A stretch of DNA of 64,000 nt. Source: Caenorhabditis elegans (Eukaryota > Nematoda > Chromadorea > Rhabditida > Rhabditidae). Positions 1 to 64,000 of this stretch are shown piece after piece. Both the position numbers and the translations under genes were made by a program. Each line of letters opens with the position of its first letter. The stretch's first letter is position 1. Under the pieces are notes generated by a model that did no database searches, had not been told where the DNA came from, and saw nothing but the letters and a program-made list of their open reading frames with translations. The stretch covers positions 11,470,001 to 11,534,000 of the forward strand of contig NC_003282.8 in NCBI RefSeq assembly GCF_000002985.6, written 5' to 3'.

Positions 1-435
1 AGTGGACCTTCACACATCTGAACTCCCTATTTGATGGGTCAATTGGTTAATTTCGTTACTATCTTATCAATATTCCAGAGCTCGGAGTGTTTTTGTGCTC
101 ATTGTTGTCTGGGTCTTCCCTTATCAGTGTTATCTAAAACCAAATGATTTTTGTCTTTCCCACTAGGCCTACAAGTATTATTGCGTTCGAATCAACCACT
201 GTTTACTGTTTCGATAAATATTGATTTTTCCTATCATTTTAAATAATATTTTAGCAGCAAAAAACGTAATATTAATTAATTGTTTAAATTTTGAAACTAA
301 TATCAAAATGTAGTCATGGAAAATCGTAGAAAATGAGGTTTTACAGTAACATGTCCTCTGGCGTGGCGAGACCCGCGAGGCATGGTTGGGAATGCGCCTT
401 AGTTACCGTATTCCATCATCCTTATTCTTTTTCAG
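1..435 (+). promoter_or_regulatory. wht-2 upstream region with a trans-splice acceptor at the start codon
   Basis: Non-coding AT-rich upstream region. A TTTTTCAG splice acceptor ends at 435, directly before the ATG of wht-2 at 436, so the mature 5'UTR would be essentially the spliced leader. I see no open reading frame of coding quality here. Around 358-380 there is a short GC-rich stretch (GGCGTGGCGAGACCCGCGAGG) resembling the arm of the dispersed GGTCTCG foldback repeats found elsewhere in the window. Confidence 0.6.
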
Positions 436-3311
436 ATGGCGACAGAGACATGCAGTCTCTTGTCCGTTGGACAATCAGAATACGGCGCAGCGGCTTCAAT
501 GATTTCAGCATTAGAAGCAGTTGATCCAGTTACACTCACATGGCATAATATTTCGTGAGTTTTATCTCTGAAAATCGTTCTTTATTTATAGCATTTTTAG
601 AATTCACGCGGAAAAATCAGGAAAACAAATTCTGGAAAATGTATCTGGAATCGCAAAACCTGGACAATTATTGGCGTTGATGGGAGCCAGGTATCCTCAG
701 TTTTCATAATTGAATTTCAGTATTATTTTTAAATTTCAGTGGCGCCGGAAAAACAACTCTACTCAACATGCTGCTCTCACGTAATTTGAGAGGCCTCGAA
801 ACAAGTGGAAGTGTCAAAGTGAACGGTCACGAAGTGAGATTGTTCTTAAAACAACTGTATTAAAATTAAAATTCAGCTTGGTCGTGGAATAACTGCCATC
901 TCCGGATATGCTCAGCAAGATGAACTTTTTGTCGGAACTCTCACGGTTAAAGAGTATTTGGATATTCAGGTATGTATACAGAAAAATATTTTTTAAAAAA
1001 TATTAAAAATAAATAGAATATAATAAATATTTTGATAAATCTAATTCTAGGCGAAACTTCGAGTTAATGGAGATTCTGAGAAACGGAGACGACGAGTCGG
1101 AAATGTGATGTCTCAATTGGGACTTTATAAATGCCAAAATACACGAATTGGAACCATCGGTGGACAAAAAGGAATTTCTGGTAATACCGAGAAGAGATGT
1201 GCGGTGTATTGACAATATCTGCAAATCCCCTTTTTTCCATCGTTGTCGAAGTTTTTTTTTGAAAATTTATATGACTTTATAAAATAACTTTATTTTCAAT
1301 TGAAGATTTCGAAAAGCTGATCTGAACTTTCACGTTGATGCCGATTTTGAGCAACTTCTCGGAACTTTTAGCTGAAAGTAAAGCCAATTTCAGCAAGTAT
1401 TTCTCTAAATTCTATAGAACTTCCCGAAAAAAAACTTTGTCACGGCGATGGGAAAATAGGATTTTTGTGAAATCACATTTCTGATCCGAAGATTTCAAGA
1501 TCAGTTGTTAGTTTTTTTTAATTTCAGGTGGCGAAATGCGTCGTCTAACATTTGCCTGCGAGCTACTCTCCAATCCATCAATTCTATTCTGTGACGAACC
1601 AACTACTGGTCTCGACTCCTTCATGGCCGAAAGTGTAGTTCAAGTTCTTTCAAATCTCGCAAAATCAGGCAGAACTGTGATCTGCACAATTCATCAACCA
1701 TCATCACAACTTTATCTGATGTTCGACAGAGTAATGTTCATGGCTGGTGGAAAAACAGCGTTTTTGGGTTCTCCAAGAGATGCTATTCAGGTCATAATCA
1801 TCATTTATTAAGTTCAAAAATTTATTAAATTTTTCAGTTTTTCGAAGACGCAGGTTTCGCATGCCCTCGTAACTTCAATCCTGCTGATTTGATTATTCAT
1901 ACTCTTGCAGTAATGCCGAATGAAGAAGATAAATGTCGTCAGAGAATTGAAGTGATTTATACCAAATTTCAGAATAGGTAAGAATATTATTTCAGATTTA
2001 ATATAGATTTTATTAAATTTTAAATTGAAAATTTCAGTTCCTACGGCCGCACCTTGAAGTTTGGAGTTGAGAAGTCGGATGAAGGACAAAGACCATCGGA
2101 ACGTCATAAAACTGGTATTCTCACACAAATCGGTGCTCTTCTCGAAAGATCTGCAATCGACACATGGAGAAATCCATCTTTGACAAGAGCAAAAGTAATT
2201 CAAAAGTCGATAATGGGACTTTTCATTGGATTACTGTACCTTCAGGTATTTCTAATATAAGTATTCTTCAAACTCGTACTCTTCAGAGCCCACTTACCTC
2301 AATCGGAATTTCAAACTTGAACGGAGCTCTATTTTATCTCGTTTGTGAACTCACCTACTCTACAATTTTCGGAATTTTGAACTTTTTGCCAGCCGACTTT
2401 CCATTAGTCTCCAGAGAATATCACGATGGTCTTTATTCTGTTTTCTCATATTATGTGGCTCGATGTCTCTCATATCTTCCACTATTTACTGCCGATGGAC
2501 TTATTATGCTTCTTGTATCATATTGGATGGTCGGATTCTCGAGTTCTATTACACAGGTAATTTTTGAAGGAAAAAAAGTCAAAACTTGAAGTTCAGAGAT
2601 GTCATATTTTCCTTTCATAATATTGAGAATACTGTATTATGGGGACCCAGAAAAATGCGTTTTTAATTGGCGGCAAAACAATACAAAACACTTTCGAATC
2701 CATGGATTTGCCGCCAAATACCTAATGGGACCAAACTTCGAAATACGCATTATTCTGCGTCTCCATAATATTTTTGAAAAATTGGAATTCCAGGTTCTAT
2801 ACGCATGCCTCATCGCCTTCCTCATTGAGCAATCTTCTTCAGCTTGTGGAATCATGATTTCTTGCATTTCGCCGTCTTTACCGGTTTGTAAAAAACTTCA
2901 ATTAACTTCATAAATCATAGAATTTTCAGATCGCAATGTCAACTGCTGGCCCAATGCTCACACTTCTATCATTGACTGGAGGTCTTTACGCTAATGTTGG
3001 TGCACTACCATCATACATCTCGTGGATACAGTATCTCTCGTGGTTCAGATATGGATTTGAGGCTTTTGCAATCAATCAGTGGAGCAGTGTCAATGAACAG
3101 AATACAACTATTTGGACTGATGAGGTTAGAAACAGTTTGAAATGCTGTTAATTTTAATTTAATTTTTCAGAAACGTGATTCCGTACTCTCCCAATTGTCA
3201 TTCCGCGCTGAAATGTTTTATCCGGATCTCTTCATCATGTCTGCATTCATTTTGATCTTCTACACTATTGGTTACGCTGGATTAGCTTTGCGAGTCAGCA
3301 AAGCTCGATAG
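436..3311 (+). CDS. wht-2: White-family ABCG half-transporter
   Basis: Twelve exons join in frame to 610 aa: 436-554, 601-690, 740-833, 877-969, 1051-1180, 1528-1790, 1838-1977, 2038-2245, 2287-2556, 2794-2883, 2930-3124, 3171-3311. The nucleotide-binding domain comes first. It has Walker A GASGAGKTT near residues 68-76, signature ISGGEMRR near 174-181, Walker [13 protein letters not shown] near 194-205 and an H-loop in CTIHQPSS. A six-helix membrane domain follows. This reverse order (NBD then TMD) and the length are typical of White/ABCG half-transporters, which dimerise to export lipids, pigments precursors or xenobiotics. The substrate of this one cannot be read from sequence. The start is the ATG next to the TTTTTCAG acceptor. 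AATAAA lies at 3401. The wht-2 name comes from memory of the C. elegans locus next to catp-8. Confidence 0.93.
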
Positions 3312-3632
3312 AAACAATTTCTGATGTAAATTTTATACTCGTTACAAATTTGTTGAATGTTTGAATGATGATGATAATTTTATTACTAAAAAAAGACTCA
3401 AATAAATACATTGTAAATGAATCTGCAAGATTTCAACAGAAATGTATATATCACAGAAACATTATGCTCTGAAACAGCGACAATGAAATGACTATTTCTG
3501 ATCTTAGATCATGCGATAGCTTTGGTTCTAAGTGAAGATAAAACCGAAAAAATAAATTAAACAACAGGATGGCAGAAAAAAGATGTTGATAGGGAATGTC
3601 AAGGAAGAAGGATAATAAGAAAAACGAGTAAT

Positions 3633-6600
3633 TTAGAACATATCTCCCAGCAGGAAATTCAGACCACGATCGATGATATAACAGATAACAAGATCCGCTG
3701 TGACACACATTAGCAACGCATTTCGTAGCTGAAATGAGAGAAGTATGAATAAGGAACACTATTTATAGGATAAAACTTACAGCTTCTGGTAGAACAACTA
3801 GTTCAAATTGAATCATGAGATCCGTAGCTTGTCCACTGGCAAGAGTGAAAACTGCTCCTCCTGAGAACATAATACTGTAAAGCATGGCCTTATTCTCGAA
3901 TAAAGATTCCATGAACGGTCGTCCTCTGTAGTTGACAGCAAATGTGCAAACTTGAAGAGCCATTGAAATTATATAAACCGTAGTGTTCAAAATATTTGGC
4001 GTGAATTTTGCTTCCAAATCGACAGGAGCTTTTCTGAAAAAAAAAGTTGAATATTCAAAATTGTGCACGAAGATGGTGTGCACCCGGTGGCAAATCCATC
4101 CAGAAGCGACCTTAGATCTTCGCAGGACTATTTCGGCGGGGATGTCGGCCCAAATCACGTACAAACATGACCTGGTTCCTATCCGCCATAAACTCTACAG
4201 CGCGGGCACGAACCAGCGACTAACGGGCGACAAGCGCACACGTTAACCATTCGACCACACGGCAATGCCGCCGGAGAGATACAACTCGCGTTTATAAAGA
4301 ATATGGTTTAGGGCTGGACAGCAAAATACAATTTTCTGCACATTTTCAGGTTTTCTTTAAAACTTACTCTGTATTGGCTTCATGTGCGAGTCCGACAATG
4401 TAAAGGAGACAAGAGAAGTGTACAATAAACTGAAGAGTGACAGTCAGAAGAGTATAGGCATTGAAAATATTCGCCATTGGTCGTTGACGAGATAATGTTT
4501 TCAGAGGCTGGAATTTTAACATAAAAATTAACAATAAGCTAGATAAAAAACCTTTGATTTTGAAATGAACAAGAAGCATGCTGCAAGAAGAAGTCCTTGA
4601 ATAGTTGCCTGGGTATCACTGAATTTAACGCCATCCAGATAAAGTGCAGAAAGTGAATAAGCAGAAACAAGAGCATTGAGAGCGAGAATTTTGAACATTT
4701 GAAGAGTTGTAACAAGAGTACAACGACCTTGTTTGATGACGTGACAAACTGAAAAAAAATTGAGAAGTGAATGATATTATACAGAGGCACAACATTTTGC
4801 ACTAAAAGTAATAAATACGGTACCCGGTCTCGATACGACAAATTTTTGGCAAATGTAAAAACGTGTGCGCCTTTGAGGAGTACTGTAGTTTTAAACATTT
4901 TTTGCTGCGGAGTTTTCATAGTTTTTCGTTAAAAAATTATTCATTAAAAAACTCTACAACAACAAGAGTTTTGAATCTACAGTACTTTTTAAAGGCGCGC
5001 GCCCGTTTGTATTTTAAAAGTTGTCATGTCGAGACCATAGGTTCTGTAGTTTTAGCGCAAAAATCTGGGTAAAATTGTTTGAAAAACTCACTGGATGCAA
5101 TCGATGTATATTTACTGGTGAATGGCGCAGCAATTGAGGCATCACCCAACTTGATCACTTGAGCTTTTTCCTCTTCTTCCAACTCTTTCATTAGATTATC
5201 TAGTCGGGCTTGAGCAGCATTAGCCATTGGTGGTAGGGGAGCTCTCGCGCGGGCTCCAGGAGGAGCATCACGACGAGCTGCGTTAGCCGCTGGAGGTGCT
5301 CCTGGGGCACCTGGTCGTTGTGGTAATTGAGCTCCTGAGCGAACGAGTGAACGAGCTTCTTCGATTTTTGCTTTTTTCTCTTTTTCTTTTTCAGCGGCCT
5401 TCTCTGCATCATAAGGGTTTGTTAGAAGAGCAACTCCAACGTTAGCATGCTTCAAAGCTCCGACATCATTTGTACCATCTCCACACATAAGAGTAACTTT
5501 TCCTAATGATTTTAACTCGTTGATAATTCGTTCTTTTTGTTTTGGAGCCATTCTTGCGAATACTTTAACATGTAGAATAAGCTCTCGTAGGAAAGTGTGC
5601 TCATTGTGCACCAAGTGATGGAAAGCTGAACCGGTCAGACAGAATTCGTGAGAATTGAAGAACGCTTTTCTCTCCATTTTATTTTTTGTTTCTGGTTTCA
5701 ACGGCAATTCGATAGTTCCATCAACAGATTTCCACATCCAGTCAACTCCATCGGCAGGTTCATCAAGAACTAAAGTCGGCAATGACTTTTTGGTGAATTT
5801 AAGAACTTTTGATACATGACAAGCTGTTAATGGGTTATCTCCAGTAATCATTGCAACTACATGAGAACTATCCATAATTTCACGAATCATTGTTTTAGTA
5901 TCACTCTTCAGTGGGCACGATATGACGACAAATCCAGCAAATGCGAGATCATTTTCGAAATTCTCTCGTTTCTTATCGCGAAGTTCTCCAACTCGAGTTT
6001 CTCCAAGTTTACGTATTCCCATAGCAAGAACACGAGATCCTTGACGAGTCAGACGAGTATACGTTTCGTCGTAATCAGATGGAAGGTCGGCGTACTGTAA
6101 ATAGAAATTTAGAAAATGACTATTACGCAGATGTGAAAGTTTTCTATAAATCTATACTAAATGCAAATTAGTACGCGCCTTTAAACTGTAATTTAAAACG
6201 CATTGCTTTGGAATTTTCATCGATTTTAATAGTTTTCTAATAAAAATGATAATAACTAAAATAAAGCTATAAAAACAGATAAATTTGAACAAAATTTGAG
6301 AAATAATCGATACAAATTCAACAACGATGATTTTTTTTTAAAAATCGAACATTTTCGTTCTTCGTTCTGTTGACTTTCCAAAAATAGCTTACCATCTTGG
6401 TTATTTTTCTTATTTTATGAAACAAATTGTGTTTTCTCATGTTTTTTTCTCATTTTTCGTCAACATAAATAAAAATAGGATAAAAATTGAATTGTATGGA
6501 TAATTTTCTCCGGAAAATCGAAAAAATATAAATTGTTCGTTTTTTATTATTAAGAATTAAAAAACCAAAATTTTTGATTTTCTGTTTCTCCAATTTTTCG

Positions 6601-9232
6601 ATAACAAACATTCGATTTTTCAAAAATTAGCTCAAAATTTTGGCCATTTTTCATTTTTTTTTTAATGAGAAAATTATATGTTTCTTATGGTTTTCTGGAA
6701 AATCAAAAATGTTGGCTTTCCATTTTATGATAAGTCAGACAATTTTTTTTTTGAGACAAAGATTTGTCCTGTCGAGACAAAATATAAAATTCTTACCATA
6801 TTTCTGAGCACTTCTGGAGCACCTTTGACAGCTACAATGAATGTCGTATCAGAAGTTCCAGGTGATTGATATCCAGCAACAACTGTCATTCTCTTCATTG
6901 CCGATGAAAAGTGATAACGATGGAAGATTTTAATTCCAGAAATACCCTTGGCTGCTGTTTTAGGCGGCATTACAGCATCTCCTTTTGTTAAATTCCAACC
7001 ACACCATGAAAGACATGCTTTTTCCAATGGATCTCCAACGAGATCTTCTTCGAATCGAACGAGACTGTGACAAGATGCTAGAACTTGAAGACTTTCATGT
7101 GGAAGATCTTCTGCGTTTCGGATCATTCCTTCTTTTTGATTATTCAATGCAACTCCTTCAACAACCAAATTGTCAGTTGTCAATGTTCCTGTTTTGTCAA
7201 AACAACAGATATCGACTTTTCCGGCAAATGGAATTCGGAATGGTTCTGTACAAAAAATTCCCAATTTTTGAAGAGCCATCAATGATGAGTTGACAGCAAG
7301 TGATAATTCGATTGGAAGCTCCGGTGGGATAACAGAAGTGAGAATAAGTGTACATTCAAGGAACAATTTGTATTTACTCCGAGTCTCGTCAACTGATCCT
7401 TTGATCCAAAGATATGCAGCAGCGGCAATTGCGAAAATAAGAAGGAAAAGAATGAAACAGAAGGTTTCCAAATTGTTAGCAGTTGCTTTCTTGACTCCGA
7501 ACATGATAGTACGGAGGAGTTTTCCTTGAGAAGTGTTGAATCCAGTTCGAATTACATAACAGATGCAGTTTCCATCCGGTGATTTTACCTGCAAATTATT
7601 TAGCTGAGAATATGCCTTTTTCTCATTTTCTTAACGATGGAGTACAGAAATTTGGTCACAGGCTTCATTAGGTTCAAAATGGCCTGGTTCAAAGATTTGA
7701 TGAAAAAAAATTACTTCCAGCGAAAATCTCAAATTTTGTGTACAAGTCGCGGAAGGAAGTATTTTGGCAATTTATCACGCGTTGTTTCGTTGATTGAAAT
7801 GCCTTTTTAGTCAACAGAGTGATAATTTTTAAAAAATTAATTTGCGACGCTGAAAAATTGAAAAAAAATATATCAGATTTAACTGAAAATAAGTTTTTTT
7901 CTCAAAAATTTGAACCGCCATAACTTTTTAAAAGAAATTTTCACAATGTATGATCACGAAAGTCGGTATTTTTAACCAATTTGGGAATAATATATCTAAT
8001 GTCCAAAAATTAAAGAAATATAAAATACATTTTTGGTGACTCTAAAAACGTTGTATTTTCAAAATCTTACCATTCCCTCTGCAGCTTTTCCTGGTGCTGT
8101 GTGCTGAACAATCTTGGTTCCTCCGAAGATAACGTGTAATCTGCTGTCTGTTTCAATATCAAAGATCTTATCTTTTTCAACATCCTCAATTGGTTCTTTC
8201 ATTTGTGGAACACTTTCTCCAGTTAACATCGATTCATCAACGATACAGGGTCCACGTAGAAGCAGAAGATCACATGGAACACATTCTTCTTCAGCACCTC
8301 TTCCAATTGAAACGATATCTCCGGCCACTAACTCTTCAATCTTGATTTTTTGCCATTTCTTGCCACGGAGCACGTTAATCATATACGTTTTATTTCCCAT
8401 ATTCCGGATTTCAGACATATTCTTCATTTGCTGTTTGACGAGTGTTGCTTCGAATGTCATAAGCATGAAAAGTGTAAAAAGTGAATAATACCACATATCT
8501 TCCAGACACCACAATCCAACACAGAACACTTGAAAGACGAAGAATGGAGCTGTAGCTCTTTCAATGAACATTTCCAAGAATTGTGGAACAATCATTTCAG
8601 TTTTGTTGTCTCCGAGAAGATATTTAGCATCTTTAACATGCTCTTCAACTTCGAATCCGTGTGATTTTTGAAAGAAAACCATTGGTTTCGCAGTATCAAG
8701 AGTTTTCGTCTGAAATTCTCTGCTCTCTTCATCCCAAGTATAGTGAACTCTTTGAAATTCGAACCATAACTTTGTTTGTTTATCACGCTGAAATAATTCA
8801 TTTGAAGAAAATGTTTCTAAATAGTTGTGACTAACCGTTGTTCTCATAAGTTTAACTAATTCCGGCCATCCGTTATTTTGTGTAGGGATAACACACACAT
8901 GAGAAGCAATACGAACATCTTCTTGCTTTGAACACATGAGGAAACATCGAACAGGCATCATCCAATGACAGAAAAGAAGAACTAGTGCAAGAATCACAAA
9001 AATTGCTGCATATCCCAACATTCCAAGTTCATAATATTCTTCATAGCCGAAAATATTGAGCCAGACATATGTCCAGATTGCAGTGATTACTGAAAGATTA
9101 TATTTATTTTTAAAAATTCCATCTCATTAACTTATTCTTTGACTCACTTGTAAAAGGAGGAACATATAAATGAGTTGCTATAGACCTTAAATTGTATGGT
9201 ATAATAGTCTCGACTAGTTGGTCGACACCCAT
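3633..9232 (-). CDS. catp-8: P5A-type P-type ATPase
   Basis: Nine exons on the minus strand join in frame to 1178 aa: 9232-9148, 9089-8836, 8787-8071, 7588-6797, 6094-5092, 4748-4552, 4507-4368, 4033-3781, 3728-3633. Diagnostic motifs are TGES in the actuator domain, the P5A membrane motif PPELPIEL near residue 440, the phosphorylation motif DKTGTLTTD near 483, and [11 protein letters not shown] in the hinge. P5A ATPases (yeast Spf1, human ATP13A1) act in the ER and remove mislocalised or wrongly oriented transmembrane segments. In worms catp-8 is known to affect dendrite and ER protein homeostasis. Between the hinge motif and the last membrane helices there is a cytosolic insert of roughly 95 residues, charged, then Pro/Ala-rich, then acidic. 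The gene converges with wht-2 and probably follows mbf-1 in an operon. Several introns carry repeats (see separate entries). Confidence 0.95.
4145..4275 (-). repeat. tRNA-like (SINE-like) sequence in a catp-8 intron
   Basis: On the minus strand, 4257-4247 reads TGGTCGAATGG, a match to the RNA polymerase III A-box consensus. About 35 bp on, at 4214-4204, is GGTTCGTGCCC, one base off a typical B box. The spacing is that of a tRNA, but I cannot pair a clean acceptor stem, so this looks like a tRNA-derived element or pseudo-tRNA rather than a working tRNA gene. It is clearly more GC-rich than the surrounding intron. Confidence 0.55.
4812..5062. repeat. Foldback (MITE-like) element, GGTCTCG family, copy 1
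   Basis: The ends are imperfect inverted repeats. The left side has TACGGTACCCGGTCTCGATA followed by GCGCCTTT and GTACTGTAGTTT. The right side has the reverse complements (ACTACAGTAC, AAAGGCGCGCGC, TGTCGAGACC). It lies in a catp-8 intron and overlaps no coding exon. Related copies occur at 14843-15120, 18628-18915 and 29351-29644. Confidence 0.7.
6180..6720. repeat. TTTTTCGATTTTT-rich foldback sequence in a catp-8 intron
   Basis: The catp-8 intron at 6095-6796 is filled by AT-rich sequence with repeated TTTTTCGA / TCGAAAAA motifs in both orientations. A GCGCCTTTAAACTGTAATTT segment at about 6174-6193 resembles the arm of the GGTCTCG foldback family. A very similar TTTTTCGATTTTT block occurs in the THUMP methyltransferase intron at about 58930-59215. 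No coding signal was seen. Confidence 0.5.
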
Positions 9233-9250
9233 CTTTCCGGGCTACAGGAC

Positions 9251-9634
9251 CCTGCAAAATCGATTTTTGTATTTAGAAACAATGCGAATTTGAATTAAAG
9301 TATAATTGTAAACGATATGGAAACGTTGGGAGAGTTGAATCATGTCACAGTCATGGATTTAAAATGATACGTTTATTTCAGATTCTCCTGCGTCGTTTCT
9401 GTACAGAAAGAAAATAAATTTAGCATAAATACAAAAATATAACAAAAAGAGCAATAATGTTGAACAAAAACCATGATAAGGTACGGGTAAGAGAGGCCAG
9501 ACGGAAAGAGATACCCAAGAAAACAGGAGACGCGGGGATCGGTAAGAGAATTTCGGGGCTGGAGAATGAGAGAAATAGACGGGAAAGTGGGGACACCAGG
9601 AGTTGGACCTATTCGATGTAACATTATTAGTTCA
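9251..9634 (-). promoter_or_regulatory. mbf-1 3'UTR and probable operon junction to catp-8
   Basis: On the minus strand mbf-1 stops at 9635, an AATAAA signal lies at 9377-9372, and a TTTTGCAG acceptor ends at 9252, 19 bases before the catp-8 ATG. Cleavage is expected 10-20 bases after the signal, leaving about 100 bp to the acceptor. That is the usual gap between cistrons in worm operons, where downstream genes receive SL2. The operon is inferred from spacing. Confidence 0.6.
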
Positions 9635-10152
9635 TCACTTCTTCGCTGGTGGCTTTGTTGAAAATGGCATTCCGATATCTTTGCCGCGCAACTTGACTCC
9701 AAGCGCACGCTCCATTTTTGCCATGATCTGTTGATTTGGGACAGCCTTTCCGCTTTCGTATTCGCCGACTACTTGCGGCTTCTCATTAATTTGCTGAAAT
9801 AAAATGTTCAATTAAAGATCTCATTTTAAAATTAACTAACCGTTGAAAGATCTTTCTGCGTCCAACCTTTCGTGGCACGAGCCTGCTGCATGACTTTTCC
9901 GAGGGACAGAGCAACTTTCTGGTGATGAAGCTCCTCCGTTTCTTCATCAAGCCGCAGAGTGTTCTTGTTGGCGCTGTGCTGGCGATTGCCACCAGACATC
10001 GTCTTCTTTTCGGTCGAAATATCAACTCCAGCACGCTGAGCAGCATTCAATTGAGCAGCCGATTTCAATGTCTTGTTCACTGGTCCTCGCTTCGTAATCA
10101 TTGTGACCGAGTTTGGATCAGTGTCAGAGGTTGGGCAGCCATACTTGGACAT
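9635..10152 (-). CDS. mbf-1: Multiprotein bridging factor 1 homologue
   Basis: Two exons, 10152-9841 and 9793-9635, give 156 aa. The N-terminal half is the MBF1 domain. The C-terminal half is a Cro/C1-type helix-turn-helix, seen in the order [19 protein letters not shown], then [20 protein letters not shown], then [18 protein letters not shown]1 bridges TBP and bZIP or nuclear-receptor activators and also associates with stalled ribosomes. The family is about 140-160 aa long, so this copy is full length. A TTTCAG acceptor (edge at 10186) gives a 33-base 5'UTR. It is divergent from the Nse4-like gene (ATG at 10853) and is the probable first gene of an operon with catp-8. The extended, low-complexity C-terminal tail seen in some homologues is short here (KPPAKK). 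Confidence 0.95.
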
Positions 10153-10185
10153 TTTGATAAGATGGAAGTTTGTTGGAGACTTGTT

Positions 10186-10852
10186 CTGAAAGGAAGTTAT
10201 TGTATTTATAGTATGTCAGAAACGATGAAATATTGCACAATATGATCCCGGAGGAAGCAAATAAATTAATGTTCAACGATATTTTCAGTTTTTTTTTAAA
10301 TTCTGACACTAATAACAATGAAACGATTTCATTCTTACTAGTGGCAGAATATATAATCATGGACTACGAAAAAACGTTTTATTTGTGCCATTTCAAAAAA
10401 CATTTAAAACTTGACAGACGGAAGGAAGAACTCTTTTCAATCGACGATTGAACACGTAATTGCTCTCTGTATGAACAATTGTCATAAAAATTATTCAAAT
10501 TTCAAGAAAAAAGAAAACACTCAGAAAATACGTAAAATTTCAGTCCAAAAACAAAAAGAGAATCGTTTATTTTTCGAGAAAGTTCCACGGAGCCATGAGG
10601 TTTGTGTGCAAACACTGTGACGCGCAATTGCGGAGCGAATTTCAAAATCATGTTTTTTTGTTTGCAATTTGTTTGTATTTTGCAACATTTTCACTCTCTT
10701 GAACCCTTCTCCTTGATATTTTTCTATTCAGAACGTTTTTAAAGCTTTATCAAATTACATTCTCAGGAGTAATCGTAAATAATCTACTCATGAAAACCAG
10801 AAAACTCTATTCCAATATAGCAATAAAATCAAGTGTTGTTTTCAGGGATAAA
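10186..10852. promoter_or_regulatory. Divergent promoter region between mbf-1 and the Nse4-like gene
   Basis: About 650 bp of AT-rich sequence separates the two divergent start codons. A GTTTTCAG acceptor ends at 10845, seven bases before the Nse4-like ATG, which supports that start. No coding sequence of quality was seen. Confidence 0.55.
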
Positions 10853-12344
10853 ATGGATGGTATCGATCCTCGCCGCATGAGTTCAAAGATGGTTGCGGAC
10901 AATTTATGTAGACAGCCGGTTAGCAAAGATGATGCGATCTGAAAAAGTAACATTATTTCAGGTTACAGCGGACAAAATCGAGCAACTTCGGAACCGAGAG
11001 GAGAAAAGTGCAACGGTGCAATGCAGAGAGAATCATGCCGTTGCCGAAGAGCTAAAGAAACAGATAAGCGAGCTCGCCCATATTCGGAAATCTGAAACTG
11101 TCGATTCTAAAATTAAAAAACTGGAATCTGCTGTTACGAGTTTGAGAGAACAATCGAAACCGCTAAAAGTAGGTCATAACTTTTGAAAACCTCTAGTAAT
11201 TGTATTTTTTGTTCAGAAAGCTCTAAACACCGCTCTCTATTCAACGGACACTGAATTACTAGAACTTGTCGGTCAAACGACGCGTGAGACTCTTCTCGAA
11301 ATAAATGGAGGTGCTGTAATTGACCCGGTTGATGCTGGAAATAAAATTGGAGATGCTCTGAAACAAATCGAGACTTCTGTGAAAGCTCATACAGTGGATA
11401 AAAGTAACTGGTGCGATGAATGGATTGTCGATGATAATATGGATGAGATCAATGAAATGTACGACGATATGTACAAAGACGCCCGACTCTGTAAGGAAAC
11501 TAAATTTTTAGTTCAAATTGATTTAAAATTAAACATAACTTTATATGTTTGCTTCAGCGGAAAACCATAGATTTGCTTCACGCCTTGCCCTATTCCACCG
11601 TCTGACTCCTGAGCTGGTTTTTGCGAGCAGCTCGAAAAAAGACGATGATGGTCCTCCTCATTATAAAAAATTCATTCAGCCTGCAGTTTATCCATTTAAT
11701 ATTGGTTGCGATTTCATGTTCGTTGGAATGTTTCTGTAATTTATATTTTTATTTTTATTTCAGTGTCCAACTAGTTGATGTTGAACGTGTTGAGAAACAG
11801 AAAAAGATCCGCGAGAAGGTTGAGAGAGGTGCGAAGAGAAAAGAACCCGCAGCACTTGTCAAAGTAAGCGATAAGGCGAGAAACGTTCAAAGTGAAGAGG
11901 TTTCAATCTCAAAAGAGCTTCAACATGTTCTGAAAGTTCTGAAAAAAGAGCTTAAAACTCGGAAGACGGATCAAATCGACTATTACGAACTCATCACAAA
12001 TCCGACTAGTTTCTCTAGAACGGTAAGCTCATTTTTGGTTAAATAACTATTTTACGGGACATTTTCCAGGTTGAAAATATGTTCTACGTCTCGTATTTGA
12101 TGCGCGATCGTGAAGTTTACCTGCTAGAAGAAAACGGTGTTCCAATTCTGAGTACTGTTTTTATATTTAATTGTCTGTAAATATTTAATTTCTTTCAGAA
12201 AAACCTACCGCTGTGAATGATCAAGAAAAATTGCAAAATGATGAACGCAACTCTACCCACGGACTTACTCCTTTGAGCTTTGAGCAATGGAAAACGCTCT
12301 CTCAAAAATACAAAACCACCATTATTGAGCCACTCGATGGTTAA
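10853..12344 (+). CDS. Nse4-like SMC5/6 complex kleisin subunit
   Basis: Seven exons give 403 aa: 10853-10918, 10962-11168, 11217-11490, 11558-11735, 11764-12022, 12070-12151, 12199-12344. The C-terminal part carries the Nse4 winged-helix signature, including VENMFYVSYLMRD and LTPLSFEQWKTLSQKY. The middle contains a region like FKLGCDF..F (here FNIGCDFMFVGM) after a conserved helical segment. The N-terminal 100 residues are charged and probably coiled-coil. Nse4 is the kleisin that bridges the SMC5 and SMC6 heads in the complex that handles recombination intermediates and replication stress. The 5' splice site of exon 4 was chosen at 11736 because nearer GT sites put a stop in frame. Identity is from family motifs only. 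The last ~150 bp and 3' flank are duplicated downstream. Confidence 0.75.
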
Positions 12345-12730
12345 TTTCAGTTTTAGAAATCAACCCCTTTGAATGCCCATATCATTTTCTATGTTTTAAT
12401 GTCAAAACCGGTATAAAAATGAATCTTCGGAATGAGTTTTATTGAAATTGAAAATAATGTATTTCTGAACAGCGAATGCATTTTAGCACACCGAATTTAC
12501 GACTGATTTTAGCTATGTACTGTTATAAATTTATCCATTGGATGCAATTTCCTGTTTCTTGAAATATTACTATTATTATTGAACCACTCAATGGTAAATC
12601 CCAGTTTTAAAAATCAAGCCAAAAGCCCATATCATTTTCTGTTTTAATGTTGAAACCAGTATAAAAATTAATTTTCTATTTTATTGAGATTGTAAATTAC
12701 AAAAAGGTATTTTTGAAAAGCGAATGGAGG
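12329..12730 (+). repeat. Duplicated 3' end of the Nse4-like gene
   Basis: The stretch from about 12331 to 12475 (last codons, stop and 3'UTR) is repeated with divergence at about 12571-12725. Shared landmarks in order are ATTATTGA-CCACTC-ATGGT, CAGTTTTA-AAATCAA, GCCCATATCATTTTCT, GTTTTAATGT, AAACC-GTATAAAAAT, TTTTATTGA and AGCGAATG. The second copy has lost the stop codon context (GGTTAA to GGTAAA) and is not preceded by exon sequence, so it is non-functional as a terminus. Confidence 0.85.
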
Positions 12731-13228
12731 GAATGAGAATTGTCTGACAAGAGTGAAACGCTATGTTCAACAAAAATACTACGCAATTGACAAAGAATGA
12801 GTGGGAAAAGAGTTACCCGTAGTTTCAAAGACGACGAAATCGATGTGGGATGGGTTGGGAAAAATTGAAAATTTAAAAAAAAGGGGTTACAATAAGCAAT
12901 CAAAACGCAGAAGGTAAAGGAGCCGTTTGAAAGGCAAGAAAATTCGTGGCGAAACCCATAAAAGTAACGGCGGAGCAGTTTTTAATGTCGATTCAGGAGT
13001 GTGCTATTTTGGCAGAGACATGGTAGATTTGGAGTGGTTTTGAGTGTGATAAAACGTGAAAGCACCCGGGAACATCATCGGGTTGGATTGAAAGAAAAAT
13101 GAAAACCAAGGTAAGAAAGAATAATCTACGGGCGTCTGGAATGAACTAGCTTCACATTAAAATGAGAAGAGTTAAGGAAATGTACAAACAAAAGCTGGAT
13201 GGTGGGAGATGAGTGGGGTGGTCCGTTC
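12731..13228. other. Intergenic region between converging Nse4-like and sms-1 genes
   Basis: This region probably holds the sms-1 3'UTR (minus strand). AATAAA-type signals on the minus strand are available within the duplicated segment (plus-strand TTTATT at about 12680). No coding region was recognised. Confidence 0.4.
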
Positions 13229-16200
13229 TCATTCGAAAGCAGGTCGTGCAGCTCCATTTCTGCCACGTGGACGAACTCGCCGGAAAGCATTACACACTTG
13301 TGAATACGAGATTGGACAATCGAATCTTCGTGGAACAGGTCGCCGTATGTCTCCTTCAAACCATCGCAACAATGGGAACCAAAACTCTTTGGCTTGATGA
13401 TTTTGTACAGAAAGCTGAAAAATTATAATTTTCATGGTTCCAAGCAGAGAAAAAAAACGAAAAATTTATGCATTTTAAAATTCTCACTTTTTTCAAAAAA
13501 AAAAGAAAGAAAATCTAAAATGTAACCAGAGTACAAGTATTCTCAAAACTTTGAAATTTTTATAGAAAATGTATTTAACAAACTCGTTTCAAAATCAAAA
13601 TTTGGGGTTTTTGCGAAATTTTGTTTTGTTTTTAAATTGAAATTTAATGAAAAAATATAGAAAAATATTTGCATTAACAAAATAACTTTTATTTTATTTG
13701 AAACAATTTAAGTTTGAAGTTCTCGAAAATTGTCTAAAAGTAAAAAAAAAAGAATTTGCAAATTTTCTACTTTCAGACAATTTCTGAGCAATTTTCCAAC
13801 TATTTACACTAAAATGAAAGCTATCTTCAGATGAAGCAATTTTTTCCTATATTCTCTTACAAAAGTTTAATGAGAAATATTGGGAGAACACCGCATACTG
13901 GTTCATTTCGCAGAATTATCAAATTGATTCAATTTATAAAAATACTTTTTAAAAAACGTACCCGAATGGATGGATGTGCAGCCTGTGTATGATATGCCCA
14001 GAATACTCGTGTACAAGCGAAATATGAAAGTATCACATCAATAGTGTAGTGTCCGTGTGATAGAACTAGAAAGATCACACCAACGGAACACACTAACCAT
14101 GACAGCCAGTGAAGAATGTAGAATCGTCGAGGAGAGTCTGAAAAAGGGGACACTTTTTGATTTTTTGAAAAATTTAATTTTTTTTTTTAATCTTGAAATT
14201 TTGGTTGATTTTTTTTCTTTCCAGCAGAAAATTATGTTTTTTTTTATGTGATTGATAAATAATGGAATTTTTTTGGTAATATTTCTAGATTTTTTTTCGA
14301 TGTTACGATGTTCTCTGAAAAAATTGAAAACAATGGCCAGATCAAAAAAGTAGATCAAAAATAAAATTCGTGAAAATTTTGCGAATTATGCACATTTTTT
14401 AAATAAAAGATTGTGCTTACATTCTCCAATGAAAAGAGCCGATACGACGAGCACAAGTGTGTGTCCACTGTAAATGTAGTCTCCACACAAAACGACTTTT
14501 TGATTGTCGAATAAGTTGAGACCGAGCCCGAACATGCTCCAAACACCTCGCATCACAATCAACGAGAACGTGGCATTTTCACCGAAACGTGGCGAGCATT
14601 CGAAATCTTCGTCGGCTTTTGGCACTGGAGTAACCATCATTGTGATACATCTCATACCATAGAGAATTGATCCAATGAAACAGAGACGACGGAGCACAAT
14701 CCATCGATGCCTGCAATCAGATGATAATGTAAAAAATAGATAAAAAATCAACTTTTTTTTTGCGCAAACTTTTCTTTATTGTCTGTTCATGTTTTCGAAT
14801 ACCAAATTTTGGAAAAAATTGTTTTCTTTTTTTAAATTAATCAGAGTGCGCCTTTTTTGAACAGTACTGTAATTTTTTATTTAGAATTTAATTCAAGTTT
14901 ATAATATTCTTCTTAAATTTTAGAAGTTGCTATTGCATATATTCACCATACATTTTTCGATTATTTTTTGAAACAGACAATTTGAGGAAAACGTGAGAAA
15001 AACTATGAAATTTCAATGAGTTTTCCGGGATAGAAGATTACAGTACACTTTAAAGGCGCGCACTCTTCCGCATTAATGAAAATAAGTCGCTTCAAGACCT
15101 GATACCGTATTTTTGAATCAAAAATCGCAAGATTTCGACCCTAGCTTAATGGTGTCATCTAAAATTGAAAATTTTCGATTTTCCGAAAAACCGAAAAAAA
15201 AAATGTTTTGAGAGCTAACTTTTAAAAAAAATCAATTTTTAAGAAAATTTCGTACGCATCGATGAAAACAAAAAGATTTTTTTCAATGGTTTTTTCTAAT
15301 AAGAAGAAAATGGTCAAATTTTAAAGCAAATTTTCGAAAAATCAAAAAACTGTACTTACCTATGAAAGAGAATAAGTACAAGAAGTGATACAAATGATCC
15401 TATCATAAGATTTTCACATAATCGAAGTCCCCATGGAATCTTTGGTATTAACTCGAACACAATATCAGGAAGTGGTGGTGTCAATGGATATCGTTCATGA
15501 ATCCATGATAATGTGATTGTATTTCCAGCTGCCGCTACGACGAGCATCAGAAACGCAACCAACGTTTTCAGAGGTGTCTTCGGAAACCGATCATGGGGAC
15601 TTGCTGGTTTATCACCAGGCATTTCGAGTCGTACGGCATGCGATGGTCCTTCGTCAGGTAGCAACGGGGCGTCGTCGGCTGTTTCAGAGTCAGAACTCGA
15701 GGCCGCCGAACCACAGATTCGACGAGACGAAGATCTCGCTGGAAAAAGCGGAAAATGAATACAAAAAACGAAGAATGAGGTGGTTGACGTGTGAAAATGT
15801 GAACAACAAACACTTGAAAAACATAAAGTGCACAATTCAACACTGTAAAGAAAGACATTTGGTAGAAACACGACAAATTCCGAAATCAATTAACCAACCC
15901 GTTGTGATAATATCGTCATCATCCATTTTTCCGTCACCACTTTTCTTCGTTTCCCCCGGTTTTTGTTTGTCGTGATGACTGCTTCGGCTGCTTGCCACGC
16001 CGTCAGTCTCTTCGTGGACAACAACACCGTCGTCGTCGTGCTGCTTTTCTACTTTTTCAGCAGCAGCACCTTCTGAATTTTCCGCCTTCTCCTCGTCACC
16101 GTTGTCGTCTGAAAAAAAAACTTGTTATTGTTTTGAACACGAATAGCAGCTTGTATAAACAGTAAAAATCAAAATATTGAAATAAAAGACAGAGTCGGAG

Positions 16201-19200
16201 AATAGTCATACTTCTATCAATTGAATGAGTCAACTGTTAAAGGGTGGAGTGAATAGCCAAGAAAAATTGGGTCATTTCTCTACTTGACATAAAATGGTCC
16301 AAAACTACCTAAAATTGGGAATTCGATGCCTTAAAAATTTCTCAAAAAAAAGGAGCAGCTCCCATGAGGAAAAAAACCTATGATACCACCACAATAACCG
16401 ATCATATCATATAAAAAAATTGAAAAAAAAACCAAAATTTAATATGATCTAATTAAATAATTAAATGCTCCATCGAACAAATTGTCTTGGCGATAGGTTT
16501 AAATTTAAGTTTTAGGCAAAAACTGGCATTTCATCAATTTTCAAAAAATCATATAAAATTTAAGTTTTTTTTCCAAATTTTTACCATGATATTTGGTCAT
16601 TGTAGTACCCCATAGGAGTGTTTTAAGCCATTTTTCTCTAATATTTCCTCTCTAATATTTTTTTTTTGAGAAATTAGGCATCGGATTACCAAATTCGGTA
16701 GTTTTGGGCCATTTTGAGCCTAATAAAGCAATTAGCCAAATTTCGCTAGTTCTCTATTAAGTTGGAAATCAACGAAAAATAGTTTCTCATAAGGAAAAAT
16801 GTGGCCAACGCCTCATATTCTCAGTTTGTTTTCATACTCTAGCAATTCCAAAATCATTCCCCCGGGGTCTCATAGGCGCTAAAGTTGAATTGTGTGAAGA
16901 ATGGGGACTTATGTAAATGTGCACAAAAACGGCGAGGAAGAGCTTGCTTGGCACGGCCTGGCAAGGAAGAAAAAGATGATGGTGGTGGTGATGACGGACG
17001 AAAGAGTGACAAATGACAAATATAGGTTAAATTTGACAAATGTAGAGATTACGCGGAGGGCGGAGGAGGGGAGAACGAGCCAAAAATGTTTGTGTATGCG
17101 TTTTTAATGAAAAAATATATTGTGGCATGGAGGATGAAGAAAAGGAAGAATCAATGTTGTTATAGCCTTGTTGTTACAAAAAATGTACATGTACAGAGAA
17201 TACAATTAGATTGTAAAAATTAAACTTAAAATGGTAGAGACCTAAGTAAAACACACTAACATTTTTTTTAGATTTCATTAAATTACAGTAAATGTTTGGC
17301 AAATTTCCAAATTTCCAAATGCTCAAAAATTCTAGACTTTTCCAGAAATTTGAGCATTAAAAACTCGAAAATTTTTTTTTGGTCGAATTGCAAAATTGTG
17401 ATAGGAGAAAACTGCGTAACTATCGCTTTATTGTAATTAAGAAATTTCAAAAATTGGTCATTTTGGCGTTACTCTAGCTATAAGATAAATTTGAAAATCA
17501 CGAAATTTCGAAGACTTGAATTTCAAATTTCTTTTTGCCGAATTACAAATGATTATTTCGTTGCAAAACCGAGTTCAAAAGTTTAGGCATCGAAGAGGCT
17601 GGAAATGTCAAGAGTAAGCGATAAGACGGAAGAAGAAAATAAATTGTCACCGTATTTTTGCAAATAAACGAATTTGTCACTACGCAGGGTGACACCCTGT
17701 TGTTGGTCAAATATTACCAATATTCTTTCTCATTGTAAAAAAAAGAATATTGCTCAGCATTTGCTAAGAAATAAGTGTTCGAGGAAACATAGACGTCAAA
17801 AATAAGAACAACATGTAGATGTTTGTATTAAAAACTAAACAAATATCAGTAAATTTACCTGCAATAGATCCATAGTTTGTGTATTGATGATTCCAAGACA
17901 TTTTCATTAATAGATATTGATGAATTTATTTTCCTATTCAACAGAAAATAATGAATAAATCAATTTGAGAATAGGTTCAATGCACACGGGTTATGGTGGT
18001 TATGTCACACGGTGTTCGATGATTATGATGATGGGCAGGTGATCTCTTATCACAATGATACCCCCAGACAAAACTGATAGTTTCTATTCCCAGCACCAAG
18101 ACTAGTAAAAAAACTAGTTTTCATTTTCGGTAAACAAAAAAAAAGTGTGCAGCAGAACGGCGGTGGAAGAGTCTATGTGTGAGGTGTGATATTTGCATGA
18201 TTATCAAATATCTCAAGAGAATGATAGACACAAATAGAACTTTTGCCGTGAATGAATGAAGTCGAAAAAACTAGTTTTTTTTTGGGGTTTTCTTTATTGA
18301 GAAAGAAGTGTTTCTGGTTGTGATAACAGCAGTACACAGATCAATTGATCAGTAATCGATCGATTTGTTATTCTTATCAATGTTTCATATTCGATCACTT
18401 GGAGAAAGACAAAAGAATGAGCCGATGAAATGAATATTATCACAGGGATGCCGAGATTGGAGATTGCTCTTTGAGCAAACAAATGGGCAAATAAGGTGTG
18501 AGTTTTTCTTCGAAAAAAAAAGGAAAATGAGTGGGAGCAAGAGATGTTTCCATTTGGAACGAATTTCTCTAACTTCTAGACATATAGACTATTACCCGGG
18601 CGCCAAAATTTGCTACTTTTCGCCAGGAATAAATTACCCGCTCTCGACACAACAAATATTTCGGTAGTGTGCATCTTTAAAGATTACTGTAATTTCAACT
18701 CTCGTTGCTGTGGAATTTTTATCAATTTTTCATAGTTTTTTCCATTAAAAACACATAAATTGTAACAAATCCTGACAGAACCTACGAAAAATCAATGAAA
18801 ATTCTACAGCAACACAAGTTTGAAACTACAGTACTCTTTAAAGGCGCACGTCTTTTCAAATTCTCCCAAAAGCAAAACATTGTCGTGACGAGATAGGATA
18901 CCGTATTTTTGTAATATACTTATCGAACAAGTGACCGAACTTTCACCTAACTCTTCCAAAAAACAAGGATTCCTATTCAATAAACCCATGATTTGTGTGC
19001 TGATAATGCAAATATCTACAGTACTCCAGAAAATATTGAATTCGATAAAAAGGTGAGAAACCATCTGAAGACTGAAGAATAGAACGAGGAATGACAAAAG
19101 AATCAAAACATATTTTTCTTATTCTCATGATAAATTGAAAAAAAAAATCATTATTGAAAAATGCACTTGAAGGAATGCGAGAGGTTTTAAATTGAAAAAA

Positions 19201-22200
19201 ATAAAGAAATATGTTGCAAAAATGAAACCCGGAGTCAATATTGATAACTGAATGAAAAAAGTGATTAGACTACACAATTGGAATGAATTCGAATATATAG
19301 GAAGTGATAAGAGTGAAATTTACGGGTACTTGAACCGATTACACAGTTGGGTAAATTTCAGTAAAAATTAAAGACGCGAGGGCGGAAGACAGATAATAGA
19401 TGTTATGGAGAGAATATTGAAAAGGGGTTTTGGAAACTATCAATTTTTTAAAACTTTTTCTATCCACCTCAGGACCAAGTGTGTCTTTTCGATTAAAAAA
19501 AACGAAAAATTGCATCCTCTGATTTTTTATGCCAAGACGAGGTCAAAAGTATTTTCAGACAAGTCAAAATCACGCGATGACCTCTTCACGCACATCAAAA
19601 ATAGAGACAAAGAGAGGGAGGCAAAAGGTAAAGTTTAAAACAGCCTTGGGACAAGAGACCGGGTTCTGATGAAACTGACAAAAATACGACGGACGCGGGA
19701 GTCAATGTCACATTTTGTGTCTCTCTCCATCTATCTCTCTCTGTCTGTCTCTCTCTCTCTCTCTACAAAAATATAGAATCTAGAATCGAGAGATTGTGAG
19801 AAACGACAGAAAACCAACAGTACTCATTAGGAAATTCAATTTGGAGAGAGAGATAGAAATGTTGATGAGAGGAGAAGGAAGGATGCTTATTTTTCATTCA
19901 ACAATTTGACCAGCAGTAGCAGATGTATATGTCTGTTCAGCTGTCTGCGTCTCAAATTCCATCACTCTCTCGTGTTAGGTTTTTCTCCAGAGCCCTCTTT
20001 CTCCGGTTGTAAACTATACACTACCTCTCTTTTGCTCTCTTGCTCTCGATGGCACCACAGGACCAGGATGAAAAATGAGTGGATAAGACGGTGACAGATC
20101 AGGTCGACGAATGAAGAAAAAAAACTGACGAGTGTGAAAGGATTAGATGCAATGAAACAAGTTCATGTTGGGCTGCGATCAACAGTTCTGTTGATAAGGT
20201 GATGATGGTGAGATAGAGAGAGAAGAGAATCAGAAATTAGAATGGCGCCAAAGTTTTCAGAGGGTTAAAAGTGGAAGCTAAGGGTGGGCAATTTATTTCA
20301 AGAAAATACTAGTTTTCAGTATTTGAAAATGTATTGTTTCATGATTTTTCCATTCTAGAAATGTGTAACATACTAAATTTGAGTCGCCTTTCAAGAAATG
20401 TATTCAATTTAATAAAGAAAATGGGACCACAAAATGATCCGAAAAACCTATAAAATTCAATATTTTTTAAATGTCTTTCGAAGGATTCGAAGCGTGTACT
20501 TTAATATAATATCCAATGGACTCATGCATTTTGACTGCTAGATTCGCCTCTTCTGTATATTATTTCGCTGAAATCATAGATCAAACCCCCAGATCAGCTG
20601 ATCATGGATTTCAAAGTTATTCGTTTTTCATAAAAACAACCCATGTTGAATAAAAAAACGCCCTCTCTTCAAACAAACTTGAATTTGACAACAGTATTCA
20701 AAAAATCAATTTTCTGATATGGAAAATGTCTGGAACTTTCGCCTGTTTTTTTACAATCAGAAAACAAAAGTCCATGAGTCACACCAAAAAAACACGTCAT
20801 TAGTGTTCGAATTTCGAAATTTGTGAACGAGAGAGCGGGAGAGATTTCATATTCAACGAAACATCGAACAGATTATGTTTCCAGCAGAATTAATAAAAAA
20901 ATGTCAACAAATATTGCGAAAAGTTGGTAGTAATGTAGAGGTGGGCGCAGTTTTTGTTTATAAAAAGCGGATGGCCTTCGGACATTGGTTCTCAAAAGTT
21001 CACATTACATTAGAATAGATTGAAAGATATGGATTGCCATGAAAAGTAATTTCAATTAAATTTCGCTTGATTTTTGTGGGTTCTACAGAGTTCGGGAATT
21101 TTGAAAAAAAAGAAGAGCTCAATTGGTCGGAGTCAGACTCTGAGGTTAAGAATAAGTGCTCGCACCAGGTGTGCGGGTACCCAACACGTGCCAACAAAAA
21201 GAATTTTAAACTTTGCCCCATCTTTTTCAAATGGCTCATCCATTTATCATAAATGAAAGAATCTAGATCTCGTCGAGAAAAATGGAATAAAATAGAGAAA
21301 AATTGAAGAGTCATTGAGAAGGAAGTAACCAAATTGATCAAGATAAGTGGCGATGAAAACAAAAAAAACTGCCATTTGGTATCATTAAAGAAAGTCAAAG
21401 AAGATTCAGATGATGAAGAAAAAGAGAAAAAAAGAATGAAACAAACATCGTCACAATCGAGAAAAGATATTGTTTAGATGTCTATGCCCTTCGTCTCTCT
21501 CTCTCTTTCAGAAAAGAGAAAATATATATTATAAATGACGAAGATACTTGGTTTTTTTCGCTCGGCGCTGGCGCCGCGGTCTCTCTTTCAACGACGACGA
21601 CTACAGTCAACCAAATAGTCACAGGAGAGAAACGAGAGAGATGAAGAGACACAGAGAGGCGGATACAGAAGGCACATTGAATATGATGATGTGAGGAAAA
21701 AAAAGAAGAAGAAGTGAACGTAAAGGAACCAGTTCCCGACATCATTTTTCTCTGTTTCGGGACTTTCGTCAGATAACACATTCACAACTCTCTCTCCTTA
21801 TTGTGTTGCTTTTTTTCACTTTTTTACACAGTGGGAGGTTATCAGAATAATTATTTTGCTAATCTGGAAGAATACTCTTCTTTTCACATTAATTAAATTA
21901 AAAACCTTTTGGATTTTTTGGCATTGATTGAAAAGTGAAAACGTCTACAATTTTGGATTTTTAACACATTTTTGAAAAAAAACTCAAAAAATTATCAACA
22001 ATTCGAAACTATTTGTTTATAATTTTTTCAGACGGTTTTCCGATGTTTAGAAAGAAAAATAAGCAAACAGTCTAAGCGTTTATTAAAAAAGATTTTCAAT
22101 TTTTTCTTTTCAAAAACCGGTAGTTTTTCGAGTTTAATTCCTTAGTTTTTGTCGGTATTTGAAAACTACAGGAAACGGGCAGTTGTATTTTTGAATAAAA

Positions 22201-25200
22201 ACTTCAAAAAAAATTGCAATTTTTCGAATGAAGAAAACATTCGTAAAGATTTCGTAAAAATGATCAAAATTCAAGCATGTACAAAAATGAAATGCACATT
22301 TCTCTTCGTGGAGTACAAAAGCTACGTAAATCGACACAGGGTCATTGTTCTGTTGAAAATAGTGATTATTTAGTGGAACATCAATCTATTTAGCCAACAA
22401 GAGGCATTTTTTGTAACAACTTCTAATCAAATTTGGATCATACTGCAGCAAAAAAATGTTGCGTTCTATCATTCAATCAGCTGACTTTGATAAGAAAATA
22501 ATCAATTACATTTTGTCTATAAAAGAACTAACTGTTCAGTAAAAAAGGTAGTAACTGAAGGTGTGGCCAAGTGATAAAAAAGTGTTGAGTGAGTAGTCTA
22601 ATCTGATGGACTAATGGAGTAAAAAAAAAGATTAGTCAAGTTGATGTCGTGTAGTGGGTGTGCAAGTGTACTTTGTTGTGATTTTAGATCACAATTTTTT
22701 GGAAAAAAACATGGAAATACACATTTTCTATTAATCCAAAAGGTGTCCTTTTACACAGAAAAGTGCATTTTCGCAGTCAGTTTTCATTTACAAATCTGAC
22801 ACGCCAATGTATCAATTTTGGCAAATATCTCATTCATTTCAAATTGCCCAAAGTGGTCAAGAGATGGAAATAAATTACTCAAACATCTTTTTATAAAATG
22901 TAAATTCAAAAAAAAAAAACAGACAACAAGTGAATCGGTTGAATGTGTGTGTTTCGCACACCACACACACATGTGTAATTTGTTAGCCATTTTCGACAAC
23001 GACGACGTCTTCAGGCCAGAAGCCATTGAGGAAAAGCATTATGGTCGAAATAATGGGAGAGAGAGAGGTACTACTGGCTATCTAGCCAAGATGTAACAAA
23101 AAATGACGAGAGAAATAAATACCGAATCAAAAACCGAATGTGTGTGTGTTTGACAGTAAGCGAAGGCCACAAATATCTACATAATCCTCTTTTTCCCAAG
23201 TGTTACCGCAAAAAGAGTAATCTGTACACTGACATTTTCTAGTTGCACAGATGAGTTTGCAAAAGGAGGCAGAGAACAGTTACAGTCAGATGCCTTTAGG
23301 TCACACCATATGGATCGTTAGAACACCTTCGGTGGACGAATCGGATGAATAACAGAAAAAGTTGTGAAAAGGAGGAAAAACGACACCGCAGAAGAGAGAT
23401 TTAGAGAACACAAAAGAAAACGTTCGGTTTTCGAAGAAAAAACTAAATGGGAAGGAAAATGAAAGAATGTACTAGGTCACGTTCACACTTTGACACCGAT
23501 TAGAGTAGAAAAATGAATTAGAAATCGATAGTTTCGAGGAGGCATTCAAAAAAAAACCAATCATTAGGGTAAATATGTCCAGGTCACCACTTCTTCGAGT
23601 AAAGAGGATTACATCCAGGTGTTATGGCAGAAGGACCCCCCCCCCCCTATGGGAAAACACTTATTTTTTAATTCGACGAAAGAGAAATTGAATAACAATT
23701 GTTACTATAAGAATAAAAAGTAAAAAAAAAAATGAATGAATGGGTGGTCCTCATCGGATGGTTGCGTTTTCTAGGTTACGCAAACAAAAAATACTTGCAA
23801 CCTCTTATAGAAATGGAGGGGGGCAAAAACTAGAAAACTATTTAGAAGAACATTTTCACGAGAATACAAAATTTCAAAGTTCTTGTTCAACTAGATTTTA
23901 GTTGTGTAATACTCGTCGCGGAAAACGATCAGGAAGTTTGATTCGTTCCAACTGCCCTATCCGTCAGGTCGAACGACGCAAGAACGGAGAAAAATTACGG
24001 CATCAACGCTGAGACAACAAACTAGGTAAACGATATGCGGTGATGGGGGTGGTTTTTCTCAATTTCATTGAGAAGAAAAGGAAAGAGAAATAGATGAAGA
24101 ATCAATCGAAATCAATCGAAGAAGGATGTATACAGATTGGAGAAGGAAAACGACGTGAGTGTGTTGTACGGATAATTTGACACCGTCGACGGAGGCGACG
24201 ATTGCGGTTTTGCCTGTCTTAATCAACATTGTCATATCATTTCGCCATAGGGAATATATCAAAGTCATGTATCAATCCAAAAGGAAATTCTCACTTTTTT
24301 TAAAAACAAAAACTACGTTCTGAATTGTTTCAAACTAATTGTGAAATTTGATATAGTATGAAGAATGACGAATTTTTTTGGACACATTCCTAGTTATAAC
24401 TTTTTTATAATAAAAAAGGGATTCCCATATATTATGATATAAATGACGAAGGTGTGAAAGGGCAAAGTGGATGTCGAATGGTTTCCGATTCGCATCAATT
24501 AGCGGAAAAAGAGTGTCGTTTGCATTCCATGAAGATAGAAAACAAAAGGAACTAAATTTCAGCCAATTTATCATGCAAATTGTAGAGGAATAATAATAGC
24601 TGCAAGTTGTTGCAATAACAGAAAAAAGAAAGAAGAACATGGAACAAAAGGCGACAATTTTTGGGGAAAAAACGAAAACTACTTGAAAACTTTGAAGTGG
24701 ATGAGGCATTCGAAAGCCGAGGTTCTTAATTGGAAGATTTCTAATTTTTACTGCAAAAAAATTAATTTAACGTCGAATTGCAATAAATTGTGTGAAAAGA
24801 TTGAAAAACAAGAGTAAAAATAATTTTGAAGCCACTAGCTCAACTCTTGGGACTCTTGAGAGTAAGAACAAAAAGACGAGCACCAGTACCTCTACCACTT
24901 TACTATTCCCGAATATGAGTAGTAAAAAGAGGGAGAACGAGAAACTAGGAACTCAGTCGACCGCAAAAAACGGGAAAATAAATGTGTGTATATTCAGGAT
25001 GATGGCCATGTCATGGATGGCAAAAAAGGGTTAAAACGTTGGAATTCGCATTGTGCCTCTTCCTCGTCCTCTCGTTTTGAAAATATAGATAGGATCCGAT
25101 GAGAGACGCTGACAAATGATTGAGGTTAGGGTAGACGTGAGATACTTGATGAAGATGTAGAGACACAGAGGCAGGGACCCTGGAATCGATGCGAGGGAGC

Positions 25201-28167
25201 CGTCTGAAGATGGAGCATTCCCTTCTAGAAAAGGGTCCCAGCGGCTTCTCTGTTTCTCTTCGTATTTCTCCGTTTGGCACACAAAGAGGCTCCGCTCCTT
25301 TTTTTTTGAAGCGGAGCAAAACTAGGATGACAAAGAACGCAAAAAAGAAGAGGTATAAGTTGATTAGATCTGCTGGAAGAAGACGGATGAAATTTCTTAC
25401 AAGAGAAGAAGAAAAAACTAACGGACATGTAATCTGGATAATGCTCTTACAAGTGTTGTTTCTTGATGACGTACACTGAAGTGGAGTAGGTTTTCCGAAA
25501 AATAGTCGATTCATTTTTAAAGAGGGAGTAGGGATTTTGGGTTTTTAATTAAAAAAAGGGCCCGAAACAACCGAAAAATTTCCAAAATTTGTTTTAATGG
25601 CGGAGAAGCTGAAATTTCCGCAACTTGACGTTTTCGTAGCAGCACCTGGAATACAATTTTTATTATGTTATCAACATTTATTGTATAATTTCCTCGCTTA
25701 TCAAGTGTTAATTCGTTGATTAGGGCACATTTTAAAATGGTCGGCGCCCAAAAATTACCAAAATTGGATGCCTACCGACTTAAAATGCGCTTAAATCTAC
25801 GAATTAACGCGTAATAAACGAGAAAAGTATGCAATAAAGATCGATAATTTGATAAAAACTGTATTCCAGCACCCACGAAAACGCCAAGTTGGCGAAATCT
25901 CTGATTTTAGAAAAAACATTTGCCTTCATTTTTCGAAATTCTGACCCAAACTTTCTCGGACTTTAGAAACCCGACAAACTCTACTCCCCCTTAAAAAACA
26001 ATATTGGCAATGTGAACAGAAATTTTTAGTGTTGAAATTGTATTTGCATGATTGAATTATTTTATTACCATTTTCCTACAGGCCGCTCAAATCCCCAATT
26101 TCCTATTTTTAACATCCCATTCGGTCATTAAATGTTGACACAGTTGGGTAACCGATGGCTCGGTGGCAATGCTCAGAACAGCGATTCGAACAGAAATCGG
26201 CTAAATATCTGTTTACCCTTCAAAAACTACAACCACTACAGCTATGTTTCGAAAACTCTAGCCAACAGTTGAACGTACCTTGCATTTTTGCTGCTGGAAT
26301 TGTTTCGAGTTTTGGCCCAATTTTCGTTGTTACGACGTTGTTTTCTTGGACTTTTACATCAACTGAAACAATTGTTTAGGTGTTTTGAGTGACAGAGTAA
26401 ATCAGATCGACAAAGTACAATCAGACCAATTCCGAGCTAGGCATAGTTAGCCAGATCTAGGAAGAGGAAATCAGAGTAAAGTAACTATGATTTATTCCAA
26501 TCGACAAAGCAGAGCTAGTCAGGGCTAGTCAGATCTAGGTAGAACTAGGCAGAGTAAGTCAGACTTGATTTACTCTGTCTAGTTCTACCTAGATCTGACT
26601 AGCCCTGACTAGCTATGAAATTACCCATATAGTGGAGCGCACTTACTGACCCTTCGAATTTCAGGCGGGAATTTAAATTTTAGTTTTCTCGTTTCATGAT
26701 ATCATACAATACTTATGTGTGATCATATTTTGACTTTGAATTATAACTTTTCGAAGCAAGTTTGAAAAAAAAAAATCGCAAGACAAATCAGAAAAAAAAT
26801 CATTAAATACTGTTTTTCTGATCGACTTCTAAAATTAGTATTTGGAGAACAGAGTAATTCCCGATTTTTGACAATACATGAAAAATTTAAAAGAGCTAAC
26901 AAATTGAAAAGTTTCATTATGTATTTTTACACAGTGTCAGGTTCTCCCATCGCTAAACTGCACACGAGATGCGAGAAAATGTAGGGTACTGTAGGTATAC
27001 GGTGGGGTTACTGTAGTTTGGGAACATTTGAATTTTTGACTTTTGAAGAGGTATTGACTTGAAGTTAGTAGGGGGATATGGTCAAGGTACTGTAGTAGTA
27101 CTGTAGGAAGTTTTTAGTTTTCTCGAGAAGTTTTTTTTGCGGGAATTTCAGATTTCATAGTTCACTTTGAGAGAAACGGTGTGTTATTACCGGCACAGAG
27201 AGTGTAGATAGTTAGAGAGTGACAGACATCCGGGACCCAATGGGGCGGGGCGCGCGGAAGAGACGATTTGTGTCGATTTACGAAATGATGACAACGAGGA
27301 AAATGTCGTAAATCGACACAAATCGTCTCTTCCGCGCGTCCCGCCCCATTGGGTCCCGGATGTCTGTCACTCTCTAACTATCTACACTTTCTGTACAGGT
27401 AATACAGATTTCGACCATTGATTTGTTTATATATGGATATGTTCCACTGTGTTATCGGCGCGTGCATAGCTTAGTGGTTAAGGGATGGGATTAGTAATCA
27501 GAAGATCGGGGTTCGGGAAACGGCAGGGGCTTGAAGGGAAGGTTCTATGAAGCAGGGCGAAGGGTTGACAAGGAGAGGCAATAAGCAAGTAGTAGGGGTT
27601 CTCTAGAAAACATTTTTGTCTTTAATATGCGTTTTCTACTGATTTATTATTGATATTTGGATCCCCTTTTCTAGAAAAAAAAATCAGAATCAGCAGAAAA
27701 ATTTGAGAAAAAGTCATAGCAAATCAGAGTTGGTCAGAGTAAATCAGAGCTAGGCATAGTAAATCATAGCTAGTCAGAGAATATCAGAGTTAATCAGGGT
27801 AATAAGTAGACCTAGTCATAGTAAATCAGAGCTGGTCAGAGCTAGTCAGGTCTAGTCATAGTAAAGCTGAGCTAGGCATAGTAAAGCGTGGTTACTCCGA
27901 GTAAAACCACACTTGCACCGAACTGCGGTTAGTGTGCTTTACCATTATGTAACTCCGCTTTTTACTCTGAGTTAGTATGATATGGTTTGTCTGAGGAACA
28001 ATTCAGTGTGACACGTAATTTGTAATTTTTTGATCCGATTAAAATTTGTTTTTTTTTCTTAATTTTCGAAAAATCGCCTCACCGTTTTGATCAGGTGTAG
28101 TTCGAACTTGCTCAACCAGCGGAACATCATGCGTTTCTTCATCGGCAACCTCCACCGTCACCGACAT
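13229..28167 (-). CDS. sms-1: Sphingomyelin synthase, long isoform
   Basis: Seven exons join in frame to 469 aa: 28167-28083, 26362-26279, 16108-15899, 15738-15360, 14710-14421, 14137-13962, 13414-13229. All four conserved SMS motifs are present. D1 is PLPD. D2 is RR-x8-Y-x2-R-x6-T. D3 is CGDYIYSGHT. D4 is HYTIDV followed by SYFACTRVFWAYH. The two His and the Asp of the lipid phosphotransferase triad are in D3 and D4. Six membrane segments are expected. The enzyme moves phosphocholine from phosphatidylcholine to ceramide in Golgi or plasma membrane, making sphingomyelin and diacylglycerol. The N-terminal region (exons 1-3) is acidic and disordered-looking, without an obvious SAM fold. The start ATG lies one base after a TTTTTCAG acceptor. 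Introns reach about 10 kb and are repeat-rich. Confidence 0.93.
14843..15120. repeat. Foldback element, GGTCTCG/GGCGC family, copy 2
   Basis: It begins with GAGTGCGCCTTTTTTGAACA and GTACTGTAATTT, and ends with the inverse ATTACAGTACACTTTAAAGG and GCGCGCACTC. It lies in the sms-1 intron 14711-15359. The end sequence GATACCGTATTTTTG matches the ends of copies 3 and 4. Confidence 0.65.
16250..16745. repeat. Long inverted-repeat (MITE-like) element in sms-1 intron
   Basis: The left half contains AATGGTCCAAAACTACC and ATGCCTTAAAAATTTCTC. The right half contains the reverse complements (GAGAAATTAGGCAT and GGTAGTTTTGGGCCATTTT). Inner segments (CCTATGATACCACCACAATA against TATTTGGTCATTGTAGTACC) also pair. 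Whole length is about 500 bp, all inside the intron 16109-17858. Confidence 0.7.
17100..17858. other. sms-1 intron sequence, no gene seen
   Basis: AT-rich intronic sequence between the short-isoform first exon and the common exon at 16108. I see no splice-bounded coding exon and no clear RNA gene. Confidence 0.4.
17859..17901 (-). CDS. sms-1: Alternative first coding exon of sms-1 (short isoform)
   Basis: A minus-strand ATG at 17901 opens 14 codons (MSWNHQYTNYGSIA plus one base) ending at a good GTAAAT donor. The splice phase (one base over) is identical to that of the upstream 26362-26279 exon, so it joins the 16108-15899 exon in frame. The predicted short isoform is 427 aa and keeps all the transmembrane and catalytic parts. 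This implies a second promoter inside the large intron, between 17.9 and about 26 kb. It is a prediction from phase and splice-site quality only. Confidence 0.7.
18628..18915. repeat. Foldback element, GGTCTCG family, copy 3
   Basis: The left end is AATAAATTACCCGCTCTCGA followed by TTTAAAGATTACTGTAATTT. The right end is the inverse, with AAACTACAGTACTCTTTAAA, GGCGCACG, GTCGTGACGAGA and GATACCGTATTTTTG. The arms pair over about 100 bp with mismatches. Confidence 0.65.
19714..19765. repeat. CT-rich microsatellite
   Basis: A pyrimidine-only run (TCTCTCTCCATCTATC then CTCTCTGTCTGTCTCTCTCT) within the sms-1 intron. On the transcribed minus strand it reads GA-rich. A shorter CTCTCTCTCTCTTTCAG run is at about 21490-21510. 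Confidence 0.8.
23636..23647. repeat. 12-base C homopolymer (G tract on minus strand)
   Basis: Twelve consecutive C on the plus strand, flanked by AAGGA and TATGGG. In the sms-1 transcript this is a G12 run. Long G tracts are known in C. elegans as hot spots for deletion when the FANCJ helicase DOG-1 is missing. Confidence 0.85.
25520..25993. repeat. Inverted-repeat (MITE-like) element in sms-1 intron
   Basis: Outer ends pair: AGAGGGAGTAGGGATTTTGG near 25521 against CCCGACAAACTCTACTCCCC near 25971. Inner blocks pair as well: ACGTTTTCGTAGCAGCACCT and GGAATACA against TGTATTCCAGCACCCACGAA and AACGCC. Total about 470 bp, roughly symmetrical about 25760. Confidence 0.75.
26513..26614. repeat. 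45-bp-arm near-perfect hairpin of AGCTAGTCAG units
   Basis: The left arm 26513-26557 and the right arm 26570-26614 are reverse complements with one mismatch, separated by a 12-base loop. The arm itself is built from AGCTAGTCAGGG-like units, the same units that appear as direct repeats at about 26395-26530 and 27718-27900. Confidence 0.85.
27184..27406. repeat. Large palindrome, about 100-bp arms
   Basis: The left arm 27184-27282 and the right arm 27306-27406 are nearly perfect reverse complements around a loop of about 23 bases. The central ~80 bp, including GACATCCGGGACCCAATGGG, GCGCG-GGAAGAGACGATTTG and TGTCGATTTACGA, has only one or two differences. The outer 20 bp are more diverged. It lies in the first intron of long-isoform sms-1. 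Confidence 0.9.
27462..27540 (+). repeat. tRNA-like sequence (pseudo-tRNA or SINE fragment)
   Basis: TAGCTTAGTGG at 27467-27477 fits the A-box consensus, and GGTTCGGGAAA at 27510-27520 is a degraded B box at tRNA-like spacing. The 5' end GCGCGTG has no partner at the 3' end, so a functional cloverleaf is not supported. It sits just right of the large palindrome. Confidence 0.5.
27718..27900. repeat. Degenerate tandem repeat of AGTAAATCAGAGCTAGTCAG
   Basis: About nine imperfect ~20-bp units with variants such as CATAGTAAATCATAGCTAGT. The same unit forms the array at about 26395-26530 and the hairpin at 26513-26614, so the palindrome at 27184-27406 is flanked on both sides by the same repeat. 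Confidence 0.75.
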
Positions 28168-30720
28168 TCTGAAAAATCTGCTTAATTACGCTGTAAAACG
28201 AGTAAAATTAAGTCACATAAAAATTATAAGTGTAATTAATACTAATTTTCAGAAAAACAACTAATAAAGCATCAAACTCCGAATAAAAACTGCTTTTAGG
28301 AAGAGAAATAAAATTAAGAATTCAAATTTACAAGCCTTATTTATGAGTCGCGTCGAGACCGATGCGCAGATATTCAGTGTGTGCCTTTAAAATTGACCTA
28401 CGGTATAGGCTACTTAAAATTGTTTCAAATCTGTTTTTCCTTTGATCAATATTTTTTCAGAATTTCAATTGAAAGTTTTTTAAAAATATATATTTTTTGA
28501 ATTATAAACGAAAGTGTTTTAAATTAAAAAAAAACACTGGTTGTGATGTATTAAAATCTCGGATTATTTTCTAAATATTTATATTTCAGGATTAAAAAAA
28601 AAACAATTAAATTGAGTTTTTTTCCGAAAATTACTACAATGAAAAAAGCTAGACATTTTTGACTGCAGGGTGCCAATTTTTAGAATTTTAGTTATCTACT
28701 CTTACTCAAGGCTGTCTAATTGAGCATGTACGCAAAGGCAGAGATAGAAGTAAAAAGAAAGAACTCAAAGTAGAGACAACAAGAACAAAGGTGCACCCAG
28801 GTGGCAGTAGTGGAAAAGAAAACAAAAACGCATTTTCTAAGAGGAAAATGTTAGGTACAAATGCTTGAAAAATGGATGTCGTGAGCTGTTGGAGGGTGGT
28901 CAATCGGGGAAAAACGATATGATATGGAAGGAAACAAGAGGAAGAGGGGTAGAATAATATGAATATAAACAATTGAGAGATCATATGGAGACATATACTA
29001 TTTCTTTTTTGTTTATCAGTCAAAGAAATATAAACGTTAGAGCACAAAGATATCAGTTTTCAAAACAATACTATCAATTCATTGCTAATGCGGAAGAAGA
29101 CAAAAGCAAGACAAAAAACTAGTGAGTGTGCTAGGTTCTGCCTTGATACGAGACATAGAGAGATGAAGGACAAGGCCGGCGTTCTGTTTTCGAGACAAAT
29201 CAATGTTTGATCAGCTGGAGGATCAACACGAAAAGAGACTGGGGAGAATGACAACAAAACAATCAGTTTTCGACGCTTTTGGCATGTTACGGTTTGAATT
29301 AAAAAACAGTAGCTGCTAGTTGGCACCGGCCCAGACGCGAAATTTTGTCCCAAAAATACGGTACCCGGTCTCGACACGACGAATGTTTGATTTACAAAAG
29401 GGTGTTAGCCTTTAAAGGTTACCGTAATTTCAAGCTTTACTGCTGAATTTTCATTTTAAAATTTTTTTTCACGATTCGAACGATCGTTAAAATTTATCGG
29501 ATTTTTTCAGTAACTCATTATATTTTTGTTTGAAAATTTTACAGCAAACTTTACAGTACTCTTTAAAGGCGCATGACTCTTCGCATTCAACAAAAATGTC
29601 CTGTCGGGAGTCCCTACTCGGGACCCGTTACCATATTTTTGTAGCAAAATTTCGGGGCAAAAAAAATATATTCCCCTGGCATGCATTATTTATTTATTTC
29701 GGATATGAATGTGATTTATTATATCGGGGTGAGAATATTTAATAAATGAGTTATGAAATCCACATCCATTGTTTTCGACTTTTCCTCTCCTTTCTGTTTT
29801 GAGTTTACTTGCACTTTCAAACATCTGATAACAAGCTGATAACTGCCAACTGGGACGCAAATGAGCAGTAATATAATTATTGAAGAGAAGGAAGAAATTG
29901 AAATAAAAAAATTGAATCGGGGTTATAAACAAAAATTGTCCTATTTCAACAATACTTTGTGGCCGATTATCGAGACAAATCGCGGTGGAAACGACGACAA
30001 TTTTTTGAAAATTTGGAACACAAGTACAACATTTTGAATGAAGAATATATTCATATAGATACGATTGGGAGGGCATTTATGTTAACGTAGAATATATATA
30101 GCGTATTAAAAGTTGAGAATAGCTTGCGATATATAGGGACTCCTAGATAATGTAGAGTCGAAGATTTCAGTCTTGATTTTTGGTGAGTTGGCAAAGACTT
30201 GAAACATTTTACTTAAAAATTCAGAAAACTATGTGAAAAGTTTTTTGATGGATATCAAAATTTATTACTCAATATGGAACATCAGAAGTAAAACTCAAGT
30301 TGAATTTTCTAGGAGAACAGAATTTTATAAATAATTATAATTAAAGTTGTTTTCTTTCAAATAAAAAGTGATATCGATCAACGACTGAATGTGGTTGTGT
30401 GTGGCAAAATGTTTACATCATAATAAAAAGCCATAAAATCTTGGTAATAACTAATTGTGATAACTAATTTCAAAAAAATAAATTGAGGTGCGCATTTCGA
30501 TTGAAATTGGAATCAGAAAAGTTACCAAGGATGATGTATTACTAAAATGAATGTTTTAGCAAAGTAGAGAAAGGCGTTGGTTTTCAAAATAAAACAATAC
30601 ACGTTGAACCTTTAGAAAATCGGGAAAAACAAAAACCGATCACTACAACCGAATTGAGTATCAACTAATGATAAGTCACATCAATTTCCTTATATTTATG
30701 AAATCTCCACCCATTTTTCT
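28168..30720. other. Intergenic region between sms-1 and the secreted-peptide gene
   Basis: About 2.5 kb that must contain the promoter of long-isoform sms-1 (divergent from the plus-strand peptide gene). It contains a foldback copy at 29351-29644 and a GTCGAGACC-type fragment near 28349. No exon was recognised. A 113-codon minus-strand frame at 28706-29047 was rejected. Confidence 0.45.
29351..29644. repeat. Foldback element, GGTCTCG family, copy 4
   Basis: The left end is AAAAATACGGTACCCGGTCT then CGACACGACGAA and CCTTTAAAGGTTACCGTAAT. The right end is the inverse, with ACAGTACTCTTTAAAGGCGC, GTCGGGAGTCCC, GGGACCCGTTACCATATTTT. This copy gives the clearest terminal sequence of the family. 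Confidence 0.7.
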
Positions 30721-32103
30721 ATGACTCATCTATCTTTTCTTTACCAATTGCTCATTATCAATTTGGTTGTTTTGTCTACACCACTTGGATACTCGCGTGA
30801 GTTATTTCACAATTATCTGATGATCTTCAAAATGTTGAACTCAATGTTTTTTTAAATAGCAATATGACATTACAGCTGACGAAATCGCAGGAGTGGATTG
30901 TTTTGGGAAAATAAACACCCGGTATCCTCACCCCAAAAGTTCTAACAATTTTGAAATTTCAAGCTATTTTGAACTGCATGGACCAAAACATGCAACTACG
31001 GTTAAATCCTCCAAGTTTAGATGCGGCAACAATTTTTTTTGTCAAATATTTAAAATTTTTCAGATTCTGTTTTACATTTTAAAAGATACTTGCAGAATTT
31101 TTGAAAGACCAGAAAATCTTAATATGGCCTACAGACCATATCTCGGGTTTTCCTACATGGCCTTAAATATGAAAAACTCGGCCACTCTTATGAAATAGTT
31201 TGGAGCACAAGCTTACAAATCGTGAATAAAAATGAATGAATGTCCGAGTTTTATCCTTTTCTAGGCTAGGCAACAGTGTGGGGCTGTACTGTATAGCCGC
31301 GTTTTGAAAAATTTTCCATTTCTGAATTTTTGAAGGAGAAACGGTTACAGCTAACAAAAGTAATAATATGTAAACTTTTAACTTTTAAAGAAATATTCCT
31401 CTAGTAAAAATGCAAAGTTTTTGAAAAATCATAGAAGAAGCAGGCGAGTAACGGAACCGAACTGCGAAAATAAAACTCTCAGAAAGAATTTTATTGGCAG
31501 ATGAACGATGACCGAGAGAAAGAGATGGGAAATTTTATCGGGCCTTACTTTTTTGTTTTGTTTGGTGGTTTTTCGAGAAAAAAAATATGCAGCATATGTT
31601 GAAACTTCATAGATCGTCAAATATTTGCAGTGTTGTCTTTTTCCAGGAAATTCATTATTTTTTATGTTGTTCGGAAGGAAAGAGCTAGAATTTTCCAGAA
31701 ATTCAGAATTTTTAGAAATTCGAATAAAATACTTTTTTAGTTTTTTCCAGAGAGATTAAGAAGAAAATTAGAGGGTTTTCCAAAAAAATTAAAGTTGAAA
31801 TTTTGCTATTTTTTGAAGAAATTGTCAAAAAATGGAAAACAAATTTCAATTTTTTTTTCAATTTTCAAAAATTCTAGGATATACTAAATTCATTAATTTC
31901 CAGAAGGAATCGCACTGGCTCCCAAAACTCCACGACCATCCCAAGAGGAGGAAGCCCCTGCAGATGAAACTGCTGTAGTTTCAGCACCAGTACCTCATAT
32001 ATTTACAATCTCTGAAAGTTCTTACCGTTCATGTTACTTCAAATATGTACATCAATCGTTTGAATGTCCATTTGATGAGTGTTTTTCTGTGTGTAATAAA
32101 TAA
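30721..32103 (+). CDS. Candidate 91-aa secreted cysteine-containing peptide
   Basis: Two exons, 30721-30796 and 31904-32103, join in frame (phase 1) to 91 aa. Exon 1 is a textbook signal peptide: MTHLSFLYQLLIINLVVLST, then PLGYS, with likely cleavage near residue 25. It ends at a consensus GTGAGT donor. Exon 2 opens after an AATTTCCAG acceptor. It encodes a Pro/Glu/Ala-rich middle (APKTPRPSQEEEAPADE) and a C-terminal tail with four Cys spaced C-x10-C-x4-C-x3-C, ending CNK. The stop codon overlaps the poly(A) signal (AATAAATAAA at 32095-32104), so the 3'UTR would be only some 15 bases. No family was recognised. A secreted peptide, hormone-like or antimicrobial, is possible but not shown. An extra exon inside the 1.1-kb intron cannot be excluded. 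Confidence 0.55.
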
Positions 32104-34775
32104 AACCTTTCAACATATATAGACAGAAACTGTCCACCAATCACGATTTAAGGGCGACGAAACTGTTCTAATTCTTCTTTTCTCTTTTCATCATCATCAT
32201 CAAATATTTTTCTTTCCGATTCTCGTGTGATAATCATCGAACCAATCGAAGAGTTTTGTCGCCGCGAAATTGACATTACCACCGGTGCAACTGACCTTTT
32301 AATTGTTAAGAATCAATTCTAGTTGTGAGGAAATTTTTAATTGATGAGTCATATATCTTATATGTGACTGAAACATTGCTACATCGAATGTTGTTTTTCC
32401 AATCCTATCTCCCGGAAGACGCATCCAAAAAATGGAAGAATATTCATATAACATTTTATTCTGAAATTTAATTTATCGTGCAACAACAAAATTACCAATA
32501 ATTAATGAAAAAAGTTACATACGAAGTAAGGCGTGAATAGGGCTGGAAGAGGCCAAAAAGTGGCACCCCTGGCTATAATTATCAGAAAAAATACAAAGAG
32601 CATTTTCAAGCAAATAATATACCGATTTCATTCTCAAAAATACAAATAAAATAGTGAGAAAGTACGTAAGCCTTCAAAATGAAATTTAAATTTAGATGAC
32701 AAAAGATTTTGCAGAACTTATTAAATAATACAATTTTGTAAATAAAAGTTAATTGTATTTTTCCAAAGTATAACATTTATTCAAAAATCTATAAATTTTA
32801 TCTATGCTATTTTCAATGAACTTTTGTTCTTTCTATCCCCAAACCTTCAGACCTTTCAGACCCCCTGCCCAATATGATTTGGTCTTGAAAATTGGCCGAT
32901 TTGTTTTCAAATCAATCAAACCCCTTTCCACATGAAATTCACAGTTTTCTCTTCATCAGATGTTCTGAATATTCACTCGTAATGCTTTGGTTTTTGTTTC
33001 ACTCGGTTTGGATTACCTGATGTCATAAAATGATGTTATGGTACGAATAGCAAGATTAGCCTCGAATTGTTCATTTTTAATAGATTTCATACTGTATTCT
33101 GACTTGGATTTTGAGTTCCAAAACGGTTTTATTCTGTGCATTTGTATTTTTTTTTAATTTGTTGAAGGTCAGGAGAATTGTGTAGTTATGTTTAAAGTAA
33201 GTACAAAACGAGTCTCCACAAAAAATGTGATCTTTGTAGTACTAGAATTGGACCTCATAGATCCTGCTTTGGAACTAAATATGATTATTTTCGTCTTGAA
33301 AAATCGCTTCTGTAAATAAAATTTGGATGCAATTTTGAATGTTTTAAGGAGATCTTATTTGTAGCGCAAATTTGTCAACGAAAACTAAATTAAATTTTGG
33401 AGGAGATATAAATTCTGCCAATAAATATTTGTATCAGTTTTGATTTCAGAAATTTCATTTCTGGCTTCTAATTAATGAGCCTTTCATATGTCAACTTTCG
33501 CACAAAACTATTTATGAATTTAGTTGAGAATTTGAACAAGAGCGGGCAAGAAGTAGACTTCAAAATTGAAAAAAAAAAATTTCTATGTCGTTTCTTGGTA
33601 GAAGATTGACAATAGTTGTGCCATTTACGAACTTTTCTTCTAAATTTATAGAAGTACACAGCAAAACAATTTAGTTTTACAATTAGTAATAATATAACAG
33701 ATCTGTGTTCTTTATTCTCCGATCAAATAATGTCCCCAATATTTGGGTGCAATCACTTTAACATCTATGTCTCTGCAGTTCTCAATTATTTAATTTTCTC
33801 TTCTGCTTTTCCAATGTTCTCATTATCATCAAGATGATCATCCCTTCTACACGCACCTGCCGACCGACTTTCTGATTTTTGCTCTGTAGACGTCGTCAAA
33901 AAAACTTCCCATGCAACTACAGTTATGCTATGGCAGTTATCAAATCTTTTCGAACTGACACAATCCATTTTTCTCATCAGTTATTAGATGGTGGTTTGAT
34001 TTTACCTCTTCTGACCCGGCGGTGTGAAAAGAAGTCTACAGTATACCCAGTGCAACTGTGTGTTTTATAGGGCGTCAAAATCGAAAGATTCTTGAATTTT
34101 TGATCCTTTCTGAAATAGAACAACGATGCAGAACACTATGTATTATTTGAAGTGTCACTATAAATCTTGAGATGTCTGCAAAAAATTGTCAATTTATTGA
34201 AGCTATTTCGAGTTCGTTGAAAGGATTGTAAACGCCTTTTTAGAATTATTCCCCTATCGCAATTCATAAATGTTTCTCCAATATTGTAATCCGCATTTCT
34301 GAATAAACATGTTTTATTTCTTTAACAATAATATTTCCTCAAATAGTCTTGCATCTACTCAACTTTGGCAGCTCATATCTCCACTATCTTTGAGTTTATC
34401 AAACAATTATTAACGATCAGAGTATTGATTATTTATTGTTCTACAGTTTTACAATTTAGAATTTTTCGAAATAATTTAAATGAAACAAGATATAATTTGT
34501 CAACGTAAAATAGTCAAATGTCAGACTAATAGACAAAATACGGTGTAAGTTTTAAAATTTTCAGAATTTCTTCAAGTTGTAGTTGTACTTCACACCCATC
34601 GCCTGATGTTTGTACATATTTTTCTATATTTTTTCTTTATCGCGACCGAAAAGGGAACGTGTTTCGTACGACTAGTCAACCATTCCGAAAGCTTCACATT
34701 TCCATCTCTTTTTTCATATTCGCTTCTAATCCTCTCTTCTATCAAAACGTTCTTTTATTTTACAGATTCTCAGAA
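32104..34775. other. Intergenic region upstream of the TWK channel
   Basis: About 2.7 kb of AT-rich sequence, probably the channel promoter. The only weak coding candidate is a minus-strand frame of 63 codons at 33977-33786, with a TATAAAA about 90 bp upstream of its ATG. Its hydrophilic C-terminal half looks somewhat protein-like, but it has no splice or homology support. Confidence 0.4.
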
Positions 34776-37700
34776 ATGCAAGCGATGGAAGCTTTTCCGT
34801 CGCACTTTGAGCAAAATTTGCTGAAGGTATGAATTCATCAAAAAGTCAAGTTTTCACGAATATTTACAGGAGTCATCCCATTTATATTCCGAACCATCAA
34901 CTTCAAAACACCTGACCCCAATTCCTATGCCCAGATCCCCGACACAACCACTTAGAGCGACGAGTTTATTTTCCAATGAGATTCGAAGACTGAAATTACA
35001 ATCTGAAGGTGATTTCAAGCTTTAAAAATCTATTTTAAATATTTTAATTTCAGATATAAATGAAGAATCAGAAAGCTGCTCATCTACTTCACCAAAAAGT
35101 TCAGTTGGTGGAAATTCGGATTCTTCAAATCCACAAGTTGCATCACATTCAGGAGAATATAAGAATTCAGATGTGAAGCAGGTGAATATTTATTCATTGA
35201 CAAGTTTATTGATTTATGTCCTGACGACGTGCCTGCCTACTGCCTATTCAATGCATTTGAATTTCTTAACCCCTGTCTTTGGGATTTTAACTTTGGATCC
35301 TAGTATATTTGGGTCTTACTGTCTTAATAAATACACTGAATTGTTTTTGATAGTTGTTACGAGGCAGGCGTAGGTCGCCTTAAAAGCAGAAGAACATTTT
35401 AATTTTTTTGAAGAGGGTTTTCGATTCGTAGACTTGAAAACTATTTTATTTTAACTAATGGGTATTAAAACACCAAAATTTAAGAACATGTTTTCCTTTT
35501 CAGTTTATTGATTTTTCAACAGTATTCCAGCCAACAACTCTACGTCGAAAGTCAGCAGAAGCCGAAGATGCGAGAAGCACTAGTTTAACGGAAAGTGAAA
35601 ATATGTGAGCTTTAAAAAATTCCCAATCATCTGAAATGCTTCTAAAACTCGAGATGCGAGAACAAATGTGATGATTCCTAAATTTGGAAAAGTTCAAAAG
35701 TTGAAAGACATTTATTCAAAAAGTGTCTTGGTTTAGCAAAAATATCCAAAGTGGGAAATATACGTTTTAAACGTTGCTGAGAATCGCTTTTACACTTTTA
35801 TCCTCATTCATAGAGTTTTGAGAGCTTTAGGCATTTGCATACTTCTAAAGATTGGGGTTCATAAATGCTACGGAAATTTTTCAAAATACTGATCTTTTCA
35901 TAAAAAATTTTTTAAACAATTTTTCCCACTTAAAAAAAACTTATCAATCTTTAAAACAGTTTTAACATAGCTATTTCTATTAATTAGTTTTGTATTTCAA
36001 TGAAAAATATAATTCCTGTTTCAAAGAAATGCCATTATTGCGTGCACAATAATAAATTATCTAATCTCTCCGTCGGGGTTATCTGGGTGCAATGATTTTT
36101 CGGATTGCGTGCAAAGTACAGAAACAGAGTTCATGAAAGTGATATGGTTATTTCTGAATTATGCCTAAATATTTAGTTATTAAATGCAGGTATTGATTTT
36201 ATAGTTTCTTGTTTAATTTCAACATTTGAGATATTTTGTAATCATATATTTTTATTCTCTGAATTTTGAAGTGAAGTCTTGGTAGTTGTTGAAATACTAC
36301 AAAGTGAAACGTCGCTGATTTTCCAACGACAATACTTATAAGAAAAATTCATCGAAACAGTTGATACTGTAGTTATTTTGGTCGTAATCAGAAACTTTGC
36401 TATTTACAAAAATGAAAAGTTATGATTCATATTATTTTCAGTGGTCGTACCAGAACCGGGAGCATGTCAGAAGATCATAAAAAGCCTTTCAAAAGTATTC
36501 TTCGGAACTCTCCATATTTATCGAAAGAAGATATTTCTCAATCAAATGAGGTTTTGTTATTGAAAATTGCACACTAAAATTTTTAATATTTCCAAATTGC
36601 AGAGCACGGCGAATCGTCAATTTCTCAAAAATCGGGTAAGAATGACAATCCGATTTCCGACTGATGTAATTCAATTTACAGGCGTCTTCATTGACAAGAA
36701 AAGAGAAAGATATTTATAATGATCGTACAGAACCGGGCAATAATGACGTCATCGACAACTACTATGCGAAAAATTACTACACTGTTACAGGTCAGTATCA
36801 TATTTTGATTTCAAATGACATAAATCACAACTAACACTAGGAATGGGGGTTTTTTGAAGAGAGAATCGGCCACGCCATTTTGAACAAAAAACCTATGAAA
36901 GCGACTTTTCTCGGAAAATCAACTCTTTATCTTTCTGTCTCGCATTGTTATTCCTATGTCACCTATTTATCAAAAAATGAAAAAGCTCTATGCTTTAAAA
37001 AACGTTCTTGTTTTGAGTATTGATTTCCAGTGTTTCAGGAATATACCAGAAGAACACAAATTTCCCAAGATATGCTGGATATGGTGGAGATAACGATGAT
37101 GACGATGAAGCAGTCAGAAGAAATTACAACACAACAAATAGTAAAAAGACAATGTCAATGGCCCAGAGTACTCGCAGTGTTCCAATTGTTCCTGTTAATA
37201 ACAGTTCGTCCGAAAAAGGTTCAGTTTCCTTCAATTAAAATTCTTCAGGATTCCACAAGTCGTTCTATTGGTTTGCACATAACCACAAAAAGATAGGATT
37301 CCGTCACGTCTGCATGCTTCTTCTTGTACTTTTGTACACACTTCTCGGTGCCGCTCTTTTCTTTTCAATTGAATCACGCCATGAACACGAGGTATGAAAC
37401 TTTGGAACACTTGCGAATTTTATCAATTGTCTAGAGGTCATCTAGATATTTTTTGTACTGTTTCAAAACTTCCTTATTAAAATGTGATAAACGAAAGTTG
37501 AAAGATTATTTTAATAGAAATCTGAAGATCACCGAATGAAACTTTTTGAATTGAAAATTAATCGAAATTGATTTAATGCTCTCTGAAACAAAACTTTTCG
37601 TAGGAGGCAGGCACGCCTTCAAATCCACATGCCTGTCTCTTTCACATTTTGGCTTGATAATTTGTAGAAATGGGAGGCAGGCATAGCAGGTCTCTTTGAA

Positions 37701-39572
37701 AGCAGGCACCCATTTTTTGCGGCTATCTCTACCCAAAAAAGTAAATACTTCTACAGCTAAATTTATTTTTTCAAAGTTACAACTCTAATATTCTATTTTT
37801 TCCAGACAATGCATTTCCACAAAAGAAAACTGGATCGAATAATCTATGAAATCGCTCAAACCCTTGAACTTGAAGTGTTAGACCCAATGAAACTAACAAA
37901 TATCACCCAAATGGAATACTTTATCACGGTAAGTTGGTAACCAGCAACTTCCTGCATTCAATCTCGTGATTTATATTATCCGTTTTCGTTTCTATTTCTC
38001 TTTTTTCTCCACTTATTCATGTTGATTGATTACTTTATAGCGTGCTTACGTCAAACTACTGAATGCCGAAGATTTGTACTCTGGAAGTACTTTTTATAAG
38101 CATGAGGATCCAAAAAATTTGAAATGGACATATGGATCTGCGTTCTTTTTTTCAATGAATGTTTACACTACTACGGGTTATGGTGGGTTTGAAGTTAAGG
38201 GACTAAATGAATAATTTGTAAAGTATTTCAGGATCCATTGCTCCATCATCTTCTCTTGGAAAAGCTCTTGTAATTGTTTATGGTTTGATATTTGTGCCCT
38301 TAACAGCCGTGGTAATTCGTGATCTTGGACAGTGGGCACTTCTATATTTAACCAAAATGTACACTATTCTTATCGATAGTTTCCGTCGAGTCAGAGGATT
38401 TGTTGATAAGCTCGATGAAGATGAGATTATCACTCTTCCCATCAAGTTTAGTGTTTCTGTAATGATATGTGAGTTTTCTATTCTAAGAAATTAAAATTAA
38501 AATTTTCAATTACAGTATACTTACTCTCCGCTACAATGTTTATATTCGAATACGACGAACTGTCTGGACCACCTGATTCTGGAATTTCATTTTTCCATGC
38601 TTTCTACTTTTCATTCATTTCAATGTCAACTATCGGTTTAGGAGATGTTATGCCAAATAATGTAACATTCTCTCCATTAATCACTATTATGTTTTTCTTT
38701 GGAATGCCGATTCTTAAAGTTGTCAATAGAGTTACGTATATTTGTCTGGAAAATGGAGTTTTTGGTAAGTGGGCTGAGATTGTTTCCATATCAAAGATTA
38801 CAAAACATTTTAGGATCGATGACAGTGCTTGAAAATCGACTAGATACCATTTGGAGCAAGGCAACAGTATTACCAACAGGCCAAGTGATTTCTGAGCCAC
38901 CAACGATAGATGTTGCAAGTCGGAAAACGTCGATGTTGAGTGAAGGAATGATTCCAGATGAAGTGAGTTTTGAAAGGGAAGATAATAGAAAAATAAGATT
39001 GGCGTGGAGAAAAGTGTAGGTGTAATTTACGATATCTAGATTCATTTAAGCCTTGCCAGTCATATTTTTGATCTCGTACTGTGAGATTACTGTGGATATT
39101 TCGTAGACAGCCGAAATCAGCAAACTATAACAGCGGGTGTATTGAAAAAAGGAAAAAGTTAGGTGTTTGGCTGTAGGTTTTTGCCCAAGTTTGACTCAAA
39201 AATTATTAACTTGGCTGAAAGTTGTTTGCTTCAAGCCTAGGCTAGCCTTGCCAATCTTTGACCATAATTTTTTTGTATCTTTTCAAACTCGGGAAAGAAT
39301 TTGGCGCCTTATGCCGAGTAGGGTATCTGCCTAAATAGCAAATTCCTTCTCACTGTCATCCCCATTTTCAGAACGATGGTTCGGTTCCAAATGAATACCT
39401 GAACAACTTCACAATTCGTTCCATTGCAACATTCATGAAAGCCAACGGAGATGTATACGGAGGTGCATTTGGTCGTGTGAATATCCGTCGAGGTGACATA
39501 CGGAACCCAGGGTCTGCTGCTGATAATCAAGCAACTGTTCGATCAACTTCCCAAAGAGAGAATAATGTTTAA
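34776..39572 (+). CDS. Two-pore-domain (TWK) potassium channel
   Basis: Fifteen exons give about 697 aa: 34776-34826, 34870-35008, 35054-35181, 35504-35604, 36442-36550, 36603-36635, 36682-36790, 37039-37218, 37249-37391, 37806-37928, 38041-38182, 38232-38468, 38516-38764, 38814-38962, 39372-39572. Pore 1 has TTTGYG near residue 415 and pore 2 has TIGLGD near 537. The first membrane helix is near 305-325 and the M1-P1 extracellular loop is long and has an N-glycosylation site (NIT). Such channels set background K+ leak at the plasma membrane of neurons and muscle. Unusual is the roughly 285-residue cytosolic N-terminus, rich in Ser, Thr and acidic residues with RRKS-type phosphorylation sites. 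The intron 37219-37248 is only 30 nt, so that junction is uncertain. The gene number within the twk family cannot be decided from memory. Confidence 0.88.
35205..35400. repeat. GCAGGCA-type dispersed repeat in a TWK intron
   Basis: The intron 35182-35503 holds GACGTGCCTGCCTACTGCCT and, inverted at the other side, CGAGGCAGGCGTAGGTCGCC. Similar GCAGGCA blocks lie at 37598-37712 (same gene), 41216-41270 and 42635-42680. This is one dispersed family, often with inverted ends. Confidence 0.6.
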
Positions 39573-39895
39573 TTGTGGAATTTTACCTAATAATAACTTA
39601 GTTAAAATAGTTTGACAAAAAACAAGAGCAACCATATTTGTACAATTTTTACATATCAAAACTTCTCCCAGTCATATTTATTTACTGATGTTTTTAAAAT
39701 TTTCATAAACAATACTATTTTTGAAATGAGTTCAACAGAATTAACATTTATTAAGGTTTAATTAAAAGAGAGATCGTGGGATTGGAGGGAAAGCTGATGA
39801 TAATAGATAATGTGATGAATCAAATAAATAAATTCTTTCGTCGTTTACTAACAATTTGTGAGTCGTGAAAAGTGGCGCGGAATGTCAAATTGCAA

Positions 39896-40745
39896 TTACT
39901 TCAAATTACGAAAATCGGAGAACAAGGGGATCGATCGTTTCGAAGATTTTCGAGTTACAACAAGTGGAAGACGGCTGTCATCGTTGTAGGTCAGCATGCA
40001 TTGAACTGGTGAAAAGAAGCAATTACGGTCATATCTCTTACGTTCAACGATCATTTCCTCTCGTGATGGACTATCGTAGTTTCTGGAAATATTGCTGATT
40101 AGTTGCACTTTAGATCTTTGATGAAGCTTCTAGAAGTAACATCATAGAGCATTTTCCGGACAAAGCGATCATGTCTAGGGGGTCTGATCAACCCTGTGAC
40201 TGATTATTTATGAGGTGGAGGTGGGCTTTACGGAACATTTTGCGCTGTTTCTACGATCAACGAAATGATCAGTAGAAGATTTTCAGCAATCGCGGAGAAG
40301 TTTCAGCAACTCCCCTCGTGGTGCGGATTTAGAAAACGTGACAAACCAACTTTCAGGAAGTATGACGTCACAAAAATGCTTCGGTTAAATTTCTGTAATA
40401 CATGCATGCCGTTAAACTTTTCAAATATGAGGTTGCGACGATTTTCAGAATGATTCTAGTAGAAAACATGTCGGCATGTTACAGGAGAGGGAGGTTTGCA
40501 TGTGTTCCAAAGGGGACACTTTGACTGCTTCTAGAGAAGCTACAGTAACCAATGGATGGTATCCTTACAGACTTTAAATAGAGAGAAACAGGATATCTCG
40601 TACCGAAAACCAATTTTTACGACCAGGATCTTTAGATCAAGTTACATCAAACTTACGTGATAATTCCATATCGACTGAAACGTGGTAACTGAACGAGTGC
40701 TGACGTGGCGACGACGCAGAACAATAGAATCAGCAGAATTGACAT
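39896..40745 (-). CDS. Candidate C-type allatostatin/somatostatin-like neuropeptide precursor
   Basis: Two exons, 40745-40657 and 40082-39896, join in phase to 91 aa. Exon 1 begins with a strong signal peptide (MSILLILLFCVVATSA). A GATTTTCAG acceptor lies 20 bases upstream of the ATG. After a spacer the protein has a basic cleavage site ERKR, then YDRNCFFSPVQCMLTYN, and later KSSKR before SIPLFSDFRNLK and the stop. The Cys-x6-Cys loop with F and P (CFFSPVQC) has the size and pattern of arthropod allatostatin-C (CYFNPISC), which forms one disulphide and signals through somatostatin-type receptors. Its location at the C-terminal part of a short precursor also fits. What is seen is the signal peptide, dibasic sites and spacing. 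The family assignment is inference. It converges with the TWK channel. Confidence 0.65.
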
Positions 40746-40765
40746 TTGTGCGCGTGTATGTTACC

Positions 40766-41300
40766 TGAAAATCGTTGTAGTAATAGGGTTGGAATATATG
40801 TCAAATCGAAAAGATCTTAATAAATTGAGTTTAGAAAAGCGGAATGAGCTCTTGAGAGAGAACCCGAGCCGAAATATAGGAGAGGGGCGTGGTCATTGAT
40901 AGAATCGACGGAAAAGCGTGAGGCAAGGAGAAGGGGAGTTATAAATCAATCAGATACGAGTTACTGGGGACAAATATCAAGGAGAGAGGGAATTTTTTGG
41001 TGATGCCGACTGACGATATGTTCGGAGACGAAAAGGAGGAGGTTGTCATGTATGACGTGGCAGAGGGTGATCTGATTAGAAATGTGGATGTGGGAGCTCC
41101 AACTTCCAGAAGCCACTTTTTTCTGAAATTAATCTCCATCTAGATTTTCAGAAGTTTGCAACTTCTATCGAGCTTTGGTAAATTAACTTCTAGAAAAATG
41201 CAAAGGTGTACGTGTCTGCATCCTACCTGCCAGCCTACTTTTCGCATTGGAGGAAGACAGGTAGACAAACTATTTTGTGCCTTCATAGAATGAATATTTC
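40766..41300. other. Upstream region of the neuropeptide gene
   Basis: Probable promoter of the minus-strand neuropeptide gene. It includes a GCAGGCA-like fragment at about 41216-41270. No further exon was identified. Confidence 0.35.
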
Positions 41301-41303
41301 CAG

Positions 41304-41519
41304 AAACGCAGTATCAAAAAAACATTGCAACACTTGACCACAAAAAAATCACGAGCTTGGAAACAAGCTTCATAATTGAATTCGAGCAAAATGTATCGAA
41401 CTTCCAGACAGAATATGATTTTTTCTATCAGAAACAATTTAATAACGATCTCATTGGATCCGGAAGTGATCTACAAAAATTACGGGTTTATCAGAATGTG
41501 CCAACCATAGAGATTTCAG
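41304..41519 (+). pseudogene. Exon-like coding remnant, possibly NAP-like
   Basis: A 216-base open segment bounded by a TATTTCCAG acceptor and a GTATGT donor. It encodes 71 residues of mixed charge with a helical heptad look, including SLETSFIIEFEQNVSNFQ and EYDFFYQKQFNNDL. The pattern faintly recalls the N-terminal helix of nucleosome-assembly proteins (LE..F..E......Y..FYQKR), but this could be chance. I found no partner exon in phase, so it is either an isolated remnant or one exon of a gene I could not assemble. Confidence 0.25.
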
Positions 41520-44366
41520 GTATGTTTTCGGGTAACACGTTTGATTCAGATATTTGACCTAGTATGACAACGTTTTCCAAAAAATCATATGAGACGTCAT
41601 TGGTAATCCCTAAATTGAACTACAATATTGAGTAATTTTGAGGAAACATCAAGAAAACAAGCTAGTGAGAATATTTTTCTAGAATTTTCAATAAAATCGA
41701 CTAACAGAAAAGTAAACCAAAATTGATTTGTGCCAAAAGTTTGGGCTTACAACAAACAGGAAGTTGTAAAAAAAAAACAAATGGCAGTTTAAAACGAGTT
41801 TTTCAAAAACCAAAATATAAAGAACGAGTCTTATAGTTTGAGAGAGGTTGCAAGGGGAATTAGAAAAGTAAACATTAGATTTAAATTTTTTTTGTATTTT
41901 TAAAATTAATTTACAATTCAAATCTTGCTTGATCAAAAGAATCAAAGAGAATGCCAATTTTCAACAAAAGCGGAACTTTTAGCAAGAATTTATTCTGAAG
42001 GAGTCTAAAAGGGGAGAGAAGTATTCATGAAATTTGTTCATTTTAATAATAACTGCTTAAAAATAGAAATGACGTTTATGTTTGAAAAAACTCTGGTACA
42101 TATATGTGTATAAGTTTGTTGATTCTTGTATGAAAAAAAATTTTAGAGCTCAAAGTCATTCGGTTTCGGAGAAAACAATGCAATGCATGTTGCGGAGGTA
42201 ATGTGGCACGAGATATAAAATTATCATAAAAATAAAACAATGTCGGTCAAACTTTCCGAACGGCCAAGGTACCCACTAAGGTTAGAAAACCCGAAGTAAA
42301 GCAATACAGGAATTTGCAATATCGGAAAAATGCTGATATAAACCGATTTGTTTAGTAAAATGCAATCACATGTGAGAAGTTAATTTTTTGTTACTTTTTT
42401 CCGTGTGGTGCGATTACAAGTGAATGTCAACTCAACGCGCAATAAATTGAATTGAAGAAAAGTTGGAAATCATTAACGTATCACTAAACCTGATTTATGC
42501 GTCCAAGGCGAAGTTTTTCCTTTTTTGTTGAATGTTCAGAAAAATATTTGGAAAGCAAAAAAGCGCAATTCCACATTTTACACCAAACAAAACATCAAGC
42601 AATACAGTTCAAGCCGAATCGCAGCCAATAGGCAGTAGGCAGGGAGGTAGACAGGTAGGCATGAATACGTGCCTGCTTACCATGGCAAAAAAATTGATTT
42701 TTAAAAAATTTGATTCTCACGTCATTTGAAGGAAATGTTCCAGTGACTGACTCCTCCATAAGCCAGAAATCGCTTATAAACCTTTGAGAAAACTTTTAAA
42801 GTATCAATGATCGTGAACGTGAACGTGAACAGGATTAAAGTTTTCATGGGCGGCATCTAAAAAGAGTACACAAAATCCCTGAAAATCCTATGCTTTTACA
42901 AACAACAAAATGACGTTTCCTTCTAAAAAATAGTTCTTCCTAATTTTCATGCATGATTTTTCTTCCGACTTCATGAATTCAAAAGTGTCTTTGTTTTGTG
43001 CTTTGTTAACAAGACAAGACCAAGATTCACAATAGGAAAACATAAAGATTCGTACAATTGGAGTAGGAGAACATGTAAAAATCCCCCCTGAATGAGTGAG
43101 AAGAAAGACGGAAATTGAACAGCTAATTGTTTGGTACGTACTACGATTGTTTTTGATGCGGAATTCCATAAAAAGAGCAAAACGAGCATAGCAAATTAGA
43201 TACATATTTTAACGGAGAGCATCAGAAAAGTGTGTCTAGATTTTTAGTTTGAAAATCAAAAATGAAACTACCTTAAAACAAACTTAATTGCCAATAGGAA
43301 AATGGAGCCCAAAGAACTTGACATGAGCCATTGTTTTGTCATTGTCTTCACCGTTTAATGTTAATTTTTCAAGAAACATGCGTCATGGGATTATGACACG
43401 TGTAACAAAGAGATGCTCCAAAGTTCATATATTGTTTAAGATCTCACTTTTTATTTTTAGATAAGTTCTTAGGGTAAACTTTATTTGATTTATAATGCAA
43501 ACATTTCACGTTAAAAAATACATAAACTGAATGAGTAAAGTTGAAGTTTGCCAAGAAATGCCAAACAAGATTATTACGGTCTCAATAATCTACTTGTAGC
43601 AACTCGAAACACTCAAGTTGAAAGCATTTTGAACAGATCTTGCAAGAGGATTAAAATCGTAGAACAGAAAATTTAAGACTAAGCAGGTCAAAAAGATCTG
43701 CTCGAACAGAACTTGGTGTTGATCTATTCGGATTATTATTAACATGTTATAATCTTTGATTTGATCCGTCATTTGTTGGAACATAAGTTTTCAAACATTT
43801 TCAAGATTAATAGTTTAAAATTTTAGTGAAATGGATAATCTTTTAGTACTCGCTAGATCCAATAAGAAAGAATCTTCATAAAAAGCCCATGAGATGGTGG
43901 TAATTCAAAACTTGTATTCAGTTGAACTCTGCTCATTTGCCGCATGCGGTGAAAAAAGCGGAACTTTCCAAACACAATTTATTAAATATGAACTATGAGC
44001 TAATGCTTTAACTTTTGAAAATCCCAAAGCAAATAGGGCGAATGTGGCTGCGTAAATAGGTTTTCAATACTTCTGTGGAGTCTTCTGAGGAAAACGAACA
44101 CGAAAAAGGAACTTCTACAAAGTGTATGTTTATGGTATATTTTTTCGGTTTTTCTGATTGAAAATTAGTGCCGAAATATTTAATCAATAAGATTGATTTA
44201 AAAATAGTTTTTACTCGGACTGGAAATTTATAAAGGATCTCATCAATCTATAGACAGTTGTGAAATGTCAAATAGAATAGTTGACGAGATTTGCCAATTT
44301 TCAAATAATTTTTAGGAATCTATTTAAACATTCAAACCGAAAAAAGTTGTTTTCCGTCCATGTAAA
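41520..44366. other. Gene-poor stretch
   Basis: AT-rich with no assembled gene. Noted only: a possible first exon at 42532-42640 (opens MFRKIFGKQKSAIPHFTP) that runs into a GCAGGTAGGCA dispersed repeat, a tandem GTGAACGTGAACGTGAAC at about 42810-42830, and a minus-strand 105-codon frame at 43205-42888 without splice support. Confidence 0.35.
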
Positions 44367-44805
44367 TACCGTATATCTTCTATTAATATGGCCTCCCTAT
44401 TAGACTTGCACTCCCTATTAGTATTGCCCCTCGGAGACCTTCCGAAAATTAGTATTACACTCCCTATTAGTCTTGCACTCTCTAATAGTCTTGCGTTAAC
44501 TTTTTTGTATTGCAAACCCGTCTCGCTAATTTCAGGATTTCAACAACATTTTTTGCCTATTTTGCAACAGTTTTCACATCATTTCTACGAGATTGAAGTT
44601 TTTGAACTTATATGAAAATCAGATTTTCTCAATTTTTACATATGATTCGAGCTTTTTCAGGAAAAAACTAGTAAGCTCAAAGCCAGAAAATGTTCTGAAA
44701 ATTAGTATTGCACTCCCTAATAGTCTTGCATTCCCTATTAGTATTGCAAGCGGGAAGACCATCGAAAAATAGTATTGCAGCCATATTAATAGAAGAAATA
44801 CGGTA
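44367..44805. mobile_element. Non-autonomous MITE with 26-bp terminal inverted repeats
   Basis: The left end 44367-44392 and the right end 44780-44805 are inverted copies (25 of 26 bases), each beginning TACCGTAT. Total length is 439 bp. Inside are at least six direct copies of an ~18-bp unit CTCCCTATTAGTATTGCA, near both ends in the same orientation. No transposase is encoded. A TA target duplication is possible because the termini begin and end with TA. Confidence 0.8.
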
Positions 44806-44809
44806 ACTA

Positions 44810-47185
44810 TATACATTCGACATTAATTTTGGATTTTTTAAATAATATAATCACTAAGTAATAATCGTAGAAAAAAAAAAATTCCACACACCACTGCTAC
44901 AAAGTTTAAAATCCAAAACTCTTAGTTTAACCCGTGAGAAAAGAAGATAACAAAACTATGAATGTGAATTAAAAATACATTTGGTTTAAGCACTTTAAAA
45001 ATTACACAGAAATTTAAAGTATCATCTAAATGAAAAACTCAAATCTAAGTGCTATGCTTCAAGTTTCTTCTTAAATATTACAAAGACCCTGGCTGGAGAA
45101 CACAAAAAATTTATAAAATTGAATGCACAAAAACCAAAATCGTAAAAACCTATCGGGAAATCATAAAAGAACAGTGGAATCCACTGAGTGGATCATATGC
45201 AGTTCAAATACCAAAAACTTCAGAATCTCCGCCTCGACATTAAAATAAGCGAATAAAAAATCCATCAGTTAATGAAAAAGGAAGGAAGTACTATGAATAA
45301 GTACTCATAAACTATAGTAAGGCGAATTAAAGAGGGATTTTAAAGTGTCAAAAATACGACTTGAAAATGTCTCACTGCGATATTATATACTTTTTGATCA
45401 GTGATTCAAAATCTCTTCCCGGTATGTGAGTTGGGCGGACATGTAAATTGAATCAAGTGTAAACACGTCAACGTTCAAGTGTAAACACGTCAAGCACAAA
45501 CCTCGTAAATCAATCAGCCTCTGGTCTAATTGAAAATTAGAAGAACTTACTACAGTAGGCACAGATTTTTGAGTAGAAGTGCTTCGATAATTGAATTATT
45601 CAAAAGAACATGTCTGGAAGAGAAGCTTTGAAATTTTAAAGAAGTCAAACCTCAACGGAAGTGCATTCAGGTTCGAGCTTAGTCAAGACAATTGGGTGCA
45701 ACCGAAGGATAAGGGTCATGTTGTAGACAAAGCTGATTAGACATATTTCCTAGCGCATGTCATGCTCTACTAATAGGATTTATTTTGAAAAATCGTCACA
45801 CAAATTTATGTAAATTCCCCATTTGTAAGATTGCAAAAGTGGAATCAGAATTTTCCGAATTATCGGGATTCAGATTGGGAACTATGAACTTTTTACAGAC
45901 AAGAAAACAGACTTGGTAGAAAAACTAGTGGTACAATCCGAAATGATTGAATTAACTTTTATTCAATTTGGAGTACCGGAATAACTCATTCATAAAATAA
46001 ACTTGAAGTAGGTCATACGTGTTATCAAATTTACTAGAAGCAAACAACATTCAGTGCATTTTTAATGATTATTTTTATACTTCATGGATAAGGTCTCGAT
46101 AACATGTATGGTTTCTCGTAATGATAGAAGTGTCTTTGTCAAAATTAAACTCGCTTTAAAAATGCCTTGCATCTGTTTTATAAAAAATAGCCGCGATAAC
46201 TCCTCTCGAAATATATGTCATACCATGAATGCACACAAGTAGGCATTTTGGCTTCAAATTAATGGCTTCAAAAAATTCTTTAAATATTTTCAAATCTAGA
46301 ATATACATCTCACAAAGCAAAAATCTTGCATTCGAATGACTCATAAACTTCCAGTATTCTGCTAACTGATCATATTCCAGATCAGAACCAATTTACTGGG
46401 TACATTGGGGATTCAAGTGATTCTGATTTCAACTATGCCCTCTGACAAATTCACTATAGTTGTTCTTGTTTCAGTGATCCTTTAATTTTTGGGTAACGGA
46501 AGTTTTGGTTATTATGAATGATCATATTCATACTATGAATAGTTGCAGGAAAAAAGTATTTAAAGAGTCGAGTGGAAAACGTCTCAGAATACAAGTACCG
46601 GTAAACGTGATAACTTCAGAATTGATTCTCTTCGAAGAATCAGTTCTGTATCCGGTTCAGGATTGCGATGGGTCCATTGTGTCCACTGAGTGAGCACATC
46701 ACAAATAACCTTTTTATTCAACTTTTATTTGAATTTATCTAAACGTTGCTCTCATTCATAACCATCATTTAAAAAGATCAGTAATTCATATGTATAAATC
46801 AGAACAAATGTGATCTAATTGAGTTGAGTTGCGAAAGAATCTAGATCTTTCTAGGTACGAATTCAATTATATTATTTTACAATCATTCAACTTCTAGCGT
46901 CATTCGACACCCTCAATATTAGTATATAAATTGAATTGAAATTCGATTTTTCAGTATCAGTGAGACTGACAAATATAAAAATGCATTTCAAAAAGTGAAA
47001 TCAATAATTTGAACATTAAATATATATGAAAGTGTTCAAAATATGTTTAGTCGATTTGTAGGCAAATACTAGTAAAATAACTATTTTGGAATTTGTTTAA
47101 TTTATTAGTTTATAACTTATTGTGATAGAAACTGGAACTCAAAAATTTGTTTTTAAAAAACTATAACAGAAAACGTGCAAATAAA
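44810..47185. other. Gene-poor stretch with exon-like fragments
   Basis: Three plus-strand pieces look protein-like but do not form a gene. The first, at about 45062-45243, includes KDPGWRTQKIYKIE and ends SESPPRH. The second, at 46381-46445, follows an acceptor and encodes QNQFTGYIGDSSDSDFNYAL then stop. The third, at about 46549-46693, follows a TTGCAG acceptor, includes ESSGKRLRIQVPVNV and ends STE. The second could splice in phase from a GG|GTACAT donor into the third. They may be remnants of a decayed gene. Confidence 0.3.
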
Positions 47186-48250
47186 TTATCGATTCAACAT
47201 GTGCATGACTCTTTTGTGACCCTGTTCTACTTTGGGAAAGGCGGAAAAATCAAGATTATTAATACAATCGTAAAGGCCCGATTTCTTGATTTTCTGAATA
47301 TTTGTCGTGTCGTTTGCAACAGCATTGATAATAACCGTAAATACCCAGACAACAATTCCGTGACTTTTTGTTGTGGTCAGGATTTTTTGAGGGTTTTCAG
47401 GATCCAGAAAACTGTCGGAAAAATTGGTGTGATGAAGAGCCAACATACTTGGAAAACTGTTAACTAATAATGTATTCGTATAATTCCAGAGACTGAAACT
47501 TTTTGGTTCTGCGACTGTATTCATAATCCATGCAAGAATAGTGAAGACGTAAAATGTTCGGTCATCATTCCATACTTCAAGCCATTCTCTGAAAGTTAAT
47601 AGTTCTGGAATACACATAAAAATAATAAAACTTACCCGAGAACCATAGTATGATAGTCTTCAAACATGTATCCTAATTCATTAGTTGACAAATAACGTGT
47701 CAAGAAGAACAGAATTACAAGAACAATGAGTTGAACGTTCATATTATCATTATCCAACTCCACAATGTACAGGATGAAATATTTAATTCCCCAAAATTTA
47801 ATTAGGTGTTTGCATATTCCTTCATGTTTACAAATCATTGTAGTTAAAACCTTAAGAGGCACCACGCATTGTTCTCCATCTCCACTCAAACGTATTTTTT
47901 CCAAAATGCTCATCATCAGTTCAAAATTTTGAATATCCCTGGTCATATTTCAACGTCCTCTCGTACTCATCGTGCTAATGAATCTTCCCAAAACATTAAG
48001 TGGTTTTTCAAGAATTTCCATAGTTTCTTCTTCGTTTTTCCTGATGAAACCCATCGCTAATAAGCAAATTTGATCATAAAATGTTTGAGAATTTGCATCA
48101 GTACCCAGGAATCCAATAATATCCCAATAATGATTTTTCGCCAGTTGTTTTTCTTCCTCTTCAAAAATGTAGCTAGCACGGTCCACAGCATGCACAATTG
48201 CTTGAAGAACTGCGAACAATTGAAATGTGGACAAGTATTGGAAAAAATCT
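47186..48250 (-). pseudogene. ZYG-11/ZER-1-like ARM-repeat fragment with in-frame stop
   Basis: The minus strand has two exon blocks, 48250-47636 and 47588-47186, joined by a clean GTAAGT...TTTCAG intron in phase. Together they encode about 338 codons interrupted by one in-frame TGA at 47952-47950 (between GRFISTMSTRGR and NMTRDIQNFEL). The sequence looks like the C-terminal armadillo region of ZYG-11/ZER1 family proteins. Examples are FYVFTILAWIMN, resembling the SYFAAGILANL motif, and HGIVVWVFTVIINAVAND near the end. These proteins are substrate receptors of CUL-2 ubiquitin ligases. The N-terminal leucine-rich part is absent: upstream of 48250 there is only an acceptor and AT-rich sequence, then the FOXRED1-like 3' end. 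A pseudogene is most likely. An alternative is a shorter protein starting at ATG 47946. Family call is moderate. Confidence 0.55.
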
Positions 48251-48586
48251 CTGAAAATTACTTCTATAGTACCCCTTCTAATTTAGGATTTTGAGATTTT
48301 TCAAAAAATGTTTGAATAGTTGCTTAAATTAATTTTCCAATTTTATATATGTATTAGTGTTAATAAATAAATTATTCACTATTTTCTCTTACCCTGTAAA
48401 CACAAAAAGATTGAATATTGAAAAAAAAACGTTTATTGATCACTCCTGTGAAAAATCCTAAAAATTCTGAATTTCAACAAGTCAAACAATAAACATATCT
48501 AGAACTCTATAAAATCTAAGTTTACAACAAAAAATCACCCGTTGGCAATATAAAAAAGAACACTGGAAAATCGTCAAAGAAAATGT

Positions 48587-51030
48587 TTAAAGTCGACAAG
48601 GCTCGGTGATTGGATCCATTTTCACAATCCGCCGCATATCGAACTTTCGAAGATTTACGTTGATGTAGGCACCGTCGAAGATTCGTTCTGCGTAAGCACG
48701 AGCGGCAGCCATTGAGTGCATTACGCCTCTGGAAATTTCATTTTAAATTTAAGTCGGAAGTGTACGTCATTTCGATTTTTACTATAATTTTTTAAAAATA
48801 AAATTGGTTTTTTTTTTTCGTCTTTTCAGAAGAAAAATCTATAGTTTATACTATTCTCATCGACATGATGATTTTAAAAAAGATATTTATTTTCTGTTAA
48901 TTTTCTAAACATTTTTTTTCCGATATTTCGTTTTTCAGAAAAATCGAACAATCTTAAATTTTCCCTTTTCGGTGTTCGATGTCAACCTTGCCGGGCTTTT
49001 TTTGGTTATTTGGGAAACTTTTTTTTGGTCTTTTCGTACCTAAAACAAAAAACTGTAACAGAAAAATGATGAGATTAGTCGGGAGAAGGAAAAAAAATCG
49101 AAAATGTCTTTTTGTTTTATTGGAAGAATTTGATTTTTTGTTGTTTGATTCAAAAATTAAAAAAAAAATTTTTAGTAAATTTTTTTGGTGACATGTCTCT
49201 ACGAAATCTCTACAGTTTGTAAGTTGAATTATTCAACTATATACCTTTCTCCAAATCCGCACATCATGTGAAGATTTGTGTAGAGAGGATGCTCTCCAAT
49301 CACTGGAGCATCATCAAAAGTGTTGATGTCCTGATAACCGCTCCATGCACTTTTGACCTGTAATTTAATTCGGAATATTTTGTAAAATTCTAGTAAATTG
49401 GTTACCTTTGCAGTTTGAAATCCAGGTACACGATCCACTAAAACAGGCCAAATCTTTTGATAAAAGTCATCATAGTCGACATCCAAATTACTATGATCTC
49501 GCTTGGCATCTTCTTCTTTTGAAGGTGTTCTTCCGACTAAAAATGTTTGTCCACTATCTGTTTGACGACAGAATACACCAGTGGATGGATCGATAATGAA
49601 GGGAAGATCTGAAGGTACATCTGGGGCAAATATAACGAAAACATCACGTTTTCGTGGTTGAATCGGAACAGGAACTGCCAGAAGACCAGTGCCCTTGCCT
49701 AGAAAAAGAGATTTTGCTAATAATATAAGATCAGATCAGAAGAATTCTAACCAATTCCAGCCATTTTCGCCACTTGTCCAGCCCATGGCCCTGCAGCATT
49801 TACAATCAAATGAGCTCTGATGGGACGAGCAGATGCATCATTCATTTGTGGACGAACAAGAACTCCAGAAATTCGCTGTGCTCTCAGTTTATTTTCATCT
49901 GCTGTCGCGTCGTCTCCGAATGCATGAACCTCTGAACTAGCACGATGACGTTCAAATTGAAATCCTTCCACTTCTCCTTTCACATACTAAAACATAAATA
50001 TTATTTTTTATTATAAATTTTATTCTAAAATCTCACTTGAACTCCCAATGTGATATTTTTCTCTCGAATAGCTGATAATAATTGCCAGGTATCAATTGTT
50101 CCCTCATTTTCAACTCCTAAACTTGCAAGAAGAACATCATCTACATTCATGTACGGATATCTCTTTGTGAGTTCATCTTTTGATAACAATTGAACTTTTG
50201 CTCCTCTTTCACTGAAAAAACGTTTCGTCTAACTAAGAAAATAAATTAGAAATTTTACATTTGAACTTTCCAAGCAGATCGCATCATTTCCACTTCTTCG
50301 TCTGTTTTTGCTAATCTCAAATATCCGGTTGGAAAGAAATTAATATCGGGTTGTTCCGAATCTGAAAAAATACAGATAAGTTACTTTTTATTTTATTTTT
50401 TGATTGAATACCGAGAATTCGTAAATGCTCTCCAGCATGCCTAAGAAATTCGGTTGTGAATAGGCTCATATCGACGAATTCTGGAATGGAAAATTGTTGC
50501 GTGATGCCACCAGTTGAGAGCATTGTGCTGCTTTTCGTGAAGACATCGTTGTTTTCTACAACTACTACCTGCAAAACATGGTTTACACTTTTATATTGGA
50601 AAAACGTGACAACCTTGAAGTCTTCGTCTCGGAATCGCTCTTTGAGCCAGAAAGCTGTAGATGATCCAGATAGTCCACCTCCAATAATCACAATTTCAGC
50701 TCTATATGGAAATACTTCATTGTCCAGTGTTCCATGTTTCATATGAGCGATGGGGTGTCTACGTTTAAACGCATCTTTTCTCGCCTGAAATAATTCAAAA
50801 CTGTTTTAAAAATTACTTTGTCTTATCTTTAATACCTCTTGAAACCTCCTTTTCCATCTTCTGAAATCATACGATAGTCCGTGCCATACTCTCTTCATTA
50901 CATCTTCTCCAGGCTCAAAATGTCGTTCGTTCTCAAATTTTTGCCAACTTAAAGGAGTTGATGTGTGAACGAAGCGAGCAGAAGATAATGCGGGTCGTAC
51001 AATTTGAGATAGCAACACTATTTTTCTCAT
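48587..51030 (-). CDS. FOXRED1-like FAD-dependent oxidoreductase
   Basis: Nine exons give 527 aa: 51030-50836, 50784-50614, 50568-50412, 50361-50259, 50211-50037, 49986-49752, 49698-49406, 49357-49245, 48728-48587. After a basic N-terminus typical of mitochondrial import (MRKIVLLSQIVRPALSSARF) comes the Rossmann dinucleotide motif VIIGGGLSGSS near residues 93-103. DAO-family landmarks follow: STGGITQQFS, the ENEGTIDTW segment, VNAAGPWAGQVAKMAG, and the C-terminal CGFGERGVMHSMAAARAYAE that closes the FAD site. FOXRED1 is a mitochondrial assembly factor of respiratory complex I, and length and motif order agree. It shares a 270-bp divergent promoter with gfl-1. No truncation or missing FAD residue was seen. 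Confidence 0.9.
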
Positions 51031-51300
51031 TCTGAAAAATATTTTATATTACAAATACACAATTTAAATGGTTTTTGTCTGAAAAATTGTGAAAAAAGCG
51101 AAGAAATTTTGGAGCTTAAAGATGCAACGACACTCCGTAATGCCACGTGCGCATTGTTTACCGTAAATCGACACAATATTTTTTTGAATTTTATCTCTCA
51201 ATTTTGAGTGTTTTTAACTGAATCCATCGCTAATTTATATATTTTCCCATAAAAAAACAATTTACAACAGTTATTTTGTTATTTTTCAGCACAACTAGTC
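51031..51300. promoter_or_regulatory. Divergent promoter between FOXRED1-like gene and gfl-1
   Basis: Only 270 bp separates the two start codons, so both genes are likely driven from one short bidirectional region. A TTTTTCAG acceptor ends at 51289, 11 bases before the gfl-1 ATG. No TATA box is evident. Confidence 0.6.
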
Positions 51301-52128
51301 ATGACAGAAATTGTGGAGCGTATGAAAAAGAAAAACATTGTTAAACCGATCGTTTATGGTAACACAGCGACTCCGTTCGGATACAAACGGGATTCTGATC
51401 AACACACACATCAATGGACAGTTTTCCTAAAGTAAGAATTGATGATATTGATAATTACAATAACTTACAACATTTAGGCCATACCTTATAGAAGATCCGA
51501 CCAAGTGGATCCGAAAAGTGCAATTCAAACTGCACGAGAGTTACGCAGTTCCGTACAGAGGTTTGACTGTTATATAAATAATTATTATTTACGCCTACAT
51601 TATTGTCTTTCAGTTGTCGAAAAACCACCATATGAAGTAACTGAAACTGGGTGGGGAGAGTTCGAAATTCAGATTAGAATCTATTTCGTGGATCCAAATG
51701 AAAAGCCAATAACAGCTTTCCATTATTTACGGCTTTTCCAGCCGACCATTGAACTGCCATCAGGAAATCAAATTGTTTGCATGGAGTTTTATGATGAAAT
51801 TGTAATTCTGATAAAGAATATAAAATGGAATATAACGATATTTTTTACAGATTTTCCAAGAGCCGACTGTCCAAATGTACAAGGCACTGCAGGCAAGCGA
51901 TGGAAAACGGCCTGATAAACAGGCATTTTTGAATGATAGTTAGTTTTAATAAATTTAACTTTGTTTAATGTTGCTTTTTCAGTTGAACAAGTGAAAACTA
52001 GGACTCGTGAATTGGGGGAGGTGGCTCAGAAAGAAATCGCCGCCGAAATAGAAGACCTCCGTGAATCACTGAAAGATGCACACAAGATGATTGTCAAGTA
52101 CAACACAGAATTGGCCGAACAAGAATAA
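51301..52128 (+). CDS. gfl-1: YEATS-domain protein, GAS41-like
   Basis: Five exons give 211 aa: 51301-51431, 51478-51560, 51614-51801, 51851-51938, 51983-52128. The YEATS domain spans roughly residues 15-140, with [19 protein letters not shown], the [15 protein letters not shown] stretch and [14 protein letters not shown]. The conserved HxSY and GWGEF elements form the acyl-lysine pocket of the family. The last 45 residues are a coiled coil ([20 protein letters not shown] and onward). GAS41/YEATS4 reads acetylated histone H3 and belongs to TIP60 and SRCAP complexes that deposit H2A.Z. The size matches GAS41 (about 227 aa in humans). The name gfl-1 is recalled from C. elegans. Confidence 0.95.
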
Positions 52129-54642
52129 ACACACTCTAACTGATCTCATTTTAACCTATTTTTGATACAACATTCTAATATTTTGAGCACTTTGATAAAC
52201 ATTTAAGCAAATTTATTCCTCTCTGAAATGTGCTGAGTGTGTATAAGCAACCACACGCATCCTTACTTCATACTGCCAGATTTAAATATACCTCTCAATT
52301 TTTTTAAAATTTTTTAACCTCGTAAACCGCACTTTCCCTTCCATGTCCCCTCCTTTCCCCCGCTCCGAGAATGACTCTTAAAGGGACAGGGCCGCCGCTC
52401 TCTCGGGTCACAACAATCGTGTCGAGACCTCGGCGCATTTCAGTTGTCATCTTGCGCGCCAATGTGATCTGAATTCAAGTTCGAATATCGTTCACTTTCA
52501 GTTTGCTCTGCCTTAGCCGAATGTTCTTGTTGTATTTTATCCTTGAATGCGCCCTTATGTTTCTATTTTGAAAATTTCGAAACTCACTTGTCCCTAAAAC
52601 TTTATCCACCTTCCTCTTTTTTCCTCTCATTCTTCCGTACTTTCGCTTATTGATCGACGTGGTTTTGTGACGTCATAGAGTGTTCGTGTTACTCATAGAC
52701 GCAGACATTCTCTGCACAAATTCAGACCAAAATAGTTTAGAATTTGAAGAGAATCAGAAATTTTAGTTGCCTTGCACGACGATAGACAACGAGACTTAGA
52801 GAGCGCAACGTGTACCCGTAGTTAAAGAAGCGGAGAAAGATCATATGAAATTCGGAGGGTCGAGGCGATAGAGTATTGCGAATCGAGAATCTTTGAGAAA
52901 ACGCGCGAGTTTTGCCGCAGCGGCGACGTGTCGCCAATTTTTCCAAATTTGAGATAATTTGTAGTCCGAGTTTTTCCACCTGCTGATTCTAGTGTTATAG
53001 CTTTTATATGACGTTTCATCCATCTGTTTCGACAATACAGTAACCCGTCGAGAATGAATATTCGGTTCTCTATTTAGCTGCAATTGAATCTTGAAAACAC
53101 AAAAATTTCAAATTGAGCGAATGTGTGGCTGAGAACCAACGTTCACTCCCTTGCTATCGAAACTGCACCTGTTGCGATTTCGTGGCGAGACCCGAGGAAA
53201 TACTCAATTAATAAATACAACGGTGTCAATCCCACATTGACTGATCTTGCAAATATCTTTCTTCATTGTGTCACTTTTTTTCAGAAATGCAGTTTTTCCA
53301 TTAGTTTATAGTGCCCAGCGAGTAGTATATCCTCAGAAATGTTGATCCTCATGATTATAAGGTCATTATCGTTTCAAAACATGAATAGTCATAACTTTTC
53401 TCTCACAAACTTTTCGAATGTATCCTAGAACTGCTGAATCTCACAGAAACCTAAATTACGAAATCAGGTTCTAATTTTTATCAAAAATTTACAAACCTAC
53501 GAGAATTCGATTTAACTTGAGAATGAAGAAAGACGCCAACTTCAATTGAAATGCACCGAATTTAGTTCAGGTTACTATCATTTGTATTCTAGATGCAAAG
53601 GAATTCACACTTCCAGCTGATATAGCGCTGATCCTAACACGATCCTTTCAACATCTTAGATTTTCGTTTAATGTTTAATCGGAATTTATATTTAAGGCCT
53701 GTAGAAATTTCCTAGAAAACGCTATAGAAATATTTAGCTGATTCTCAAGTTTTAGGAACGGGCGTCTTCCTGGTAGAAGATAGTTCGCAGCCCATAAAGA
53801 CAGCACCCGGCCTAACCGACAATGGCGGTTATGAATTTTTAGACCATTTAAGGTTATGATGGCGAGACCACAACAACCCGTCGCCACGCACGTCACGCTC
53901 ACAAAACACTCATTCATGCGCTCACGGAACGCTCACACACTCATGACATACACACATCATTTCGCCTCACACACCGCGCCGTCGCCATCCGCACCGCCCG
54001 GGTGGGACGTGTTCAAACTTTTCGGTTTTCGTAATTAATAGTGAGCCCCGGTTTATTCGCTTTGAGAATCAGTATAATGGATATATCAGATTGTGTAATT
54101 AGGTTGCGTGCTTGAACTTTTAAAATTAACTGTTTTAAATTTATCTGCCTTTATCGTTACAGTAAATCATTTTGATGAACTTTTCGGATGAATCATAATG
54201 AAGTACGCAGCGCTCTAACAAAATGTGTTTGTAAATTCCAATTGCTACAAGTTGCCCGGCTTATTTTTTGGTGATTGAAGCATGATTCTGTTGACGCTCC
54301 CGACGCGGAATACCAGGACGGACCGATGAGAGAGTACTGCCAGTGAAGAGACGCATGCGAGCAGGACGAGTGCTGCTCACCCTTCTTCTCAGCGTCGGCG
54401 GCTGCGACCAGCGGCCGAGGAAGGGGAGGAGAGAGGCCGATTTGGCTGCGTACCACGTTTGATACTCAGTCACTTACCACAGCTGGTTCTCTTGTGCGTT
54501 CAAATCTGGCTTGCCGCGCGCGCGCATTTTATTCCTACCAGTTTGAATCTCCCACCTCTCCGACTGTAACTGTCCTAATTTGCTTCCTTCTCATCACTCT
54601 CTCTTTGCCTATTTCTCACTATCTAGACTCTATTTTTCCAGA
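52129..54642. other. Intergenic region upstream of mep-1
   Basis: About 2.5 kb with the gfl-1 3'UTR at its start and the mep-1 promoter at its end. From about 54250 to 54540 the sequence becomes clearly GC-rich with many CG dinucleotides, unusual for this window, and ends in CGCGCGCGCAT. At about 53880-53960 there are repeated CGCTCAC units. A GTCGAGACC-type repeat fragment lies near 52420. Overlapping frames on both strands in the GC-rich part are attributed to composition. Confidence 0.45.
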
Positions 54643-57518
54643 ATGGTCACCGCCGACGAGACGGTACTCGCCACAACGACCAACACCACTTCCATGTCTG
54701 TGGAACCAACGGATCCGAGAAGCGCTGGTGAATCGTCCTCAGATTCGGAGCCAGACACAATTGAGGTGAGGAAAAGTTTTGGGAATTTAAATCTGAATAA
54801 AACGTTTTCAGCAGCTGAAGGCAGAACAGCGCGAAGTGATGGCCGACGCGGCGAATGGTTCCGAAGTCAACGGAAATCAAGAGAACGGAAAAGAGGAAGC
54901 GGCATCTGCAGACGTGGAAGTGATCGAGATAGATGACACCGAAGAGTCTACGGATCCCTCACCTGATGGATCTGATGAAAACGGTGATGCTGCATCTACA
55001 TCGGTTCCAATCGAAGAGGAAGCGCGTAAAAAGGATGAGGGGGCTTCCGAAGTGACTGTGGCATCATCTGAGATTGAACAAGACGATGATGGCGATGTTA
55101 TGGAAATCACTGAGGAGCCGAACGGAAAGTCGGAGGATACTGCCAACGGAACAGGTGTGTTTTATAATTTTACCAAGTTTAATTTTAACTTTCTATTTTC
55201 AGTTACTGAGGAGGTGCTAGATGAAGAGGAGCCAGAACCTTCCGTAAACGGAACAACTGAGATCGCTACAGAGAAAGAGCCAGAAGATTCTTCAATGCCT
55301 GTCGAACAGAATGGGAAGGGTGTGAAGCGGCCTGTCGAATGCATCGAACTCGACGACGACGATGATGACGAGATTCAGGAAATTTCTACCCCTGCCCCAG
55401 CTAAAAAAGCTAAAATTGATGATGTCAAGGCGACAAGCGTTCCAGAAGAGGACAACAATGAGCAGGCGCAGAAGAGATTGCTCGACAAGCTGGAAGAGTA
55501 TGTGAAGGAGCAGAAGGATCAACCATCCAGCAAAAGCCGAAAAGTTCTGGACACTCTTCTCGGAGCAATCAATGCGCAAGTTCAAAAGGAGCCTCTGTCG
55601 GTTCGGAAGCTGATCCTGGACAAAGTTCTCGTTCTCCCAAACACAATATCATTCCCACCAAGTCAAGTTTGCGACTTATTGATTGAGCACGATCCCGAAA
55701 TGCCTTTGACGAAGGTTATCAACAGGATGTTTGGAGAAGAAAGACCAAAGTTGAGTGATTCCGAGAAACGAGAGAGAGCTCAGCTGAAACAACATAATCC
55801 TGTTCCAAATATGACAAAACTGCTCGTGGACATTGGACAGGATCTCGTTCAAGAAGCTACCTATTGTGATATAGTTCACGCGAAGAATCTTCCAGAGGTG
55901 CCAAAAAATCTTGAAACCTATAAGCAAGTCGCTGCGCAGTTGAAACCAGTTTGGGAGACATTGAAACGCAAAAATGAGCCGTACAAGTTGAAAATGCATC
56001 GATGCGACGTCTGTGGATTCCAGACGGAATCAAAGCTGGTTATGAGCACTCACAAGGAGAATTTGCACTTCACAGGATCCAAATTCCAGTGCACCATGTG
56101 TAAAGAGACGGACACGAGTGAGCAAAGAATGAAGGATCACTACTTGTAAGTTTTTTTTTTTTCATCTTTCAATATTCATTTAATTACAGCGAAACTCATC
56201 TTGTTATTGCAAAATCGGAAGAGAAGGAGTCCAAGTATCCATGTGCAATCTGCGAAGAAGACTTCAATTTCAAAGGTGTCCGTGAGCAGCATTACAAGCA
56301 GTGCAAGAAGGACTACATTCGCATTCGAAACATCATGATGCCGAAGCAAGACGATCATCTCTATATCAACAGATGGCTCTGGGAGAGGCCCCAATTGGAT
56401 CCCAGCATTCTTCAACAGCAGCAACAAGCTGCTCTTCAGCAAGCTCAACAAAAGAAGCAACAGCAACTTCTGCATCAACAGCAAGCAGCACAAGCTGCAG
56501 CCGCTGCGCAACTCTTACGGAAGCAACAATTACAACAGCAACAACAACAGCAACAGGCTCGTCTTCGTGAGCAACAGCAAGCGGCCCAATTCCGGCAAGT
56601 GGCTCAACTGCTGCAACAACAATCAGCGCAGGCTCAACGTGCACAGCAGAATCAAGGAAATGTGAATCATAACACTCTGATTGCAGGTAATAGCTAAACA
56701 TATTTTAAATAAGTATTTTGTATAATTATTTATATTTCAGCAATGCAAGCGTCGTTGCGTAGAGGTGGTCAACAAGGAAATTCGCTGGCAGTTTCTCAAC
56801 TTCTCCAAAAGCAAATGGCAGCTTTGAAGTCGCAACAAGGAGCTCAACAACTTCAGGCTGCGGTGAACTCCATGAGAAGCCAGAACAGTCAAAAGACGCC
56901 AACACACAGAAGTTCGAAACTTGTTACTACGCCGTCTCATGCTACTGTTGGCTCTTCTTCAGCTCCCACGTTTGTATGCGAAATTTGTGATGCGTCAGTG
57001 CAGGAAAAGGAGAAGTATCTACAGCATCTTCAGGTAATTTTAAGAAACGTTTCTATTTCAATTTCAAAACCGATTATTAAATATCTTAAACATCACATTT
57101 TCAGACTACTCATAAGCAGATGGTTGGAAAAGTGCTGCAGGACATGTCGCAAGGAGCTCCACTGGCATGTTCTCGATGCCGTGACAGATTCTGGACTTAT
57201 GAAGGGTTGGAGCGGCACTTGGTGATGTCGCATGGTCTCGTCACTGCTGATCTGCTCCTCAAAGCGCAAAAGAAGGAAGACGGAGGTCGATGCAAGACAT
57301 GCGGCAAGAACTATGCGTTCAACATGCTTCAACACTTGGTAGCTGATCATCAAGTGAAGTTGTGCTCGGCTGAAATCATGTACTCGTGCGATGTGTGCGC
57401 GTTCAAATGCTCGAGTTATCAGACTCTGGAAGCCCATCTCACTTCAAATCACCCAAAAGGAGATAAGAAGACATCAACACCAGCAAAAAAAGATGATTGT
57501 ATTACTCTGGATGATTAA
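54643..57518 (+). CDS. mep-1: MEP-1 zinc-finger protein
   Basis: Six exons give 870 aa: 54643-54765, 54812-55154, 55203-56145, 56190-56686, 56741-57033, 57105-57518. The N-terminal ~200 residues are highly acidic, with a SUMO-interacting-like VEVIEIDD and ECIELDDDDDDEI. Then come seven C2H2-type fingers: CDVCGF, CTMCKE and CAICEE in the middle, and CEICDA, CSRCRD, CKTCGK and CDVCAF at the end. Between the two groups is a long Gln/Ala-rich tract at about 56409-56650. MEP-1 acts with LET-418/Mi-2 and HDA-1 to repress germline genes in somatic cells, and with MOG proteins in the sperm-oocyte switch. The length matches the known protein as I recall it. The start lies after a TTTTTCCAG acceptor. 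The 48-nt intron 55155-55202 has no stop and is a multiple of three. Confidence 0.95.
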
Positions 57519-58055
57519 TAGGAAAACGAATGGCTTATCCCGTTCTACGAATGAGTGCTGGAAACATTCTTCACAATGATCTCAATTATTTCTCTTATTC
57601 TTTACATTCAATCATTTTAAATCACCAGTTCTCCCACTTTCATTGATATACACATTCTATTGCGGGTTCCGGAACCGAAATCAATCAGTACTTTACTTTA
57701 TTTCCCCAATTTTTCTCTTCATGATATCTGGTTTATTCTCGCATCTTCCCCTACCTTCAAAACTCCCTATTTTTTTTTCAAAACCTAACTACCCCACAAT
57801 TATCATGTAAAATCAAATTGCAATTCCCCATAAGACAGATCAGTATACACTTTCACTTCATACGTCTGTTGTTCTCCCCCATCTCATACTTTTTTTACCA
57901 TTTGTCCAGTTAAGATTTTTGGAAGATATCTATCATATAAATATTATCACCTTTACAAACCATTCTTTTTGAAACTATTTTCAGAAATAAGATTCAGATT
58001 TTCTCATAATATTTGGAGGAATCTATTTCAACAGATACGAAAGATATTCAGACAA
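57519..58055 (+). promoter_or_regulatory. mep-1 3'UTR and possible operon junction
   Basis: A 3'UTR of about 430 bases is likely, with an AATATT/TATAAA-like signal near 57936-57943. A TATTTTCAG acceptor ends at 57984, and a second possible one, TTCAACAG, at 58034, before the THUMP gene ATG at 58056. The close spacing suggests mep-1 and the THUMP gene may be co-transcribed. Confidence 0.45.
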
Positions 58056-60570
58056 ATGACAGACTCCGTTGAAATCTGTGCTGCTGTCATCACCGGTTTT
58101 GAAAAAGTTGCAGCAAAAGAGGTAAATCCTGAAAACTAGATAAAATATCTTACTCGAGTTCCTTCAGATTTCAAAATTATTTTCGCCTAAAAAATGCCAT
58201 CCAGGACGTGGAAATGTAAGATTTTCAATAGATCTGGAACGTGTAAACGAGACTCTGCAACTTCGATCAATCGATAATCTTTATATGGTTTTTTATGAAG
58301 AAACAATTGAAAAGCTGTCTGAAATGCAAAAAGAAGATGCATTGAAAACTATTCAATCGCAAATTTCATTTTGTAACTGGAAATTGGCAATTGAAGCTTA
58401 TCAATTGGCACGTGGAAACGCGATTAACGGAGGAAGTGAAAAGATTTTGAAACAGATTCAACAATTTAAAAAAGATCGAATATATAGTGAAGTTACGGAC
58501 GATTCACCCAAGTTTAGGTAATTTTTGAAATCAATATCAAAAATCCTTATTAAAATTTTCAAAAAAAATTAAAAATTCGAAATTTTATTGTGGTTTTAAA
58601 CTGAAAAAATTTGGTACATCTCACAAAAATTACAATTCAAAATTTTAGTTTTGAAATAAAATTTCAATTATTTTTTTTCCTAATAATTTTTATTTTTCAA
58701 AAGTTATGATGACTTTTTTTTCAGAGTAACATGCAAACGATGTGGAGAGAAAGAGATTCACAAATTCAGTTCAATGGATGCTGCTTCGAAGTTTGGAGCT
58801 GAAATTAATAATGCTTTTGGTTGGAAATGTAGTGTCAAAGAGTTCGATATAGAAGTAGTATTAAGGATTGATCGGAATAATGTAAGATCGGTGTACCTGC
58901 AATTTTACAAAATGAGATAGTGTTCTCCCAATCAATGGTGGAATTTTTCGATTTTTTTCAGTGAAAATCGAAAAACGAAAATTTTTGATTTTTCGATTTT
59001 CAAAAACCAAAAAAAAAATTCAGAAAATCAACCATAAAATATGATTTTTTTTAAAATCTAATATATTGATATTTAGATAAGAAAAAACATAAAAATTTTC
59101 TAAAAAGAGGAATAATGACCAAAATATTAAGATAATTTTTGAAAATCGAAAAAACGATAAAATACATTTTTTAATTTTTCGATATTTGAAAAATCGAAAA
59201 ATTTTCGCACCCTTGCTCCCAATATCTCTCATTAAAATTTAGGAATTTGCTTTATCTGAAAATAGCTAGCATTTTAGTTGGAAAAAATTTTCAGATAAAT
59301 CAAATTTTTTAAATACAGTATTCTATCAAGAACTTTTAATGAAAAAAATTGGGAAAATATTCCACGCTGGCTCATTTTGTAGAATTTCTGGTCAGCTGTT
59401 TTCTTTGAATTTCTTCTAATTCATTCATATTTTCAGATGACAGTAATGATGGCTCTGAACGAAGAATCTCTATTCAAACGTAATATCTGTGCGTATGGAC
59501 CAACTACAATGAGATCTACAATGTGTCATTGCATGCTTCAATTAGCTGATATAAAACCAGGAGATATTATTGTCGATGCAATGTGTGGAGGTGGCTCTAT
59601 TCCGATTGAAGGGGCAATTTCATGGAAAAATTCATTATTTTTGGGTGGAGATAATCATGAGATGGCAATGAGCAGATGTCTACAGAATTGGGTAAGAAAA
59701 AACGAAAATTTGAATTACCGCGGGTTCGTCTCGAAACTCCGCCCATTTCCGTGTTTTTATCATTTTCGGCGTAAATTATTCGTTTCGTCTCGCATTTGGC
59801 GTTCGGCAATTTTTTGTCGACAAATTCAGCAAATTGCCGATTTGCCGTTTTCCGAACATCAATTTGCCGAAAGTCTTTAGAGGGATAAAACTGTGCCTTT
59901 TTAAAACATTTCCTGTTAAAATTGAAATTCCATAATTTCACAAAAAATGTGCAAAACCATAGTTTCCCAAAATTTTTCGGTAGATTGCCGGTTTGCCGAT
60001 TTGCCGGAAAAATAGTTGTTTTTTTAAATTAGAAGCAAAACGAAGAATTTGTGTCGAAATTATTTCAAAAATGAGTAGATTAGCCACAATTGAAAATTTG
60101 CCATTTTTAAATAATAAATATTTTAAGTCGGCGAATTCATCGAGCTCCCGATCAAACTGCGACTTTCTCACTTGGGATGCTACAAATCTTCCACTACGCG
60201 ATAATTCAATCGATGCACTTGTCACGGATCTACCGTAATCATTTCAACGATTTTTCCACTTAAAAACATTTATATTTCAGATTTGGCAAGAAGATAGGAA
60301 GTACCACAGATAACAGGTTACTGTACCCGAGGCTTCTCGCAGAATGGAAACGAGTTTTAAGGAAAGGTGGACGATTAGTCTTGATGACTCATGATAAACG
60401 GAGTTTAGGTATTGTGAAAAAACTTTAAAAACCAGAATAATTATTTAATATTTGTAGAAAACTCATTCCTAAAAGATCGGTCTTCATGGCAAACTGACGC
60501 GTCTCATGTTGTCAACGTTGGTGGATTATCATGTCTTTGTATCTGCATGATAAATAGAAAATCTGATTAG
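58056..60570 (+). CDS. THUMP-domain tRNA guanosine methyltransferase (THUMPD3-like)
   Basis: Seven exons give 391 aa: 58056-58121, 58168-58517, 58725-58881, 59437-59691, 60128-60234, 60281-60408, 60458-60570. Residues 1 to about 190 form the N-terminal ferredoxin-like and THUMP region that grips the tRNA acceptor end. It includes CKRCGEKEIHKFSSMDAA. The Rossmann methyltransferase follows, with motif I DIIVDAMCGGGSIPIEGA, LTWDATNLPLRDNSIDALV and motif IV TDLPFGKKIG. The DLPF catalytic motif is the variant typical of THUMPD3, which with TRMT112 makes N2-methylguanosine at position 6 of tRNAs. The start of exon 5 relies on a TTTTAAG acceptor, the weaker of the two common worm types, so a few residues there are uncertain. 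AATAAA is at 60615. It converges with the next gene. Confidence 0.88.
58930..59215. repeat. TTTTTCGATTTTT inverted-repeat block in THUMP intron
   Basis: The left part has GAATTTTTCGATTTTTTTCA and GATTTTTCGATTTTC. The right part has the inverse, AAAATCGAAAAAACGA, AAATCGAAAAATTTTCGC, then CTTGCTCCCAAT opposite the left TTCTCCCAATCAATGG. It resembles the block in the catp-8 intron. Confidence 0.6.
59720..60010. repeat. TTTGCCG-type short tandem/inverted repeat in THUMP intron
   Basis: The intron 59692-60127 has repeated ATTTGCCG / GCCGATTTGCCG units on one side (59815-59875) and again at 59985-60008, with GGCAATTTTTTGTCGACAAA between. This is a nematode-style dispersed repeat fragment. An open frame across it on the plus strand is a consequence of the repeat. 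Confidence 0.5.
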
Positions 60571-60741
60571 ATTTCAAATTTTTAACATGCTTGTTTTGTT
60601 TATAAAATTCAATGAATAAATCAAAAATTCATTGGCTGGTTTCACATAAAAGGCACAAAATTTAAAAGTGAACATGATCAAATAGAAGACACCGGTTTGA
60701 AAAGAGAAATGGCGAAGATGGATGAGAGGAATCACGAAAAT

Positions 60742-63700
60742 CTAAACTCGATGAATGAAGTGCAATGATTTTTTATTGTTATTATTATTGATTTTTTCGA
60801 TTGTTGGTAGTTGAGCAAAATGAAATAATACCTATAAAAAATTGTTCAAATATATTTTTATTTGATTTAATACTTACTTCACTTGCATTCACTGCTTTCA
60901 GTACATCACTGTTACATCGAACTGATTTTGCTTTCGGTGGAATTGGTTGAAAGAATATTGAACTTTGAGTGGGAACGCAAACTGCACGAGTTATTCGATC
61001 ACATTCGGATTTCTGAAAAAAAAAATGTTTTCATACAAATAATTTTTATCTGAAACTGAGGTAGCTACCTCATGTTGTCAACGTTGGTGGATTATCATCC
61101 ACCGACTTCCTCTAGAGCCTGAAGCACTAATTTTGAATTCAATCCGTCACTTTCAAATTTATTTAAATTTTTAGGCATTTATTTAAATTTTTAGGCAATT
61201 TGGGTCAAACTGTCTAATCTTTCGTAAAAATCAAAAATGAGCGGTGCAAATCTCTTGTCAGTAAATCTACAAATCTGACTTTCAAACTACAGAATTAAGA
61301 GACATTTGAGACAAATTTTATTAGAAATTATGTGTCATTTCGTTAGAAAGCATTTAAAAGCCATGAAATACAATTTAAAACAAAATGTTTTTTTTTAAAA
61401 TTTCTATTGTAGTTTTGCCAATTTCTGAAACGCAGTTTTAAAGGCGCATGGATTTATTCAGATGGGTCTCGCCGCGAGAACAAGTTTCTGATAGCGGGTT
61501 ACGGTCTCTTTTTTACTTAGCTTTTATCTTCTGTAACATAGTGAACAAAATACTGGAGCGGGCACTAAAATTAACTAAAAAGTGCTACCATGTACTTTTT
61601 CTCACGGCGAGACCCACTCGAACAAAACTGTGGGCCTTTAAGAACGTGTTTCATAAAATTACAAATTCATGATATTGAGTTTTCATCTTAATAGTTGGAA
61701 TATCTTATTGAAATTTGCAGTTTTGTAGCTTTTCTGAGAGAGCCTACCGCCCACCTCCTTAAAATACCAAAAAATCAATACCTCTACATCTTTGCAATGT
61801 TGTATTAGATAAGGTTTTCCAGAAGCTAAACATGGCGATGATTCTACAATTTCATAAAATGCATTTAATTCGGCTAGCTGAAAATTTGGAATATAAATAC
61901 AAGATACAACTACAGTAATCCTTACTTGTTTTTTATTATGTTTCCACCTTCGAAATCTATAGACACAGAATATAGTTGTTATCAATAATCCAACTAATAT
62001 GACAGGAAGCAATGCAATAAGGGAATAATCTGAAACTGAATTCAATTATATAAATTATAGTTTTAATTTAAAAAAAAGTGGTTTTCTTTGCGTCTCTGTA
62101 TCTCTCTTACAGTACCTGAAACCACGTGAAGCCGACCATCGTTGACAACGAAATCGCGATGCGATGATTGAAATTTTCGAACGTCGAAAAAGTCCATCAG
62201 TGTAATTCGACGATTTGTAGAGTTTGAATGATGGGAAGTAGAATTGGAAGAGGACAGAAGAGATGATACTGTCGGCTCATCGCCCTCTTCCGGTTGACCG
62301 TTGACTTTCTACAGAAATTTCAGAATAAGAGGTCGGGAAGAGGATTTGTGGTAAGTTTTGAACAATTGATATAAGAGTTTTAGAAGTAATTAAAAGTGTC
62401 TAACTTCAGAACTATATCAGATTTTCAGTCAGAAGTTTTATGGCGAATATAAAAGTTTAAGTATTGTTGCATTCTTGAAACAAAAACTATATTTAAAAAT
62501 GGAATATCACCAGTTTAATCCTAAAACGATTAACTTATCAAAAATGCTTAGAATTTCTTCATTTACAGCCAAAAAGTGAAAGTTATATTACTCCACCATT
62601 CAATAATTATAATCAAAATATAAAGATTTGGACAATTTACCAAACAATTTTGACTGAAAGTTTCAAAAATATCAAAACAATTCTAAAGTGTTTTGTTTTT
62701 GACATATTTCAAGTATGGTTTTGCAGACCTTTTTAAATTTACAACGGCTCTAAATTATCGTAATTTTGTGAAAACGAGAAACATCAGCTTAAAAGTACAC
62801 AAGTATTTTCTAAGTGGGCTTCACCACCATCTTCGAAATTCAGATTACGTACATACATAGTCACATACTCAACTCCAAACTAAAAAAACTAAATTACCTC
62901 ACTACGTTTCCTCGGAATATTCCGATTCATTTTAGTTGAAGCAGGTGAGAAATCAAAAGAAATAATAATTATTTTTTCAGAATGTGTCCATTTTGGTTTC
63001 AGTCTCTTTATGTTTGAAAAAGAAGAGAAAATGCACCTAGGGACACGGAAAGATATCATATTTCTAACCAAATAGGACCACAGAAAACCAAAAGAAGGAG
63101 GTCGCTTTGTATGAAATTGGAGTGAAAAAATGCTCTATGGAATATAAGTTTTTAAAACAGGTGTTGTCAATTTTGATTTGTTTGGAAGAAAAAAACCATT
63201 AAATAATATCGAATAAAAATTTTGGATTTTACGAATTGGTAAAACTGCAACCCGCAAATACTCAAAGCTGCTCAGTACCAAACGTAGGAGAACTAATCAG
63301 CTTAAAATGAAATGTCATAAGCAAATGGCATAAGTCGTGTAAATTAACTTTCTATCCATGTAAAACCAATACAATAAAATTGGAAATATAATTTTAAAAT
63401 TTTAAGATCACTTGTTTATTTAGTTAAAAATTTCAACAATTAGATGAACCAAAGATGCGAAAAAGCATTAAAACCATTATATGGGCGGAGTCTGTTGAAT
63501 TTATGTAGAAATAGAAATGTCTTTTTTTTCAATGGCAAGCTATTAAAAAGTATTGGAAAAAATTGAAAAATACTCCTGTTATGTTGAAAGTTGAAAAAAA
63601 TTAAAGCAGGCACGACAACTTGGATTTTTTAAAACGTGGTGAGCATGTTCATGAGTCAACGGAAATTGATTTCACTTCCAGAAAGAAACATTGGGCTTGA

Positions 63701-63867
63701 TACATTTTCAAAAAAACCCAGAAATTTAAAGTTTTTAAAAGTTTCTCTGGATTTCGTTAAGCGACATTTTGACTTTTTAAAATTTAAATTATAACACTCA
63801 CTTCATCGATAAAGTTTTCAATAGAATATGGTTGATAAATCATAAAGGAATTGGGAAAAGTGTTCAT
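60742..63867 (-). CDS. Unrecognised single-pass membrane protein
   Basis: Six exons join in phase to about 227 aa: 63867-63802, 62308-62116, 62029-61926 (or starting 62035), 61877-61782, 61012-60878, 60831-60742. The N-terminal ~85 residues are polar with two N-glycosylation sites (SNST, SNST) and no signal peptide. One strong membrane helix follows (ALLPVILVGLLITTIFCVY), then a basic RFRRWKHNKK stop-transfer and a C-terminal part of about 120 residues with five Cys. The arrangement would place the N-terminus outside, without a cleaved signal. No domain was recognised. An alternative first exon, ATG at 62930 (MNRNIPRKRSE), also joins in phase. The 3' end converges with the THUMP gene. The gene could extend beyond the right edge of the window. 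Confidence 0.6.
61433..61648. repeat. Foldback element with GGGTCTCGCCGCGAGAA arms
   Basis: The left side has AAAGGCGCATGGATTTATTC and GATGGGTCTCGCCGCGAGAA. The right side has the inverse, TTCTCACGGCGAGACCCACT and GGGCCTTTAA. Length is about 215 bp, within an intron of the unrecognised membrane-protein gene. It is related to, but distinct from, the GGTCTCGACACGAC family. Confidence 0.65.
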
Positions 63868-64000
63868 TATTGAAATAACTATTTTTCCATTTTGTTTTGC
63901 CCATCGGCAATAACTTATTATTTAGAGATGAAAAGTTCGTAGAGAGACGCAGAAGAAAAAATGAAATTCAAAGTCCCTATGGGTAATTATTCTTGGGAAA

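Follow-up and report, generated by a model that had tools for sequence, protein, structure and literature searches.

In insects, allatostatin-C (AST-C) peptides carry a PISCF motif (PMC8514136, PMC11959706), and a 2020 study characterizes the protostome type by a pair of cysteines that enclose six residues, F-x-P among them (PMC7536072). According to the same source, SS/ASTC genes typically have a phase-0 intron within the N-terminal portion of the coding sequence; it reports a phase-2 intron as an additional intron of the fly and Caenorhabditis elegans ASTC-type genes, and already shows a C. elegans ASTC-type peptide and gene. NLP-99, the product of T05A8.3 (PMC9881375), has been described as a somatostatin/AST-C ortholog that acts on the Gi/o-coupled receptor NPR-16 (PMC13082328). 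According to that paper the synthetic peptide GDGYGWNDCEFSPLSCLL, closed by a C9-C16 bridge, activates NPR-16, whose sole known activator is NLP-99, and the peptide is released from AIY neurons and controls the RIS sleep neuron. In general, the authors saw weaker phenotypes for nlp-99 than for npr-16, and they suggest redundancy (Park et al. 2026, PMC13082328). At least eight putative somatostatin-like receptors of C. elegans were counted in a 2012 survey, with npr-24 nearest to the insect and human ones (PMC3524798); neither NPR-24 and NPR-32 nor nlp-88 are named in the main text of PMC13082328.

Further genes of this kind have been published. To nlp-55, -62, -64, -66, -67, -71 and -79, McKay et al. 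2022 (PMC8764417, section 3.6.2) add nine novel allatostatin-C-like genes, which they grouped by an analysis of motifs, BLAST matches and clusters. C. elegans has four of these nine genes, nlp-88 to -91, which share the motif RNCFF(S/T)P(V/A)QC and a signal peptide; the entries given are M04B2.6, C35B1.7 and two WBGene entries that are both printed as K02A6.1. These four genes are described as apparently neuron-enriched, and nlp-88 is stated to be conserved in other nematodes (PMC8764417). Here we analyse a peptide gene in a stretch of 64,000 nucleotides from C. elegans chromosome IV (the window; contig 4, 11,470,001-11,534,000) and compare it with these systems.

Gene structure and predicted precursor

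The gene lies on the minus strand and comprises two exons (window positions 39896..40745), with the start codon ATG at 40745-40743, the stop codon TAA at 39898-39896 and a spliced product of 91 amino acids. The following features were located:

40765..40771, minus strand: TTTTCAG, which may serve as a trans-splice leader acceptor, lying 20 bases upstream of the start codon
40657..40745, minus strand: exon 1, 89 coding nucleotides, encoding the hydrophobic, signal-like MSILLILLFCVVATSALVQLPRFSRYGII and ending within the codon that follows
40083..40656, minus strand: intron of 574 nucleotides, GTAAGT...TTTCCAG, phase 2 as in all six paralogue models (splice sites picked by eye); the donor GTAAGT runs from 40656 and the acceptor ATATTTCCAG ends at 40083
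39896..40082, minus strand: exon 2, with the ERKR site, YDRNCFFSPVQCMLTYNDDSRLPLVVTRKSS, KR, the short tail SIPLFSDFRNLK and the stop
39998..40021 (IV:11509998-11510021), minus strand: CFFSPVQC loop (Cys-x6-Cys), located by the genome pattern match
39747..39752, minus strand: AATAAA, possible poly(A) signal, starting 146 bases past the first base of the stop codon
39682 (AATAAA), 39762 and 39573 (both ATTAAA): further possible poly(A)-type signals

The precursor starts with an N-terminus that is hydrophobic by reading of its letters, followed by ERKR, a single core RNCFFSPVQC whose first cysteine is residue 51, and SSKR. The sequence YDRNCFFSPVQC follows ERKR. As there is no basic site immediately after CML in the precursor, the mature product may extend well past the core. 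A first-pass annotation of this DNA had proposed the two-exon minus-strand gene, and on re-reading the sequence its coordinates and the phase-2 join proved exact. The ERKR site and the CFFSPVQC loop that it described are likewise present, as are a signal-like N-terminus and the TTTTCAG, a possible leader acceptor, which ends at 40765. A Pfam scan of the precursor gave no family at E up to 0.01, and a PDB sequence search gave no match at E up to 10.

Two other open frames of the window may be mentioned. About 1 kb from the peptide gene, the plus-strand frame 38473-38829 has an Ion_trans_2 channel domain and perhaps represents a two-pore potassium channel. The minus-strand frame 8062-9123 has E1-E2 ATPase and P5A-ATPase domains; the C10C6.6 lesion of the catp-8 paper, at LG IV 11,479,010, corresponds to window base 9,010 and falls inside it (PMC8279360), which places the window on C. 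elegans chromosome IV.

Identity of the gene

The window core, RNCFFSPVQC, agrees with the published motif RNCFF(S/T)P(V/A)QC. In a domain scan of the window, one open frame showed a YEATS domain and another showed zinc-finger domains. The former fits GFL-1, a YEATS protein, and the latter MEP-1, a zinc-finger protein. In the literature, gfl-1 is M04B2.3 (PMC2726613) and mep-1 is M04B2.1 (PMC10520889). Because both frames fit these neighbours, with their shared clone prefix, we infer that the window gene is M04B2.6. It is most likely nlp-88 rather than nlp-89 to -91, as judged by the order in which the genes are listed.

The gene and its assignment to the allatostatin-C-like class are thus already known, and the proposal of a new candidate gene in the first-pass annotation was not borne out, given this identification by neighbours. 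A literature search for nlp-88 to -91 and M04B2.6 by name found nothing beyond PMC8764417. The exact core letters gave no match in the literature searched, a misleading negative because the publication writes the core as a degenerate motif.

Related loci in the genome

We searched the genome (100,286,401 bases, 7 contigs) for related sequences. A DNA pattern for C-x-F-x-P-x-x-C matched 547 places (275 + 272) compared to 397 (205 + 192) for a reversed-pattern control, so close to background that the loop motif by itself is weak evidence. The 22-residue core RKRYDRNCFFSPVQCMLTYNDD is more selective: at E up to 10 it matched 7 places, of which one is the window gene itself and six are further loci (E 1.7e-4 to 0.048), while the reversed core had no match in the genome at the same threshold. 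The six loci are at X:16.185, IV:4.110, X:8.2245, X:8.2185, II:8.295 and X:8.2199 Mb, and their cores read RNCYFSPIQC, RNCFFSPVQC, RNCFFTPVQC, RNCFFSPAQC (twice) and RNCFFSPVNC; the core match at X:16.18 Mb extends over a TAG at its end. With the 91-amino-acid precursor as query, the gene's own two exons and three of these six loci were recovered (E 3.3e-5, 0.0012 and 0.098). The X:16.185 peptide as query retrieved, apart from its own locus, the window gene (E 2.2e-4) and a further paralogue (E 0.059), and missed the remaining four.

Each of the seven genes, the window gene included, could be modelled as two exons, the first of them hydrophobic, joined across a phase-2 intron with GT-AG sites, the X:8.2185 model having a weak donor, GTGAAT. 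The splice sites of all seven models were picked by eye to fit the frame, which makes the agreement in phase supportive rather than a blind test. C, F, P and C are invariant in all eight aligned cores (the seven modelled genes and NLP-99).

Whole-precursor alignments of the window gene with each of the six loci, which had been preselected by their core, gave z values of 9.7-14.0, and none of 500 shuffles reached any of these scores. When 12 residues around the core were masked, z dropped to 1.3-4.6, with 1, 62, 63, 0, 26 and 5 of 500 shuffles reaching the score in the six comparisons; common hydrophobic leaders may explain the better values. It is thus chiefly the core, together with the gene structure, that relates the seven genes.

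A segment of about 6 kb, X:8218513-8224603, contains three of the modelled genes. Two of them, X:8218513 (minus) and X:8219885 (plus), are divergent genes that align with z 36.5 with their cores masked and are clearly recent duplicates as judged by this similarity. We infer that the three are K02A6 genes; the two published K02A6 entries would then omit one of them from nlp-88 to -91. The published motif fits five of the seven modelled genes, compared to four published ones. The paralogue at X:16184856-16184921 ends in SYPRNCYFSPIQCLFTRN and is by eye the nearest of the seven to insect AST-C.

A stricter loop pattern matched 20 places in the genome compared to 8 for its control, and 5 of these places fall in the seven modelled genes. 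We inspected 9 of the other 15: seven are unclear or chance-like, and two resemble further members, namely IV:6409788-6409811 (minus; KNCYFSPIQC, KNCYFSPIQCVL) and II:9775322-9775345 (minus; RRCIFSPIHC, DRRCIFSPIHCLF), both with basic residues near the core. An exon search at the nine places gave a single model, at II:9775322, with a phase-1 join, so that the phase-2 rule is shown for the seven models only.

NLP-99 lies outside the reach of these searches. Its peptide as query of the genome found only itself at E up to 10 and none of the seven genes, and neither the window core nor the 91-amino-acid precursor reached NLP-99. The link from the window gene to the ligand of a known receptor consequently rests on six shared core residues. 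Exon 1 of NLP-99 was not found in 9.9 kb scanned for phase-0 donors and strongly hydrophobic starts only.

Discussion

Our data support an allatostatin-C-like neuropeptide gene as the best reading of the locus. The class proposed in the first-pass annotation is the one to which M04B2.6 has been assigned in print (PMC8764417), and it is in keeping with the paralogues found genome-wide. CFFSPVQC has the Cys-x6-Cys spacing with F-x-P given for protostome AST-C (PMC7536072), whereas the sole coding intron of the model is in phase 2 and there is no phase-0 intron in the N-terminal part. Because of this combination we term the gene allatostatin-C-like and not a proven AST-C ortholog.

The gene is very probably M04B2.6, most likely nlp-88, and encodes a single allatostatin-C-like neuropeptide that would be secreted, cut, cyclic and active on a receptor. 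The precursor would enter the secretory pathway and be cut at ERKR and SSKR, perhaps also at further basic residues, and the two cysteines would close a ring. Released from neurons, the cyclic peptide would act on a Gi/o-type receptor of the somatostatin/allatostatin-C class, by analogy with NLP-99 on NPR-16. Action of such a neuron-released peptide on one of the putative somatostatin-like worm receptors is the likeliest mechanism.

Two other explanations have to be weighed. The first is convergence: a nematode family of secreted cyclic neuropeptides could have come to resemble AST-C in its Cys-x6-Cys core independently, and the product, as one of its members, would then act on an unrelated class of receptor. 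The motif is short, similarity outside the core is weak in the core-masked shuffle comparisons, and the NLP-99 query fails to reach the family, all of which would fit convergence, as would the absence of the phase-0 N-terminal intron (PMC7536072) and the statement that NPR-16 responds solely to NLP-99 (PMC13082328). The six residues common to the window core and NLP-99 (C, F, S, P, C, L) argue against convergence, and so does the published motif, BLAST and clustering analysis that places the genes in the allatostatin-C-like group (PMC8764417), so we regard it as unlikely. A secreted peptide with a small disulphide loop but another role than that of a neuropeptide, for example antimicrobial, seems very improbable: a small cysteine-containing precursor with a hydrophobic leader would suit it, but the single core is flanked by dibasic sites and the published genes appear neuron-enriched (PMC8764417).

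The preferred reading, an allatostatin-C-like neuropeptide, bears on receptor assignment. The first-pass annotation expected a nematode ligand of this class to link worm somatostatin/allatostatin-type receptors to a known arthropod system; through another gene, such a ligand already has a somatostatin/AST-C-type worm receptor, NLP-99 acting on NPR-16 (PMC13082328). C. elegans has a set of AST-C-like peptide genes, among which a receptor is reported for NLP-99 (PMC13082328). It is conceivable, though we hold it somewhat short of probable, that the M04B2.6 peptide and its paralogues are further ligands of receptors of this class, either as a second ligand of NPR-16 or as ligands of receptors such as NPR-24 and NPR-32. 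If there is a second NPR-16 ligand, the milder phenotypes of nlp-99 relative to npr-16 would be accounted for. For the redundancy that Park et al. 2026 suggest (PMC13082328), the window gene and its paralogues offer direct candidates that can be tested.

Comparison with known systems

Between the window gene and nlp-88/M04B2.6 as described in PMC8764417 we found no difference, consistent with their being the same gene. The Cys-x6-Cys spacing and the F-x-P are common to the window peptide and insect AST-C of the PISCF type (PMC7536072). The insect peptide finishes with an F behind the second cysteine, whereas the worm peptide may run on, and the window gene is without the phase-0 intron typical of SS/ASTC genes.

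NLP-99 differs from the window peptide in its core letters (NDCEFSPLSC compared to RNCFFSPVQC) and ends at CLL before KR, whereas the window peptide has no basic site right after CML. The acceptor ahead of the NLP-99 peptide exon reads as phase 0, in contrast to the phase-2 intron of the window gene. Both peptides have Cys-x6-Cys with F-S-P and an L two residues past the second cysteine, which gives six shared core residues (C, F, S, P, C, L), and in NLP-99 the signal sequence is encoded in exon 1 and the peptide in exon 2 (PMC13082328), as in the window gene.
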